Of a stretch of 64,000 nucleotides of DNA, positions 1 to 64,000 are shown piece by piece. A program made the translations under genes and the position numbers. The stretch is from Bacteroidales bacterium (lineage in GTDB: Bacteria > Bacteroidota > Bacteroidia > Bacteroidales > UBA932): contig JAFUWY010000014.1 of NCBI GenBank assembly GCA_017477245.1, positions 1-64,000 on the forward strand. Direction: 5' to 3'. Numbering within the stretch: position 1 is the first letter of the stretch; each line of letters starts with the position of its first letter. A model generated the notes under the pieces. The model had not been told where the DNA came from, ran no database searches, and worked only from the letters and a program-made list of their open reading frames with translations.

Positions 1-1041
1 CCCTGGCGGGGCGCCGGCCCGGGGCTGGGGCCGTGGGCCTACGGGGAGGCGCAGGAGGCTTTCTTCCGGGAGCACCTGGAGACAGCTTCTCCGGCGACGG
101 TGCGGGTGGCGGGCTGTCCGGAGTATGCGTTCAATGAGTTCCTGGGCTTGGGCGTGGAGTATGGCCTGCCGGCCCTGCTGCTTTCCATGCTGTTGATAGT
201 CAGTTCTATTCTCGTTCTTCATCACGCAGAAAGTCCACTTGCCGCGGGTCTGACTGCCTGGGCTGTTTTCGCCTGTGCATCCTATCCATTGTCGGTACCC
301 CAACTCCGGATTCTCGGAACCATCTTTATAATTGTAGCGATTATCGCAGGAACCCTGCAAGCGGCAGGCAGTGCCGTCCCGAAAACTTCGCTTCGCTCAT
401 CCCTCCCACGCCTACCGGCGTGGGTCCCTCCCGCTTACGAGGCCGCGGGTGGCCACGGTTTTCGCGGCGGCACTGCCTGCCGGCTGTTTGCAGGGCTCCT
501 GCCGGTAATATCAGTTGTTTTATTGATTGGATGGATGATGCTCCCTAGGCTGTCTGCCGCTCCGGGCTTGACAGACCGGGAGCAGTTCCGGGAACTGTAC
601 GCGGAAGGTTATGCGCTTCACCAGGCGGGAGAGAATGAGGAGAGCACAAGGGTACTGGAGGAGGGAGCGCTGCTGAGTTGCGATCCGATGTTCGAGATCA
701 TTCTCGGGAAGAACGCGGAGGCGATGGGGAATTATGCTGAGGCGGCAAGGCTCTACGAGAAGGCGCATTACATGGTGCCGTCGCGGTTGTATCCGCTGGT
801 GCGTCTGATGCGTCTGCAGGTCCGTCTGGGCGAGGATGATGCTGCACTGGAGACCGCCCGGGTGATCGTGTCGATGCCGGTGAATGACCGGAACGCCGGG
901 ATGGTCCGGCTGCGGGCGGAGACGCAGGCAACGCTGGACTCGCTGTCCGCGCAGCGTTGTCATCCGGCTGTAAATCATAATGAATTGACAGATAGTGATA
1001 TCCAGAATGACCCGAGGAAAAGACTCCCGGGGTCATTGTAG
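1..1041 (+). CDS. O-antigen ligase/polymerase-like membrane protein, C-terminal part (5' end cut by window)
   Basis: The reading frame is open from base 1, so the gene starts upstream. The visible part has the conserved periplasmic-loop style segment EYAFNEFLGLGVEYG, typical of the Wzy_C ligase/polymerase family, followed by three or more hydrophobic helices. A soluble C-terminal tail (about 590-960) shows TPR-like helices (EGYALHQAGENEESTRVLEE, AEAARLYEKAHYM). Such Bacteroidota proteins join or polymerise surface glycans at the inner membrane. Between two membrane helices lies a Pro/Arg-rich stretch encoded by a palindromic repeat element (352-494) that looks inserted. The family assignment is inference from motifs; the substrate is unknown. 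Confidence 0.6.
   Translation, partial: PWRGAGPGLGPWAYGEAQEAFFREHLETASPATVRVAGCPEYAFNEFLGLGVEYGLPALLLSMLLIVSSILVLHHAESPLAAGLTAWAVFACASYPLSVPQLRILGTIFIIVAIIAGTLQAAGSAVPKTSLRSSLPRLPAWVPPAYEAAGGHGFRGGTACRLFAGLLPVISVVLLIGWMMLPRLSAAPGLTDREQFRELYAEGYALHQAGENEESTRVLEEGALLSCDPMFEIILGKNAEAMGNYAEAARLYEKAHYMVPSRLYPLVRLMRLQVRLGEDDAALETARVIVSMPVNDRNAGMVRLRAETQATLDSLSAQRCHPAVNHNELTDSDIQNDPRKRLPGSL
352..494. repeat. Mosaic palindromic element inside the O-antigen ligase-like gene
   Basis: GGCAGGCAGTGCCG at 363-376 is perfectly inverted at 468-481. The match continues inward to 386/458 with two mismatches and outward through CCCTGCAA (352-359) and TTGCAGGG (487-494). The core holds hairpin CCCACGCC-TACC-GGCGTGGG, two CCCTCCC spacers and a CTTACGAGGCCGCGGGTGGC block that recurs at 8100-8118 in rlmI. 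The element is read through in frame. Confidence 0.8.
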
Positions 1042-1053
1042 AAATGGTTGATA

Positions 1054-1980
1054 ATGAGAGAGAAACGAAAAACGGTTGACCGGATCCTGACGATCGTACT
1101 GTGGGTGCTGATCGTGGCGAACGCGGTGCCGCTGCTGTGGTATGGCACGCGTGCGTTCGTCGCGGACCGCTTCGTGATCAAGGGGGAGTCGATGGAGCCG
1201 ACGCTGCACACGGGCGAGGGTGTGTGGGTGAACAAACTGCTGATGGGTGCGCGGATCTATACGAAGTTCGACTTCGATAACTCGCCGGATCTGCATTGCA
1301 TCCGGATGCCGGGCCTTCGGAAACTGAGGGTGGGGGATGTGGCAGTCTTCAACTATCCCTACGGCCGGGGCGGCGACACGATCGCCTTCAAGATCAACTA
1401 CGTGTACTGCAAACGCTGCTGGGGAGCGCCGGGGGACACGGTGCGGATTGTGGACGGGATGCTGGAGACAGCGAAAACCGTGGTCCGTAAACAATTGAAA
1501 GACAGTAAGAACGCAAAAAAGGGGTGGCTAAAATCAACACCCCGTTTTTCGGAAAAGATTGAAAATGAGGAACATCCTTCCCACGGCAGCAATCTCTTCT
1601 CCTCGCTGGCGCAGCGGATGCAGCAGACCCCGGATTCGGTGCTGCTTCGGATGCGGATGCTGCGTGCGGGTCAGTTCGCGGGGGAACGGGACAACTGGAC
1701 AACGAAGGACTTCGGCCCGATCGTGGTGCCGCGCAAGGGGATGACGATCGCGTTGGACAGCATCAACCGGAAGCATTACGCCCGGGTAATCGACTGGGAG
1801 GAGCGCTGCGGGAAGCCGTCAGGCAGGGGCGTGCAGCGCTCCGGTAATCACACAGCGATCTACACCTTCCGGCAGGACTGGTATTTCTTCGTGGGTGACA
1901 ACGTGACGAACAGCCGGGACAGCCGCTTCTTTGGCTTCGTGCCGGCGGACTTCGTCATCGGGATCGTACCGGGTCGATAA
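1054..1980 (+). CDS. lepB: Signal peptidase I (S26 family)
   Basis: This is a membrane-anchored serine/lysine protease that removes signal peptides at the periplasmic face. An N-terminal transmembrane helix (residues about 10-30) precedes the catalytic serine motif GESMEPTL (Ser46). The general-base lysine is Lys120 in CKRCWGAPGD, followed by the box around GDTVRI, and the C-terminal VGDNVTNSRDSR motif is present. I chose the ATG at 1054; a TTG at 1048 in the same frame is also open. The gene starts 12 bp after the preceding gene and is probably cotranscribed. A low-GC Lys-rich stretch (about residues 145-180) between conserved blocks is not typical and carries a hairpin (1515-1549). Confidence 0.92.
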   Translation: MREKRKTVDRILTIVLWVLIVANAVPLLWYGTRAFVADRFVIKGESMEPTLHTGEGVWVNKLLMGARIYTKFDFDNSPDLHCIRMPGLRKLRVGDVAVFNYPYGRGGDTIAFKINYVYCKRCWGAPGDTVRIVDGMLETAKTVVRKQLKDSKNAKKGWLKSTPRFSEKIENEEHPSHGSNLFSSLAQRMQQTPDSVLLRMRMLRAGQFAGERDNWTTKDFGPIVVPRKGMTIALDSINRKHYARVIDWEERCGKPSGRGVQRSGNHTAIYTFRQDWYFFVGDNVTNSRDSRFFGFVPADFVIGIVPGR

Positions 1981-1995
1981 AAATTTTCGAAGGCA

Positions 1996-2026
1996 TTGGT
2001 TTTCATCCGGAAAAGTGCTAAATTTG
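1996..2026 (+). promoter_or_regulatory. Promoter of gap
   Basis: TTG (1996-1998), 20 bp, then TAAATTTG (2019-2026). This matches the Bacteroidota -33 TTTG / -7 TAnnTTTG consensus and leaves a leader of about 60 nt before the gap ATG. Confidence 0.8.
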
Positions 2027-2085
2027 CGACGCTTTTCAGAAGGTTAGAAGTTAAGCAATTGATTTATTAACAATTTATAGTCTAA

Positions 2086-3090
<1,005 letters not shown>

Positions 3091-3118
3091 TCCGGAGAGA
3101 TTCCAAGACATTTTTCAG

Positions 3119-3146
3119 AAGGATGGCAGGATTCTGCCATCCTTTT
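3119..3146 (+). terminator. Intrinsic terminator of gap
   Basis: Perfect 11-bp stem AAGGATGGCAG / CTGCCATCCTT with loop GATT, followed by TTTTG. The promoter box of the next gene begins three bases later. Confidence 0.9.
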
Positions 3147-3148
3147 GT

Positions 3149-3156
3149 TATATTTG
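3149..3156 (+). promoter_or_regulatory. -7 box for pepC operon
   Basis: TATATTTG (TAnnTTTG) directly after the gap terminator, 29 bp before the pepC ATG. No good -33 TTTG is seen; that region is occupied by the terminator stem. Confidence 0.7.
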
Positions 3157-3185
3157 TACATTGAAAACCAATCTATCATGAAGCA

Positions 3186-4382
3186 ATGAAGAGATTTATC
3201 CTTTTTGCTGCCGCCCTCGTATGCATGGGCGCAACCGTTTCCGCGCAGCAGCGTACTGCCGCGCCGGCATTCCCGGAGTACACGTTTACCACGGTGAAAG
3301 CCGCCCCGATCACTTCCATCAAGAACCAGGCGAGCAGCGGGACCTGCTGGTCCTTCTCCGCCATCAGCTTCCTGGAGTCCGAGGCCATCCGCCTCTGCAA
3401 CATCAAGGACGAGGCGAAGTATCCCGATTTCTCCGAGTTCTACGTGGTGGGCAACTCCTATAAGGAGCGCGCCGAGAAATACGTCCGCCTGGACGGCAAG
3501 CTGAATTTCAGCGTCGGGTCCGGCTGCGGCGACGCCCTCGACATCGTCAAGAACCACGGCATCGTGCCCAACGAGCAGGTGACCGGCGTCAACTACGGCA
3601 CCCCGCTCCCTTCCCAGTCCGAACTGGACAACGTCCTGCTCGGCTACGTGGAGGCCATCGCCAAGAGCCGCAAGCCCTCGACGGCCTGGAAGCGCGGCTT
3701 CGCCGCCATCGTGGACGAGTACTTCGGCAAGGCTTCCGACACCTTCACCGTGGACGGCAAGCAGTATACCGCCGCTTCCTACCGCGACGCGATGAAGATC
3801 AACGCCGACGACTACATCGAACTGACTTCCTTCACGCACCATCCGTTCTACACCTGGTTCGCCCTCGAGGTGGCCGACAACTGGCGCGGTACGCAGTCCT
3901 ACAACGTCCCCATCGACGAGATGATGGCTGTCCTGGACAATGCCCTGGAGAACGGCTATACCGCCTGCTGGGGCGCGGACGTGAGCCACACCGGCTTCAC
4001 CCGTGACGGCCTTGGCATCCTGGTGGCCCCGCAGGCCGCCCCTGCCGCCGGTTCCGACCAGCAGCGCTGGGTCGGAAGCGACGCTGCTGCCGCAGCTGCC
4101 CGTCCCGTCGAGATCAAGGAAGCCGTGCCTACGCAGGAGTCCCGTCAGGAGGAGTTTGACAACAAGACCATGACCGACGACCACGGTATGCATATCTTCG
4201 GCATCGCCAAGGACCAGAACGGCAAGAAGTACTACATGGTCAAGAACTCCTGGGGCGAGACCGGCCGCTACAAGGGTATCTGGTATGTGACCGAGGCATT
4301 CGTCAAGGCCCAGACCCTGGACATCACCATCCACAAGGATGCCCTGACCAAGAGCCTGAAGACGAAGCTGGGCGTCAAGTAA
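3186..4382 (+). CDS. pepC: Secreted C1-family cysteine peptidase (aminopeptidase C / bleomycin hydrolase type)
   Basis: Papain-fold peptidase with a cleavable signal peptide (MKRFILFAAALVCMGATVSA|QQ), so probably periplasmic. The active-site cysteine lies in SSGTCWSFS, the histidine in DDHGMHIFGIA and the asparagine in VKNSWGE, in the order expected for bleomycin hydrolase-type enzymes. The length (398 aa) is near that of Bacteroidota secreted PepC. An Ala/Pro-rich stretch (about residues 280-315) is a likely surface loop. It begins a + strand gene cluster; its stop codon overlaps the pssA start (TAATG). It probably trims peptides taken up in the periplasm. Confidence 0.9.
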   Translation: MKRFILFAAALVCMGATVSAQQRTAAPAFPEYTFTTVKAAPITSIKNQASSGTCWSFSAISFLESEAIRLCNIKDEAKYPDFSEFYVVGNSYKERAEKYVRLDGKLNFSVGSGCGDALDIVKNHGIVPNEQVTGVNYGTPLPSQSELDNVLLGYVEAIAKSRKPSTAWKRGFAAIVDEYFGKASDTFTVDGKQYTAASYRDAMKINADDYIELTSFTHHPFYTWFALEVADNWRGTQSYNVPIDEMMAVLDNALENGYTACWGADVSHTGFTRDGLGILVAPQAAPAAGSDQQRWVGSDAAAAAARPVEIKEAVPTQESRQEEFDNKTMTDDHGMHIFGIAKDQNGKKYYMVKNSWGETGRYKGIWYVTEAFVKAQTLDITIHKDALTKSLKTKLGVK

Positions 4383-5101
4383 TGGCGTTCCGCAAGCATA
4401 TTCCCAACCTGATCACCTCGATGAATCTCGTCTGCGGGCTCATCGGGGTGATCATGGTCTTCAGATCCCGGCTGGACCTGGCGTTCTACTGCATGCTGGC
4501 GGCGGCCGTTTTCGATTTCCTGGACGGCTTTGCTGCGCGGCTGCTGGACGCGTATTCCGACACGGGGAAGGAGCTTGATTCGCTCTGCGACCTGGTCAGT
4601 TTCGGCGTACTGCCGGGCCTGATGCTGTGCATCCTGATGCAGACCTTCCGGTTCAGCGACGGCTGGCTGTGCTGGCTGCCCCTGGTCCTGGCCGTCTTCA
4701 GCGCCCTGCGCCTGGCGAAGTTCAACGTGGACGCGCGTCAAGCACACGGTTTCCTGGGCCTGCCCACGCCTGCGGCGGCCCTGCTGTGCGGCGCGCTTTG
4801 CTGCTACTGCTGCCACGCTCCCGTGGAGTTCCTCTCCACGTGGGTGGCCGGTCCGGTCTTCGTGCCGCTGCTCTCCGTGATCCTGAGCGCCCTGCTGGTC
4901 TGCGAGATCCCGATGTTTTCCTTCAAGATGCACAAGGATGACAGCCGGATGCTGCAGGTCAAGCGCATGACCCTGGTCGCCTTCATCCTGGCGGCCGTCG
5001 TGTTCTGCCTGGTGGCCGGACACCACTGGTCGCTGGCCGTGCTGCTCGGGTTCTTGTTCTATGTCCTGAATAACCTGGTTTACGCCCTCTTCAAGCTATG
5101 A
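4382..5101 (+). CDS. pssA: CDP-diacylglycerol-serine O-phosphatidyltransferase
   Basis: Integral membrane enzyme making phosphatidylserine from CDP-diacylglycerol and serine, the first step to phosphatidylethanolamine. The full CDP-alcohol phosphotransferase signature is visible at residues 45-70: D45-x2-D48-G-x2-A-R53-x8-G62-x3-D66-x3-D70 (DFLDGFAAR...GKELDSLCD). Several hydrophobic helices follow. 239 aa is typical. Its start overlaps the pepC stop by one base and its end overlaps the next gene by 4 bp, so translation is likely coupled. Confidence 0.93.
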   Translation: MAFRKHIPNLITSMNLVCGLIGVIMVFRSRLDLAFYCMLAAAVFDFLDGFAARLLDAYSDTGKELDSLCDLVSFGVLPGLMLCILMQTFRFSDGWLCWLPLVLAVFSALRLAKFNVDARQAHGFLGLPTPAAALLCGALCCYCCHAPVEFLSTWVAGPVFVPLLSVILSALLVCEIPMFSFKMHKDDSRMLQVKRMTLVAFILAAVVFCLVAGHHWSLAVLLGFLFYVLNNLVYALFKL

Positions 5102-6213
5102 TCCCCGCTGATGTCCGCCGTGCGGCGCTTCCGTTGCTGCTGCCCCTCCTGCTGCTCGCTGCCTCTTGTGACCGGCAGACGGAGGAGGCCCGTCCTACCA
5201 TCCCGCTGGTCCGTGAGATTCTCTCGGACCGGGCCGACTACCGGGCCCTGGTGCTCCGGGCCGCGGCGCCCAAGCCGGCATCGGACATCGCGATCATCGG
5301 CTCCGAGTTCGCTTGCGAACAACTCGCCGAGCAGTTCTGTTTCCGGGACGAGCAGGACAATGTCGACGCCAGACGGCACGGCGACGGCCTTCCCGATTTT
5401 GCCGGCGAGACTTTCGTCTGCATCGAGGATGCCCGTCCGTACGAGTCCGTCCTGGAAGAGAATGGCGAGGAGGAGCTGCGCCGCCAGACGGTCCTGCGCG
5501 TGCTCGCCGCGCTGGACACGACGGTGCACATCAGCCCGTACGACGTGGACGGCCTGTCGACGAAGGGCCGGTCCAAGATGGTGGTCCTGGCGGATCCCTA
5601 CCTGGCGGAGTACGGCGGTTTCGACGTGGATACGCTGCTGCGCAGCACCGACTGCGCCGTGCCCGTGATCAGTCCCGTCGAGCGGATGATCGGCCGCGCC
5701 TTCGAGAAGTCCGGCCGTGGCGATCCCACCGTCGCCATCCTCTGCGCCCCGCAGTTTGCCGGCAGCGGCATCTACGAGCGTATCTTTGCGCGCATGGCCG
5801 GCGAGCGCGGCCTGCAAGGCGCTTCTTGCGTGGTATCCGGCGTGGAGCGGAAAGACAGCCTGCTCCGCCGGTTCCTGCGCGGCTATCTGGAGGGCGGGCA
5901 GGCCCGGCCCCTGGATGCCGTGCTGATCGACGACCTGTCGGTCAACCCCGACTCGCTGAAATTCGAGTTGGCAGAAATCGTGTCCGTGATGAACGAGAGT
6001 TCGATGACCTACGGACGACTGATCCCCAGGGATTTCTTCTTCCTCAACGCATTCGAGGAAGTGGCGGACTGCGCCCATGATTTCCTGCGGGACCACAACC
6101 TCTTTACACACAATATCGCAATGCCCAGGATATCGGTCTACCGTCCGGCCAAGCGTCCGGACGCAGACGACGGATCGATCATCCTGATCCCCGCTTCTTA
6201 TGTTCAAAATTAG
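5098..6213 (+). CDS. Predicted lipoprotein of unknown function
   Basis: No family is recognised with confidence. The N-terminus has a signal with lipobox LLAASC (Cys23 or so), so the mature protein is probably anchored in the envelope. The rest (371 aa) is soluble and alternates hydrophobic strands and helices (ASDIAIIGSEFACEQ, KMVVLADPYLAEYG, PTVAILCAPQFAGSGIYE, DAVLIDDLSVNPDS). This resembles a periplasmic-binding-protein or surrogate Rossmann fold, but that is inference. It overlaps pssA by 4 bp and the exonuclease by 14 bp, and is clearly part of the same operon. Confidence 0.8.
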   Translation: MIPADVRRAALPLLLPLLLLAASCDRQTEEARPTIPLVREILSDRADYRALVLRAAAPKPASDIAIIGSEFACEQLAEQFCFRDEQDNVDARRHGDGLPDFAGETFVCIEDARPYESVLEENGEEELRRQTVLRVLAALDTTVHISPYDVDGLSTKGRSKMVVLADPYLAEYGGFDVDTLLRSTDCAVPVISPVERMIGRAFEKSGRGDPTVAILCAPQFAGSGIYERIFARMAGERGLQGASCVVSGVERKDSLLRRFLRGYLEGGQARPLDAVLIDDLSVNPDSLKFELAEIVSVMNESSMTYGRLIPRDFFFLNAFEEVADCAHDFLRDHNLFTHNIAMPRISVYRPAKRPDADDGSIILIPASYVQN

Positions 6214-7105
6214 CATCCAGTCAGAAGAAATTGAGAAAATGCCCCTCGGATCTTTCCCCGGCAAGATCCAGGTAATCGATAAAGTAGGATTCGAATTCCT
6301 GAAGGCGGTGGCCTACCTGCGCACGCAGAAGATCATCGGCTTCGACACGGAGACGCGCCCGGTCTTCGCTCCGGGCCAGCACCACAACCACGTCGCGCTC
6401 CTGCAGCTTTCCGGGCCCCGGAAGGCCTACCTGTTCCGCGTCGGCCGGCTGGGGATGCCGAAACTCCTGTGCAACGTGATGGCCAATCCGCATATCCTCA
6501 AGGTCGGTGCCGCCGTCCACGACGATGTCCGCGGCCTCCAGTACTACCAGAAGTTCAAGGAGCAGGGCTATGTGGACCTCCAGAAGATCGCTTACGAGTG
6601 GGGGATCCGTGACAAGAGTGTCAAGAAACTGGCTGCCAATATCCTGGGTGTCAAGATTTCGAAGTCCCAGCAGCTTTCCAACTGGGAGGCCGAGGAGCTT
6701 TCCCCGGCGCAGCAGATGTACGCGGCGACGGATGCCTGGGTGTGCCGCGAGATGTACCTCAAGCTTCTCCAGCAGGAGAAGCATCCGCTGACCCCCGAGC
6801 AGCTGAATCCGCCGCAGCCCCAGCAGCCGGCGCAGCCGAAGGCGGAGGGGAAGAAGGCCGCCAAGGAGGCTGCCGCCCCGGCGGAGGAGAAGGAAGTGCT
6901 GACTCCTTCGCAGAAGCGCCGTCGCCGGCGCAAGAAGGCCAAGGCGGCCGCTGCCGCCGCGGCTGCCGCCGATCCGGCGGCGAAGGTGCAGGCCGCCGCT
7001 CCCGCAGAGGCTCCTGCGGCTGCGGAGGATAAGCCCAAGCCCAAGCGCCGCAGGCGCCATCGTAAACCCAAGCAGGCGCAGGAGGCGCCGCAGGACAATG
7101 GTTAA
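6200..7105 (+). CDS. 3'-5' exonuclease of the RNase D/DEDDy type with a basic low-complexity tail
   Basis: The N-terminal two thirds (residues about 20-195) form a DEDD exonuclease domain: GFDTET supplies the first D/E pair, VGAAVHDDVRGL the second aspartate, and YAATDAWVCREMY the Y-x3-D motif. This marks the DEDDy subclass, like RNase D and WRN-type exonucleases. Residues about 200-301 are Ala/Pro-rich with Arg/Lys blocks (KRRRRRKKAK, KPKRRRRHRKPK), absent from classic RNase D, and probably bind nucleic acid. It overlaps rlmI by 8 bp, suggesting a link to RNA maturation. The exact substrate is not shown by sequence. Confidence 0.88.
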   Translation: MFKISIQSEEIEKMPLGSFPGKIQVIDKVGFEFLKAVAYLRTQKIIGFDTETRPVFAPGQHHNHVALLQLSGPRKAYLFRVGRLGMPKLLCNVMANPHILKVGAAVHDDVRGLQYYQKFKEQGYVDLQKIAYEWGIRDKSVKKLAANILGVKISKSQQLSNWEAEELSPAQQMYAATDAWVCREMYLKLLQQEKHPLTPEQLNPPQPQQPAQPKAEGKKAAKEAAAPAEEKEVLTPSQKRRRRRKKAKAAAAAAAAADPAAKVQAAAPAEAPAAAEDKPKPKRRRRHRKPKQAQEAPQDNG

Positions 7106-8627
7106 GGTCTTCCTCAAACACGGCCGCGACGAGTCGTTGCGCCGTTTCCATCCGTGGGTCTTCAGCGGCGCCGTCGCCCAGGTGCAGGGGAGCCCTGCGG
7201 AGGGCGATATCGTCGGCGTGTACAGTGCCGAGGGGCAGTTCCTGGCTTCCGGCCACTGGCAGGTCGGTTCCATCGCCGTGCGTATCCTTTCGTTCGACGC
7301 CGATCCCACGGCGCCGGATTTCTGGGTCAATTCCATCGCCCGCGCGCTGGAAGTCCGCAAGGCTGTCGGGTTGTACTCTCCTCTTCCGCATCTTGCTGAT
7401 GATCCCGCGAGCGGGCCGGATCGCGATAGCGATTATCCGGCCATCCCCCTCGAGGGGGCGCAGGGGGTGAAAGCAGAGCGAAGCATGTCGTCGCAGACGA
7501 CATGCTTCCGTTTGGTGCACGGAGAGGGGGACGGGCTGCCCGGGCTGATTATCGACTGGTATGACGGCGTGTGCGTGATGCAGGCCCATTCGGTGGGCAT
7601 GTTCCGCGCCAAGATGCAGATCTGCGAGGCGCTCAGGACCGTGTTCGGCGACCGGCTGAAGGCGGTCTACGACAAGAGTTCCGGCACGGCGCCGTTCAAG
7701 GCCGGGCTCGACCTGGTCGACGGCTACCTTTGGCGCGCCGAGGGCTTTACCGCATCTGAAGCCGTGGTTTATGAGAACGGCCGCAAGTTCCTGGTAAACT
7801 GGGAGGAAGGTCAGAAGACCGGGTTCTTCCTGGACCAGCGGGACAACCGTGCGCTGGTGGGTAAGTATGCCGCCGGCAGGCGCGTGCTCAACCTCTTCTG
7901 CTACACCGGTGGCTTCAGCATCTATGCCCTGACCGCCGGCGCGGCGCAGGTCGACTCCGTCGACTCCTCCGCCAAGGCCATGTCCCTGGTGGAACGCAAC
8001 ATCGCATTGAATTCCGCTTCGCTTCCCGGCAGCTCCCCTCACCAGCCGTCCGGCGATGCCGGACCCCTCCCACAGCCTTCGGCTGCGGGCCCCTCCCTCT
8101 TACGAAGCCGAGGGTGGCTACGGGCTGGCGAGGGGACTGCCGCGTCCGCTTCGCAGATTGCTGTCGGTTCTTCAAGCGGGCCGGATCGCGATAGCGATTA
8201 TCCGGCCATCCCCCTCGAGGGGGCGCAGGGGGTGAAGGAAGAAAATTCGCAGAAATTGTGCAGCAATTTCTGCGAAGACGCAATAGAGTTTTTGAAAAAG
8301 ATACCGGAGGGGATATACGATCTGATGATCGTCGATCCGCCGGCATTCGCCAAGCACCGCGGCGCGCTCAAGAACGCCCTCCGCGCCTACCAGCGCCTCA
8401 ACGCCGCCGCCATTGCCAAGGTAGCGCCCGGCGGCCTGGTCTTCACCTTCAGCTGCTCGCAGGTGGTCGACAAGATCACCTTCGCCAACACGGTCTTCTC
8501 CGCCGCCGCCCAGACGGGCCGGAGCGTGCGGATCCTCGACCGGCTCTGCCAGGGTGCCGACCACCCTGTCAGCATCTACCACCCCGAAGGGGAATACCTC
8601 AAGGGGTTGCTGCTGTACGTAGAATAA
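7098..8627 (+). CDS. rlmI: Class I SAM-dependent rRNA (cytosine-C5)-methyltransferase, RlmI family, with in-frame insertions
   Basis: Cytoplasmic enzyme expected to methylate 23S rRNA. The N-terminal PUA-like part (KHGRDESLRRFHPWVFSGAV) and the catalytic domain (RVLNLFCYTGGFSIYA, DLMIVDPPAFAKHRGAL, FTFSCSQVV) are conserved and uninterrupted. The protein is 509 aa, whereas the family is usually about 390-400. The excess lies in two blocks, residues about 93-134 and 311-383, both encoded by palindromic repeat DNA. Both contain the same 20-residue peptide beginning SGPDRDSDYPAIP. No stop or frameshift is introduced. Either the blocks are tolerated loops or the protein is impaired; I infer the former because all motifs remain intact. 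Confidence 0.88.
   Translation: MVKVFLKHGRDESLRRFHPWVFSGAVAQVQGSPAEGDIVGVYSAEGQFLASGHWQVGSIAVRILSFDADPTAPDFWVNSIARALEVRKAVGLYSPLPHLADDPASGPDRDSDYPAIPLEGAQGVKAERSMSSQTTCFRLVHGEGDGLPGLIIDWYDGVCVMQAHSVGMFRAKMQICEALRTVFGDRLKAVYDKSSGTAPFKAGLDLVDGYLWRAEGFTASEAVVYENGRKFLVNWEEGQKTGFFLDQRDNRALVGKYAAGRRVLNLFCYTGGFSIYALTAGAAQVDSVDSSAKAMSLVERNIALNSASLPGSSPHQPSGDAGPLPQPSAAGPSLLRSRGWLRAGEGTAASASQIAVGSSSGPDRDSDYPAIPLEGAQGVKEENSQKLCSNFCEDAIEFLKKIPEGIYDLMIVDPPAFAKHRGALKNALRAYQRLNAAAIAKVAPGGLVFTFSCSQVVDKITFANTVFSAAAQTGRSVRILDRLCQGADHPVSIYHPEGEYLKGLLLYVE
7411..7508. repeat. In-frame repeat element, copy A, in rlmI
   Basis: Bases 7411-7471 are identical over 61 bp to 8176-8236. The core contains GGCCGGAT...ATCCGGCC arms around ATCGC-GATA-GCGAT, then the perfect palindrome CCCCCTCGAGGGGG. 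Nine bases later follows a locus-specific perfect hairpin, GAAGCATGTCGTC (7480-7492) / GACGACATGCTTC (7496-7508), with a 3-nt loop. Confidence 0.92.
8028..8141. repeat. Mosaic palindromic element in rlmI
   Basis: Left arm 8028-8047 and right arm 8123-8141 are inverted copies apart from one mismatch and one indel (GGCAGCTCCCCTCACCAGCC / GGCTGGCGAGGGGACTGCC). Inside are hairpins GTCCGGC-GAT-GCCGGAC and CAGCC-TTC-GGCTG separated by CCCTCCC spacers, then CTTACGAAGCCGAGGGTGGC, shared with the element at 352-494. A 9-bp direct repeat CCGCTTCGC (8014-8022 and 8146-8154) flanks it. Confidence 0.85.
8176..8276. repeat. In-frame repeat element, copy B, in rlmI
   Basis: Second copy of the 61-bp core (8176-8236), in the same reading phase as copy A (distance 765 bp = 255 codons). 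It is again followed by a locus-specific perfect hairpin, TTCGCAGAAATTG (8246-8258) / CAATTTCTGCGAA (8264-8276), with a 5-nt loop. The hairpin sequence is unrelated to the one at copy A, though both have 13-bp arms. Confidence 0.92.
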
Positions 8628-8648
8628 CCATACATACCACATAGCACC

Positions 8649-11600
8649 ATGTTGCACCGCGAGAATCGTGGACGGAAAGCCTCAGACCGGTTTTCGTCCA
8701 CAATTAACCCCGTTTCCGTGGATGGAAACGCCTTTTCTTGGCTTCCGTCCATCAAAAAGGTCTTTTTCGTGGACGGACTGTGCCTCGCCCTGCTCCTTGC
8801 GGGGTGCGGCCAGCCGACTGCAGCCCCGGAGGGCGGATACACCCGGGGGATCGGCGTGTATCCCGGCGAACCGGCCGCCTACACGGGTCCGGAGACCGTC
8901 CCGGCAGGAGAGGAACTGCGCAACCTGGCGCTGCACCGCGTCGCGCGCCACTCCTCCAGCTACGACTACAACCTCACGGCGCAGCTGGTGACCGACGGCA
9001 TCCATGCCAAACAACTGCCGTACTGGATCGAGATGGACCTCAACGGTGAGGCGCTTCCCAAGCGCGACCGCGAACGTCTCTTCGACGGCAACACCTGGAC
9101 GCCCCTGACCATCCAGGACGGGACGGCCGAACTGACGCTGCGCCTGCACGAAGGGACGGCGCGGGCCGACCGCCTGACCCTGATGGGCGCCGCCGACGGC
9201 AAGGCGGACCAATGCACGCTGGTGCTGGAAGTCTCCCCGGACGGGGAGCACTGGAAGCCCGTCAAGACCCTGCGTGAACGGCCGTTCCCGACAGGGCGCG
9301 TCCCGCGCGGTGAGCGTGTGAACTGGCGCAATTACCTCTGGACGCTGGACCTGCCGGCGGAGCCCTTCGCGGCACTGCGCCTGCGGATCGACGCGCCGGG
9401 CCTCCGTCGCTTGACCGTCCAGCAATGGGACTTCACGCTCAAAGGACAGCCGGTCGACGTGCTGCCTTCCGCGCGCTTCTGCAGCGCGTGGATGAGCGCG
9501 GGCGCCGAGGATGAGTGGGTCTGCGTGGACCTGGGCGCCGAGGCCTCCCTGGAGAAGCTCCGGCTGGACTGGCTGGCCGGTCCTGCCGCCGGTGTCGTGG
9601 AGAGCTCGGCAGACGGTGAGACCTGGACGCGGCTGGCCGATCTCCCGCAGGAGAGCGGCGAGATCGCGGTCCAGGGCCGGGGGCGCTACGTGCGCCTGTC
9701 CGGCCTGAAGGCAGCCGGCGAGCACCTGATCCTCAGTGAGATGGAGGTGTGGGGCCGGGGCGGCGTGGTGCCGCAGGCCCAGCCCGCCCCGGCGCCGGCG
9801 GACGGCCGCCTCGCCCTGCAGGGCGGCGCGTGGCGCCTGCAGCGCGCGAGCGAGGTGACGGCGCCGGCGGAAGCCCTCTCTTCCGTCGGGTTCGACGCGG
9901 GCGACTGGCTCCCCGCCACGGTCCCCGGTACGGTGACCATGTCCTATTTCAACGCCGGCGCCATCCCCGACCAGCGCTACGATGACGACCAGCTGCAGAT
10001 CTCGGATTCCTACTTCCTGGAGGACTTCTGGTACCGCGACGAGTTCGACCTGCCGCAGGGCTGGGACGGGCAGGAACTGGTCCTGCACTTCGACGGCATC
10101 AACTGGAAGGCCGAGGTCTATGTCAACGGCGCACAGGCCGGCCGGATCGACGGCGCCTTCACCCGCGCCGCCTTCGACGTGACGAGCCTGCTCAAGCCCG
10201 GCCGGAACGCCCTGGCCGTCAGGATCGTCAAGAACGCCCATCCGGGCATCATCAAGGAGCAGGACCGCCGCAGCGCCGACCTCAACGGCGGCGTGCTCGG
10301 CGGGGACAACCCCACGATGCACGCGACCATCGGCTGGGACTGGATCCCGACCGTACGCGGGCGTGACATCGGCATCTGGAACGATGTCTTCCTGACGGCG
10401 CACGCGGGCGGCGTCACCATCGACGACGTGTTCGTGGACACCGACCTGCCCCTGCCTTCTACGGACTACGCCGACCTGAAACCGGTCGTCACCCTGACCA
10501 ACCATGCCGCCCAGCCCCGCCGGGCGGAGATCGCGCTCCGCTACGGCGACCTGCAGGTCACGGGCGAAGCCGAACTGGCGGCGGGGGAGACCCGCGACGT
10601 CACCCTCCCGACGGCCCGTCTGGACCGGCCCGAACTCTGGTGGCCGGCTGGATACGGGGAGCCGCACCTCTATGACGTGCAGGCGACCGTCTCCGTGGGC
10701 GGTACTCGCTCGGACAGCAGGCAGGTCAAATCCGGCGTCCGCGAGATGTCCTACACGATGGACGGCGGCGTGCTGGACTTCTACGTCAACGGCCGGCGCC
10801 TGATCGGCAACGGCGGCAACTGGGGATTCCCGGAGATCGACCTCGCCTACCGCGAGCGCGAGTATGACATTGCCGTGGCCTACCACGCGGACATGCATTT
10901 CACGATGATCCGCAACTGGGTGGGCATGACCGGGGATGACGAGTTCTGGGATGCCTGCGACCGCCACGGCGTGATGGTCTGGCAGGACTTCTGGCTGGCC
11001 AATCCGGCCGACGGCCCCGACCCCTTCGACGAGGCGATGTTCCTCGCCAACGCCGAGGATTTCGTGCGCAAGATCCGGCGCCATCCCAGCATCGCGCTCT
11101 ATTGCGGGCGCAACGAAGGCAACCCTCCCGCCAACCTTGATGCCGGGCTCGCCGCGCTCGTGGAGCGCCTGCACCCCGGCATGCAGTACATCCCGCACTC
11201 CGCGGACGGCCCTGTCAGCGGCGGCGGCCCGTACCGGGCCCTGCCGGTGAAGGAATACTTCTCCATGACCCGCGGCGCCGACCGCTTCCACAGCGAGCGC
11301 GGCATGCCCAACGTCCCGACCCTGGAGAGCCTGGAACGGATGCTGGCCCCGGCCCACCAGTGGCCGCAGAACAGCGTCTGGGGCATGCACGACTATGCCC
11401 TGGAGAGTGCCCAGAGCGCGGCGACCTTCAATGCGATGGTAGAGAAACTGTTCGGGCAGGCGAAAGACCTGCAGCAGTTCTCCGAGTGGGCCCAGTGGAT
11501 CAACTACGACGGCTACCGCGCCATCTTCGAGTCCCGCAGCGCCCAGCGCAAGGGCATCCAGCTCTGGATGAGCCACTCCTGCTGGCCCTCGATGGTCTGG

Positions 11601-12296
11601 CAGACCTACGACTACTACTTCGCCCCCACGGCCGCTTATTTCGGCGCCAAGAAGGGCTCTGCTCCCATCCGTATCCAGTGGAACCCGCACAAGGAGCAGG
11701 TGGAGGTGGTCAACAACAACGCCGGTGACCTCACCGGTCTCACGGCCCGGGCCATCGTCGTCACCCCGGACGGCGCGTTCCTTTCCGACCAGTCCGTCTC
11801 GCTGGATACGAAGGAGGACACCACGGTTCCGGTCCCGGCCGTTACCGCCCCCACGTCGTCATCCTCCGACCAGACTGCTCCGTCATTCGCCGGCCTGACC
11901 GGCGAATCTCCCGTCCTTCTCCGCCTCTCCCTGATCCAGGACGGCCGCGAACTCGCCGACAATTTCTACGTCCTCAACCCCGCCGATCCCGGCAACCTGC
12001 AGGCCTTGCTGCAGATGCCGGAAGCGAAGGTCAGCCTGAAATACAACTTCCGTCGGGAAGAGGAGGAATGGAAGACCGTCGCGACGCTGGAGAACCGCTC
12101 CAAGACCCCGGCGCTGATGCTCCGCCTGAACCTCGTGGGAGCGCGCGCCGGCGAGCAGATCCTGCCCGTCTTCTACGAAGACAACTGGATCTCCCTGCTC
12201 CCGGGCGAGCGCAAGGAGATCGCGGTCCGCTGCGCCGCCGCCGACACCCACGGCGAGCGTCCTGTGCTGCAGCTCTCTGGCTTTAACCTGCACTGA
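8649..12296 (+). CDS. Large lipoprotein GH2 glycosidase (exo-beta-glucosaminidase/mannosidase type) with two discoidin-like domains
   Basis: 1215 aa. A lipobox LLLAGC near residue 54 implies an envelope anchor. ATG 8649 is far upstream of it; GTG 8718 or 8769 would give normal signal peptides, and the region between is repeat DNA. Two F5/8-type carbohydrate-binding regions follow (about residues 90-260 and 270-375). Then comes the GH2 sugar-binding domain (YFLEDFWYRDEFDLP), an Ig-like part and the TIM barrel. The acid/base glutamate lies in CGRNEGNPPANL and the likely nucleophile in FHSERGMPNVP, as in GH2 exo-glucosaminidases and mannosidases. A Ser/Thr/Pro stretch near residue 1065 carries a palindrome (11885-11907). 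The substrate is unproven. It is the last gene of the + strand cluster. Confidence 0.88.
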   Translation: MLHRENRGRKASDRFSSTINPVSVDGNAFSWLPSIKKVFFVDGLCLALLLAGCGQPTAAPEGGYTRGIGVYPGEPAAYTGPETVPAGEELRNLALHRVARHSSSYDYNLTAQLVTDGIHAKQLPYWIEMDLNGEALPKRDRERLFDGNTWTPLTIQDGTAELTLRLHEGTARADRLTLMGAADGKADQCTLVLEVSPDGEHWKPVKTLRERPFPTGRVPRGERVNWRNYLWTLDLPAEPFAALRLRIDAPGLRRLTVQQWDFTLKGQPVDVLPSARFCSAWMSAGAEDEWVCVDLGAEASLEKLRLDWLAGPAAGVVESSADGETWTRLADLPQESGEIAVQGRGRYVRLSGLKAAGEHLILSEMEVWGRGGVVPQAQPAPAPADGRLALQGGAWRLQRASEVTAPAEALSSVGFDAGDWLPATVPGTVTMSYFNAGAIPDQRYDDDQLQISDSYFLEDFWYRDEFDLPQGWDGQELVLHFDGINWKAEVYVNGAQAGRIDGAFTRAAFDVTSLLKPGRNALAVRIVKNAHPGIIKEQDRRSADLNGGVLGGDNPTMHATIGWDWIPTVRGRDIGIWNDVFLTAHAGGVTIDDVFVDTDLPLPSTDYADLKPVVTLTNHAAQPRRAEIALRYGDLQVTGEAELAAGETRDVTLPTARLDRPELWWPAGYGEPHLYDVQATVSVGGTRSDSRQVKSGVREMSYTMDGGVLDFYVNGRRLIGNGGNWGFPEIDLAYREREYDIAVAYHADMHFTMIRNWVGMTGDDEFWDACDRHGVMVWQDFWLANPADGPDPFDEAMFLANAEDFVRKIRRHPSIALYCGRNEGNPPANLDAGLAALVERLHPGMQYIPHSADGPVSGGGPYRALPVKEYFSMTRGADRFHSERGMPNVPTLESLERMLAPAHQWPQNSVWGMHDYALESAQSAATFNAMVEKLFGQAKDLQQFSEWAQWINYDGYRAIFESRSAQRKGIQLWMSHSCWPSMVWQTYDYYFAPTAAYFGAKKGSAPIRIQWNPHKEQVEVVNNNAGDLTGLTARAIVVTPDGAFLSDQSVSLDTKEDTTVPVPAVTAPTSSSSDQTAPSFAGLTGESPVLLRLSLIQDGRELADNFYVLNPADPGNLQALLQMPEAKVSLKYNFRREEEEWKTVATLENRSKTPALMLRLNLVGARAGEQILPVFYEDNWISLLPGERKEIAVRCAAADTHGERPVLQLSGFNLH
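8668..8775. repeat. Alternating hairpin repeat over the GH2 gene start
   Basis: The motif GTGGAYGGAAA occurs alternately on both strands: + at 8668, - at 8696, + at 8718, - at 8746, + at 8769. This makes two tandem units of 50 and 51 bp, each able to form a hairpin (GTGGACGGAAA with TTTTCGTCCAC). Candidate GTG starts at 8718 and 8769 lie within the motif. Confidence 0.75.
11885..11907. repeat. In-frame hairpin in GH2 linker
   Basis: ATTCGCCGG-CCTGA-CCGGCGAAT is a perfect 9-bp-arm hairpin inside a low-complexity Ser/Thr/Pro linker. It looks like a short member of the in-frame palindromic elements, but it lacks the shared core modules. Confidence 0.55.
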
Positions 12297-12306
12297 GAAT
12301 CAATAA

Positions 12307-12352
12307 TTTACAAAATAACCTTCGGAGATTTCTCCGAAGGTTATTTTGTAAA
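12307..12352. terminator. Bidirectional terminator: 46-bp palindrome between GH2 gene and ispG
   Basis: Perfect 22-bp arms (12307-12328 and 12331-12352) around TT, core CCTTCGGAGA / TCTCCGAAGG, flanked by A-rich and T-rich ends. It lies between convergent genes and would stop both. A near copy is at 46989-47032. Confidence 0.9.
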
Positions 12353-12366
12353 TGGCTGATAATCAA

Positions 12367-13707
12367 TCAGGCCTTATCAGCTTCAATCAACTCCAGCAGG
12401 CGGTCGATGGCTTCGGAGTCGGGGATGTGGCGCAGGACGGGCTCGCTCTTGTGGTAGATCGTGACCCGGCCGCCGCCTTCGCCGACGTAGCCCCAGTCGG
12501 CGTCGGCCATCTCGCCGGGGCCGTTGACGATGCAGCCCATCACGGCGATCACCAGACCCTTGAGGTGGGCGGTGCGCCGCTGGACTTCCTCGAAGGTCTC
12601 CTGGAGGTTGTACATGGTGCGGCCGCAGCCCGGACAGGCGATGTACTCGGGTTTGTAGAAGCGGCGGCGGGCCGCCTGCATGATCTCGTCCTTGAGGTAT
12701 TCCGACAATCCGGCCTCCGCAGGGATCTCATCGATCTCCCGCTTCAGCAGTTTCGGCCCCCAAAGGATCGCCGCATCCAGCATTTCGGTGTCGGAGGGGC
12801 CTGCGTCTCGGCTTCCATCCTCGCTTCCCGCTGACGCGGGAACCGGATCCGGCGCCACGGATCCTGCTGCGGCTGAGCCTTCGCCGGCAGACCCCTCCGA
12901 CACCGGAATCGATCTTTGCGCAAGATATTGCGCAACAGGCAATTCGTTAATGGGCGGTTCCGTCAAGGAAACTCTGATCGTATCGCCGATGCCCTCCTGC
13001 AGCAGGGAAGCGATGCCCACGCAGGACTTGATGCGGCCGCTGTCGCCGCCGCCGGCCTCCGTGACGCCGAGATGCATCGGGAACACGACGCCGCGCTCCT
13101 GCATCCGCTTGGCGAGCTCGCGATAGGCCTCCACCATCACGACGGTGTTGCTCGCCTTGAGCGAGACCACCACGTTCAGGAAATCCGCCGCGATGCACAT
13201 CTCAAGCCACTCCATCGCCGCCATCGCCATCGCGTGCGGCGTATTGCCGTAGCGGTCGGTGATATAGCGGCCCAGCGAGCCGTGGTTGAGCCCCACGCGC
13301 ACGGCGGTGCCGTGCTCCTTGCAGACTTCCAGGAAGCGGGCGAACTGCCGCCGCGCCTCCTCGTGGTCGGGGTGGAAATTGCCCGGGTTGATGCGGACCT
13401 TCTCCACGACCGGGGCCACGGCGATGGCCGTCTCCGAACTGAAATGGATGTCCGCGACCAGCGGGACCCGGCAGCCGGCCTCGCGCAGGCGGCGCTTGAT
13501 CTCCGCCACGTGCGGCACGTCCTGGCGGCCCGGCACGGTGATGCGCACCAGCTGCGCGCCCGCGGCGGCGAGCTCCAGGGTCTGGGCCACGGTGGCCTCC
13601 ACGTCGGAAGTATGGGTGTTGCACATCGTCTGGACGACGACGGGGTGGCCGGCGCCGATGACGAGCGAGTCACCGACCCGGACCGGAAGGGTCTCAATGC
13701 GAGCCAT
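12367..13707 (-). CDS. ispG: 4-hydroxy-3-methylbut-2-enyl diphosphate synthase (flavodoxin/ferredoxin), two-domain form
   Basis: Iron-sulfur enzyme of the MEP isoprenoid pathway, converting methylerythritol cyclodiphosphate to HMBPP. The N-terminal TIM-barrel domain (GHPVVVQTMCNTHTSDVEAT, VADIHFSSETAIAV, VRINPGNF, GDTIRVSLTEPP) and the C-terminal 4Fe-4S domain (ACPGCGRTMYNL, VMGCIVNGPGEM) are intact. Bacteroidota usually have a longer form with an extra middle domain. Here the protein is 446 aa and the domains are joined by a Gly/Ser/Ala-rich linker (about residues 265-310), encoded largely by a 120-bp palindromic element. It is the last gene of a - strand run and overlaps the upstream gene by 14 bp. 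Confidence 0.95.
   Translation of the reverse strand: MARIETLPVRVGDSLVIGAGHPVVVQTMCNTHTSDVEATVAQTLELAAAGAQLVRITVPGRQDVPHVAEIKRRLREAGCRVPLVADIHFSSETAIAVAPVVEKVRINPGNFHPDHEEARRQFARFLEVCKEHGTAVRVGLNHGSLGRYITDRYGNTPHAMAMAAMEWLEMCIAADFLNVVVSLKASNTVVMVEAYRELAKRMQERGVVFPMHLGVTEAGGGDSGRIKSCVGIASLLQEGIGDTIRVSLTEPPINELPVAQYLAQRSIPVSEGSAGEGSAAAGSVAPDPVPASAGSEDGSRDAGPSDTEMLDAAILWGPKLLKREIDEIPAEAGLSEYLKDEIMQAARRRFYKPEYIACPGCGRTMYNLQETFEEVQRRTAHLKGLVIAVMGCIVNGPGEMADADWGYVGEGGGRVTIYHKSEPVLRHIPDSEAIDRLLELIEADKA
12786..12905. repeat. 120-bp element with 14-bp perfect inverted ends inside ispG linker
   Basis: CGGTGTCGGAGGGG (12786-12799) is perfectly inverted at 12892-12905, and the match runs on inward over CTGC with one mismatch. 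Inside are TTCCCGC-TGAC-GCGGGAA and two CGGATCC motifs. The length of 120 bp equals 40 codons, so ispG stays in frame. Confidence 0.85.
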
Positions 13708-14488
13708 ATACGTATTCTTTGGCTTCCCGGCGGAGCTCGGAGCTTGTCTTGCCGGAGCGCTTGGTCAGTTGGAAATGGATGCCCACCGTGGCGATCACGT
13801 CGATCGGGTAGGCGTAACGGTAATAATAAGGACTGGCGTAGTCGGGCTGGTAGAGCGAAGACCAGGACCAGCGGATCAGCGCGTTGAAGTGGATCTCGAT
13901 CGGATCGAACATCAGCGCGAATCCCGCCCCGCCCTGCAGGCCGTACTCCCAGCGGTTCTCATAGGACCGGAAGGCGTTGGCGTACTGGGGGTCGAGGTTG
14001 GGGCCGCTGCGCGAGATGCTGTTGCGCCAGCCGCCGTAGACGCCCACGTTGGCGAGGATCTTGCCGGGGTGGAAATCCGCGTGGATCTGGGCCAGGGCCG
14101 GGATCTCGAACACCTCGATGACGGCCTCCTCGGCGCCGTCCACATCTTGCGAGGCGCCCGTCTCCGGGTCGCGCTTGAAGGCGAAACCCTCGTAGCCGTG
14201 CGCGAAGCCCGCAGTCAGCGCGAAATAGGGCAGGGTGTCGAACATCTTGCTGTGCTTGGTGAACATCACCGAGACGTAGTTCGGATTGACCTTCCAGCCA
14301 CGGTTGTGCCGGGACGGCGAGTAATACATGTTGCAGAGGGACACGCCGTAGTTGACGCCGATCATGATGTAGTCGTTGATCGGGCGTTCCTTGACGGTGA
14401 CGGCGGTGGAGTCGAACTGCACTTCCTGCGCTTCTGCGCAGAAAGCGGACATCAGGGCCGCCAGGAGGAGGATCAGGTACTTTCTCAT
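13694..14488 (-). CDS. Outer-membrane beta-barrel-like protein of unknown function
   Basis: 264 aa with a clear signal peptide (MRKYLILLLAALMSAFCAEA|Q). The mature part is rich in aromatic, alternating strands (NYGVSLCNMYYSPS, FALTAGFAHGYEGFAF, NVGVYGGWRNS, EIHFNALIRWSWSSLY) and ends FQLTKRSG..., which suggests a small porin-like barrel of the PorT/outer-membrane type. The start at 14488 is set by the signal peptide; the longer open frame upstream is antisense shadow of the lipoprotein gene. It overlaps the upstream gene by 4 bp and ispG by 14 bp. Function unknown. Confidence 0.85.
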   Translation of the reverse strand: MRKYLILLLAALMSAFCAEAQEVQFDSTAVTVKERPINDYIMIGVNYGVSLCNMYYSPSRHNRGWKVNPNYVSVMFTKHSKMFDTLPYFALTAGFAHGYEGFAFKRDPETGASQDVDGAEEAVIEVFEIPALAQIHADFHPGKILANVGVYGGWRNSISRSGPNLDPQYANAFRSYENRWEYGLQGGAGFALMFDPIEIHFNALIRWSWSSLYQPDYASPYYYRYAYPIDVIATVGIHFQLTKRSGKTSSELRREAKEYVYGSH

Positions 14489-16284
14489 GGCTGCTGCGGC
14501 TTGTTGAACAGGGTGCCGACATCCACCGGCTGCGCGAGTTCGGTGCTCGCCGGGATGTCGATGTACTGGGAGCCGGAGAGCTCCACGAAGACGACCGTCT
14601 CGGGCTGGCGGCGCTCCAGCAGCGAGCCGGTGTCCACGATGTTGTTGCGGTTGCCGTCCTCGGTGATGCGGATGCTGTAGCGCCCGGCCTTGAGGTAGGG
14701 GAAGCGGAGCGTGCCGTCCCGGTCGGTGACATAGGTGCGCAGGACCCGGTCGCGCTTCTCGCCCAGCAGGTCCACGATGATCTTGCGGTCCACCCCGGAC
14801 AGCTCGAGGTTCAGCACGCTCAGCGTCTCGTCGGTGGGCAGGCTGACCTTGACGATGGTGCTGTCGGACCAGAATCCGTTGATGTCGCGGAAGGCCCGGT
14901 AGGGGAGTTTCATCGAGTACTCGAAGCCGGACTGGAGCTTGTCCTTGGGCCGCAGGATGTAGCGGCGCAGGTTGAGGCTGTCCTGCTCCACGGTGAACTC
15001 CGCGCGGGTCTCGCGCTGGCGGGTGTTGATGACCTTGAATTCGACGGAGTCGAAGTGCTCCGTGATGATCGGGTTGCGGAACTCCAGCACGAACCCGTCC
15101 TGCTCGACGTTCTCCGGCTCCGCCTTGAACGTGTAGACGCAGGTCGTGTCCTCCCGCTTGAGGTCGCGCCGGGAACTCTTGGAGTAGGTGCGGTTCTCCC
15201 GGGTCATCGGGAGCTTGACGATCTCCTGCGTCGGGACCAGGCGGCCCGTGGAGTCGGTCATGCGGTAGTTGACATAGATGCGCATCGTGTCCGGGGCGGC
15301 CCGGCGGCTGTTGATCCAGAGCTCGAGGCTGTCCTGCAGGATGTTGAACTGGCTGATCAGCTGGTCGTCGCGCCAGCCGCGGATCCACAGCGAGTCGATC
15401 CAGGCGCCGGGCGCATGGAAGGTCAGGTAGGCGGAACGCTCGGAGGTGCGGACCTTGTTGACGATGTACTGCTTGGAAGGCTTCTCGCGGAAAACCTTGA
15501 GTTCGTGCTCGCTGCGCCGCGCCAGGCAGCGGACGGTGTCGAGCATGTCGTACTTGAGCATCTCGCGGACGGTGTCGCCCGCCACCATCACGGGGCGGAG
15601 CAGCGAGTCGATGAAGGCGACCTGCTCCGTCTCCGCGTCATAGATGTTGTCGTTGTTGGCGTCCTTGATGGCGTAGAGCCGGTAGAGGGTGTCCTGGATA
15701 TAGGGCAACACGAAGAAACCCCAGTCGTCGGTCTTGGTGGCGGCGTAGGGCCGCTTCAGGAAGACGGCGGAGTCGCCGAGGTCCTTGTGCAGCAGGACCG
15801 TGGCGCCCTTGATGGGGGCGAGGGTGTTGCAGTCCACGACCGTGCCCGTCATCATCATCGAGTCGATCTGTTCGCCGGTGGAGAAGACGTAGGTGTAGCC
15901 CGGGAACGGGTTGTTCTCGTTAGCATCCGCAATCGCGTCGGTGAAACTGAGGGTATAGGTCGTATTCGCCTGCAGGGAGTCTTCGAAGCTGACGAGCAGC
16001 GTCTTGCCCCGCAGGCGCGACTTGGGCGGGCGCCGCAGGGGCGGGGACAGGAAGATGTTCTGAGGCGTCTTGATGGTGACGTATTCGTTGAAGGTGAAGG
16101 CGAAGGTCGCCCCCTTCAGCGGCACGCCGACCACCCCGGGGAGGGGCTTGATGTCGATGATGTAGGGCGGGATGGTGTCCTTCTTGCCGCCCGAGGGGGC
16201 CTGCGTGGTGTTGGCGCAGGACGGGAAGAAGAGCGGCAGCAGGCAGGCGCAGACGGCGATGATCAGCGGAAGGAATCGTTTCAT
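14485..16284 (-). CDS. Ig-like (Big_5) domain lipoprotein
   Basis: 599 aa. The signal ends in a lipobox FFPSCAN. The first domain (KKDTIPPYIIDIKPLPG...GKTLLVSFEDSLQANTTYTLSF) matches the bacterial Ig-like Big_5 pattern, followed by a carboxypeptidase-regulatory-like region (TGTVVDCNTLAPIKGATVLL) and long beta-rich repeats. This type is common in Bacteroidota and is thought to be surface or envelope associated, but no specific role is known. It is translated just after rel (3 bp gap) and overlaps the outer-membrane protein gene by 4 bp. Confidence 0.88.
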   Translation of the reverse strand: MKRFLPLIIAVCACLLPLFFPSCANTTQAPSGGKKDTIPPYIIDIKPLPGVVGVPLKGATFAFTFNEYVTIKTPQNIFLSPPLRRPPKSRLRGKTLLVSFEDSLQANTTYTLSFTDAIADANENNPFPGYTYVFSTGEQIDSMMMTGTVVDCNTLAPIKGATVLLHKDLGDSAVFLKRPYAATKTDDWGFFVLPYIQDTLYRLYAIKDANNDNIYDAETEQVAFIDSLLRPVMVAGDTVREMLKYDMLDTVRCLARRSEHELKVFREKPSKQYIVNKVRTSERSAYLTFHAPGAWIDSLWIRGWRDDQLISQFNILQDSLELWINSRRAAPDTMRIYVNYRMTDSTGRLVPTQEIVKLPMTRENRTYSKSSRRDLKREDTTCVYTFKAEPENVEQDGFVLEFRNPIITEHFDSVEFKVINTRQRETRAEFTVEQDSLNLRRYILRPKDKLQSGFEYSMKLPYRAFRDINGFWSDSTIVKVSLPTDETLSVLNLELSGVDRKIIVDLLGEKRDRVLRTYVTDRDGTLRFPYLKAGRYSIRITEDGNRNNIVDTGSLLERRQPETVVFVELSGSQYIDIPASTELAQPVDVGTLFNKPQQP

Positions 16285-16287
16285 GGG

Positions 16288-18477
16288 CTAGATGTCGGTT
16301 CTGACAACATCCTGGATGCCGTCGATCTTGGAAAGTCCGTCCACCATCCGCTCGAGGTTCTTCTTGTCGCGGACGAGGAGTTCGATGAATCCCTCGAAGA
16401 GCTCGCCGTCGGTGGACAGCTGGAGCTTGCGCATGTTGATGCCGAGGGTCTGGGAGATGTAGCTGGTGATCTCGTTGAGCAGGCCGAGCCGGTCGATGCC
16501 CTTGAGCGAGATGCGGATCGGGTACTCCTGCTGGACGGCGCCCCACTGTGGCACGACCATGCGGTTGCCGTACTTGCTGGCGAGGCTCTCCGCCACGGGA
16601 CAGGATTTCTTGTGGACGATCACGAGGTTCTCCGAGGTGGAGAACCCGATCACGGGGTCGCCGGGGATCGGGTGGCAGCACTCCGCGATCTTGTACTGGA
16701 TGGCGTGGGCATTGTCCTCGCGGATGGAGAACTTGCGCTTCTCGCCGGTGGACATGTCCTTCTCGTCGATGATGGCCTTGAACTCCTCGGGACCGAGCAG
16801 GCCCAGGCCGATGCGGAAATACAGCTCGCTGGGCTCCGGCAGCTGGCTGTAGTCCAGGAACTTGCGGAGCAGCTCGCGGGAGGTCTGCAGGCCCATGAGC
16901 CGGATGCGCTCGCCGAAGATGCGCTCGCCGTCGCGGGCGATCGCATCGAAGTCGCGGCGGAAGTACTCGATCACGCGGTTGCGCGCGTAGCGGGTCTGCA
17001 GGAAGGAGACCCATTCCATCTTGGGATGGGCCTTGGCGGCGGTGATGATCTCCACCTGGTCGCCGGCCTTGAGGGCGTGGGAGAGCGGGACGAGCCGCAT
17101 GTTGACCTTGGCGGCGATGGCGCGGTTGCCGATCTCGGTGTGGATGAGGTAGGCGAAGTCGAGGGCGGTGGCCCCGCCGCGGATGCTCTTCTGCTCGCCC
17201 TTGGGCGTGAAGACGACGATCTCGTTGCTGACCAGGTCCTTGTGGATGATGTCCAGCAGCTCGAGGGCGCTGACGTCGTCGCTGAGCAGGATCTCCTGCA
17301 CCTCGGCGAGCCATTTGTCCATCTCGGAGTCGTTCTCGGTGATGTAGCCGTCGTTCTTGTAGGCCCAGTGGGCGGCGATGCCCTTCTCGGCGATGTCGTC
17401 CATGCGCCGGGAACGGATCTGGACCTCGACCCAGAAGCCCTTCTGGCTCATCAGGGTGCAGTGCAGGGCTTCGTAGCCGTTGCTCTTGGGCTGGGAGATC
17501 CAGTCGCGGCGCCGGCTGATGTTCTCGCTGTAGAGGTGGGTGATGGTCGAGAAGATCAGGTAGGCCTGGTTGCGCTCCGTCTGGTTGATGTTGTCGATGG
17601 GGTCGAAGATGATGCGGACGGCGTAGAGGTCGTAGATCTGCTCGAAGGGGACGCGCTTCGTGCGCATCTTGTACCAGATGGAGTAGGGGGTCTTGATGCG
17701 CTTCTTGATGGTGAAGCGGTAGCCGGCGGCGCGCAGCGCCTCCTCGATCGGGGCGATGAAGGTGTCGATGTCCTTGTCGCGGTTGGCGACGTTGCGGCTG
17801 ATGCGCTCGGTGATGCGCTGGTAGGCTTCCGGCTCCTTGTAGCGCAGCCAGATGTTCTCCATCTCGGACTTGACGCTGTACAGGCCGAGCCGGTGCGCCA
17901 GCGGGATGAAGATGAACATCGTCTCGGAGAGGATCTTGTCCCGCTTGTGCTCGGGCATGAACTCGATGGTCCGGCAGTTGTGCAGGCGGTCCGCCAGTTT
18001 GATGAGCACGACACGCACGTCGTCGTTGAGGGTCAGCAGGATGCGCTTGAAATTCTCGGCCTGGAGGCTCTCGGTGCCGCCCGTGCTGCCCTTGCGGTCT
18101 TCGTTGTCGAGCACCGTCTTGATCTTCGTCAGGCCGTCCACGAGCGTGGCGATCTTGTCGCCGAACAGGCCCCGGATGTCCTCGACGGTGTAGCCCGTGT
18201 CCTCCACGACATCGTGGAGCAGGGCGGCGCAGATGGATTTGCAGCCCAGGCCGATCTCGGTCACGACGATGCGGGCCACGGCGATGGGGTGCAGCATATA
18301 GGGCTCGCCCGAGCGGCGGCGGACGTTCTTGTGGGCCTGGTTGGCGAATTCGAAGGCGCGCTGGACGGTCTCGACCTCCTCGACGTTCTTGCAGCGCGTC
18401 GTGGCGACCTCCATCAGGGCGTCGAATTCCTGGCTGATCAGGCGGTAATCTTCAGGAGTGAACTGGGAAAAACTCAT
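16288..18477 (-). CDS. rel: Bifunctional (p)ppGpp synthetase/hydrolase, RelA/SpoT family
   Basis: Controls the stringent response by making and degrading (p)ppGpp in the cytoplasm. Domain order over 729 aa: HD hydrolase (EPYMLHPIAVARIV, LLHDVVEDTG, residues about 40-200); synthetase (KTPYSIWYKMRTKRVPFEQI, SNGYEALHCTLM, VEVQIRSRRMDDIAE, about 240-390); TGS (VFTPKGEQKSIRGGATALDF, about 410-475); C-terminal ACT. With both the HD motif and the synthetase core intact, it is predicted to be bifunctional. It abuts brkB (no gap) and is 3 bp from the lipoprotein gene. Confidence 0.97.
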   Translation of the reverse strand: MSFSQFTPEDYRLISQEFDALMEVATTRCKNVEEVETVQRAFEFANQAHKNVRRRSGEPYMLHPIAVARIVVTEIGLGCKSICAALLHDVVEDTGYTVEDIRGLFGDKIATLVDGLTKIKTVLDNEDRKGSTGGTESLQAENFKRILLTLNDDVRVVLIKLADRLHNCRTIEFMPEHKRDKILSETMFIFIPLAHRLGLYSVKSEMENIWLRYKEPEAYQRITERISRNVANRDKDIDTFIAPIEEALRAAGYRFTIKKRIKTPYSIWYKMRTKRVPFEQIYDLYAVRIIFDPIDNINQTERNQAYLIFSTITHLYSENISRRRDWISQPKSNGYEALHCTLMSQKGFWVEVQIRSRRMDDIAEKGIAAHWAYKNDGYITENDSEMDKWLAEVQEILLSDDVSALELLDIIHKDLVSNEIVVFTPKGEQKSIRGGATALDFAYLIHTEIGNRAIAAKVNMRLVPLSHALKAGDQVEIITAAKAHPKMEWVSFLQTRYARNRVIEYFRRDFDAIARDGERIFGERIRLMGLQTSRELLRKFLDYSQLPEPSELYFRIGLGLLGPEEFKAIIDEKDMSTGEKRKFSIREDNAHAIQYKIAECCHPIPGDPVIGFSTSENLVIVHKKSCPVAESLASKYGNRMVVPQWGAVQQEYPIRISLKGIDRLGLLNEITSYISQTLGINMRKLQLSTDGELFEGFIELLVRDKKNLERMVDGLSKIDGIQDVVRTDI

Positions 18478-19416
18478 TTATCTGCTTTCGTTGTCCCAAG
18501 CGGAGACTTGGTATTGGTCGACATTCTGGAAACTATAGGTCAGCTGCGCCCCGAAGATGATGATCTGCCAGCTGAAGTTCAGGAAGATCAGGAAGAGCGG
18601 GATGGCGGCGAGGATGCCGTAGGCCTGGTTGAGGCGCCCGACGAACATCTGGGTATTGAGGTACAGGTACTGGAACAGGATGAAGATGATGCCGGCGATG
18701 AGCGCCGAGCGCAGGGCGTACCTGTATTCGACCTTCACGGCGGGGATGTATTTGTACATCACCGACAGGGTGGCCACGAGGATGACGTAGAAGACCGCAT
18801 AGCCGATGAGCTTGAAGACGAAGCGGGCTTCCTTGAGGTCGATGCCGTAGAGGTTGGGCAGGTTGGTGGCGTACACCACGCCCGAGCCGAAGATGATGAT
18901 GATGAACGGCGAGAGGAGCAGCACCAGGAAGTAGAATCCGAAGCGCATGTAGATCTTGCGCGGGATCTTGAGGATGCCCCAGACGTTGTTGAACACGCGC
19001 TCCACCTGGAACATCATCCAGAGGATGGTCCAGAGGAAGAAGATGGCCGAGACCAGCCCGAGGCCGCCGCCCTGGGCCGAATCGATGATGCCGGCGGCCC
19101 GTTCGGAGAGCAGGGTGACGATCTCCGGGTTGTTGGGGAGCGCCATCTGCAGGAACTCCGTGATCTTGCCGTCGAGGCCCAGGCCGCCCGTGATGGCGAA
19201 GGCGAAGGCGATCAGCGGCACCAGCGCCAGGGTGATGAAATAGCTCAGCGCCACGCACTGGAAGCCCATGCGGTTCTCCGTGAAGGTCTTGAAGGTGATG
19301 CGGATCAGCTTGACGATGCGGACGAGCTCTGCGTAGGCCGGCGTCGCCGAACCCGTGTCGAGGGTCCAGATCCGGTCGGAGAAAAGGTCCGTGATCTTGT
19401 TGGTCAGCTTCATCAT
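18478..19416 (-). CDS. YihY/BrkB family inner-membrane protein
   Basis: 312 aa with six predicted membrane segments and the family-typical SYFITLALVPLIAFAFAIT, LLSPFIIIIFGSGVVYA and LFLIFLNFSWQIIIFGAQLTY segments. Members were once called RNase BN but are now regarded as membrane proteins of unclear function, possibly transport. Two adjacent ATGs (19416, 19413) are possible starts. It lies 3 bp after ligA and directly abuts rel. Confidence 0.9.
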   Translation of the reverse strand: MMKLTNKITDLFSDRIWTLDTGSATPAYAELVRIVKLIRITFKTFTENRMGFQCVALSYFITLALVPLIAFAFAITGGLGLDGKITEFLQMALPNNPEIVTLLSERAAGIIDSAQGGGLGLVSAIFFLWTILWMMFQVERVFNNVWGILKIPRKIYMRFGFYFLVLLLSPFIIIIFGSGVVYATNLPNLYGIDLKEARFVFKLIGYAVFYVILVATLSVMYKYIPAVKVEYRYALRSALIAGIIFILFQYLYLNTQMFVGRLNQAYGILAAIPLFLIFLNFSWQIIIFGAQLTYSFQNVDQYQVSAWDNESR

Positions 19417-19419
19417 CCG

Positions 19420-24291
<4,872 letters not shown>

Positions 24292-24295
24292 TCAA

Positions 24296-25369
24296 ATGCG
24301 GATTCCCATGGGCAGTAAACGCAACCACCTCATCCTCAATCTCGCGCAGGTCCTCGTCTGGGCCTGCGTGCTGGTGCTCCCGGCGCTGGTCAACTGGCTC
24401 GTCACCGGGGACAAGCAGCATGGCTTCTTCGTCCTGCATGGCTCGCTCCCGATGCTCCTCCCGCTGCTGGCCATCTACCTTGTCAACTACCTCCTGCTGG
24501 TCCCGAAGCTGCTGTTTCGCAAGCACCTGGTCTGGTTCATCGTGGCCAACGCGGCCCTGATCCTGCTGCTGAATTTCCGGATCCTGTTCCCCCCGGCGAT
24601 GAACTTCGAGGTCCCGGAGGCCGTCCGGCAGCAGTTCAAGACGCGGGACATCGTGGCCTTCCGGATGGTCGCCCTGCTGTCTTCCGCCGTCTTCCAGGTC
24701 CTGTTCGTGTTCCTGGCCATCGGCATCCGCTACATCATCCGCTCCAACGACATCCAGATGCAGCTCCAGGAGGAGCGGCGCAAGACCACGGAAGCCGAAC
24801 TGACCTGGCTCAAGAACCAGCTCAATCCTCACTTCCTCTTCAATACGCTCAACAACATCTCCTCCCTGACCCAGATCGACCCGGACAAGGCGCAGGAGAG
24901 CATCGGCCAGCTCAGCGATACCCTCCGGTATGCCCTTTACGACACGACCGCGGAGAAGGTGCCGCTTGCCGGCGAGGTCGAATTCATGGACAACTACATC
25001 CGCCTGATGCAGCTGCGCTGCAACGAGCGGACGGAAGTGACGACTTCCTGGGAGCTCCCGGAGGCGGAGGTCAAGATCGCTCCGCTTCTCTTCATCTCCT
25101 TGATAGAGAATGCCTTCAAGCATGGTGTCAACGCCCGGATGGATTCCTTCGTGCATATCCGTCTCCGGCCTTCCGGACGGGATCTCGTGTTCGAGTGCGA
25201 GAACTCCACGTTCGAGAAGACGGGCGTGGACCACATCGGTTCCGGGATCGGCCTGGAGAACCTGATGCGCCGGCTGGACCTCATCTATCCGGATGCCTAC
25301 AAGTACGAACAACATGAGCAGGGCGGCGTCTATTCCGTCCGGCTCTCGCTCAAAAACCTGTTGCCATGA
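24296..25369 (+). CDS. LytS/YehU-type membrane sensor histidine kinase
   Basis: 357 aa. Four hydrophobic helices (residues about 12-145) are followed by a coiled linker and the His_kinase domain with phospho-acceptor His179 in NPHFLFNTLNNI. The N-box FISLIENAFKHGVN and the G-rich GSGIGLENLMRRL complete the ATPase domain. These kinases pair with LytTR regulators, here encoded immediately downstream with a 4-bp ATGA overlap. ATG 24296 is chosen; ATG 24308 is an alternative. Confidence 0.93.
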   Translation: MRIPMGSKRNHLILNLAQVLVWACVLVLPALVNWLVTGDKQHGFFVLHGSLPMLLPLLAIYLVNYLLLVPKLLFRKHLVWFIVANAALILLLNFRILFPPAMNFEVPEAVRQQFKTRDIVAFRMVALLSSAVFQVLFVFLAIGIRYIIRSNDIQMQLQEERRKTTEAELTWLKNQLNPHFLFNTLNNISSLTQIDPDKAQESIGQLSDTLRYALYDTTAEKVPLAGEVEFMDNYIRLMQLRCNERTEVTTSWELPEAEVKIAPLLFISLIENAFKHGVNARMDSFVHIRLRPSGRDLVFECENSTFEKTGVDHIGSGIGLENLMRRLDLIYPDAYKYEQHEQGGVYSVRLSLKNLLP

Positions 25370-26109
25370 GTCCGCTTCGCTGTATCGTCGTCGATGACGA
25401 GCCGCTCGCCGTCAAGATGCTGGAGAATTTCATCTCCCGTACGCCGATCCTCGCGCTGGAAGCTTCGTTTACCGATCCGGTAGCCGCCCTGGCGGCCATC
25501 CGGGAGCGGCAGCCGCAGCTGGTCTTCCTGGATATCCAGATGCCCGACCTCAGCGGGATGGAACTCTCGCGGATGGTGCCGGAGCAGACCCGGATCATCT
25601 TCACCACGGCCTTCAAGCAGTATGCTTTCGACAGCTACGAGGTGTCGGCGCTGGACTTCCTGCTCAAGCCGATCCGCTACCAGAAGTTCCTGGAGGCGGC
25701 CGAGAAGGCGAATCGCTGGTTCGAGATGGTGGAGGCGGCGCGGCAGGCCCCGCCGGCGACGTTGTCCCAGCCGGAGGACAAGACTTCGGTATTCGTCAAG
25801 ACCGACGGGCAGCTCCGCAAGGTCGAATTCTCGGATATCCGATACGTGGAGGGGATGAAGGACTACGTCCTGCTGCACCTCTGCTCGGAGCGGCAGCCCG
25901 TCGTTACGCACATCACGATGAAGGCGGTGGAGGAGCTTCTTCCCGCCGCCGCGTTCATGCGCGTGCACCGCTCCTATATCGTCGCCCTGGACAAGATCGA
26001 CTCCATCGAAGGCTCCTACGACATCTCGGTAGGCGACACCCTCATCCATGTCTCCGAAGCCTACAAGCCCGCCTTCGAGAAGTACCTGGCGCAACACTCG
26101 CTGCGCTAG
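25366..26109 (+). CDS. LytTR-family response regulator
   Basis: 247 aa. Receiver domain with acidic pocket VVDDEP and phospho-acceptor Asp56 (VFLDIQMPDLSG), followed by FLLKPIRYQKF. A LytTR DNA-binding domain occupies the C-terminal half (FVKTDGQLRKVEFSDIRYVE...FMRVHRSYIVALDKI). It is the cognate partner of the overlapping kinase gene. The target genes are unknown. A palindromic element and then the 51-bp array begin just after its stop. Confidence 0.95.
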   Translation: MSPLRCIVVDDEPLAVKMLENFISRTPILALEASFTDPVAALAAIRERQPQLVFLDIQMPDLSGMELSRMVPEQTRIIFTTAFKQYAFDSYEVSALDFLLKPIRYQKFLEAAEKANRWFEMVEAARQAPPATLSQPEDKTSVFVKTDGQLRKVEFSDIRYVEGMKDYVLLHLCSERQPVVTHITMKAVEELLPAAAFMRVHRSYIVALDKIDSIEGSYDISVGDTLIHVSEAYKPAFEKYLAQHSLR

Positions 26110-26146
26110 GCCCCGTCGCGCCAGGCACTCCCGGCTCCGCCTCTGT

Positions 26147-26195
26147 CTGGGGGAAGGTTCCCCCAGGCCCCCTCTGTCGCCTCGCTCCGATCCGC
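26147..26195. repeat. Palindromic element after the LytTR gene, related to the one after tRNA-Ala
   Basis: CTGGGGGAAGGTTCCCCCAG (26147-26166) is a perfect hairpin, followed by CCCCCTCTGTCG and CTCCGATCC. The same order, GGGGGAAAGGTTTCCCCC, CCCCCTTCTGTCG, CTCCGACTCC, occurs at 57287-57352. It may end transcription of the two-component operon. Confidence 0.7.
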
Positions 26196-26266
26196 AACGT
26201 TTGTTGCACCAGGTGCTTCCGGCGCCGCCTCCGGGCCCAGCTCTCGTTTCGCCCGGCTCTTCCGGT

Positions 26267-26999
26267 GCCCCTGGCAATGGCTTTTCCCCGCTGCCAGGGG
26301 CGGAGAATGCCTCCCGCGCCCCCGGCAAGGCCTTTTCCCCGCTGCCAAGGGCGGAGAAGGCCCTCCGCGCCCCCGACAAGGCCTTTTTCTCCGCTGCCAG
26401 GGGCGGACAAGGTCTCCCGTGCCCCCGGCAATCACTTTTCCCTGCTACCAGGGGCAGATTAGGCCTCCTGCGCCCCCGGCAAGGCCTTTTCTCCGCCGCC
26501 AGGGGCGGAGAAGGCCCTCCGCGCCCCCGGCAAGGCCTTTTCTCCGCTGCCAGGGGCGGAGAAAGCCCTCCGCGCCCCTGGCGATGCTCTTTCCCTGCTG
26601 CCAGGGGCGGAGAATGCCTCCCGCGCCCCCGGCAAGGCCTTTTCTCCGCTGCCAGGGGCGGAGAAGGCCCTCCGCGCCCCCGGCAATGCTTTCTCCCTGC
26701 TGCCAGGGGCGGAGAAGACCCTCCGCGCCCCCGGCAAGGCCTTTTCCCTGCTGCCAGGGGCGGAGAATGCCTCCAGCGCCCCCGGCAATGCTTTTTCCCT
26801 GCTGCCAGGGGCGGAGAAAGCCCTCCGCGCCCCCGGCAAGGCCTTTTCCCTGCTGCCAGGGGCAGAAAAGGTCTCTCGCGCCCCCGACAATGCTTTTTCC
26901 CCGCTGCCAGGGGCGGAGAAGGCCCTCCGTGCCCCTGGCGATGCTCTTTCTCCGCTGCCAGGGGCGGAGAAGGCCCTCCGCGCCCCTGACGGAGAGAGG
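26267..26999. repeat. Left tandem array: 14 units of 51 bp beside the RAYT-like gene
   Basis: Fourteen full units run from 26267 to 26981 (thirteen of 51 bp; the third, 26369-26420, is 52 bp), then a truncated fifteenth. Each begins GCCCCCGGCA or GCCCCTGGCA and carries TGCCAGGGGCGGAGAA. Two hairpins compete: GCCCCTGGCA with TGCCAGGGGC, and TTTTCTCCG with CGGAGAA. Two unit sub-types alternate (AAGGCC or RATGCT after the first box). All six frames stay open because 51 is 17 codons, but no start signal is seen, so I regard it as non-coding. The gap 26110-27030 contains nothing else except the element at 26147. Confidence 0.95.
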
Positions 27000-27030
27000 A
27001 TTGTGCAAGGAGGGAGGCGGACCGGGGCTT

Positions 27031-27978
27031 TTATTTGCCGAGAATGGCGCGGACGGCACTCTCTTCCACACGGAGCATCCGACGAATCTGAGGAATCCCC
27101 GCCTTGTAATCATAGTGCAGGGTCATGGTGAGTTCCCGCTTCAGGTCCGGCGGAAGCGTGTCGGGTCGCGAGGTTCCGTATTTATCCTTGCAGATCTGGC
27201 GGACAATCAGATACAATTCATCGTCCGTGCAGAAAACCTGGTGTCCGATCAGACGGGCAATGTCCCGATATCCTTCCACACTCCGGGAGACCAGGGAAAA
27301 ATAGTGTCGCGCATCCCGGAACACCCCCTCGCCCAGAACCAAATCGCAAAATGCGGGCGGGGAGATATACCCGTCCACGATGGCGTGCGTTGCCGGATAG
27401 TCAATCGTGTTGCTACGGAACAGGCGTCTTTTCTCGTCGTAGGTCAGATCGCCGTACTTCCCGTTCTGCCGGAATTTCGCATCCGGATTGAAATAGAACC
27501 GGTTGGCACCCCAGGGATAGGAGAATGGTGTGCTATCCGGATGGACCAGGTATCCGTTCCGGTTGACATAGGCAATGGTGTTTCGAAGAAAGGACAGGTC
27601 GGAGACCGGAATGATTTTCGGCTGGAATGCGGACAGATCCCGGACACGGCCCGTAGATTGGTAGAATCGGTACAACCGTCTTCGCTCCTCTCTGAACCAA
27701 TTGCCGGCTGCTTCGACCGTTCCTTCTCCGACGATATGCAGGTGCGAGCCCATCAACTCGAATGTGATGATGTTGACCGTAGGCTTCAGATGGGTACACA
27801 AAGCAACCAGGTTCATTCCATACCGGAAGTCCTCGGCATTTTCAAACAGGGTGAGTGTTGCGTCTCCGGGTGTACATAAATGAAAGAAAGGTCCACGTTC
27901 CATAAAGAGTTCTTCACATTGCCGTTCGCGTTCTCCGAACGAGAGCGGCTTGGGAGGGGAGGTGAGTAAGTTTTCCAT
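27031..27978 (-). CDS. RAYT-like HUH (Y1) transposase
   Basis: 315 aa. REP-associated tyrosine transposases are single-strand endonucleases of the IS200/IS605 relatives. The HUH motif is His79-Leu80-His81 in ELMGSHLHIVGEG. The likely nucleophile is Tyr137 in RNTIAYVNRNGYLV, followed by the family block TPFSYPWGANRFYFNP. A C-terminal helical part (PPDLKRELTMTLHYDY...QIRRMLRV) resembles a DNA-binding helix-turn-helix. GC content and codon use look lower than in neighbours. There are no IS-like ends; instead 51-bp arrays lie 50 bp downstream and about 380 bp upstream. A -7 box 5 nt before the ATG supports this start; ATG 27903 is an alternative. Confidence 0.8.
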   Translation of the reverse strand: MENLLTSPPKPLSFGERERQCEELFMERGPFFHLCTPGDATLTLFENAEDFRYGMNLVALCTHLKPTVNIITFELMGSHLHIVGEGTVEAAGNWFREERRRLYRFYQSTGRVRDLSAFQPKIIPVSDLSFLRNTIAYVNRNGYLVHPDSTPFSYPWGANRFYFNPDAKFRQNGKYGDLTYDEKRRLFRSNTIDYPATHAIVDGYISPPAFCDLVLGEGVFRDARHYFSLVSRSVEGYRDIARLIGHQVFCTDDELYLIVRQICKDKYGTSRPDTLPPDLKRELTMTLHYDYKAGIPQIRRMLRVEESAVRAILGK

Positions 27979-27983
27979 GTCGA

Positions 27984-27991
27984 CAAAAGTA
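27984..27991 (-). promoter_or_regulatory. -7 box of the RAYT-like gene
   Basis: TACTTTTG on the - strand, 5 nt before the ATG at 27978. The upstream 130 bp (28010-28140) is markedly AT-rich compared with everything around it. Confidence 0.55.
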
Positions 27992-28355
27992 GGGATGTCA
28001 AGCCGTTTTATCTGCAGGTTAAACGTTTAATTTCGATTATTCTTATAACTGATTGTTTGGTAGCGTGATATGAGAATGATAAAAATAATCGTTTGTGTAA
28101 AAAAGGGTGATTTCGCTCCATAAATTGACTGTTTTTTAAAATCGCCATGGCGCTTCTTGCCCACGTCTTGCCCTTGTCATTCCCGTCATGATTCCCGGTC
28201 TCGATCGCTCCTGGACAGGCGGCGGTGGCCCCGGGCATGTGCCGATTCAAATCAGACATCGAAAACAATCCGTCGGGAACTGCCGCGCGTGGTTATGCGC
28301 GGCAGCGACCCGCCTCTCCCCGACCAACTTCTGACCCTGCTCGATTCTCTCGAGG

Positions 28356-28725
28356 CCCACCCTGGGAGCGGAGAAAAGTGGTTGCCGGGGGCAGAGAGGG
28401 TGACCAGCGCCCCTGGGGGCGGAGAAAAGCGGTTGCCAGGGGCGGAGAGGGTGACCAGCGCCCCTGGGGGCGGAGAAAAGTGGTTGCCGGGGGCGGAGAG
28501 GGCAGCCAGCGCCCCTGGGAGCGGAGAAAAGCGGTTGCCGGGGGCGGAGAGTACAGTCAGCGCCCCTAGGAGTGGAGAAAAGTGGTTGCCGGGGGCGGAG
28601 AATGTGACCAGCGCCCCTGGGAGCGGAGAAAAGCGGTTGCCAGGGGCGGAGAGGATGACCAGCGCCCCTGGGGGCGGAGAAAAGCAGTTGCCAGGGGCGG
28701 AAGGGGTCGCGAGCGCCCTTGGGAG
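28356..28725. repeat. Right tandem array: 7 units of 51 bp, inverted relative to the left array
   Basis: Seven units run from 28356 to 28712, each exactly 51 bp, plus a degenerate eighth. Unit pattern: GCGCCCCTGG, GGGCGGAGAAAAG, GTTGCCRGGGGCGGAGAG, then a variable GTGACCA-like end. Read on the opposite strand, the left array gives the same order, CGCCCCTGG-N2-GCGGAGAAAAG-N3-TTGCCRGGGGC. The two arrays are thus homologous and inverted around the transposase gene. No gene is seen in 27979-29026; apart from the promoter regions and repeats, 28140-28355 is featureless. Confidence 0.95.
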
Positions 28726-28804
28726 GAACGGGAGGGGAGAGGTTGGAAGGGAGGAGAGGGAGCCCGGGGCAGCCAGGAGCAGGCGGGCGGGAACGGGATG
28801 CGGG

Positions 28805-28947
28805 AAAGGTTGGCAGGAAAGGTTGGCAGGAAAGGTTGGCGGGAAAGGTTGGCGGGAAAGGTTGGCGGGAAAGGGAGGCAGGAAAGGGAGGCAGGAAAGG
28901 GAGGCAGGAAAGGGAGGCAGGAAAAGGAGGCAGGAAAGGGAGGGGTG
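28805..28947. repeat. 13-bp tandem repeat before pfp
   Basis: Ten units of 13 bp: five AAAGGTTGGCRGG, then four AAAGGGAGGCAGG and one AAAAGGAGGCAGG, ending in AAAGGGAGGGG. The strand is purine-rich with no pyrimidine runs. It ends at the pfp promoter. Confidence 0.92.
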
Positions 28948-28979
28948 TTTGCTTTTGTCGGGGGGAATGAGTAAATTCG
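28948..28979 (+). promoter_or_regulatory. Probable pfp promoter
   Basis: TTTG (28948-28951), 20 bp, TAAATTCG (28972-28979), one base off TAnnTTTG, about 47 bp before the pfp ATG. It abuts the 13-bp repeat. Confidence 0.55.
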
Positions 28980-29026
28980 CGGGATTTCTTGAAAATCCAA
29001 AAGTTAGTTATAGTATTTCACACAAA

Positions 29027-30256
29027 ATGAAAGATTCCATCATCATCCTTTGCGGCGGCGGCCCGGCACCGGGCATGAACACCGTCGTGTGCTCCGTGGC
29101 CAAGACCTTCCTGGCCGGCGGTTATCGTGTCATCGGCCTTCACGGCGGTTACAGCGGCCTCTTCAGCCCCAACCCCCGCACCGAAGACCTCGACTTCTTC
29201 AAGGCTGACGCCTACTTCAACCGCGGCGGTTCCTACCTGCAGATGAGCCGTTTCAAGCCCACGGATGAGGATTTCGAGAAGAACTTCAACCTGCCCCTGT
29301 TCAAGGACAACAACATCAAGCTCCTCGTGACCGTCGGCGGCGACGACACCGCTTCCACGGCCAACCGCATCGCCAAGTTCCTCGAGGCGAAGAAATATCC
29401 CATCGCCAACATCCACGTGCCCAAGACGATCGACAACGACCTTCCGCTGCCCGACAACACCCCGACCTTCGGCTTCAACTCCGCCAAGGACGAGGGCGCG
29501 CACATCGCCCGCACCGTGTACGAGGATGCCCGCACCTCCGGCAACTGGCTGCTCATCAGCGCCATGGGCCGCAGCGCCGGCCATCTGGCCCTGGGCATCG
29601 GCGAGGCCACGCACGCTCCGATGACCATCATCCCGGAGATGTTCAACAAGACGGACATCAGCATCGACAAGATCATCAAGCTCACCCTCTCCACCCTCAT
29701 CAAGCGCCGCATCCTCGGCATCCCGTACGGTACCGTGGTGGTCGCCGAAGGCGTCTTCCATGACCTCGCCCCCGAGGACATCAAGGCCGCCGGCGTGAGC
29801 ATGACCTACGACGAGCACGGCCACCCCGAGCTCGGCAAGATCTCCAAGGCCGTCCTCTTCAACGAGCTGCTGGAGAAGGAGATGAAGAAGATCGGCTTCA
29901 AGGCCAAGACCCGTCCGGTGGAGATCGGCTACGACGTCCGCTGCCAGGATCCGATCGGCTACGACCTGACCTACTGCACCGAACTCGCCATGGGCGTGTA
30001 CGAGCTCTTCAAGAAGGGCGAGACCGGCTGCATGGTGTACGTCAACGCCTTCGGCGAGGCGAAGCCGCTCTACCTGCACGACCTGCAGAACGAGGAAGGC
30101 AAGATCCCGCCGCGCCGCGTCGAGATCGAGGGCGGCATCGCCCAGAACTACTACAGCCACATCTGCCACTACATCACCCCGGCGGACTACGAGGCTGCGA
30201 AGAAGTATGTCGCCGATCCCGAGGCCTACGATTTCAAGAAGATCCTGAACTGGTAG
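29027..30256 (+). CDS. pfp: Pyrophosphate-dependent phosphofructokinase (diphosphate-fructose-6-phosphate 1-phosphotransferase)
   Basis: Glycolytic enzyme phosphorylating fructose 6-phosphate, reversible when PPi is the donor. The donor-site motif is GGDDT rather than GGDGS, and the active-site block is PKTIDND rather than PGTIDND. Both are the accepted marks of PPi-dependent enzymes. N-terminal ILCGGGPAPGMNTVV and substrate-site SAMGRSAGHLA are present. 409 aa is typical. The frame is open another 290 codons upstream through the repeat array, but the family N-terminus and a promoter place the start at 29027. An ATP-type pfkA is also in this window. Confidence 0.95.
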   Translation: MKDSIIILCGGGPAPGMNTVVCSVAKTFLAGGYRVIGLHGGYSGLFSPNPRTEDLDFFKADAYFNRGGSYLQMSRFKPTDEDFEKNFNLPLFKDNNIKLLVTVGGDDTASTANRIAKFLEAKKYPIANIHVPKTIDNDLPLPDNTPTFGFNSAKDEGAHIARTVYEDARTSGNWLLISAMGRSAGHLALGIGEATHAPMTIIPEMFNKTDISIDKIIKLTLSTLIKRRILGIPYGTVVVAEGVFHDLAPEDIKAAGVSMTYDEHGHPELGKISKAVLFNELLEKEMKKIGFKAKTRPVEIGYDVRCQDPIGYDLTYCTELAMGVYELFKKGETGCMVYVNAFGEAKPLYLHDLQNEEGKIPPRRVEIEGGIAQNYYSHICHYITPADYEAAKKYVADPEAYDFKKILNW

Positions 30257-30273
30257 GAACGGTTCCGGATGCA

Positions 30274-30309
30274 AAAAAGCCCGCTGGCCCATCGGCCGGC
30301 GGGCTTTTT
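30274..30309. terminator. Bidirectional terminator between pfp and trpB
   Basis: AAAAAGCCCGCTGGCC and GGCCGGCGGGCTTTTT form a 16-bp stem with one G-T pair and a short loop, with A and T runs on both sides, between convergent genes. Confidence 0.92.
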
Positions 30310-30326
30310 CTGCATATCCCCGGGGA

Positions 30327-31640
30327 TCAGTCGCCCGTGTTGGCGAGCGTGCCGGCGATGTACTGGTCGTAGGCGGTCATGTCCACCAGGCCGTGGCCGG
30401 AGAGGTTGAAGAGGATGGTCTTGGCCTCACCGCTCTCCTTGCACTTGAGGGCCTCGTTGATGGTGGCCGCGATGGCGTGGCAGGACTCCGGAGCCGGGAT
30501 GATGCCCTCGGCCTTGGCGAAGAGCGTACCGGCGGCGAAGGAGTCGAGCTGGCGGATGTCCACGGCCTCGATCAGACCGTCCTTCAGCAGCTGGGAGACG
30601 ATGGCGCCGGCGCCGTGGTAGCGCAGGCCGCCGGCATGGATGTTGGCCGGACGGAAGTCGTGGCCCAGGGAGAACATCGGGATGAGCGGGGTCAGGCCCG
30701 TCTCGTCGCCGAAGTCATAGGTGAACTTGCCCTTGGTGAGCTTGGGACAGGAGGCCGGCTCGGCGGCGATGAAACGCGTCTTCTTGCCGTCGAGCAGGTT
30801 GTGGCGCAGGAAGGGGAAGGAGATGCCGCTGAAGTTGGAGCCGCCGCCGAAGCAGCCGATCACGATGTCGGGATACTCGCCGGCCATCGCCATCTGCTTC
30901 TCGGCCTCCAGGCCGATGACGGTCTGGTGCAGGCAGACGTGGCTGAGCACGGAGCCCAGCAGGTACTTGCAGTTCGGCGTGGTCATCGCCAGCTCGACGG
31001 CCTCGGAGATGGCGGTGCCGAGCGAACCCTGGTGGTTGGGATCGGCGGTGAGGATATCCTTGCCGGCGCGGGTGGACATCGACGGCGACGGGGTCACGAG
31101 CGCGTCGAAGACCTGCATGATCGAGCGGCGGTAGGGCTTCTGCTCATAGCTGATCTTGACCTGGTAGACGGCGCAGTCCAGTCCATAGAGCTTGGCGGCG
31201 TAGGAGAGGGCGGCGCCCCACTGGCCGGCGCCGGTCTCGGTGGTGACGTTGGTCACGCCCTGCTGCTTGCAGTAGTAGGCCTGCGGGATGGCGGAGTTGA
31301 GCTTGTGCGAGCCCAGCGGGTTCACGCTCTCGTTCTTGAAATAGATATGCGCCGGCGTGCCGAGCGCCTCTTCGAGTCCGTAGGCGCGCACGAGCGGGGT
31401 ACAGCGGTAGTACGCGTATTTCTCGCGGACATCTTCGGGGATGTCGATCCAGCGGTCAGTCTGGTTGACTTCCTGGTTGGCGCACTCTTCGGCGAAGAGG
31501 GGATAGAGGTCCGTGGCCTTGATGGGCTGCTTGGTGCCCGGGTGGATCATCGGCTGGGGCTTGTTGACCATGTCAGCCTGGATGTTATACCACTGGGTAG
31601 GGATCTCGCTCTCGGGGAGGATGAATCTTTTCTGTTTCAT
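30327..31640 (-). CDS. trpB: TrpB2-type tryptophan synthase beta chain
   Basis: PLP enzyme expected to condense indole with serine to tryptophan. The PLP lysine lies in NPLGSHKLNSA, the phosphate-binding glycine loop in CFGGGSNFSG, and ETGAGQWGAAL matches the catalytic glutamate region. Length 437 aa and the N-terminal extension (LPTQWYNI-like segment) mark the TrpB2 subgroup, which often occurs without TrpA. No trp biosynthesis genes are adjacent; it lies 18 bp after a threonine aldolase gene on the same strand. This suggests amino-acid salvage rather than a trp operon. Confidence 0.93.
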   Translation of the reverse strand: MKQKRFILPESEIPTQWYNIQADMVNKPQPMIHPGTKQPIKATDLYPLFAEECANQEVNQTDRWIDIPEDVREKYAYYRCTPLVRAYGLEEALGTPAHIYFKNESVNPLGSHKLNSAIPQAYYCKQQGVTNVTTETGAGQWGAALSYAAKLYGLDCAVYQVKISYEQKPYRRSIMQVFDALVTPSPSMSTRAGKDILTADPNHQGSLGTAISEAVELAMTTPNCKYLLGSVLSHVCLHQTVIGLEAEKQMAMAGEYPDIVIGCFGGGSNFSGISFPFLRHNLLDGKKTRFIAAEPASCPKLTKGKFTYDFGDETGLTPLIPMFSLGHDFRPANIHAGGLRYHGAGAIVSQLLKDGLIEAVDIRQLDSFAAGTLFAKAEGIIPAPESCHAIAATINEALKCKESGEAKTILFNLSGHGLVDMTAYDQYIAGTLANTGD

Positions 31641-31658
31641 ATTGTGTTAATAAATGGT

Positions 31659-32693
31659 TTACAAATCTCTGACCGCGTCTTCCAGCGCACGGACCGCGCT
31701 CTCGGGCGTGGCCCAGCTGGTGCAGAAGCGCACCCCGTCATGTTCCGCATCGACATGCTGCCAGCACTCGAATCCGAAGTCCTTGGAGAGGCGCTCGATC
31801 GCGGCGTGGGGCAGGATGGGGAAGACCTGGTTGGTGGTGTTCTCGACGAGGAAGGGGAAACCCTTCTGCCGGAAGGCATCGCGGACACGGTCGGCCATGC
31901 GGTCGGCGTGGCGGGCGAGCTTGAAGTAGAGCCCTTCGTTCATCAGGGTCTCGAACTGGATGCCCAGCAGGCGGCCCTTGGCGAGCATGCCGCCGTTCTG
32001 CTTGATGTTGTAGCGGAAGTCCTGGGCGAGGGCCGGGTTGCTGAAGACGACGGCCTCGCCGAACAAGGCGCCCTGCTTGGTGCCGCCGATGTAGAAGACG
32101 TCGGCGATCTGCGGCAGGTCCTTGGGCAGGATGTCGCAGCCGGAGGCTTCCAGGCCGTAGCCGAGGCGGGCGCCGTCGATGAAGAGCGGCATCTCCCAGT
32201 TGCGGCAGACTTCCTTGATGTCCAGCAGTTCCTGCTTGGTATAGAGGGTGCCGAGCTCAGTGGGCAGGGACAGGTAGACCATCCCGGGCTGGACCATGTG
32301 CTCGAAGCTGAAGTCGCTGTAGTGCGCCTGCGCGAAAGCGTCGATCTGCTCGGCCGTGATCTTTCCTTCGTGCGGGGGGAGGGCGAGGACCTTGTGGCCG
32401 GTATGCTCCACGGCGCCGGTCTCATGGACGTTGATGTGGCCGCTCTGGGCGCATACGACGCCCTGGTAGGGCTTGAGCAGGGAAGAGATGACGGTGGCGT
32501 TGGTCTGCGTGCCGCCCACGAGGAAATGCACCTCGGCGTCGGGGCAGTCGAAGATATAGCGGATCATGTCCGCCGCCTTGGTGCAATGGGGGTCCGAGCC
32601 GTAGCCGTGCGTCTGCTTGAGGTTCGTCTCCCGCAGGGCGTCCAGGATGCTGGGATGGCATCCCTCCAGATAATCGCTTTCGAAAAGGATCAT
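31659..32693 (-). CDS. ltaE: Low-specificity L-threonine aldolase / beta-eliminating lyase family
   Basis: PLP-dependent enzyme of fold type I, 344 aa. Visible marks: FESDYLEGCHPSIL start, HGYGSDPHCTKAA, LVGGTQTNATVIS, IDGARLGYGL and the PLP lysine in YIGGTKQGALFGEA. Threonine aldolases cleave threonine or allo-threonine to glycine and acetaldehyde; some members act on other beta-hydroxy amino acids, so the exact substrate is open. It is cotranscribed with trpB downstream and divergent from ybaK. Confidence 0.9.
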   Translation of the reverse strand: MILFESDYLEGCHPSILDALRETNLKQTHGYGSDPHCTKAADMIRYIFDCPDAEVHFLVGGTQTNATVISSLLKPYQGVVCAQSGHINVHETGAVEHTGHKVLALPPHEGKITAEQIDAFAQAHYSDFSFEHMVQPGMVYLSLPTELGTLYTKQELLDIKEVCRNWEMPLFIDGARLGYGLEASGCDILPKDLPQIADVFYIGGTKQGALFGEAVVFSNPALAQDFRYNIKQNGGMLAKGRLLGIQFETLMNEGLYFKLARHADRMADRVRDAFRQKGFPFLVENTTNQVFPILPHAAIERLSKDFGFECWQHVDAEHDGVRFCTSWATPESAVRALEDAVRDL

Positions 32694-32752
32694 GATGACT
32701 TCTAACCAAAATAGCGGCTTGCAAGATACGCAAAAAATCCATTAATTTTGTA

Positions 32753-32760
32753 TGCGGATA
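32753..32760 (+). promoter_or_regulatory. -7 box upstream of ybaK
   Basis: TAATTTTG fits TAnnTTTG. The implied leader of about 120 nt holds an imperfect hairpin (about 32788-32814) followed by TTTTCTC, and a 15-codon reading frame. Confidence 0.45.
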
Positions 32761-32841
32761 GAAAAAGTTGGCAGGCGGGAACGAAAAAAGCCGCGATTCA
32801 CATCGCAGCCTTTTCTCAATTCTAACCAAAATTATTAACCA

Positions 32842-32889
32842 ATGAAAATCTATTCGACACAACATATAGCAAGCACCGTGCCAAAATGA
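32842..32889 (+). other. 15-codon upstream reading frame before ybaK
   Basis: ATG at 32842 encodes MKIYSTQHIASTVPK. Its stop overlaps the ybaK start as ATGA. It could be a leader peptide or chance; no regulatory codon run is seen. Confidence 0.3.
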
Positions 32890-33350
32890 TCAAGACCAAT
32901 GCCGCAAGATTGCTGGATGCCGCCGGTATCCGCTATGAATTAATACCTTACGAATATACGGAGGACGATCTTTCCGCACAGCACGTCGCGGCCCAGCTGG
33001 GCGAGGACATCGACCAGGTGTTCAAGACGCTGGTCCTGCGCGGCGACCGCACGGGCTGCTTCGTGTGTGTGATCCCGGGAGATTTCGAGGTGGACCTCAA
33101 GGTCGCTGCGCGCATCTCCGGCAACAAGAGCTGCGAGATGCTCCACCTCAAGGAACTCCTCCCGACGACGGGCTACATCCGCGGCGGCTGCAGCCCGATC
33201 GGGATGAAGAAGCCCTTCCCGACCTTCATCCACGAATCCGCCCTGCTCTACGACTACATCTACATCAGCGCCGGCCAGCGGGGCCTGCAGCTCAAGCTCG
33301 ATCCCCGGGACCTCGTGGCTTATATCGATGCCGGGATCTACCCGATTTGA
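32886..33350 (+). CDS. ybaK: Cys-tRNA(Pro)/Cys-tRNA(Cys) deacylase, YbaK family
   Basis: Trans-editing enzyme that hydrolyses Cys mis-attached to tRNA-Pro. 154 aa with the family start TNAARLLDAAGIRYELIPYEY, the catalytic-lysine region FKTLVLRGDRTG, SGNKSCEMLHLKEL and the GCSPIGMKKPFPTFI block. The length is typical. It is divergent from the threonine aldolase gene and begins inside the stop codon of a tiny upstream frame. Confidence 0.95.
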   Translation: MIKTNAARLLDAAGIRYELIPYEYTEDDLSAQHVAAQLGEDIDQVFKTLVLRGDRTGCFVCVIPGDFEVDLKVAARISGNKSCEMLHLKELLPTTGYIRGGCSPIGMKKPFPTFIHESALLYDYIYISAGQRGLQLKLDPRDLVAYIDAGIYPI

Positions 33351-33404
33351 AGAAATTGTCAAGAAAAATGCAACCCGGGACAGACGTCCTGAGCGTAACC
33401 AAGC

Positions 33405-33412
33405 TATATTTG
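33405..33412 (+). promoter_or_regulatory. -7 box for the PNPOx-like lipoprotein gene
   Basis: TATATTTG, 15 bp before the ATG at 33428. Confidence 0.65.
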
Positions 33413-33427
33413 CAAAAACAACCCGAA

Positions 33428-33946
33428 ATGAAAAAGATCCTGACTTTCGCGCTCGCTGCCGCCATCCTCGCCGGCTGCGCCCCCAAACAGAGTGAAACCA
33501 CCACTGAAAACCAGACTCCGATGATCGAACAGACCACACCCAATCCCGAGAACGCCGCCATCGCGCAGCAGTTCCTCAAGAAATGCGGCACCTACTACCT
33601 CGCCACCACCGAGGGAGGCCAGCCGCGCGTCCGCCCCTTCGGCACCGCCGAGATCTTCGAGGGCAAGCTCTACATCCAGACCGGCAAGGTCAAGAACGTC
33701 TACAAGCAGTTGCTCGCCGACCCCAGGGCCGAGATCTGCGGCTTCGACGGCAACGAATGGATCCGCATCCAGTGCGAACTGATCCCCGACGAGCGCATCG
33801 AAGCCAAGCAGGACATGTTGGACAAGAACCCGTCCCTGCAGGGCATGTACAAGGCCGATGACGACAACACGATCGTCCTCTACTGCCGCAACGCCACGGC
33901 GACCATCTCCTCCTTCACGGCTCCCGCGAAGGTGATCAAGTTCTAG
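33428..33946 (+). CDS. Pyridoxamine 5'-phosphate oxidase-like lipoprotein
   Basis: 172 aa. The signal MKKILTFALAAAILAGC ends in a lipobox, unusual for this cytoplasmic-type fold. The mature part matches the split-barrel flavin-binding PNPOx-like family (YYLATTEGGQPRVRPFGTAEIFEGKLYIQTGK, DPRAEICGFDGNEWIRIQ). Such proteins bind FMN, F420 or heme; the envelope location suggests a redox or detoxifying role, which is inference. Seven bases separate it from the DUF1593 gene, so they may be cotranscribed. The longer overlapping frame from 33065 is out of phase and spurious. Confidence 0.88.
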   Translation: MKKILTFALAAAILAGCAPKQSETTTENQTPMIEQTTPNPENAAIAQQFLKKCGTYYLATTEGGQPRVRPFGTAEIFEGKLYIQTGKVKNVYKQLLADPRAEICGFDGNEWIRIQCELIPDERIEAKQDMLDKNPSLQGMYKADDDNTIVLYCRNATATISSFTAPAKVIKF

Positions 33947-33953
33947 GGACCTG

Positions 33954-35435
33954 ATGAACAAGGGCCTTGTCTTTCTTGGGTGCCTTGCGTTGCTGTGCGG
34001 CGCAGGATGCACCGCTCCTGTCCCGCAGGAGCCACAACGCCCCCGTGTCATCGTGACGACGGACGGAGAGATCGACGACGAATGCTCGCTGGTGCGCTTC
34101 CTGCTCTACTGCAACGAGTGGGACGTGGAGACCATCATCACCAGCAGCTCGCAGTACCACTGGCGCGGCCACAAGTGGGCGGGCGACGACTGGATGGACA
34201 CCGTGATGGGCGCCTATGCCCAGGTGTACCCCAACCTGGTCAGGCACGACACCCGCTACCCGTCGCCGGAGTTCCTGCGCTCGCGCAGCTATCTGGGCAA
34301 CGTGGACGCGGAAGGGGAGATGGAGCAGGTCACGCCGGGCTCGCAGCGCATCGTGGAGGTTCTGCTGGACCGCAGCGATCCGCGCCCGGTCTGGATCCAG
34401 GCCTGGGGCGGGGTGAACACGCTCGCCCGGGCGCTCCGGACCATCGAGGAGGAGCATCCCGACCGGATGCAGGAGGTGGCGGACCGCCTCCGCCTCTACA
34501 ACATTTGGGAGCAGGATTCTACCTACCAGAGCTATATCCGGCCCCGCTGGGAGCCGCTCGGGATGCTGGTCATCGTGAGCGACCAGTTCGAGGCCATCGC
34601 CTACCGCTGGCATACGGCCCAGCCGGAGGAGAACTGGCCCTGGCTGGAGAGCGCCTGGATGAAGCGCTGGATCCTCGGCGTCGGGCCCCTGGGCGCCACG
34701 TACCGGGCCTGCCTGGACGGCGAATGGTTCAACCCGACGAACGTTTCCGGTGTCCGCCAGACCGATGCCTCCTTCCCCGTCGTGCAAGGGGATTTCCGCT
34801 CGGAGGGGGATTCGCCTTCCTATATGTACGTCATCCCGACGGGAATGAATGACCCGGAGCACCCGGACTGGGGCAGCTGGGGCGGACGCTATACGCGTGT
34901 GCGTGGAAATGTGTGGATGGACCCGGTGCCGGACAGCACCTGGACGTATCCCGAAGGCCGCATATCCAGCGCCAATACTTGGGGACGGCTGACGCTGAAG
35001 GGGGTGATTCCCGCGACGGAGGAGCAGGTGGCCGCTTATTTCCGGCCCATGGCCCGCTGGACGCAGGCCTTCCAGAATGACTTCGCGGCCCGCATGAGCT
35101 GGACCGTCCTGTCGCCGGAGGAGGCCAACCATCAGCCGGCCGTGCAACTGGAAACACCCTTCAAGGTGACGGCGGAGCCGGGGGAGAGCGTCACCGTCCG
35201 CGTGGCGGCGACCGATCCCGATGGAGATGCGCTGACCCTTCGGTGGTGGCAATACCGGGAAGCCGGCACCTGCCCGCTGGAAGCAGAGATCGTTGCGCCC
35301 GGCCAGGCGGAGACGCAGATCCGCGTCCCGCAGGCGGCCGCCTCCGGGACGACCCTGCATTTCATCTGCGAGGTGACGGACGGCGGAGAACCCGCCCTGA
35401 CCCGCTACGCGCGGGTGGTCCTGTCGGTGCTGTGA
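33954..35435 (+). CDS. DUF1593-domain lipoprotein (nucleoside hydrolase-like fold)
   Basis: 493 aa, lipobox CGAGC. The N-terminal domain has RVIVTTDGEIDDECSLVRFLLY, like the Asp-rich calcium motif of nucleoside hydrolases. A family-typical stretch SSSQYHWRGHKW and a C-terminal Ig-like domain (VTVRVAATDPDGDALTLRWW) follow. DUF1593 members occur with polysaccharide-degrading genes (a cellulose-binding homologue is known), but the reaction is not established. Its end overlaps the convergent BASS gene by 31 bp. Confidence 0.9.
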   Translation: MNKGLVFLGCLALLCGAGCTAPVPQEPQRPRVIVTTDGEIDDECSLVRFLLYCNEWDVETIITSSSQYHWRGHKWAGDDWMDTVMGAYAQVYPNLVRHDTRYPSPEFLRSRSYLGNVDAEGEMEQVTPGSQRIVEVLLDRSDPRPVWIQAWGGVNTLARALRTIEEEHPDRMQEVADRLRLYNIWEQDSTYQSYIRPRWEPLGMLVIVSDQFEAIAYRWHTAQPEENWPWLESAWMKRWILGVGPLGATYRACLDGEWFNPTNVSGVRQTDASFPVVQGDFRSEGDSPSYMYVIPTGMNDPEHPDWGSWGGRYTRVRGNVWMDPVPDSTWTYPEGRISSANTWGRLTLKGVIPATEEQVAAYFRPMARWTQAFQNDFAARMSWTVLSPEEANHQPAVQLETPFKVTAEPGESVTVRVAATDPDGDALTLRWWQYREAGTCPLEAEIVAPGQAETQIRVPQAAASGTTLHFICEVTDGGEPALTRYARVVLSVL

Positions 35436-36271
35436 CGCCGGACCACCCCGACGTAGATCAGCAGGACGATATTCATCATCAGCGAATACAGGATGGCCGG
35501 TATGGCCATCTGCTCGTTGGCGAAGATGATCGGGCTGGAAGCGATCGCGATGGCCTGGGCAGCGTTCTGCATCCCTACTTCGATAATCACCGTCCGGCGC
35601 TGCCTGTTGTCTGTCCGCACCAGCCGCGACAGGAGCGACGAGCAGCCGATGGCGACGAGAATCAGGGCCGTGACGCACAGGCCCAGCACGCCGATGTTTT
35701 CGAGGATGGTCCGGTGATGCTGGATATAGAAGACGGTGATGAGGACCAGCAGCAGGGGGAAGGCCAGTTTGGAGAGCACTTTGTCCACCTTTTTCGCGAC
35801 CTGGGGCCAGGCATAGTTCAGCCCGATGCCCAGCAGGACGGGGAGGAGCATCAGCACCAGGTTCTGCTTGATGAGGTTGCCGACCGGCAGGCTGATCCCC
35901 ACGCTCTGTCCGACCAGGTCCGTGGCCCAGCTCATGATCAAGGGGATGGTGAACAGCGTGACGACGCTGCTGAGCGCCGTCAGCGTCACAGACAGGGCGA
36001 CGTCGCCTCCGGCCAGCTTCGAAAAGACGTTGGACGAGCTGCCTCCCGGGCAGCAGGCGATGAGCACCAGTCCGATGAAGAAGACCGGCGGCAGCCGGAA
36101 GGCCCAGGCCAGTCCCAGGGCGATGAGCGGGAGCAGTACCAGCTGGCCAAAAAGGGCGACGGCCACCGGCCAGGGCTGCTTGACGACACGGGCGAAATCA
36201 TCGAACCGGAGCGAAAGCCCGAGGTCGAACATCAGGAGGATCAGGATGGGCAGGACAATCCAGATGGCCAT
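35405..36271 (-). CDS. Bile acid:sodium symporter family (BASS/SBF) transporter
   Basis: 288 aa from the ATG at 36271, with nine or so hydrophobic helices. The hallmark GSSSNVFSKLAGGDVALSVTLTALSSVVTLFTIP contains the sodium-site crossover region, and IEVGMQNAAQAIAIA is the second crossover motif. The family moves organic acids or sterol-like anions with Na+; in gut bacteria the substrate is usually unknown. A longer start at 36295 (TTG) falls within the -7 promoter box, so I reject it. It overlaps the DUF1593 gene tail to tail. Confidence 0.92.
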   Translation of the reverse strand: MAIWIVLPILILLMFDLGLSLRFDDFARVVKQPWPVAVALFGQLVLLPLIALGLAWAFRLPPVFFIGLVLIACCPGGSSSNVFSKLAGGDVALSVTLTALSSVVTLFTIPLIMSWATDLVGQSVGISLPVGNLIKQNLVLMLLPVLLGIGLNYAWPQVAKKVDKVLSKLAFPLLLVLITVFYIQHHRTILENIGVLGLCVTALILVAIGCSSLLSRLVRTDNRQRRTVIIEVGMQNAAQAIAIASSPIIFANEQMAIPAILYSLMMNIVLLIYVGVVRRHSTDRTTRA

Positions 36272-36292
36272 ACGCGTAAATGATTTGAGCGG

Positions 36293-36300
36293 CAAAGATA
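36293..36300 (-). promoter_or_regulatory. -7 box of the BASS gene
   Basis: TATCTTTG on the - strand, 21 nt before the ATG at 36271. It decides between the two possible starts. Confidence 0.65.
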
Positions 36301-36314
36301 AAAAGAAAAAACAC

Positions 36315-36322
36315 TATATTTG
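36315..36322 (+). promoter_or_regulatory. -7 box of the aldo/keto reductase gene
   Basis: TATATTTG, 26 bp before the ATG at 36349; divergent from the BASS promoter 15 bp away. Confidence 0.65.
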
Positions 36323-36348
36323 TAAGAAACCAACGAACTGAATCAGCC

Positions 36349-37698
36349 ATGGATGAGAAAATGACCCGCCGCGAGGCCCTCCGGGGCCTGTTCTATGCCG
36401 GCATGGGGCTCGCCGTCGGCGGCCCGCTGCTTAAGTCCGAAAGCGCCAGGGCCGCCGGCATGTCCGGTCCCTGGGACGAAGCTCCGGACGGCACCAAGAT
36501 CGATACCCGCACCTGGGACAAGATGGGGGAGACCCTGGGCCTGCTCGGTCTGGGCTGCATGCGCCTGCCGACCCAGCGCGGCTCGCGCCGCCTGGACCAG
36601 GAGGCCGTCAATGCCATGATCGACTACGCCATCGCCCACGGTGTCAACTATTTCGATACGGCTCCTGCTTACGGTGAGTCCGAGGTTGTCACGGGCAAGG
36701 CCCTGAGCCGCCATCCCCGATCTGCCTACAAGATCGCCACGAAACTCTCCAACATGGGCGGCCGCGCCACGCTGGAGGCCGGCCAGCAGATGTTCGAGAA
36801 TTCCCTGAAGAACCTGCAGACCGACTACGTGGATTTCCTGTTGCTGCACAACCTGCAGGGTATCGGCAGCTACAATACCCGTTTCCGTGACAACGGCCTG
36901 TTCGACTGGCTGCTGGAGCAGAAGAAGAAAGGCCGCATCAAGCATCTGGGCTTCTCCTTCCATGGGACCAACGCCGACCTCCCGCCGCTGGTGGATCTCT
37001 ACGATTGGGATTTCGTGCAGATCCAGCTCAACTATGTCGACTGGAAGGAGATGTCTCGCGGCTGGGGCGCCGGCGGGTCCAGCGAGACCAACTCTGAGTA
37101 CCTGTACAATTATCTCGTCGGCAAGGGCATCCCCGTGCTGGTGATGGAGCCCGTCAAGGGCGGCGCGCTGGCCAACGTCAGCGACGGCGTAGGCGCGCTG
37201 ATGCGCGAGCGCCATCCCGACCTCTCTCCGGCGGCGAATGCCCTGACCTTCGTGGGCTCGCTCCCGGGCGTGATGGTGACCCTGAGCGGCATGTCCAACA
37301 TGGCGCAGCTCAAGGAGAACGTCTCCCTGTTCACCGGCTTCAAGCCATTCGACGAGCAGGACATGGCCTTCATGCTGACAGTGGCCGACCTCTACAAGTC
37401 CAAGGGACAGATCCCCTGCACGGCCTGTGCCTACTGCATGCCGTGCCCGGCCGGCGTCGACATCCCCGGCAATTTCCGCGTCTTCAACAGCGCCAGCGAC
37501 GCCTTGCTGTCGTCCGACACCGGCAACAAGGAGATCCGCGACAAGCGCAAGGCTTTCCTCAAGCTCTACAACGCCCAGAAGAAAGGCACGCGTGCCGACG
37601 CCTGCGTCGCGTGCAACGCCTGCCTGCCGAAGTGTCCGCAGCACATCAGTATCCCGCAGCACATGCAGCGGATCAAGGACCTGGTCGCCAAGATCTAG
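36349..37698 (+). CDS. Aldo/keto reductase with C-terminal 4Fe-4S ferredoxin domain and Tat-like leader
   Basis: 449 aa. An RRE-type leader (MTRREALRGLFYAGMGLAVGG) suggests Tat export. An aldo/keto reductase barrel follows (GLGCMRLPTQ, NYFDTAPAYGESEVVTGKAL, YVDFLLLHNLQG, HLGFSFHG, QIQLNYVDW). The C-terminal part holds CTACAYCMPCPAGVDIP and CVACNACLPKCPQHISIP, two 4Fe-4S cluster motifs. Family members of this layout are predicted oxidoreductases of unknown substrate. It is a single gene ended by the palindromic terminator at 37731. Confidence 0.93.
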   Translation: MDEKMTRREALRGLFYAGMGLAVGGPLLKSESARAAGMSGPWDEAPDGTKIDTRTWDKMGETLGLLGLGCMRLPTQRGSRRLDQEAVNAMIDYAIAHGVNYFDTAPAYGESEVVTGKALSRHPRSAYKIATKLSNMGGRATLEAGQQMFENSLKNLQTDYVDFLLLHNLQGIGSYNTRFRDNGLFDWLLEQKKKGRIKHLGFSFHGTNADLPPLVDLYDWDFVQIQLNYVDWKEMSRGWGAGGSSETNSEYLYNYLVGKGIPVLVMEPVKGGALANVSDGVGALMRERHPDLSPAANALTFVGSLPGVMVTLSGMSNMAQLKENVSLFTGFKPFDEQDMAFMLTVADLYKSKGQIPCTACAYCMPCPAGVDIPGNFRVFNSASDALLSSDTGNKEIRDKRKAFLKLYNAQKKGTRADACVACNACLPKCPQHISIPQHMQRIKDLVAKI

Positions 37699-37730
37699 TG
37701 TTTTTTGCAACAAGCTGTCAGTCAGCAGCC

Positions 37731-37774
37731 TATACAAATATGCCGTATCGAATTCGATACGGCATATTTGTATA
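37731..37774. terminator. 44-bp perfect palindrome between convergent genes
   Basis: 22-bp arms (37731-37752, 37753-37774) without a mismatch, centre CGAATTCG, A/T-rich ends. It probably terminates both the reductase and esterase genes. The sequence is unlike the two CCTTCGGAGA palindromes but has the same arm length. Confidence 0.85.
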
Positions 37775-37811
37775 AAGCACTATGGGTCAGTGCGTTGCGT
37801 AAAACAGAGAC

Positions 37812-39548
37812 CTATTCCCCAGGGTCTGCGAGGTACGGCTGCAGGTACTCGTAGAGGTGGTCCAGCCAGTTGTAACTGCCCGTACCGGGCGAAGCTTCGC
37901 GCTGGAAGCAGTGCGTGCGCTTCGCGAGGGTATGGAGCTCGCTCTGGATGCCCATCGCGCGCATCTTCTCCCAGGTCTTGACGGAGAGCATCGAGGAGAT
38001 GCTGTCGGCGTCGCCGTGCATGAAGAGCATCGGGCAGGTGTCGGGATCGAAGGTGAACTCTGGAGCCAGGTAGTCGGTGTCTTCGTTGCCGCCGTGGGCA
38101 TTGCCGCCGTTGAGGCCGTCGGTCAGGCCGTAGGCCGGATAGATGCCGATGCCCCACTGCAGGTTGCAGGGCACGCGGTCGATCGCATCGATCGCGAGGT
38201 AGGAGCGGTGGCGCGAGGAGGTGACGCCCATCAGGGTGAGGTGGCCGCCGGCGGAAGAGCCCATCAGGCCGATCCGGTTGGGATCGAGCCCGTGCGAGGC
38301 GGCCTCGCTGCGCACGATGCGGATGGTGCGCTGCAGGTCCTCCCAGGCCGTCGTGTGCTTGGCGAGGCCCTCCGGGCGCGGTGTACGGTACTTGAGCGTC
38401 ACGACGGCGACGCCGCGGGCGTTGAGGTAGCGGCGGGCGGCGCCGACCTCGAAGCCGTTCTCGTCCGTGGCCTTATAGGATCCGCCCGAGACGATGATCT
38501 GGATGGCGTGACTCTTCAGCTCCGCTGGGATGGACCATTCCAGGAAAGGCTTGCACTGGGCCTCGCGGTAGTCCGGCATCTTGCCCTCCGGCCAGACATC
38601 CTCGCGGATCTTCGTGACGCCGGGGACTTCCTCCGGGAAGCGGCTCATCAGCGGGACCTGCGGCTCCAGCGGGCCGAGGAACTCCATCTGGCGCAGGAAC
38701 TCGATCGCGCGGTCCAGGCCGTAGGCGCCGTGGCCCCGGTTGGGGTAGAGGTGCAGCTCGGCGGGGATGCCCATGCGGCGCAACTGCCTGTAGATCTGCG
38801 TGGAACCGTTGGGGGAGTAGGGGTCCGCCCCGCCGTGGTGCAGGCTCATCGGGCAGGTCTTTTCGTCGAACTTGAAGATCTTGCTCAGCCCCACGTCGGC
38901 GCCGTAGCCCTCGCGGGCGGCGGGGATGCCGAGCTCGTCGGCGTCCGTGGTGACGTACGCCGGGGCGTTGGCGATGGCGAAGTTGATGTGGCAGGGGATG
39001 TCGTCCAATTTATCCACCCGCGCGTAGGCCGGGGTCAGGGAACTGGTGGCGAGCAGCACGGCGAGGTGCGAGCCGGCGGACATGCCGATCACGCCGATCT
39101 TCTCGGGGTCGAAGCCGCGCTTCTTTGCCTCGCTGCGCACCAGGCGCACGGCGCGCTGGCCGTCCTCCCAGGCGGTCTGCCAGTAAGGAAGACCCTCCGG
39201 GCGGGGGGTGCGGTAGACGAGGTTGACGCACTGGATGCCGACGGCGGTCAGCTCCTTGTGCCAGCGGTCGATGTGGCCCACGTCCACGGTGCCGTTGTAG
39301 GCACCGCCGGAGATCAGGATCATGCAGGTGCCGTTACGCACGGAGGCGTCGGGCGTCTCATACCACTCGAGGTAGGGGGTCCGGTAGTTGTCGGGGTTGA
39401 AGCCCGGCGTGCGGATCTCGTTGGTCATCGCGGCGATCTGCCGCTCCTGGACATCGGGCATCTTGCCCTTGGGCCAGACGGGCTCGCGCTCGTAGGCCGA
39501 GAGCTGGAGCGCGGAAAATACAAGAAGGAGTCCGAGTAACTTTCTCAT
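37812..39548 (-). CDS. Secreted tandem alpha/beta-hydrolase (two acetylxylan-esterase-like domains)
   Basis: 578 aa with signal peptide (MRKLLGLLLVFSALQLSA|Y). Two homologous domains follow each other: the first has the nucleophile elbow GMSAGSHLAVL and LVYRTPRPEGLPYWQTAWEDGQRA; the second has GSSAGGHLTLMG and LKYRTPRPEGLAKHTTAWEDLQRT. Each begins with a VWPEGKMPD-type segment. A second-domain aspartate/histidine pair (HGDADSIS, KRTHCFQ) completes a triad. Family members deacetylate xylan or related glycans. It is a single gene with its own promoter at 39571. Confidence 0.92.
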   Translation of the reverse strand: MRKLLGLLLVFSALQLSAYEREPVWPKGKMPDVQERQIAAMTNEIRTPGFNPDNYRTPYLEWYETPDASVRNGTCMILISGGAYNGTVDVGHIDRWHKELTAVGIQCVNLVYRTPRPEGLPYWQTAWEDGQRAVRLVRSEAKKRGFDPEKIGVIGMSAGSHLAVLLATSSLTPAYARVDKLDDIPCHINFAIANAPAYVTTDADELGIPAAREGYGADVGLSKIFKFDEKTCPMSLHHGGADPYSPNGSTQIYRQLRRMGIPAELHLYPNRGHGAYGLDRAIEFLRQMEFLGPLEPQVPLMSRFPEEVPGVTKIREDVWPEGKMPDYREAQCKPFLEWSIPAELKSHAIQIIVSGGSYKATDENGFEVGAARRYLNARGVAVVTLKYRTPRPEGLAKHTTAWEDLQRTIRIVRSEAASHGLDPNRIGLMGSSAGGHLTLMGVTSSRHRSYLAIDAIDRVPCNLQWGIGIYPAYGLTDGLNGGNAHGGNEDTDYLAPEFTFDPDTCPMLFMHGDADSISSMLSVKTWEKMRAMGIQSELHTLAKRTHCFQREASPGTGSYNWLDHLYEYLQPYLADPGE

Positions 39549-39570
39549 GATAGGGGGGGTCTTTCTCCTA

Positions 39571-39578
39571 CAAATATA
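39571..39578 (-). promoter_or_regulatory. -7 box of the tandem esterase gene
   Basis: TATATTTG on the - strand, 22 nt before the ATG at 39548. Confidence 0.65.
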
Positions 39579-39865
39579 AGAAATCCCGGGTTTTTGTGTT
39601 TGGGTTTTGGGGGCATTTTGCCTATATTTGGGAATATGAGACCGAATTGCCGGTAAAATGGTTGGGACAGTGTGATTTGAAACATGAATTGAAGAATTTG
39701 CAACGGGACTTGAAGAATTGGAGAAGGGATTTCCGTCCGTCCCCCTTACCTTTGCAACCAGAAACGTTAACGGATAAGTCTTATCGAAACGATAGATAAT
39801 TGGTTAAACGGTTAAGATAATTGGTTGATTTGGTTTTGCACCGGGACCCTGTGAAGGATCCCCGG

Positions 39866-39896
39866 TTGTGCGTTCTGGAATAATTGCCTATCTTTG
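39866..39896 (+). promoter_or_regulatory. Promoter of the SGNH hydrolase gene
   Basis: TTG (39866-39868), 20 bp, TATCTTTG (39889-39896). The ATG lies 5 nt after the box, so the transcript is predicted to be leaderless. Confidence 0.7.
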
Positions 39897-39901
39897 ATAC
39901 G

Positions 39902-40609
39902 ATGAAACGGATCATGTTGCTCTTGCTGCCGCTCCTGCTCCAGGGGATGGCCCTCAGTGCCCAGGTCGCCGACCGGGCCGGATATCTGTCTGAAATCGTG
40001 GCCGAACTCGGCAAGCGCTGGCCGGACAGCCGGACGGTGAACCTCGTGTTCCACGGCCACAGCGTTCCGGCCGGGTATGCCCGCACCCCGGCCGTCAACA
40101 CGCTCCAGGCGTACCCCCACCGGGTCCTCTGCGGCCTCAAGGACCGCTTCGGGATGGCGGTGGTCAACGTGATCACCACGGCCATCGGCGGCGAACAGTC
40201 AGAGCAGGGCGCGGCCCGCTTTGAGGCGGAAGTGCTGACGCACCGCCCGGACGTGCTCTTTATCGACTATGCGCTCAATGACCGCACGATCGGCCTCGAG
40301 CGCAGCGAGAAGGCATGGCGCTCGATGATCGAGGCCGCTCTGGCGAAGGGCGTCAAGGTCATCCTGCTGACACCGACCCCCGATCTGAGTGAGGACATCC
40401 GCTCCGACCAGGCGCCCCTGCAGGCGTATGCGCAGATGATCCGACGCCTGGCCGCCGAGTATCACGTGGGACTGGCCGATTCCTATGCCGTGTTCCGCGC
40501 CAAAGCGGAGGCGGGGGAGAAGATGGCCTCATTTATGGCCCAGGTCAACCACCCCGACGCCCGTGGCCACGCCATCGTTGCGGAGGAGATCCTGCGCTGG
40601 TTCTATTGA
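39902..40609 (+). CDS. Secreted SGNH/GDSL-type hydrolase
   Basis: 235 aa. Signal peptide MKRIMLLLLPLLLQGMALSA|Q. Block I reads VFHGHSVPAG, with His in place of the usual Asp of GDS but the serine kept. Block III-like DYALND and block V NHPDARGH (D-x2-H type) are present, giving the Ser/Asp/His set of SGNH esterases. Substrates of this family include acetylated sugars and lipids. The anSME gene follows 9 bp downstream. The start at 39902 agrees with the signal peptide and promoter. Confidence 0.88.
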   Translation: MKRIMLLLLPLLLQGMALSAQVADRAGYLSEIVAELGKRWPDSRTVNLVFHGHSVPAGYARTPAVNTLQAYPHRVLCGLKDRFGMAVVNVITTAIGGEQSEQGAARFEAEVLTHRPDVLFIDYALNDRTIGLERSEKAWRSMIEAALAKGVKVILLTPTPDLSEDIRSDQAPLQAYAQMIRRLAAEYHVGLADSYAVFRAKAEAGEKMASFMAQVNHPDARGHAIVAEEILRWFY

Positions 40610-40618
40610 CCCGAGCCG

Positions 40619-41893
40619 ATGCCTGATACATTCAAACAGACACTGACCCTGGGTGATGCGCAGAAGCTGACCGGGCCGCGGGCGTTCAACATCATGATGA
40701 AGCCCGCCGGGTCGCTCTGCAACCTCGACTGTGCCTACTGCTACTACCTCGACAAGGCGGAGATCTACGGCGGCCGGGAGCCCCGGATGAGTCTGGAGAT
40801 GCTGGAGCAGGTGGTGCGGGACTACATCGCGGCCAACGACGTGCCGGAGGTGCAGTTCGTCTGGCACGGAGGCGAGCCGCTCGTGATGGGCCTGGATTTC
40901 TACCGCAAGGCCTTGGAATTCCAGCACAGATACGCCGGCGGCAAGACGGTCCACAACAGCCTGCAGACCAACGGCACCCTCATCACGCGCGAGTGGGCGC
41001 GTTTCTTTAAGGAGAATGACTTCCTGCTGGGGGTCTCGATCGACGGCCCGCAGGACGTCCATGACCGGTTCCGCCGCGACAAGGGCGGCGCGCCGACCTT
41101 CGAGCGGGTCCTGCGCGGCATCGAGCAGCTCTATGCCGAGGGTGTGCCGTTCAATACGATGTCCACGGTCAACGCCTGCTGCGAGGGACGCGGCCTGGAG
41201 GTCTATCATTTCCTGAAAGGCATCGGCAGCCACTACATGCAGTTCATGCCGGTGGTGGAGCACGTGAAATACCCCCTGGTGAACGGGAAGGAGAACCGCA
41301 AGGGCCGGCCCTGGATCGTGGATCCGGACACCCCGGGTGCAAGCCTCGCGCGCTGGTCGGTGAGCGACATCGCCTTCGGGAAGTTCATGTGCGACATCTT
41401 CGACGAGTGGGTCCGGCAGGACGTGGGGGCGTACTACGTCAATCTGTTCGATGCGACCCTCGCCGGCTGGTGCGGCGTGCGCCCCGGCCTGTGCGTCTAC
41501 GGGGAGACCTGTGGGGACAATGCCAGCCTCGAGCACAACGGCGACCTGTATCCCTGCGACCATTTCGTGTATCCGAAGTACCTGCTGGGCAACATCCGCG
41601 AACGGAGCATCGCCGACATGATGGAGTCCGACGCCATGGTGCAGTTCGGCATCGCCAAGCGCACGGGCCTGCCGCGCAAGTGCCGCGCGTGCGAGTGGCT
41701 GCACCTCTGCCACGGCGAGTGCCCGAAGCACCGCTTCAACCGCACGGAGTCCGGCGAGACGGGGCTGAATGCCCTGTGCGGAGGCTACAGCCTCTTCTTC
41801 AAGCATACCGCTCCGTACATGCAGAAGATGCGCGAGCTCCTGGCGCAGGACCTGGCTCCAGCGCTCGTGATGCCCTGGGCGCGGCAAAAATGA
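40619..41893 (+). CDS. Anaerobic sulfatase-maturating enzyme (radical SAM, SPASM domain)
   Basis: 424 aa. The enzyme oxidises the active-site Ser/Cys of sulfatases to formylglycine. The radical-SAM cluster motif is CNLDCAYCYY, followed by VWHGGEPLVMGLDFY and QTNGTLI. SPASM cysteines for auxiliary clusters appear in CVYGETCGDN, LYPCDHFVYP and CRACEWLHLCHGECPKH. These match anSME. No sulfatase gene is in the window, so the client is elsewhere. Probably cotranscribed with the SGNH hydrolase. Confidence 0.93.
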   Translation: MPDTFKQTLTLGDAQKLTGPRAFNIMMKPAGSLCNLDCAYCYYLDKAEIYGGREPRMSLEMLEQVVRDYIAANDVPEVQFVWHGGEPLVMGLDFYRKALEFQHRYAGGKTVHNSLQTNGTLITREWARFFKENDFLLGVSIDGPQDVHDRFRRDKGGAPTFERVLRGIEQLYAEGVPFNTMSTVNACCEGRGLEVYHFLKGIGSHYMQFMPVVEHVKYPLVNGKENRKGRPWIVDPDTPGASLARWSVSDIAFGKFMCDIFDEWVRQDVGAYYVNLFDATLAGWCGVRPGLCVYGETCGDNASLEHNGDLYPCDHFVYPKYLLGNIRERSIADMMESDAMVQFGIAKRTGLPRKCRACEWLHLCHGECPKHRFNRTESGETGLNALCGGYSLFFKHTAPYMQKMRELLAQDLAPALVMPWARQK

Positions 41894-41993
41894 AGATTCT
41901 GCACATTATTCAAAAAATAATGCAAAAGGATTGCTGACAGAACGGAATACCTTTGTCATAGCTGGAATTGCGACAAAAAACCACAAATCAGAT

Positions 41994-42214
41994 ATGATGA
42001 AGCATACACTCACAATGACCGTGCGCACCCTCGCGATAGCCGGCTTCTCGTCGGCCGGCAACTTGACGGCGGTGCGTCGGTCCGTTACCAGCTGAAAGGC
42101 GGGACCCTCCAGGCGGAGGTCTCCCTGCCCGCCGGCGTGGAGGGAATCTTCCGCTGGGCCGGCCGGGAATACCCTCTGCACGGCGGCCGGAACGAGCTGA
42201 AAGCCCGCAATTGA
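41994..42214 (+). pseudogene. Remnant of an alpha-L-rhamnosidase (GH78-like)
   Basis: Between anSME and the first GH3 gene, frame 2 (about 42030-42214) encodes SVRYQLKGGTLQAEVSLPAG, VEGIFRWAGREYPLHGG and ends RNELKARN-stop. This resembles the conserved C-terminus of GH78 rhamnosidases. An ATG at 41994 with a signal-like start (MMKHTLTMTVRTLAIAGF) lies just before it in another frame. I infer that most of the gene was deleted and the ends joined with a frameshift. Confidence 0.5.
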
Positions 42215-42267
42215 ACATCCGGAACAATTTGTGAACGGAAAGTAGATTCCATCCCGCAAGAAACGAG

Positions 42268-42275
42268 TATATTTG
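42268..42275 (+). promoter_or_regulatory. -7 box of the GH3 pair
   Basis: TATATTTG, 26 bp before the ATG at 42302. Confidence 0.65.
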
Positions 42276-42301
42276 CAAAAACACTATAAACCAATTTTTT
42301 C

Positions 42302-44626
42302 ATGAAGAGAATATTCTTGATGGCAGCCGCCGGACTGATGACCTTGTCCGCCCTGGCCCAGCCGCAGCTCAGCAAGGACAACATCGACGAGGTCCTTGCC
42401 GCAATGACCCTCCAAGAGAAAGCCACCCTGCTGGTCGGCGGCGCCCGCGCCGCGATCGTCAACGGCGTGACCTCCGGCACGGCGCACCAGGTGCCCGGCG
42501 CCGCCGGCAACACCCGCCCGATCGAGCGCCTTGGCATCCCCGGCACCGTGCTGGCCGACGGCCCTGCCGGCCTGCGTATCAGCCCGACCCGCGAAGGGGC
42601 GAACCAGACCTTCTACTGCACCGGTTTCCCCGTGGGTACGCTCCTTGCCAGCTCCTGGGACACCGCCCTCGTGGAGGAAGTCACCAACGCCATGGGTGAG
42701 GAAGTCCACGAATACGGCGTGGACGTGCTGCTCGCCCCGGGCATGAACATCCACCGCAACCCGCTCTGCGGCCGCAACTTCGAGTATTTCTCCGAGGACC
42801 CGCTCCTCTCCGGCAAGATGGCCGCCGCGTACGTGCGCGGTATCCAGAAGAACGACGTGGGCACCTCCATCAAGCACTACGCCGTCAACAACCAGGAGAC
42901 CAACCGCAACGAGAACGACGCCCGCGTCAGCGAGCGCGCCCTGCGCGAGATCTACCTCAAGAACTTCGAGATCGCCGTCAAGGAGTCCGCTCCCTGGACC
43001 GTGATGTCCTCCTACAACCAGCTCAACGGCGAGTACACCCAGCAGAAGAAGGACCTGCTCACCACCATCCTGCGTGACGAGTGGGGCTACAAGGGCATCG
43101 TCATGACCGACTGGGGCAACAAGGCCGGCACCGTCAAGTCCGCCTGGTCCGGCAACGACCTCATGGAGCCGGGCAACCAGAACGAGATCGACCGCATCGT
43201 CGCGGGCGTCCAGGACGGCAGCCTCGACATCAAGGACGTGGACCGCAATGTCCGCCGCATGCTCGAGTACATCGTCAAGACCCCTTCTTTCAAGAACTAC
43301 AAGTTCTCCAACAAGCCTGACCTCAAGGCCCACGCCGCCGTGGCGCGCCGCGCCGCCGGCGAGGCCATGGTCCTCCTGCGCAACGAGGGTGTCCTGCCGC
43401 TCAAGGGTGGCCAGAAGATGGCCCTCTACGGCGTCTCCGCCCTCGACTTCGTGGCCGGCGGCACCGGTTCCGGCGACGTCAACAAGGCCTATGTCGTCAA
43501 CATGGAGGAGGCGATGACCGGGGCTGGTTTCACCCTGGACAAGACCCTCTCCGACTACTACAAGTCCTTCATCGCCTATGACAAGGCTCAGCAGGCCCTC
43601 TCCGGCGCCGTCAGCAACTGGTTCAGCCGCCGCAAGCTCGCCGAGATTGCCATCCCCGAGAACGCCATCCAGACCGGCGCCCGCAACAATGATGTGGCCG
43701 TCATCGTGATCGGCCGCAACGCCGGCGAAGGTGCCGACCGCAGGATGGTCGACGACTTCGAGCTGACCAACATCGAGCGCGACCTGGTCCGCAATGTCAG
43801 CACGGCCTATCATGCAGCCGGCAAGAAGGTGATCGTGGTGCTCAACGTGGGCGGCGTGATCGAGACCAACTCCTGGAAGAACCTCGTGGACGCCATCCTG
43901 CTGCCCTGGTCCCCGGGCCAGGAGGGTGCCAACGCCGTCGCAGACGTGCTGACCGGCAAGGTCAACCCGTCCGGCAAGCTCCCGATGACCTTCCCGGTCA
44001 ACTTCATGGACCACCCGTCCTCCGCCAACTTCCCGTTCAACTACGTCCGCCAGCAGAACCAGGGCTTCGGCCGCGGTCCCCAGCAGCCGGTCAAGGACGT
44101 GGACTACACCGAGTACGAGGAAGGCATCTACGTGGGTTACCGCTACTTCAGCACCGCCGGCGTGCAGGTGTCCTATCCGTTCGGCTATGGCCTGAGCTAC
44201 ACGAGCTTCTCCTACACCAAGCCTTCCGTCAAGGCGACCGCTGACGGCTTCACCGCCACCGTCACCGTGACCAACACCGGCTCCGTGGCCGGCAAGGAAG
44301 TGGTCGAGCTCTACGTGACCGCCCCCGAGGCCGGTCTCGCCAAGCCCGCCTGCGAGCTCAAGGCCTTCGCCAAGACCCGCGAACTGAAACCGGGCGAGAG
44401 CCAGACCCTGACGATGACCGTCCGCAACTACGACATCGCCTCCTTCAACGAGGCGAACTCCGCCTGGGAGGCTCCCGCCGGCGTGTACGCCGTCCACTTC
44501 GCCTCCAACGTCGAGGATGTCCGCGCTTCGGCCGTCTACACCCTCCGGAAGGCCCAGAGCTGGAAGACGAACAACCTGTTCGAGCTCAATGTCCCGCTGG
44601 AGGAGATCACCGTCACGAGAAAATAA
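42302..44626 (+). CDS. Secreted GH3 beta-glucosidase, first of a tandem pair
   Basis: 774 aa, signal peptide MKRIFLMAAAGLMTLSALA|Q. The GH3 barrel shows ERLGIPGTVLADGPAGLRI, APGMNIHRNPLCGRNFEYFSEDP, GTSIKHYAVNNQETNR and the nucleophile Asp270 in VMTDWG. Then come the second alpha/beta domain and a C-terminal fibronectin-III-like domain (VTVTNTGSVAGKEVVELYV). Strong codon bias suggests good expression. It removes terminal beta-linked glucose or similar sugars; the exact linkage is not predictable. The paralogue follows 18 bp downstream. Confidence 0.95.
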   Translation: MKRIFLMAAAGLMTLSALAQPQLSKDNIDEVLAAMTLQEKATLLVGGARAAIVNGVTSGTAHQVPGAAGNTRPIERLGIPGTVLADGPAGLRISPTREGANQTFYCTGFPVGTLLASSWDTALVEEVTNAMGEEVHEYGVDVLLAPGMNIHRNPLCGRNFEYFSEDPLLSGKMAAAYVRGIQKNDVGTSIKHYAVNNQETNRNENDARVSERALREIYLKNFEIAVKESAPWTVMSSYNQLNGEYTQQKKDLLTTILRDEWGYKGIVMTDWGNKAGTVKSAWSGNDLMEPGNQNEIDRIVAGVQDGSLDIKDVDRNVRRMLEYIVKTPSFKNYKFSNKPDLKAHAAVARRAAGEAMVLLRNEGVLPLKGGQKMALYGVSALDFVAGGTGSGDVNKAYVVNMEEAMTGAGFTLDKTLSDYYKSFIAYDKAQQALSGAVSNWFSRRKLAEIAIPENAIQTGARNNDVAVIVIGRNAGEGADRRMVDDFELTNIERDLVRNVSTAYHAAGKKVIVVLNVGGVIETNSWKNLVDAILLPWSPGQEGANAVADVLTGKVNPSGKLPMTFPVNFMDHPSSANFPFNYVRQQNQGFGRGPQQPVKDVDYTEYEEGIYVGYRYFSTAGVQVSYPFGYGLSYTSFSYTKPSVKATADGFTATVTVTNTGSVAGKEVVELYVTAPEAGLAKPACELKAFAKTRELKPGESQTLTMTVRNYDIASFNEANSAWEAPAGVYAVHFASNVEDVRASAVYTLRKAQSWKTNNLFELNVPLEEITVTRK

Positions 44627-44644
44627 ACATCACACACTACTACT

Positions 44645-46966
44645 ATGAAGAAAGCTGTTTTGCTGGCTTCTTCCGCACTGTTGTTCGCCGCCTGCCAGGG
44701 CGGCGAACCTCAGTTGGGGAAGGCCTCCGTGGACAAGGTCCTCGGAGCCATGACGCTTGAAGAGAAAGTCCATTTCGTGATCGGCACCGGCATGGCCGGC
44801 GCTTCCGGAGACAATGCCGTCATCGGCGCCACCAAGCGGATCGTGCCCGGCGCCGCCGGCACCACGTATCCGATCGAGCGCCTGGGCATCCCGTCCATCG
44901 TGCTGGCCGACGGCCCTGCCGGCCTGCGCATCGACCCGACCCGCGAGGGGGATGACGCCACGTATTATTGCACCCATTTCCCGATCGGGACCCTGCTCGC
45001 CTCCACCTGGAACCAGGAACTTGTCGAGGAGGTCGGAACGGCGATGGGGGAGGAAGTCCACGAGTATGGCGCCGACGTCTACCTGGCCCCGGCCCTCAAC
45101 ATCCACCGCAACCCGCTGAACGGACGCAACTTCGAGTATTATTCCGAGGATCCGGTCGTGGCCGGTAAGACGGCTGCCGCCTATGTCCGCGGCGTCCAGA
45201 AGAACGACGTGGGCACGTCCATCAAGCATTTCGCCTACAACAACCAGGAGACCAACCGCACGGCCAACGATGCCGTGATCAGCCGCCGTGCCCAGCGTGA
45301 GATCTACCTCAAGGGATTCGAGATCACGGTCAAGGAAGCCCAGCCCTGGACGGTCATGTCCTCCTACAACAAGATCAACGGCACCTACACCTCCCAGAGC
45401 CGGGACCTGCAGACCACCATCCTGCGTGACGAGTGGGGCTTCGAGGGCCTGGTGATGACCGACTGGTTCGGTGGTGACGACGGTGCTGCACAGATCGCGG
45501 CCGGCAACGACATGCTCCAGCCGGGCACGGACAAGCAGTACGAGCAGATCATGGCGGCCCTGAGGGACGGCTCGCTCAGCGAGGCTGAGCTGGACGTCTG
45601 CGTGCGCCGCTGCCTGGAGCTCGTACTCCGCAGCCCCAAGATGAAGGGCTATGCCTACAGCAACAAGCCCGACCTCGAGGCCCACGCCGCCGTGACGCGC
45701 CAGAGCGCGCTAGAAGGCATGGTCCTGCTCGAGAACAAGGGCGTGCTGCCGCTGCAGGGCACCGGCAAGGTGGCCCTCTTCGGATGCACCTCGTACGACT
45801 TCATTCCGGGCGGCACCGGCTCCGGCAACGTCAACCGGGCCTACACCGTGTCGCTGCTCGACGGTCTCAAGAACGCCGGCTTCACCGTGGACGAGTCCTA
45901 CAAGGGTCTGTACCTGCGGCACATCGCCGACGAAGCGGCTGCTTTCAAGGCTTCCATGCCGGACGACCAGAACGCCGCCTTCTATCCGGTCCCGCGTCCG
46001 TCCGAAATGCTGATCCCTGCACCCGAGCTGGCAGTCTCCGCCCGGGCCAACGATCTGGCGATCATTACTTTCGGCCGCAATTCCGGCGAGTTCTTCGACC
46101 GCACCAGCGCCGACTTCGCCCTTTCCGTCAAGGAGCGCAAGCTCCTGCAGGACGTGACCGCCGCCTTCCATCGCCAGGGCAAGAAGGTCATCGTCGTGCT
46201 CAACATCGGCGGCGTGATCGAGACGGCTTCCTGGAAGAACATCCCCGACGCCATCCTGCTGGCCTGGCAGGCCGGGCAGGAGGGTGGCAACTCCGTGACC
46301 GACATCCTCACCGGCCGCAAGAGCCCGTCGGGCCGCCTGCCGATGACCTTCCCGGTGAATCTGATGGACGCCGGCTCTTCCGCCAACTTCCCGATCGATG
46401 CCGACACGGGCGTGTACTTCATCAACCGCCGCGAGGACATCGGCCAGAAGGACGTGGACCGCACGGTCTACGCCGAGGACATCCACGTGGGCTACCGCTG
46501 GTTCGACAAGAAGGGCATGAACGTCTCCTATCCCTTCGGCTACGGCCTGAGCTATACGAGTTTCCAGTATGCCAATGCAGCCGTGAAGCCCGCCGGTGAC
46601 GGATTCGACGCCACCGTCGAGGTGACCAACACGGGCGCCGTCGCCGGCAAGGAAGTCGTCCAGCTCTACGTGTCCGCCCCTGCGGGCGGCCTGGACAAGC
46701 CGGTGCGCGAACTCAAGGCCTACGCCAAGACCCGCGAGCTGAAGCCGGGCGAGACCCAGACCCTGACCCTGCACGTGGATGCCTACGGCCTGGCTTCCTT
46801 CAACGAAGCCACCTCCGCCTGGGAGGCCGCTGCCGGCGACTACGCCGTCGCCTTCGGCGCCAGCAGCCGCGACCTGCGCGCCACGGTACCCTTCACCCTC
46901 GCCGAAGCCAAGTCCTGGCCGGTGCACGACGTGCTCGCCCCGAAGCAGGCCATCCCTGCGCTCTAA
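44645..46966 (+). CDS. GH3 beta-glucosidase lipoprotein, second of a tandem pair
   Basis: 773 aa, paralogue of the preceding gene with collinear domains. The nucleophile is Asp273 in VMTDWFGGDDG. Unlike the first copy it has a lipobox (LLFAAC), so one enzyme is probably periplasmic and the other membrane anchored. The active-site surroundings differ (DWFGGDD versus DWGNKA), suggesting split specificity after duplication. Same transcript as the first copy, ended by the palindrome at 46989. Confidence 0.95.
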   Translation: MKKAVLLASSALLFAACQGGEPQLGKASVDKVLGAMTLEEKVHFVIGTGMAGASGDNAVIGATKRIVPGAAGTTYPIERLGIPSIVLADGPAGLRIDPTREGDDATYYCTHFPIGTLLASTWNQELVEEVGTAMGEEVHEYGADVYLAPALNIHRNPLNGRNFEYYSEDPVVAGKTAAAYVRGVQKNDVGTSIKHFAYNNQETNRTANDAVISRRAQREIYLKGFEITVKEAQPWTVMSSYNKINGTYTSQSRDLQTTILRDEWGFEGLVMTDWFGGDDGAAQIAAGNDMLQPGTDKQYEQIMAALRDGSLSEAELDVCVRRCLELVLRSPKMKGYAYSNKPDLEAHAAVTRQSALEGMVLLENKGVLPLQGTGKVALFGCTSYDFIPGGTGSGNVNRAYTVSLLDGLKNAGFTVDESYKGLYLRHIADEAAAFKASMPDDQNAAFYPVPRPSEMLIPAPELAVSARANDLAIITFGRNSGEFFDRTSADFALSVKERKLLQDVTAAFHRQGKKVIVVLNIGGVIETASWKNIPDAILLAWQAGQEGGNSVTDILTGRKSPSGRLPMTFPVNLMDAGSSANFPIDADTGVYFINRREDIGQKDVDRTVYAEDIHVGYRWFDKKGMNVSYPFGYGLSYTSFQYANAAVKPAGDGFDATVEVTNTGAVAGKEVVQLYVSAPAGGLDKPVRELKAYAKTRELKPGETQTLTLHVDAYGLASFNEATSAWEAAAGDYAVAFGASSRDLRATVPFTLAEAKSWPVHDVLAPKQAIPAL

Positions 46967-46988
46967 GCGATCGCTGATCATCAGCGTG

Positions 46989-47032
46989 TTACGAAACAAC
47001 CTTCGGAGAATTCTCCGAAGGTTGTTTCGTAA
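46989..47032. terminator. 44-bp perfect palindrome after the GH3 pair
   Basis: 22-bp arms (46989-47010, 47011-47032) with core CCTTCGGAGA/TCTCCGAAGG shared with 12307-12352. The outer bases differ from that copy, but the changes are compensated so pairing is kept. It is followed by TAAATGCCTGACAATCAAT, close to TAAATGGCTGATAATCAAT at the other copy. Confidence 0.9.
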
Positions 47033-47057
47033 ATGCCTGACAATCAATGCCGGCCCG

Positions 47058-48131
47058 TTACCAGTCCGGCCTGTCGATTTCCGGGAAGTCGATCTCGATA
47101 GGGGTGGCGGAGGCGACGGAGAGGAATCCGAGCCCACCCTCCACGTTGGACGGGAAAGTGACCGGCTCCACGAGCAGGTAGTTGAACCCGTTGCGGTTCT
47201 TCTGCCGGTTGACGGCGCCCAGATAGGTCCAGGCCATCTCATCCAGCGCCAGCAGGCGGAGTGTGAGCGTACGGGTGCAGTGGTAGTGCCGGCGGTTCCA
47301 TTCATCATCGCCGCCACCCCCGCGGTCGATCCAGCGGAGCGGCTCCGCGTCTGTGGAAAAGCGGACGTCGGCACCGCTCCCGGTGAAGAGGTGGTCGGAG
47401 AAGATCCTTGTCTTGTTCACCGGGGAGAATTCGAAGAGGAAGCCTGCATTCGTGTTGTAATAGCGGTCGATCACGGACTGCGGCGTATAGCCGTCATTCA
47501 GGATAGGATCTTCTCCCGGATCAAGGGACAGCTCTTGTCCGGAGACGTTCTCGTACGTGTCAATATACATGCCAGGGGTAAAATCGAAGTCCGGGTCTTC
47601 GGGAAACGGATTCTGCTCCCGCCAGTAATAATCGATCTGTTCGTGCCACCGGTAGGAGAGCCGTAGCTGCCAGTAGTCCGGCTGGTCCGGCCGCCCCTGG
47701 ACATGCAGTGTGAAATACATCCGGCCGTTCCGGGTGAGGGTGTCCACTATCGCGGGGAGGGGAGCCGGCGGGGCGACGGCCTGCGCTACGGCGCGGAGCC
47801 CTTCTCCTTCCGCTTCAATCCGCACCCGGTCGCCGGGTTGGATGGAGGCTTCGAAATGGTACAGTGCGGAATTGTCCCGGACGGTCTCTTCCCGGGCCTG
47901 GATGGCGGAACCGTCTCCGACCGTGCAGCGGACCTGCGCTCCGTTCAGGGGCCGGTTGCCCTCCTGCGGGGAAGAGATGGCGAGGTATATGGTATGCTCC
48001 GTCTCATCCGTGGAGAGAAGGGCATTGAGGATGATCAGCTCGCCTTCCGTCTTGGGGAAGGGGATTTCCCGGCTGCAGGCGGACAGGACTGTCAGCAACA
48101 GGAGTGATATGGGGAGGATGCTTGTTCTCAT
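47058..48131 (-). CDS. DUF4249 lipoprotein, partner of a TonB-dependent receptor
   Basis: 357 aa from the ATG at 48131, lipobox LLTVLSACS. The N-terminal part ELIILNALLSTDETEHTIYLAISSP...GAQVRCTVGDG matches DUF4249, a Bacteroidota lipoprotein family encoded next to STN-type TonB receptors; it is thought to be a surface or periplasmic accessory. It is the last gene of the fecI-fecR-receptor cassette, 4 bp after the receptor gene. The longer frame to 48272 overlaps the receptor and is not needed. Confidence 0.88.
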   Translation of the reverse strand: MRTSILPISLLLLTVLSACSREIPFPKTEGELIILNALLSTDETEHTIYLAISSPQEGNRPLNGAQVRCTVGDGSAIQAREETVRDNSALYHFEASIQPGDRVRIEAEGEGLRAVAQAVAPPAPLPAIVDTLTRNGRMYFTLHVQGRPDQPDYWQLRLSYRWHEQIDYYWREQNPFPEDPDFDFTPGMYIDTYENVSGQELSLDPGEDPILNDGYTPQSVIDRYYNTNAGFLFEFSPVNKTRIFSDHLFTGSGADVRFSTDAEPLRWIDRGGGGDDEWNRRHYHCTRTLTLRLLALDEMAWTYLGAVNRQKNRNGFNYLLVEPVTFPSNVEGGLGFLSVASATPIEIDFPEIDRPDW

Positions 48132-48135
48132 TGTT

Positions 48136-50793
48136 TCAGAATTTGCAGGTATAACTGACGGAAGGCAGGATGGGAAGGTAGGTGATGGCCTTGAGGTATT
48201 GCCGGGTCTGCTCGCCATCTTGGTAGTCCTGCCAGAGGACGACCAGGTCGGGTGTCCTGGCGTTATAGGCATTGTACAGGGTGAAGGTCCAGCAGGCTTC
48301 GTTGCCGCGGCGCGTGCGGCGGTGCAGGTTGAGGCCGAGGTTGAGCCGATGTGTAGGTGGCAGGCGGAAATTGTTACGCCCCTGGGTATAGTCTACCGTC
48401 TCTACGGTATGCCTCCACAGATAATCGCCGTGGTTGCGAGGCCCCGATGAATCATAGTCAGGGATCTGTGTCTGTCGCAGGGGGAGCGACGCCGCCCCGC
48501 CGGTGGCGAAGGTCCAGTTGGCGGTCATGTCCCAACGCTCGGAGAAGCGGTGGCTGACGGAGAGGCTGACCGTGTGGCGGCGGTCATATTTATCCGGGAA
48601 CTCATGTCCTAGGTTGATGCTGCCGTCCGGGAAAATGCGTGTGCTCCTGGCGAGGGTGTAGGAGAGAGACCCGGTGGTCTTGCCGCGCGTACGCGCGGCA
48701 TAAAACTCGATGCCGCGGGCGCGGCCCTGGCCGATGGAGACCTGTTCCTCCCAGCGGTTGTTGTTGAGGATGAGCAGCGAACCGTCCCGGTAGGCGAGCA
48801 GGTTGTCCATCCGCTTGAGGTATCCTTCGATGGAGAACTCCCAGTCTGGCAGGCCGTCCCAGTAGAGCCCGAGCGTATACTGGTCCGCCGTCACTGGCGG
48901 GATGTCCTCCGTGACCGGGGCCCACAGGTCCAGGGGCAGGGTGAGGGTGGAGGCGGTCAGCTGGTGGACGTACTGGGCCATCCGGGTATAGGCGGCTTTG
49001 ACGGCCCAGCCTTCGCCCGGGGCATAGCGAAGCGAGAGGCGGGGCTGCAGCGAGAGATAATCCCGTCCTCGGGTACGGAACCACGCGAGATGGAGTCCGG
49101 GATTGACGGAGAACTGCTCGGAGAGCGCGATGTTGTCCTCGGCGTACACGAAACTCTCGGTGCCGGGATAATCGTCGTTGTCCACCAGGCGGTAGGCCTG
49201 CGGCTCCGTCCCTTCCTGATACTGCGTGGCATCCATCACGGCAGGGCGGTAGAGATGGTGGGTCCAGCCGGCGCCGAAACGGACCAGATGCTCCGGGACC
49301 GGCGTCCAGTCGAAGTCAGTCCGCAGGCTCCAGTCCCGGATGCCGGAGGCGTAGCGCAGGGAGAAGACCGACGGGTGATCCATGGCCGGGCGGACCAGCT
49401 CGTCGCTGTCAAAGTGCAGCCCCGTCCCGTAACGGTTGAAGGCTGCGGTGGTGCTGGCATGCAGGCGGCTGCCGAACAGGTGGTTCCAGCGCAGCGCTGC
49501 GACGGTGTTGCCCCAGTTCAGGCGCAGGGCGGAATGGTCTTCGCGGGTGGTAAAGGTGTCTCCCGCGTGGAGGTTCATCTCATAGCGGCCATCCATGACG
49601 AGGTGGTCATTGCCGTGGTACAGGATCAGGTGCATCCGGTCCCTGTCCCCGAGGATCCAGTTGAGCCGGGCGTTCAGGTCGTAATAGAAGAAGTTGACCT
49701 TCTCTTCCTGGTTCCGGAGTGCCAGGGCGAGGATCGGGCTGACCAGCAGGGAGTGCAGTGCACGGGCGCTGACCGAATAGCTGAGCCGGTCCCGGATGAT
49801 CGGGCCTTCGAGGTGGAAGCGTTCGCTGGTCGTGCCGATGGTGAAGGATCCTTCCGTTTGTCGGAGGTTGCCTTCGTTGGTTCGCACGTCCAGGACGCTG
49901 GAGATCCGGCCGCCGTAGCGGGCGGGAAAGGATCCCTTGTACAGGGTCACGTCCTTGATGGCTTCCGGCTGGAAAATGGAGAAGAGTCCCAGCATGTGGT
50001 CGATCCCGTAGAGGGGGATGCCGTCGAGCATCACGAGGTTCTCTTCTGCCCCGCCGCCCCGTACGTGCAGTCCGGTGAAACCCTGCATGCCGGTCTGGAT
50101 GCCGGGAAGCAACTGAAGGCTCTTCAGGACGTCGGCTTCTCCCAGCAAGGCTGGAGTGTCCAGGATCCGACGCAGGGGCACTTCCAGCGAGCCGGCATAG
50201 ACGGACTGCAGGCCTGCGTCCTTGCGTTCAACGATGCGGGCGGCCGCCAGTTCGTTGTTGCCGGAAAGGGCAAAATTGAGGGTGGAGTCCCGCTGCAGGT
50301 CAATGGCTATATCCTGTTGACTGAAGCCCAGATGCGATACCTTGAACTGGTAGTTGCCGGCCGGCAGCGTCAGGGAATAGAAACCGAATTCGTTGGTGAC
50401 GGTGCCGACCGTCCCGGTGAGGATGCCGGCCCCGATCAGGGTCTCGCCCGAAGCGGCGTCGGTGATGTGGCCGCTGAGGGTGACGCGGCGGACCCGGGGA
50501 GCGGCCTGGCATGCAGGTGCGGCTTTCAGGATCACGCTGCGGCCGCGGACCTGCCAGGCGATGCCGCTGTCCGTGAAGATCCGGTCGAGCGCCTCTTCGA
50601 GCGACAGGGTAGCGGGGAGTTCGACCCCGGCTGTCTCCCGCCCGACCGCATCGGCCAGGGCGGCGTCGTAGACGAAGCGCACGCCGTAGCGGTCGCGGAG
50701 CCGTGCCAGGGCGGCGTCGGGGGCGGTCTGGGCGTACAGGTCGGATACGACAAGATGCAATAGTAGTATGAAAATGCTTATTATCTTCTTCAT
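48136..50793 (-). CDS. TonB-dependent receptor with N-terminal STN signalling domain
   Basis: 885 aa. Signal peptide (MKKIISIFILLLHLVVSDLYA|Q), STN domain (ALARLRDRYGVRFVYDAALA...SLEEALDRIFTDSGIAWQV, residues about 25-90) and a carboxypeptidase-regulatory domain (VTLSGHITDAASGETLIGAG). The plug follows (LPGIQTGMQGFTGLHVRGGGAEENLVMLDGIPLY), then the barrel ending VSYTCKF with the terminal aromatic residue. STN domains pass a ligand signal to FecR-type anti-sigma factors; fecR lies 8 bp upstream. The ligand is unknown. Confidence 0.95.
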   Translation of the reverse strand: MKKIISIFILLLHLVVSDLYAQTAPDAALARLRDRYGVRFVYDAALADAVGRETAGVELPATLSLEEALDRIFTDSGIAWQVRGRSVILKAAPACQAAPRVRRVTLSGHITDAASGETLIGAGILTGTVGTVTNEFGFYSLTLPAGNYQFKVSHLGFSQQDIAIDLQRDSTLNFALSGNNELAAARIVERKDAGLQSVYAGSLEVPLRRILDTPALLGEADVLKSLQLLPGIQTGMQGFTGLHVRGGGAEENLVMLDGIPLYGIDHMLGLFSIFQPEAIKDVTLYKGSFPARYGGRISSVLDVRTNEGNLRQTEGSFTIGTTSERFHLEGPIIRDRLSYSVSARALHSLLVSPILALALRNQEEKVNFFYYDLNARLNWILGDRDRMHLILYHGNDHLVMDGRYEMNLHAGDTFTTREDHSALRLNWGNTVAALRWNHLFGSRLHASTTAAFNRYGTGLHFDSDELVRPAMDHPSVFSLRYASGIRDWSLRTDFDWTPVPEHLVRFGAGWTHHLYRPAVMDATQYQEGTEPQAYRLVDNDDYPGTESFVYAEDNIALSEQFSVNPGLHLAWFRTRGRDYLSLQPRLSLRYAPGEGWAVKAAYTRMAQYVHQLTASTLTLPLDLWAPVTEDIPPVTADQYTLGLYWDGLPDWEFSIEGYLKRMDNLLAYRDGSLLILNNNRWEEQVSIGQGRARGIEFYAARTRGKTTGSLSYTLARSTRIFPDGSINLGHEFPDKYDRRHTVSLSVSHRFSERWDMTANWTFATGGAASLPLRQTQIPDYDSSGPRNHGDYLWRHTVETVDYTQGRNNFRLPPTHRLNLGLNLHRRTRRGNEACWTFTLYNAYNARTPDLVVLWQDYQDGEQTRQYLKAITYLPILPSVSYTCKF

Positions 50794-50801
50794 AGCTTAA
50801 G

Positions 50802-51695
50802 TTATTTGATGTAGATGGTGAGGTCAAGGGCTTCCTCGATGAGTCCGAGGATTTCGCGAAGGTCCGTGCCTTCGAATTCGCCGGTCAGGCGCCGGTCGGG
50901 CTGGTCCGTGGAGAGATCCTTGCCGAACTGGGCGGAGAGTTCCTGCAGGACTGCGGAGAGCGGCGTGTCCTCGTAGCGGAAGAGGTGGGAGGCCCAGGCG
51001 GCGGGATTGGCCGTCTGCGGCTCGCAGAGGACCGGCCGCGCCGCTCCGGCGGCGAGTTCGGCGTGCATGCCGCGGGTCAGCACGATGCCGTCCTGCTCGC
51101 GGACGGGGAGTCCCTTGCGGTGGCCGCGGCCCTGCCTGCGGCCGTCCGGGGCATGGGCGAAGAGCACGCGGCCGTCCACGACGTCCACGGCCGTGCCGTC
51201 CGCCGTCGTCTCCACCTGGAAACGCGTGCCCAGGACGCGCACGAGCCCTTGTGCCGCCGTGATCTCGAAGGGCAGGTCCGCATCGTGCTCCACGGCGAAG
51301 TAGACCTTGCCGTCCATCCGGACCGTGCGCCCGTTCCGGCCGAAGCCGCGGCTGCGGAAGCGGAGGGTGGAGCCCGGCGCCAGGGTGGCCTCCGTGCGGT
51401 CGGGCAGGATGATGGTCTGTGCGGCGGCAGCCTGCGGGACCGTGGTCCAGGCGCTGCGCTCGAAAAGGAAGATGCCGAGTGCCAGTGCGGCGAAGGCGCC
51501 GGTGAGGGCGAGGGCGTAGCCCCAGGTCACCGGTCTGCCGGCCGGCCGGGCCGGATAGCGGCGGCCGCCGATGCGACCGCGCCGGCGCAGGCCGTGGGCC
51601 CGGCTGAACTGCCGCCAGGCGCTGGCCGTGTCGAATCGCCCGGCTTGGAAGAACCGGGCCACGAAAGCGAGTTGTCCGTCTTGGATTTCTTTCAT
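50802..51695 (-). CDS. FecR-family anti-sigma factor
   Basis: 297 aa. A cytoplasmic Arg-rich N-terminus (residues 1-55), a single transmembrane helix (YALALTGAFAALALGIFLFE), then the FecR domain (QTIILPDRTEATLAPGSTLRF, VRMDGKVYFAVEHDADLPFEI, VRVLGTRFQVE) and a C-terminal STN-like end (LQELSAQFGKDLS...). It should hold the adjacent ECF sigma factor inactive until the receptor is occupied. Confidence 0.94.
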   Translation of the reverse strand: MKEIQDGQLAFVARFFQAGRFDTASAWRQFSRAHGLRRRGRIGGRRYPARPAGRPVTWGYALALTGAFAALALGIFLFERSAWTTVPQAAAAQTIILPDRTEATLAPGSTLRFRSRGFGRNGRTVRMDGKVYFAVEHDADLPFEITAAQGLVRVLGTRFQVETTADGTAVDVVDGRVLFAHAPDGRRQGRGHRKGLPVREQDGIVLTRGMHAELAAGAARPVLCEPQTANPAAWASHLFRYEDTPLSAVLQELSAQFGKDLSTDQPDRRLTGEFEGTDLREILGLIEEALDLTIYIK

Positions 51696-51765
51696 CTCTC
51701 AAATCATTTTCTGCATCCAAGACGGAAAGGTCCCGAAATAGTACCACTGCCTTCTCCCGAAAAAA

Positions 51766-52290
51766 TCATACGGCAGGCAGGGTGAAGAAGAAGAGGAGGA
51801 AATCCAGGATCCGGTCCGCTTCGGCGCGCAGCGCCTGCAGCGCCCGGCTGATCTGGTTGCGGACCGTATGGACGGACAGGCCCTTCTCCCGGGCGATCTG
51901 CTCGTAGGTCATGCCGTCGCGCTTGCTCATCAGCAGGAGCTCGCGCCGGCCGCGGGGGAGTTTCCCGACCGCCTCCCAGAGGCGGGCTTCCAGGGCGGAG
52001 CGCTCGATCGCCTGTTCGTCGGAGATCTCCCCTTCGAGATCTTCCGGGCGGACCGGCGCCTCTTTCCGCCCCAGGCTGCGGAGCCGGTCGATGCAGCGGT
52101 TACGCACCATGGCGTAGAGGTAGGCTTTCTGCGAGGCGGGATCCGCCGGCTTCTCCAGGAGGGCGGCGAAGCTGTCCTGGACCACGTCTTCGGACGCTGC
52201 CGCATCCTTGAGATAATGCAGCGCGTACAGGCACAGCGGCCGGTAGTAGCGGCTGAAGAGCGTGCGGATATCGTCTGTCCGGTTGTCCAT
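51766..52290 (-). CDS. ECF sigma factor, FecI-like
   Basis: 174 aa. Sigma-2 (YYRPLCLYALHYLKDAAASEDVVQDSF) and sigma-4 (LPRGRRELLLMSKRDGMTYEQIAREKGLSVHTVRNQI) regions are present, as in the Bacteroidota sigma-70 family paired with FecR. The ATG at 52290 is chosen over a TTG at 52299 because the promoter box ends 6 nt before it. Seventy bp separate it from fecR. Confidence 0.94.
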   Translation of the reverse strand: MDNRTDDIRTLFSRYYRPLCLYALHYLKDAAASEDVVQDSFAALLEKPADPASQKAYLYAMVRNRCIDRLRSLGRKEAPVRPEDLEGEISDEQAIERSALEARLWEAVGKLPRGRRELLLMSKRDGMTYEQIAREKGLSVHTVRNQISRALQALRAEADRILDFLLFFFTLPAV

Positions 52291-52296
52291 CGTGCG

Positions 52297-52328
52297 CAAA
52301 GGTACGACAAATAACGGATGGAGTCAAA
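52297..52328 (-). promoter_or_regulatory. Promoter of the ECF sigma gene
   Basis: On the - strand TTTG (52325-52328), exactly 20 bp, TACCTTTG (52297-52304): a full match to the Bacteroidota housekeeping consensus. The ATG follows 6 nt after the box. Confidence 0.8.
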
Positions 52329-52411
52329 ATAATTCGTATATTGGGATTCGAAACCGGGCTTGTTGGTTATTATTGTGTAGAACTTATTTGTTAAATCATT
52401 TTATTATCAAT

Positions 52412-54481
52412 ATGAAAAGAATTATTGTGTGCGCGCTGGCCCTGTTGGCCTTCTTCCCGGTCCTCCGGGCGGACGAAGGCATGTGGCTGCCGGTGCTGAT
52501 CTCCCAGCGGATCGAGGATATGCAGGCCCACGGCTTCCGGCTGACCGCCGAAGACGTGTACAGTGTCAACCAGGCATCCCTCAAGGACGCCGTCGTCCTG
52601 TTCGGCGGCGGCTGTACGGGCGAGGTCGTCTCGCGCGACGGCCTGCTCTTTACCAACCACCATTGCGGCTACGGCCAGATCCAGCAGCACTCCAGCGTGG
52701 AGCACGACTACCTCAAGGACGGTTTCTGGGCGATGAGCCGGGAGGAAGAACTTCCCAACCGGGGCCTGACCGTGAGCTTCCTCCAGCGGATGGAAGAGGT
52801 CACCGCGCAGGTCCTCAAGGGATATGAGCCCTCGATGAGCGAAGCGCAGCGCGACTCGATTGTGCGCGTCAACTCCGCCGCGATCACCAAGAGCATCGTC
52901 AATCCCGACAAGGGGATCCGCGCCAATGTGGAGGCCCTCTACTACGCCAACCAGTACTTCCTGTTCGTCTACAAGGTCTACCGCGACGTCCGCCTGGTCG
53001 GCGCGCCGCCCTCCTCGATCGGCAAGTTCGGCGGTGACACCGACAACTGGATGTGGCCCCGGCACACCGGCGACTTCTCCATCTTCCGCATCTATGCGGG
53101 CAAGGACAACGAGCCGGCCGACTACTCGCCGGACAATGTCCCTTACCAGCCGAAGCGCTTCTTCACCATCTCCCGCGCCGGTGTCAAGGAAGGGGATTTC
53201 ACCTTCGTCTACGGCTGCCCGGGCAGCACCAAGGAGTACGTGACCTCGGACGAGGTCCGCTATGTCGGCGAGGTCTCCGACCCGCAGAAGATCGCCCTGC
53301 GCACCCTGCGCCTGGACATCCAGAAGAAGTACATGTCCCAGGACCAGGCCGTCCGCATCCAGTACTCCTCCAAGAACGCCTCCGTCTCCAACGCCTGGAA
53401 GAAATGGCAGGGCGAGGCGAAGGGGCTCGCGCGCCGCGGCACCGTCGCCTCCAAGAAGGAGTTCGAGCGCTATTTCCGCGCCTGGTCGCGCACCAATCAG
53501 TATGATGGCCTGCTGGACCGCATCTCCGCCCTGTACGAGAAGCGGAATCCTTATTACCGTGCCTACGAGTATTACACCGAGACGGTCCGCACCATCGAGC
53601 TGCTCTCGTTCGCCAGCAACGTCCGCACGGCCCTCACGGCCGGCCGGCCCGTGGCCGACGTGGCGGAGCGCTTCTTCAAGGACTACTTCCAGCCGATCGA
53701 CGAGGAGATCTTCGTGGCGGTGATGGATGCCTTCGACAAGCAGATGGATCCGGCCTTCAAGCCGGCCTGGTTCAAGGACAAACTGGCCGCCTACGGCAGC
53801 CTGGCCGCCTGGCGCGACGACCTGTACGCCCGTTCGCTGTTCACGGACAAGGCCCGGGTGCTGGCGCTCACCAAGGACGACCTGAAGAAGATCGACGCCG
53901 ACCCGGCCTGGGAGATGTACGACGCGTTCTATCAGTGGTACCGCGCCGACCTTCAGCCCGTGATCACGGAGGTGACCCGGGACATCAACCTGGCTTACCG
54001 CGAATACATGAAGGCCCAGATGGAGTTCCAGCCCGACAAGGCCTTCTATCCGGATGCCAACATGACCCTGCGCGTCGCCTACGGCAAGGTCGCCGGCTAC
54101 AGCCCTTCGGATGCGGTCTATTATTCTCCGGTGTCCACCCTCAAGGGCATCATCGAGAAGGATGATCCCAACATCTTCGACTACGACATCCCGCAGGCGC
54201 TGCGTGACATCTATGCCGAGGGCGGCCACGACGACCAGCCGGTCTGCTTCCTGGCCACGAACCACACCTCGGGCGGCAACTCCGGCAGCCCGGTGATCAA
54301 TGCCGACGGCCATCTCATCGGCATCAATTTCGACCGTGTGTGGGAAGGGACGATGAGCGACCTCGCCTTCGATCCGGACTTCTGCCGCAACATCTCCCTG
54401 GACATCCGCTACCTGCTCTTCGTCGTCGAGCACATCGGCCATGCCACCTGGCTCTTCGACGAGATGCGCTTCGCGGAATAG
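52412..54481 (+). CDS. S46-family dipeptidyl peptidase, DPP11-like
   Basis: 689 aa, signal peptide MKRIIVCALALLAFFPVLRA|D. Catalytic His84 lies in TNHHCGYG, the aspartate in the GGDTDNWMWPRHTGDF region and Ser624 in GGNSGSPV. Eighteen residues after the serine is Arg642 (INFDRVWEG). In characterised S46 enzymes Arg at that position gives Asp/Glu specificity (DPP11), while Gly marks DPP7. I therefore predict an acidic-residue-specific periplasmic dipeptidyl peptidase. It converges on the acyl-CoA synthetase gene with a 3-bp gap. Confidence 0.93.
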   Translation: MKRIIVCALALLAFFPVLRADEGMWLPVLISQRIEDMQAHGFRLTAEDVYSVNQASLKDAVVLFGGGCTGEVVSRDGLLFTNHHCGYGQIQQHSSVEHDYLKDGFWAMSREEELPNRGLTVSFLQRMEEVTAQVLKGYEPSMSEAQRDSIVRVNSAAITKSIVNPDKGIRANVEALYYANQYFLFVYKVYRDVRLVGAPPSSIGKFGGDTDNWMWPRHTGDFSIFRIYAGKDNEPADYSPDNVPYQPKRFFTISRAGVKEGDFTFVYGCPGSTKEYVTSDEVRYVGEVSDPQKIALRTLRLDIQKKYMSQDQAVRIQYSSKNASVSNAWKKWQGEAKGLARRGTVASKKEFERYFRAWSRTNQYDGLLDRISALYEKRNPYYRAYEYYTETVRTIELLSFASNVRTALTAGRPVADVAERFFKDYFQPIDEEIFVAVMDAFDKQMDPAFKPAWFKDKLAAYGSLAAWRDDLYARSLFTDKARVLALTKDDLKKIDADPAWEMYDAFYQWYRADLQPVITEVTRDINLAYREYMKAQMEFQPDKAFYPDANMTLRVAYGKVAGYSPSDAVYYSPVSTLKGIIEKDDPNIFDYDIPQALRDIYAEGGHDDQPVCFLATNHTSGGNSGSPVINADGHLIGINFDRVWEGTMSDLAFDPDFCRNISLDIRYLLFVVEHIGHATWLFDEMRFAE

Positions 54482-54484
54482 GGA

Positions 54485-56140
54485 TTATTTCCGCTGGTAG
54501 AGATAGCGCTTGATGCTGCGCTTGGGCGTACGCTCGAAGTCCTCCGGGAGGAATTCGAGCTTGCGCAGGCGCGCATAGTTGGGGAGTTCCTTGTTGACGA
54601 CCGGCAGGCTGGCGTTGAGCAGGTTCTCGAGCTGATCCTTGTTCATGCCGTCCTGCTCGCCCTTGTGCCAGTCCGGGTAGATGAGGCCGGTCAGGCCGCC
54701 GTCTTCCTCGATAACCAGTGAATCCACCACATAGGCCAGGTTGTTGAGCACGCCTTCGATCTCTTCCGGGTAGATGTTCTGGCCGGAAGGCCCGAGGATC
54801 ATGCACTTGGAGCGGCCGCGCAGGAACAGGTAGCCGTCCGCGTCGAGCACGCCCATGTCGCCGGTGCGGAACCATCCGTCGGGCGTCAGAGACTGCGCCG
54901 TGGCTTCCTCGTTCTTGAAGTAGCCCAGGAACACGTTGGCGCCGCGCACCTGCACTTCGCCCGGGATGCGGGCGGGATCTTCGGAGTCGATGCGGATCTC
55001 CATGTGGGGCGCAGCCTGGCCGCAGGAGAAGAGCTTGGTCTTGTCGAAGTGGGCGTAGGTGATGATGGGGGCACATTCGGTCATGCCGTATCCGACCGTG
55101 AAGGGGAATTCGATCTTGCGGAAGAAGCGTTCGACCTCCGGGTTGAAGGCGGCTCCGCCGATGATCACCTCCACGAACTTGCCGCCGAACGTGGCTACCA
55201 GTTCCTTGCAGATCTTCTTCTGCAGGAACTGGTCCACGATCGGCAGGCCGAACAGGATCCGGTGCTTGTCCAGGATAGGTTTTAGTTTGGATTTATAGAT
55301 CTTTTCAATGATCAGCGGTACGGAGATGATGATGTCCGGCTTGATGTCCGCGAAGGCCTGCATGATGATCTTGGGGCTCGGTACGCGGGTCAGGAAGTGG
55401 ACGTGCATGCCGACGGTCATCTCGAAGAGGAATTCGAACATCATCCCGTACATGTGCGCGGAGGGGAGCATCGAGACGACGGTGCTCTCGCAGCCGAGCT
55501 CGGGCAGGGCGTAGTTGTGCGCGAAGTCGATGTTGGACCAGAGCGCCCGATAGGGGATCATCACGCCCTTGGAGAATCCGGACGTGCCGGAGGTATAGTT
55601 GATGACGGCCAGTTCGTCCGGGCTGTCCACGTAGTAGTCCAGGTCCTCCGGACCGAAGTGGTCGGGGTATTTGCGGCCGAAGCTCTCGTTGAGATGCTCC
55701 CGGATGCTGCGAAGCTCTTCCGTGCAGGCATACAGGAACTTGAAGGTATTGATCTGTACGACTACTTGAAGTTCGGGCATCTCGTCGATGAGCAGTCCTT
55801 CCCAGATCACGTCGTCCACGAAGAGGACCTTCGCCTCGGAATGGTTGACCAGGTAATGGATGTTGCCGGGCTTGAATTCGTGCAGGATGGGCACGGGCAC
55901 GGCGCCGTAGGTCAGGGCGGCCAGGAAGCTCACGCCCCAGTTGGCCTGGTTGCGGGAGCAGATGGCCACCTTGTCTCCCCGGAGCAGCCCGCACTGCTCG
56001 AAGGCGATGTGCAGTTTCTCGATGCGGCGGGCCACGTCCCCGTATTTAAGGGTGATGCCCTGGTAGTTGGACAGGGCCGGACGGTCCCAGTGCTTGCGGA
56101 AGCTCTCCTGGAGGAGAAGGTTGACGGATGTGAATTCCAT
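54485..56140 (-). CDS. AMP-binding acyl-CoA synthetase-like enzyme
   Basis: 551 aa from the ATG at 56140. Adenylate-forming superfamily: INYTSGTSGFSKGVMIPYRAL is the P-loop-like motif, TVGYGMTECAPIITY motif A5, and FRTGDMGVLDADGYLFLRGR the hinge region. A catalytic lysine sits near the C-terminus in TPKRSIKRYLY. It resembles long-chain fatty acid-CoA ligases; the acyl chain is not predictable. A longer start at 56176 is possible. Divergent from the AraC gene. Confidence 0.92.
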   Translation of the reverse strand: MEFTSVNLLLQESFRKHWDRPALSNYQGITLKYGDVARRIEKLHIAFEQCGLLRGDKVAICSRNQANWGVSFLAALTYGAVPVPILHEFKPGNIHYLVNHSEAKVLFVDDVIWEGLLIDEMPELQVVVQINTFKFLYACTEELRSIREHLNESFGRKYPDHFGPEDLDYYVDSPDELAVINYTSGTSGFSKGVMIPYRALWSNIDFAHNYALPELGCESTVVSMLPSAHMYGMMFEFLFEMTVGMHVHFLTRVPSPKIIMQAFADIKPDIIISVPLIIEKIYKSKLKPILDKHRILFGLPIVDQFLQKKICKELVATFGGKFVEVIIGGAAFNPEVERFFRKIEFPFTVGYGMTECAPIITYAHFDKTKLFSCGQAAPHMEIRIDSEDPARIPGEVQVRGANVFLGYFKNEEATAQSLTPDGWFRTGDMGVLDADGYLFLRGRSKCMILGPSGQNIYPEEIEGVLNNLAYVVDSLVIEEDGGLTGLIYPDWHKGEQDGMNKDQLENLLNASLPVVNKELPNYARLRKLEFLPEDFERTPKRSIKRYLYQRK

Positions 56141-56234
56141 GTCTTTTGTTCTGTTTTCGGCGGCAAAGTACTCCATTTTTCTTTAGATGTGCAAATAATG
56201 AGGAAGTATTGCGTAGTTTTTGTGTTATTTTTTC

Positions 56235-56242
56235 TACTTTTG
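56235..56242 (+). promoter_or_regulatory. -7 box of the AraC-family gene
   Basis: TACTTTTG, 17 bp before the ATG at 56260. Confidence 0.6.
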
Positions 56243-56259
56243 TAGAAAATTATACGCGT

Positions 56260-57117
56260 ATGGAACCACTCCAAGTACACTATTCGGACGGCGACATGGT
56301 GATCCTCGACAATCTGGCTGATTTCCAGCAGGTCGAGACCACGGAGGCCGGCATGATCCTGTCCATCATCGTCGTGGACGGGCGCCTGCGGATCGACATC
56401 GGGGGAGTCCCGACGGAAGTCCGCGCGCACGACATGCTGATCTGCCCGCCCGGGACCGTGCTGGACAACATCTTCAGCAGTCCGGACTTCCGGGGCCTGA
56501 TCTTCGGCATGTCGTACGCGAAGTTCCAGAAGACGGTGGGGGCGGACGACAGTCTCTGGTCGGTGATGATGTATGCGCGCGAGCATCCCGTCTACCACAT
56601 GACCGACGCCGAGATGCGCATCGGCTCGCACATTTTCCACCTTTTCCAGGAGAAGCTGTCCGGGCCCCAGGATTTCTATTACAAGGAAGTGATGCAGTCG
56701 CTGATGGTGACGGCCTTCTACGAGATCAGCGTGATCATCAAGCGCAACATGATCCCGGCCGGCTCCGGCCCGGTCCGCCAGCACGAAAGGATCTTCAAGT
56801 CCTTCCTCTCCATGCTGGCCGATTCGGACGGCCGGCGCCGGACCGTGGCCGACTACGCCCAGGCGCTCTGCATCTCGCCCAAATACCTGTCGGCCTGCGT
56901 GCGCAAGTCCAGCGGCCGCTCCGTCCTGTCGTGGATCCACGAATACACGCTGGAAGGGATCTCCCGGCAGCTGCGGGGCTCGGACCGCTCCGTCAAGGAG
57001 ATCGCGGCCGACTACGGCTTCACGAGCCTCTCGGCCTTCGGCAAATTCGTCAAGACGCGCCTGGGCGCCTCCCCGAGGGATTACCGGGCGGAAAACCGGA
57101 AGAAAGAGGGGAGTTAA
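56260..57117 (+). CDS. AraC-family transcriptional regulator
   Basis: 285 aa. The N-terminal half is a cupin-like sensing domain (GMILSIIVVDGRLRIDIGG, HDMLICPPGTVLDN). The C-terminal 95 residues hold two helix-turn-helix motifs (VADYAQALCISPKYLSACVRK and VKEIAADYGFTSLSAFGKFVK) with the AraC signature ending LGASPRDYR. It is divergent from the acyl-CoA synthetase gene and may control it. The frame extends to 56146, but the promoter lies within that extension. Confidence 0.93.
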   Translation: MEPLQVHYSDGDMVILDNLADFQQVETTEAGMILSIIVVDGRLRIDIGGVPTEVRAHDMLICPPGTVLDNIFSSPDFRGLIFGMSYAKFQKTVGADDSLWSVMMYAREHPVYHMTDAEMRIGSHIFHLFQEKLSGPQDFYYKEVMQSLMVTAFYEISVIIKRNMIPAGSGPVRQHERIFKSFLSMLADSDGRRRTVADYAQALCISPKYLSACVRKSSGRSVLSWIHEYTLEGISRQLRGSDRSVKEIAADYGFTSLSAFGKFVKTRLGASPRDYRAENRKKEGS

Positions 57118-57137
57118 TGTTTTTCAAAAAAAATGTT

Positions 57138-57145
57138 TATATTTG
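57138..57145 (+). promoter_or_regulatory. -7 box of tRNA-Ala
   Basis: TATATTTG, 11 bp before the tRNA 5' end. Confidence 0.7.
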
Positions 57146-57156
57146 CATCCGCAAAC

Positions 57157-57229
57157 GGGGTATTAGCTCAGTTGGTAGAGCGTTAGGTTCGCAATCTAGA
57201 GGTCAGGGGTTCGACCCCCCTATACTCCA
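57157..57229 (+). tRNA. tRNA-Ala (anticodon CGC)
   Basis: Folds fully: acceptor GGGGTAT/ATACTCC, D arm GCTC-AGTTGGTA-GAGC, anticodon loop TTCGCAA with anticodon CGC, T arm AGGGG-TTCGACC-CCCCT, discriminator A. The third acceptor pair is G-U, the identity element of alanine tRNAs. CCA is not encoded. The 3' end is mirrored as GTGGAGTAT after the terminator hairpin. Confidence 0.95.
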
Positions 57230-57236
57230 CAAAAAA

Positions 57237-57262
57237 GTCCGGCAAGCCTGCCGGACTTTTTT
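57237..57262 (+). terminator. Terminator of tRNA-Ala
   Basis: GTCCGGCA-AGCC-TGCCGGAC followed by six T. A second copy of the hairpin and T-run occurs in the next repeat unit at about 57355-57378. Confidence 0.9.
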
Positions 57263-57470
57263 CGTGGAGTATCCGCTCCGCTCATACGGGGGAAAGGTTT
57301 CCCCCGCACGGCTTCGCCGTCCCCCTTCTGTCGGCCTTCGGCCTCCGACTCCTTCCGGCAAGCCTGCCGGACTTTTTTCGTGGAGTATCCGCTCCGCTCA
57401 TACGGGGGAAAGGTTTCCCCCGCACGGCTTCGCCGTCCCCCTTCTGTCGGCCTTCGGCCTCCGACTCCTG
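57239..57470. repeat. Two tandem 116-bp palindromic units after tRNA-Ala
   Basis: 57239-57354 and 57355-57470 are essentially identical. Each holds the terminator hairpin, GTGGAGTAT (inverted tRNA 3' end), GTAT-CCGCTCCGCTC-ATAC, the perfect hairpin CGGGGGAAAGGTTTCCCCCG (57287-57306), ACGGCTTCGCCGT, CCCCCTTCTGTCG and GGCCTTCGGCC. The remaining 57471-57537 holds nothing recognisable. The element is related to 26147-26195. Confidence 0.95.
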
Positions 57471-57537
57471 CCCCACTGAACGATACGATCGAGGCCCGCT
57501 GTGGCCGGGAGACACGAACAACGGAGCGGAAAAATGC

Positions 57538-57545
57538 TATCTTTG
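57538..57545 (+). promoter_or_regulatory. -7 box of the symporter gene
   Basis: TATCTTTG, 4 nt before the ATG at 57550: predicted leaderless transcript. Confidence 0.6.
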
Positions 57546-57549
57546 CAGT

Positions 57550-58749
57550 ATGGGGTTCTGGAAGAATTACGGATTTACGCTGGCGCTGCTGGCGGGATTG
57601 GCTGCGGGAGCCGTGTGCGGACTGGTGTGGGGAGAGGGGACGGCTGTGGTGCGGCCGGTCGGAGACGTGTTCCTGGACGTGGTGTTCGTGCTGATCGTGC
57701 CGCTGGTGGTATTCAGCATGTCGTCGGCAGCCGTCAAGGTCTGCCGCAGCGGCATGGCCTGGCGCCTGTTGGGGACGACCCTGGGCGTGTTCGTGCTGAT
57801 GTCGGTCGTGGCGGCCGTCCTGACCTATGTCCTCCTGATGCTCTGGCACCCCTTCGAAGCGGCGGACCCCGCGACCTTCCTGTCCGGGCTGGAGCCCGAA
57901 GGAGGCGGCGGCCGGGTGTCGCTGAAAGCGGCCGTGGCGGCGTCGCTCCTGCCGCTGATCGGCGCCTCGGTCCTGGCAGGGGTCGTCATCGCCCTGTTCG
58001 GGGAGAAAGGCCGCCGGGTAGCGGAATTCCTCGACAAGGCCTCGGCGCTGACGGTCCGGACGATGCAGGTGGTGATGTACGCCGCCCCCGTGTGCCTGGG
58101 CTGCTATTTCGCCTGGACGGTCGGAAGCCTGGGACGCACGGTCCTGGGCGGGTACGCGGATGCCGTGCTGGTCTACGGGGTGGCGGCCCTGGTCGTATTC
58201 TTCCTGGTCAACTCCGGCTGGGTGATGCTCTGTGGCGGGAAGAGCCGCCTCCGGAGCTACTGGCGGAGGATCGTCCCGCCGTCCCTGATGGCGGTGGCCA
58301 CGGCCTCCAGCGCCGTATGCCTCCCGCTCGGCATGGCGGCCGCCACCGGCATGGGCGTCCGGCCGCTGGTCTCCGACAGCGTCATCCCGCTGGGCACCAA
58401 CATCCACAAGGACGGCTCTACGATGGTCGGCGTGGTGAAGGTCGTGTTCCTGCTGGGCGTTTTCGGCGCGGCGGCGCCGACCTGGGGCGACCTGTTCCAG
58501 GTCGTGGGCGTGGGACTGCTGGTCGGCATGGTCATCGGCGCCGTCCCCACGGGCGGCATGACCGGGGAACTGCTGGTCTGCACGCTGTTCGGCTATGCGC
58601 CGGAAATGGCCGCCATCCTGATGGTCTTCAGTACATTGATAGATATCCCGGCCACGCTGCTGAACGTAGCCGGGAATGTGGTGGCCGCCGTGCTGACGGA
58701 CCGGCTGACGCCGGCGTCCGTCAGATCGAAAGGATGCTCAGGACGTTGA
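57550..58749 (+). CDS. Dicarboxylate/amino acid:cation symporter (DAACS/GltP-SstT type)
   Basis: 399 aa integral membrane protein of the glutamate-transporter fold. Eight helices; the re-entrant loop with serine-rich tip [13 protein letters not shown] (hairpin 1) and the [16 protein letters not shown] block (helix 7 region, with NTD-type motif altered to NIHKDG) are seen. Substrates of the family are acidic or neutral amino acids and C4-dicarboxylates, moved with Na+ or H+. It overlaps the convergent pfkA by 29 bp. Confidence 0.92.
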
Positions 58750-59692
58750 TGAGCTCCTTGTCGATCGGCTTGTCGTAGTGGACGGCGCGGGAGATCGGGA
58801 CGTAGACGATCTGGTCGTTCTTGATGCCGACCATCACGTTGCGCTGGCCCTCCTTGAGCGCGTCGATGGCGGCGACGCCCAGCCGGCTGGCTAGGATGCG
58901 GTCCTGGGCGGTGGGGGAGCCGCCGCGCTGGAGATGTCCCAGGATGGAGACCTTCACCTTGTATTCCGGATACTCCTGGCGGACGCGCTCGGCATAGTGC
59001 ATGGCGCCGCCGTCCTTCTCGGACACGATGACGATGCTGCTGTTCTTGCTCTTGCGGATGCCGCGGCCGATGAAGGCGGCCAGCTGGTCGATGTCGGTCT
59101 GGTCCTCGGGGATGATGGCCGCCTCGGCGCCGGCGGCGATGGCGCTGTTCTGCGCCAGAAAGCCGGCGTCGCGCCCCATCACCTCCACGAAGAAGATGCG
59201 GTCGTGGCTGTTGGCCGTGTCGCGGATCTTGTCCACGCACTCCATGATGGTGTTGAGGGCGGTGTCGTAGCCGATGGTCAGGTCGGTGCCGTAGAGGTCG
59301 TTGTCGATGGTGCCGGGCAGGCCGATGACCGGGATGTCGTGTTCGCTGGCCAGCGCCTGGGCGCCGGAGAGCGAACCGTTGCCGCCGATCACCACCAGGG
59401 CGTCGATGCCGAACTTCTTGACGTTTTCGTAGGCCTTGGCGCGTCCCTCCGGGGTGCGGAACTCCTCGCTGCGGGCCGTCTTGAGGATGGTGCCGCCGCG
59501 CTGGATGGTGTTGCTGACGCTGGAACTGGTGAACTCCTTGATGTCGCCCATGATCAGGCCTTCCCAGCCGCGGTAGATGCCGAAGACTTTCCATCCTTCG
59601 TAGATGGCGGCGCGGGTGACGGCGCGGATCGCTGCATTCATCCCAGGTGCATCTCCACCTGAGGTGAGAACTCCTATAGAATTAATTTTCAT
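58721..59692 (-). CDS. pfkA: ATP-type 6-phosphofructokinase with Asn in the GGDGS motif
   Basis: 323 aa. N-terminal [18 protein letters not shown], substrate site LPGTIDND and [11 protein letters not shown] are those of ATP-dependent PfkA. The Mg-ATP motif reads GGNGS: Asn105 replaces the aspartate of GGDGS (codon AAC). In E. coli this aspartate (Asp103) helps bind Mg-ATP, so activity or donor use may be changed. With the pfp gene 29 kb away, this copy could be specialised. It is 4 bp after the LOG gene, on the same strand. Confidence 0.93.
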
Positions 59693-59696
59693 ACTG

Positions 59697-60611
59697 TTAT
59701 TGTTTGTTTATCGAATTATCGGGGCGGAACTTCATGATCTCCTGGATCACTTCGTCCGGGTCGTCGGTCAGGGAGAGCAGGAGGTTCTTGTACTTGCCGC
59801 GGGCGACCATGTCCTCCAGGAAGGGATAGACGGGGATCTCCTCCGAGAAGAACTGCCGGCCCAGGAAGGCCATCGGGCTGGCGACGCCGCAGGTGACGTA
59901 GTGGTCCTGGGCGGCTTCCTGGAAGATCTCCTGCACCGTGCCGGCCGATCCCGGCGTGAAGATGAGGCCGCCCACGGCGATGGAGAGGATGCTGTCCTCG
60001 CGGATGCTGTTCTCGTAGAACTTGGCGATGCGGGTGGCGAACGGCGTGGCCGGTTCGTGGCCGTAGAGCCAGGTCGGGATGCCGAGGCTCTCGCAGGCTC
60101 CCTGGGGATACCGGTACATCACCCGGAATGCGGAGCCGAGCCAGTCAGGCTCGCGGAAGGTGTCGGCTTCGTAGACGAGCTGGCGGATGGCGCCGTCAAG
60201 CTCGCTGTCCGGGCGCCCGGCCATCCAGGCGCCGAGGTGCGTCGCCTCCATGGCGCCGGGGCCGCCGCCCGAGACCATCAGCTTGCCGCGTTCGGTCAGT
60301 TGCTTGGAGATGTAGGCGACGTTGCGGAATGCGGGATCGGAGCGGCGCATGGCGTGTCCGCCCATCACGCCGACGACCTGGCCGGGATCGTAGCCCTGCA
60401 GGAAGCGGTGCATCGCCTCGCTGACGGAATGGTCGTGCAGGGTCCGGGCGAGGGTGACCTGGAAGTCGTTGCTCCGCCGGCCATGGAAGCAGTAGTCAGC
60501 GTAGGCCTGTCCGTCGTAGCAGCGGTCGTAAGACTTGCTGTCTGAAGGATCGAATCCCTCGTAGAGGGAAGCGGCGTCGTAGAGTTCGCGCCGGATCTGG
60601 TAACTATCCAT
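59697..60611 (-). CDS. LOG-family nucleotide-binding protein
   Basis: 304 aa. The Rossmann-like motif [11 protein letters not shown] and the [12 protein letters not shown] motif (PGGxGTxxE type) identify the LOG/lysine decarboxylase-like family. Short members cleave cytokinin-type or other ribonucleotide monophosphates (phosphoribohydrolase); this one has a long N-terminal part and the real substrate is unknown. It precedes pfkA by 4 bp. A TATATTCG box on the - strand at 60633-60640 could be its promoter. Confidence 0.88.
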
Positions 60612-60736
60612 GGCTCTCAGGTTTTATCATTGCGAATATACAAAAAAAACGCGGGTTTGGGGCAGGTTGCTGTCAAGTTGGCTAAAAATCATATAATCAG
60701 TTGATAAATAATGGATAAAACATAGAAGTTAAGAGC

Positions 60737-60754
60737 TATAACAATTTTGTTATA
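60737..60754. promoter_or_regulatory. 18-bp palindrome upstream of the YegP gene
   Basis: TATAACAATTTTGTTATA has perfect 8-bp arms, in an AT-rich intergenic region between divergent genes. A possible operator; the regulator is unknown. Confidence 0.35.
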
Positions 60755-60809
60755 TCGCATGTGTGACAAAAAAATAAAGGATCCGGGGTACATCGCACGA
60801 TAAAATTGC

Positions 60810-60817
60810 TATATTTG
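60810..60817 (+). promoter_or_regulatory. -7 box of the YegP gene
   Basis: TATATTTG, 39 bp before the ATG at 60857. Confidence 0.65.
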
Positions 60818-60856
60818 TGTTTAGCGAAAACCATTAATTTATTAAACACTGAAACA

Positions 60857-61189
60857 ATGGGAAAATTTGTTGTCTCTCTCCGCAAGAACGGCGAGTTCCA
60901 GTTTAACCTGAAGGCCACCAACGGCCAGGTCATCCTCACCAGCGAAGGCTACACCACCAAAGCCGCCTGCCTCAACGGCATCGAGTCCGTCCGCAAGAAC
61001 GGCCCCATCGAGGATCGCTACGAGATCAAGGTCGCCAAGAACGGCAAGCCTTTCTTCAACCTCAAGGCTTCCAACGGCCAGGTCGTCGGCTCCAGCCAGA
61101 TGTATGCCTCCGAGCGTACCATGAAGCAGGGCATCGCATCCGTGATGCGCAACGCTCCCGAGTCCCCGGTCGTCGAGGAGCTCGACTAA
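60857..61189 (+). CDS. YegP-family protein (two DUF1508 repeats)
   Basis: 110 aa made of two tandem DUF1508 units: FVVSLRKNGEFQFNLKATNG...GIESVRKN and YEIKVAKNGKPFFNLKASNG...GIASVMRN. The family folds as paired beta-beta-alpha units; its function is unknown, with proposals around stress. Strong codon bias (as in gap) suggests a high level of expression. It is followed by a strong terminator, so it is monocistronic. Confidence 0.95.
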   Translation: MGKFVVSLRKNGEFQFNLKATNGQVILTSEGYTTKAACLNGIESVRKNGPIEDRYEIKVAKNGKPFFNLKASNGQVVGSSQMYASERTMKQGIASVMRNAPESPVVEELD

Positions 61190-61209
61190 TCTTGCCCGGA
61201 ATCTTCAGG

Positions 61210-61244
61210 AAGCCGGATTTCCCTGCGGAAATCCGGCTTTTCTT
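61210..61244 (+). terminator. Terminator of the YegP gene
   Basis: AAGCCGGATTTCC-CTGC-GGAAATCCGGCTT, perfect 13-bp stem, followed by TTTCTTT. Confidence 0.93.
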
Positions 61245-61247
61245 TCG

Positions 61248-61255
61248 TATATTTG
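61248..61255 (+). promoter_or_regulatory. -7 box of the TrmH-family gene
   Basis: TATATTTG, directly after the terminator; the ATG follows 6 nt later. Confidence 0.6.
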
Positions 61256-61261
61256 CCCGAT

Positions 61262-61966
61262 ATGAGCATCACCCAGGCAGAAATCAAGCAGATCCGTTCG
61301 CTGCGCGAAAAGAAGTTCCGCGACGAATACGGCCTGTTTGTCGTCGAAGGGGAGAAGATGGTCCGGGAGGCGCTTGATTCCGCCTTCGAAGTGGTACGGG
61401 TCTGGCGCCGCGACGAGATCGGCGAAGCCGCCATGGCGCGGATCAGCCAGCTGTCGACGCCTTCTCCCGTGCTCGCCGTCGTGGCGCGGCCCTCGCAGGC
61501 CGCCATGCCGGATCCCGAGCCGGGGCTCTGCCTGGCGCTGGACGGCATCCGCGACCCCGGCAACCTGGGCACGATCCTGCGCACGGCCGACTGGTTCGGC
61601 GTGCAGGCCGTCTATCTCTCGGCCGACTGCGTCGAGCCCTACAATCCCAAGGTCATCCAGTCCTCGATGGGCTCCATCTTCCGGGTCCGCACGGCGACGG
61701 CCGACCTGCCGGAGCTGGCACGCCGCTTCCGCGAAGCCGGCAGGCCCGTCTACGGCACGTTCCTGGACGGCACGGACCTGTATCGCAGGGAGCTTTCGCC
61801 CGAAGGGCTCGTCGTCATGGGCAACGAAGCCGCCGGCATCCGTCCGGAAGTGGCGGCCCAGGTCGATGCGCGTCTGCTGATCCCTTCTTTCGGCCGGTCC
61901 GGCGCCGAGTCGCTCAACGTGGCCGTCGCTACGGCCGTCACGCTTTCTGAATTCCGGAGAAGATGA
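61262..61966 (+). CDS. TrmH/SpoU-family RNA 2'-O-methyltransferase
   Basis: 234 aa. An N-terminal substrate-binding part (KFRDEYGLFVVEGEKMVREAL) and the SPOUT knot: LDGIRDPGNLGTILRTADWFGV, VIQSSMGSIFRV, LVVMGNEAAGIRPEV, IPSFGRSGAESLNVAVATAV. These are the three TrmH motifs. It methylates ribose in rRNA or tRNA; which site cannot be said. Its stop overlaps the start of the TamL-like gene (ATGA). Confidence 0.94.
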   Translation: MSITQAEIKQIRSLREKKFRDEYGLFVVEGEKMVREALDSAFEVVRVWRRDEIGEAAMARISQLSTPSPVLAVVARPSQAAMPDPEPGLCLALDGIRDPGNLGTILRTADWFGVQAVYLSADCVEPYNPKVIQSSMGSIFRVRTATADLPELARRFREAGRPVYGTFLDGTDLYRRELSPEGLVVMGNEAAGIRPEVAAQVDARLLIPSFGRSGAESLNVAVATAVTLSEFRRR

Positions 61967-64000
61967 AGCGGTTCGTACTGATGCTCACCCTGTTGCTGCT
62001 CGTTATCTCATGCAGCACTACAAAGCTTCTGCCAGAGGGGGCTTACCGCCTGGCCTCCAACAAGGTGGAGTTCGCGGGCAAGGAGAAGCTCCGCGCTTCC
62101 GAAGTCTCGCCCTATATCCGCCAGCAACCGAACTCCAGCATCCTGTTCGGATGGAACCCCTTCCTCTACGTATACAACTGGTCCAACGGCAGCGGCGAGG
62201 GCATCAACCGTTTCTGGGAGAAACTGGGTGAGGCGCCCGTGGTCTTCGACCCGTCCCTGATGGAGAGCTCCCGCACCAACATCGTCAACCACCTGCGGAC
62301 GCTCGGATACTACGATTCCAAGGTGGATGCGCACGTGGCGTATGCCGGCCGCCAGGCCCGGGTGAAGTACATCGTGGAGCCGGGCCACCGTTTCCGGATC
62401 GACAGCCTGGTCTTCGACGTGCCCGGCGGCACGTTCGGGGAGGAATTCCGCGCCGACAGCGCCCATGTGACGGTCAAGGTGGGGGACTTCCTCTCGGAGA
62501 AGGACCTGGAGGCCGAGACGGTGCGCGGCGCGTCCGTGTTCCGCAACCTCGGCTACTACGACTTCAACAAGAACCATTATTTCTTCGAGGCGGACACGCT
62601 GACGGACCGGACGACGCTCTACTACCGGATCCGGGGCTACACCCGCAACGAGACCGCGGCCAGTGATGCCCCGATCCGCAAGTACCGCATCGGCAACGTG
62701 CGCATCTCGCACCCCAGCGAGATCCGCTTCCGGGAGGAGCTGCTGCGCAAGTTCAATACGATCCGCCCGGGGGAGACCTACAGCGAGCGGATGGTCAACA
62801 CGACGTACAACCGTTATTCGGCCCTCAAGGTCTTCAACAACGTCAGCATCGAGATGATGCCCACGGACAGCACGACCGTGGACTGCGACATCCGGCTGGG
62901 CGGCTCGGACATGATGGGGTTCAAGGCCAACATGGAGGCCTCCACCAATGCCTCCGGCCTGCTCGGCTTCTCGCCGCAGATCAGCTTCTACCACAAGAAC
63001 CTCTTCCACGGCGGGGAGTGGCTGAACCTCGGCTTCTCGGGCAACTGGCAGTTCATGCCCAGTTCCGGCGCCCATTCGACGGAATTCGGTATCTCCTCCA
63101 GCCTGAGCTTCCCGCGCCTGCTGGGCTATCCGATGGAGCGGATCCGCGGCGTCAACATCCCGCGCACCGAGATCTCGGCCTCGTTCAACTACCAGAACCG
63201 GCCGGAATACCGCCGCAGCCTGGCGACGCTCAACTACGGCTTCACCGGCCAGATGGGGCGCCGGGTCTTCTACCAGATCAATCCTTTCCAGTTGAACCTG
63301 GCCCGCCTCTACGCGATCAGCGAGGACTTCCAGCAGGTCATGATCGAGTATCCCTACCTGTGGGATACCTTCGAGAACCATATCGACGCCGGCGTCGGCG
63401 GGATGCTCTACTACACGACCGACGCGGACGTGGTCCCCAAGACGGCCTACCATTACGGCCGGCTCTCGCTCAACGTGTCCGGCAACCTGATCTCCCTGTT
63501 CAATTCGGTCTTGCCCCTGTCGGACGCCGGGCTCCGGCCGCAGCGCCTGCTGCTCGGACTGCCGTACAAGCAATATGTCCGCGCCGAGCTGAACCTCGGC
63601 AAGGTCTTCCGCTTCGGCTGGGAGCAGGACCAGGCCCTGGCCCTGCATCTCGTGGCCGGAGCCGGGTGGGCGTACGGCAATTCGTATGCCCTGTCGTTCG
63701 AAAGGCAGTTCTACTGCGGCGGCGCCAGCAGCATGCGCGGCTGGCAGGCCCGTACCCTGGGCCCGGGCCATGAGGCGCTCAGCTCCTTCTTCGTGCTCCC
63801 CAGCCAGACCGGCAACCTCAAGCTGGAGGCCGACATGGAGTACCGCTTCCCGTTGTTCTGGAAGCTCGAGGGAGCCCTGTTCGCCGAGGCCGGAAACGTG
63901 TGGGAGATGGGCCAGGAAGACGAACTGAGCCGCTTCAGCGTGGGCAGTATCGCCGGCGACTGGGGGCTCGGCGTCCGGGTCAACCTCGATTTCATCCTGC
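61963..64000 (+). CDS. TamL/BamA-family outer-membrane lipoprotein (3' end cut by window)
   Basis: At least 679 codons without a stop. The lipobox VISCS (Cys17) is followed at once by STTKLLPEGAYRLASNKVEF, the start typical of TamL, the Bacteroidota lipoprotein relative of TamA. POTRA-like domains (TLGYYDSKVDAHV, FRNLGYYDFNKNHYFF, FNTIRPGETYSERMV) lead to a 16-strand-type barrel region. GASSMRGWQARTLGP matches the conserved loop-6 motif of Omp85 proteins (usually VRGY/F). It is thought to help insert or transport envelope components with TamB. Confidence 0.9.
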   Translation, partial: MKRFVLMLTLLLLVISCSTTKLLPEGAYRLASNKVEFAGKEKLRASEVSPYIRQQPNSSILFGWNPFLYVYNWSNGSGEGINRFWEKLGEAPVVFDPSLMESSRTNIVNHLRTLGYYDSKVDAHVAYAGRQARVKYIVEPGHRFRIDSLVFDVPGGTFGEEFRADSAHVTVKVGDFLSEKDLEAETVRGASVFRNLGYYDFNKNHYFFEADTLTDRTTLYYRIRGYTRNETAASDAPIRKYRIGNVRISHPSEIRFREELLRKFNTIRPGETYSERMVNTTYNRYSALKVFNNVSIEMMPTDSTTVDCDIRLGGSDMMGFKANMEASTNASGLLGFSPQISFYHKNLFHGGEWLNLGFSGNWQFMPSSGAHSTEFGISSSLSFPRLLGYPMERIRGVNIPRTEISASFNYQNRPEYRRSLATLNYGFTGQMGRRVFYQINPFQLNLARLYAISEDFQQVMIEYPYLWDTFENHIDAGVGGMLYYTTDADVVPKTAYHYGRLSLNVSGNLISLFNSVLPLSDAGLRPQRLLLGLPYKQYVRAELNLGKVFRFGWEQDQALALHLVAGAGWAYGNSYALSFERQFYCGGASSMRGWQARTLGPGHEALSSFFVLPSQTGNLKLEADMEYRFPLFWKLEGALFAEAGNVWEMGQEDELSRFSVGSIAGDWGLGVRVNLDFIL

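Follow-up and report, generated by a model that had tools for sequence, protein, structure and literature searches.

The 64,000-nucleotide stretch of contig JAFUWY010000014.1 analysed here (the window) raises the question of how a gene for an HUH-Y1 protein and the long repeat arrays on either side of it belong together. A preliminary description had proposed a RAYT-like transposase bracketed by 14 and 7 units of 51 bp, homologous and inverted, at a self-amplifying REP-type locus. Our analysis makes it probable that an uncultured Bacteroidales genus here carries a RAYT-REP system (REPtron) whose REP has turned into a 51-bp tandem unit. The features concerned are the following.

About 21661-26109: block of outer-membrane receptor, histidine kinase and LytTR regulator
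26267..26986, minus strand: left array, 14.1 hairpin units of 51 bp, on the downstream side of the RAYT gene, whose stop lies 40 nt before the first hairpin
27031..27978, minus strand: RAYT/TnpA_REP-like HUH-Y1 gene, 315 aa
27568..27570, minus strand: codon of Tyr137, presumed catalytic from its role in the family (coordinates from the ORF)
27736..27744, minus strand: HUH motif codons, His79-Leu80-His81 (coordinates computed from the ORF)
27979..28359: partly AT-rich stretch from the RAYT start to the right array, presumed promoter region
28360..28725, plus strand: right array, 7.2 units of 51 bp, on the upstream side of the RAYT gene
28786-28943: 13-bp tandem array, 12.2 copies, just past the right hairpin array

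Tandem Repeats Finder (TRF) gave a period of 51 for both arrays, with 84% matches and a score of 956 for the left and 87% and 515 for the right. Compared with each other, the upstream and downstream flanks of the gene scored 190 after reverse complementation versus 43 directly, and the maxima among 300 mismatched flank pairs were 36 inverted and 32 direct. A score of 190 against a control maximum of 36 indicates that the inverted homology of the two arrays is real, and the bracketing first described thus holds. The common unit reads TTGCC(R)GGGGC, 16 nt and GCCCCTGG, followed by a purine-rich spacer; the left array matches the right once read on the minus strand, and the loop sequences differ between the two. 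Judged by the unit sequences, the right array is oriented relative to the gene as in the orthologue L141, and the left, downstream array is reversed relative to the gene. One natural unit per array folded no better than its shuffles (z of -0.09 right and -1.08 left), a point against the RAYT-REP reading. Elsewhere in the window, a 116-bp unit is exactly duplicated in tandem at 57238-57469, directly behind tRNA-Ala(CGC).

The RAYT-like character of the protein, also part of the preliminary description, is borne out by its core. His79, His81 and Tyr137 are invariant in all 94 aligned proteins (three of 97 loci, shorter than 260 aa, were dropped), and both histidines and the tyrosine are invariant in A1 too. 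The best fold match of the window protein, by its predicted RAYT core, is the RAYT-REP complex 4er8. The distance from HUH to tyrosine is about 55-56 residues (49-59 across the family), and the tyrosine motif is YVNRNG. Searches against Pfam and NCBIfam models gave no match for the window protein, which we count against the RAYT-REP reading; at E <= 0.1 the curated RAYT profile NF047646 recognised 42 of the 68 family members, the window protein not among them. Core residues and predicted fold support the assignment of this divergent HUH enzyme to the RAYT/TnpA_REP type. That the protein mainly regulates or organises the chromosome by binding to the arrays, with catalysis secondary, is quite unlikely; a pure regulator would not need the three invariant residues.

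The window protein found matches at E <= 0.001 in 33 of 61 genomes, which are 33 of the 37 from the window's genus, its own included. At E <= 1e-10, a family profile matched 16 genomes out of 119 from the order; two belong to the window's genus and gave full-length matches, and in the other 14 at most 168 of 302 positions were covered, mostly the Y1 core. Relatives occur in a Candidatus Cryptobacteroides faecihippi genome (37% identity), in two genomes from deer and sheep metagenomes, and in RUG13447, presumably a rumen genome to judge from its RUG name; on these grounds Cryptobacteroides is a guess at the window's genus. The window's own genome holds nine matches to the window protein and twelve to the family profile, the closest paralogue being 35% identical. 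A second RAYT of this genome (24% identical) has its own 52-bp array, with similar units arrayed elsewhere in the genome; the positions concerned are L013 6929-7117 (G000 C28), L032 166-355, and L042 1852-2092 and 2708-2941.

Association of gene and array was assessed over 97 loci, namely the window, seven others of its own genome, 29 that the protein search returned and 60 more from the same match table. The latter followed roughly the order of E-values, with a few from lower down; fragments, hits interrupted by stops and some of those close to contig ends were skipped. Among the 83 loci, window included, with more than 700 nt on each side, 48 have mutually homologous flanks that score above all control pairs. 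Homologous flanks or a 40-90-bp array occurred at none of 45 control loci (50 response regulator and phosphofructokinase loci of the genus, five at contig edges set aside). Flanking repeat homology is absent from the remaining 35 of the 83, which include four of five own-genome paralogues with long enough flanks, and this is counted against the RAYT-REP reading. The link is real, yet not universal, since 35 RAYT loci lack the homology that no control has; co-occurrence, which the preliminary description had put forward as a check, therefore holds against controls and fails for a good part of the family. That gene and minisatellite are neighbours by chance would agree with those 35 loci, but the 48 against no controls exclude it, and the parallel divergence of enzymes and hairpins described below makes the idea hardly credible.

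The arrays share a period more than a sequence. TRF arrays of period 45-80 were found on at least one side at 28 of the 83 loci and on both at 11, with a period of 50-53 in 33 of the 39 arrays counted. A lag test placed 69 of 190 RAYT flanks above all 98 control flanks, 51 of the 69 at a lag of 50-53, and unit sequences vary from locus to locus. One RAYT, at L075 821-3522 (G016), has arrays with a period of 74 bp on both flanks.

Orientation differs between loci. The homologous flanks are mostly direct at 41 of the 48 loci and mostly inverted at seven, including the window (the two scores overlap at some loci, the units being palindromic), so the inverted layout is an exception, and the idea that such systems are built on inverted arrays is not supported. 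Since a Y1 peel-and-paste element requires same-strand hairpins at its two ends, the prevailing direct layout would suit a mobile IS200/IS605-like element comprising the entire cassette, with the hairpin arrays as its ends. The same holds for the downstream hairpin, which begins 3-6 nt past the stop in five of seven close relatives, for the presence of L199 and L204 on separate contigs of genome G085, and for the empty site in G008 described below. Against this, near-identical copies within a genome were absent among 98 loci (the top same-genome pairs are 68% and 67% identical), and the window arrays are inverted. We consider such a mobile cassette unlikely.

The RAYT-REP reading draws further on the hairpins themselves. 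In the window's clade the unit forms a hairpin whose 9-bp arms enclose a 16-nt loop, and the spacing from one hairpin to the next is mostly 51 bp. The arms fall into three classes: GGGGC in the window and L199, GGCAC in L202, L203 and L204, and GGAGC in L200 and L201 and in the outgroup L206. The enzymes of the window and L199, of L202-L204, and of L200 and L201 form clades with support of 0.99. Within the window's clade, two loop-proximal base pairs distinguish these classes, and the changes there are fully compensated. Covariation was evaluated by five measures on 23 hairpins out of 38 listed; the 92.8% of cells that pair are favoured by the selection, because the script retained only hairpins with at least 8/9 Watson-Crick pairs. 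The hairpins have 27 cells changed on both sides, shuffles 9.4, and a covariation score of 0.361 versus 0.157, neither value being reached in 500 shuffles; sliding the partner out of register lowered pairing to at most 53%. Two measures did not exceed shuffles, both-side-changed pairs (4 versus 3.6) and further pair types (7 versus 8.8), and these are counted against the RAYT-REP reading. The arm changes represent few evolutionary events. From these sequences, enzyme clades and hairpin-arm classes appear to change together, with the arms compensated.

Dispersal of the hairpin was then compared between genomes. Allowing up to two mismatches, its pattern has 130 sites in the window's own genome, compared with 3 for the reversed pattern as control; G085 has 30 and G086 has 11. 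Sixty other genomes of the genus, 37 of which were searched for the protein, have 0-2 sites each (control, 0-3), and 15 of them have any. Arrays of the hairpin are scattered over its own genome, and in these 60 genus-mates it stands at background level. This supports, in kind, the REP-type locus of the preliminary description, whose self-amplification is presumed. Twenty regions around genomic array matches, together with the window, contain 133 units, each array keeping to one strand except at L045 and L050, with one unit each at L038 and L051. L038 also carries, at 949-1370 (G000 C25), a 43-bp array of about ten copies whose unit is unlike the hairpin family. Both hits in G082 are of the GGAGC variant, with a 63% identical RAYT between them, and G008, which lacks a close RAYT, has one exact hairpin copy. 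Four hairpins of the GGGGC class (0-1 mismatch) lie in G086, but its two close RAYTs are of the GGAGC and GGCAC classes; these hairpins speak against the RAYT-REP reading.

Comparison with the sister species G008, which aligns in four blocks at 80-89% DNA identity, gave a view of the history of the locus. The RAYT gene and arrays are absent from the corresponding site in G008, one orphan array is missing from its bracketed site, and the corresponding, partly rearranged stretch did not turn up a second. The neighbouring receptor-kinase-regulator block (window 21661-26087) is inverted in G008 relative to the window. Relative to ligA, the block has one orientation in the window and G086 and the opposite one in G008 and G085 (block loci L197, L234 and L235), and its ends carry mutually inverted hairpin doublets in G086 and RAYT genes in G085. 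In both G086 and G085 a RAYT follows next after the regulator, but on the same strand. The G086 gene has direct doublets at both sides (110 versus 31), and the doublet on the far side of the block has the inverted orientation relative to both of these (137 and 136 inverted, 55 and 24 direct). The G085 gene has one doublet upstream, and the next lies past a small ORF. Gene and block may have flipped through recombination between such repeats. Because the block occurs in both orientations in four genomes and has inverted doublets in G086, one could go further and suppose that RAYTs build their own arrays, that enzyme geometry and not the sequence sets the 50-53-bp period, and that the arrays act as local inversion switches, a combination we regard as rather improbable.

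For the activity of the enzyme, the mode of array growth and any role in between-species inversions, we infer the following course. The enzyme would recognise the hairpin in single-stranded DNA, Tyr137 would nick beside it, and the enzyme would then move or copy the hairpin. The basic form would be a hairpin doublet with 51-bp spacing, out of which arrays could grow through strand transfer or through slippage and recombination, and a gene flip inside or between arrays may have given the window its inverted layout. A rival account agrees for the doublets and competes only over the arrays: RAYTs would seed doublets alone, and long arrays would be functionless passive minisatellites made by replication slippage. 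Array length does differ among close relatives, from the copy numbers of the window to 2.8 and 2.0 in L141 and, at L142, hairpin doublets in which TRF finds no array; the 13-bp tandem array next after the right array also fits. Slippage alone would not predict that a period of 50-53 recurs over unlike unit sequences, as it does in the 51 flanks of the lag test, and we hold the passive account to be quite possible, if somewhat doubtful.

On the RAYT-REP reading, the locus bears on how RAYTs choose and spread their REPs, for which one genus here supplies many enzyme-hairpin pairs. The three compensated arm classes make a recognition code testable via arm swaps, and the 51-bp period over unlike sequences, together with the empty sister site, does the same for array growth. 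Should inversions be driven by the arrays, RAYTs would give rise to local rearrangement next to a regulator operon.

Among known systems, the closest are the TnpA_REP REPtrons of Enterobacteria, Pseudomonas and Stenotrophomonas. They share with the window system an HUH-Y1 enzyme, cognate palindromes that adjoin the gene and are dispersed through the genome, enzyme-repeat co-divergence, and the absence of near-identical enzyme copies per genome. The present system differs in its mostly direct flanks with long 51-bp arrays, its 16-nt loop (in the window's clade), its many divergent enzymes per genome, their long C-terminal part, and its lack of a conserved GT[AG]G tag at the hairpin foot, where the seven right-array units have GTGG (three), GCGG (three) or GCAG (one). 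The missing tag counts against the RAYT-REP reading but does not exclude the wider RAYT family, because TnpA_REP classes 2.6 and 3 also lack it, according to PMC6006769. Subclass 2.6 (Bertels group 5) is similar in its Bacteroidetes hosts, its untagged atypical hairpins and their copies elsewhere in the genome. Membership in it is ruled out for the window protein by HUH-Tyr spacing (about 55-56 versus a median of 82) and by tyrosine motif (YVNRNG versus YIH[QN]NP), both subclass values being those of PMC6006769.

IS200/IS605 elements share the Y1 core and, with most flanked relatives, same-orientation hairpins on either side; they differ from the present family, which has no near-identical copies within a genome. 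BrickBuilt of Porphyromonas gingivalis, a MITE/minisatellite, likewise forms dispersed tandem arrays in a Bacteroidales genome, with a 23-nt unit, and its abstract names no transposase (PMC4596501). Open-licence PubMed Central papers yielded no description of Bacteroidales RAYTs flanked by 51-bp arrays. The preliminary statement that no such system had been described was nevertheless too strong, as REPIN clusters adjoining RAYTs (PMC3116915) and untagged hairpins flanking Bacteroidetes RAYTs (PMC6006769) have been published. REPtrons and BIME tandems are documented in PMC6006769, PMC3733652, PMC3116915, PMC3686654 and PMC8266576. REPIN clusters of P. fluorescens SBW25 and BIMEs of E. coli are likewise tandems of cognate repeats, some adjoining a RAYT. 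Their units are REPINs or BIMEs, and in SBW25, according to PMC3116915, clusters adjoin each RAYT and the most extensive ordered one comprises four REPINs and one REP; here there is one hairpin per 51 bp, and an array has up to 14 of these units. Given such published clusters, the present arrays are a variation on a known RAYT-REP kind. Overall, by enzyme core, predicted fold and cognate repeats, the locus is best read as a RAYT-REP system whose REP has grown into arrays.
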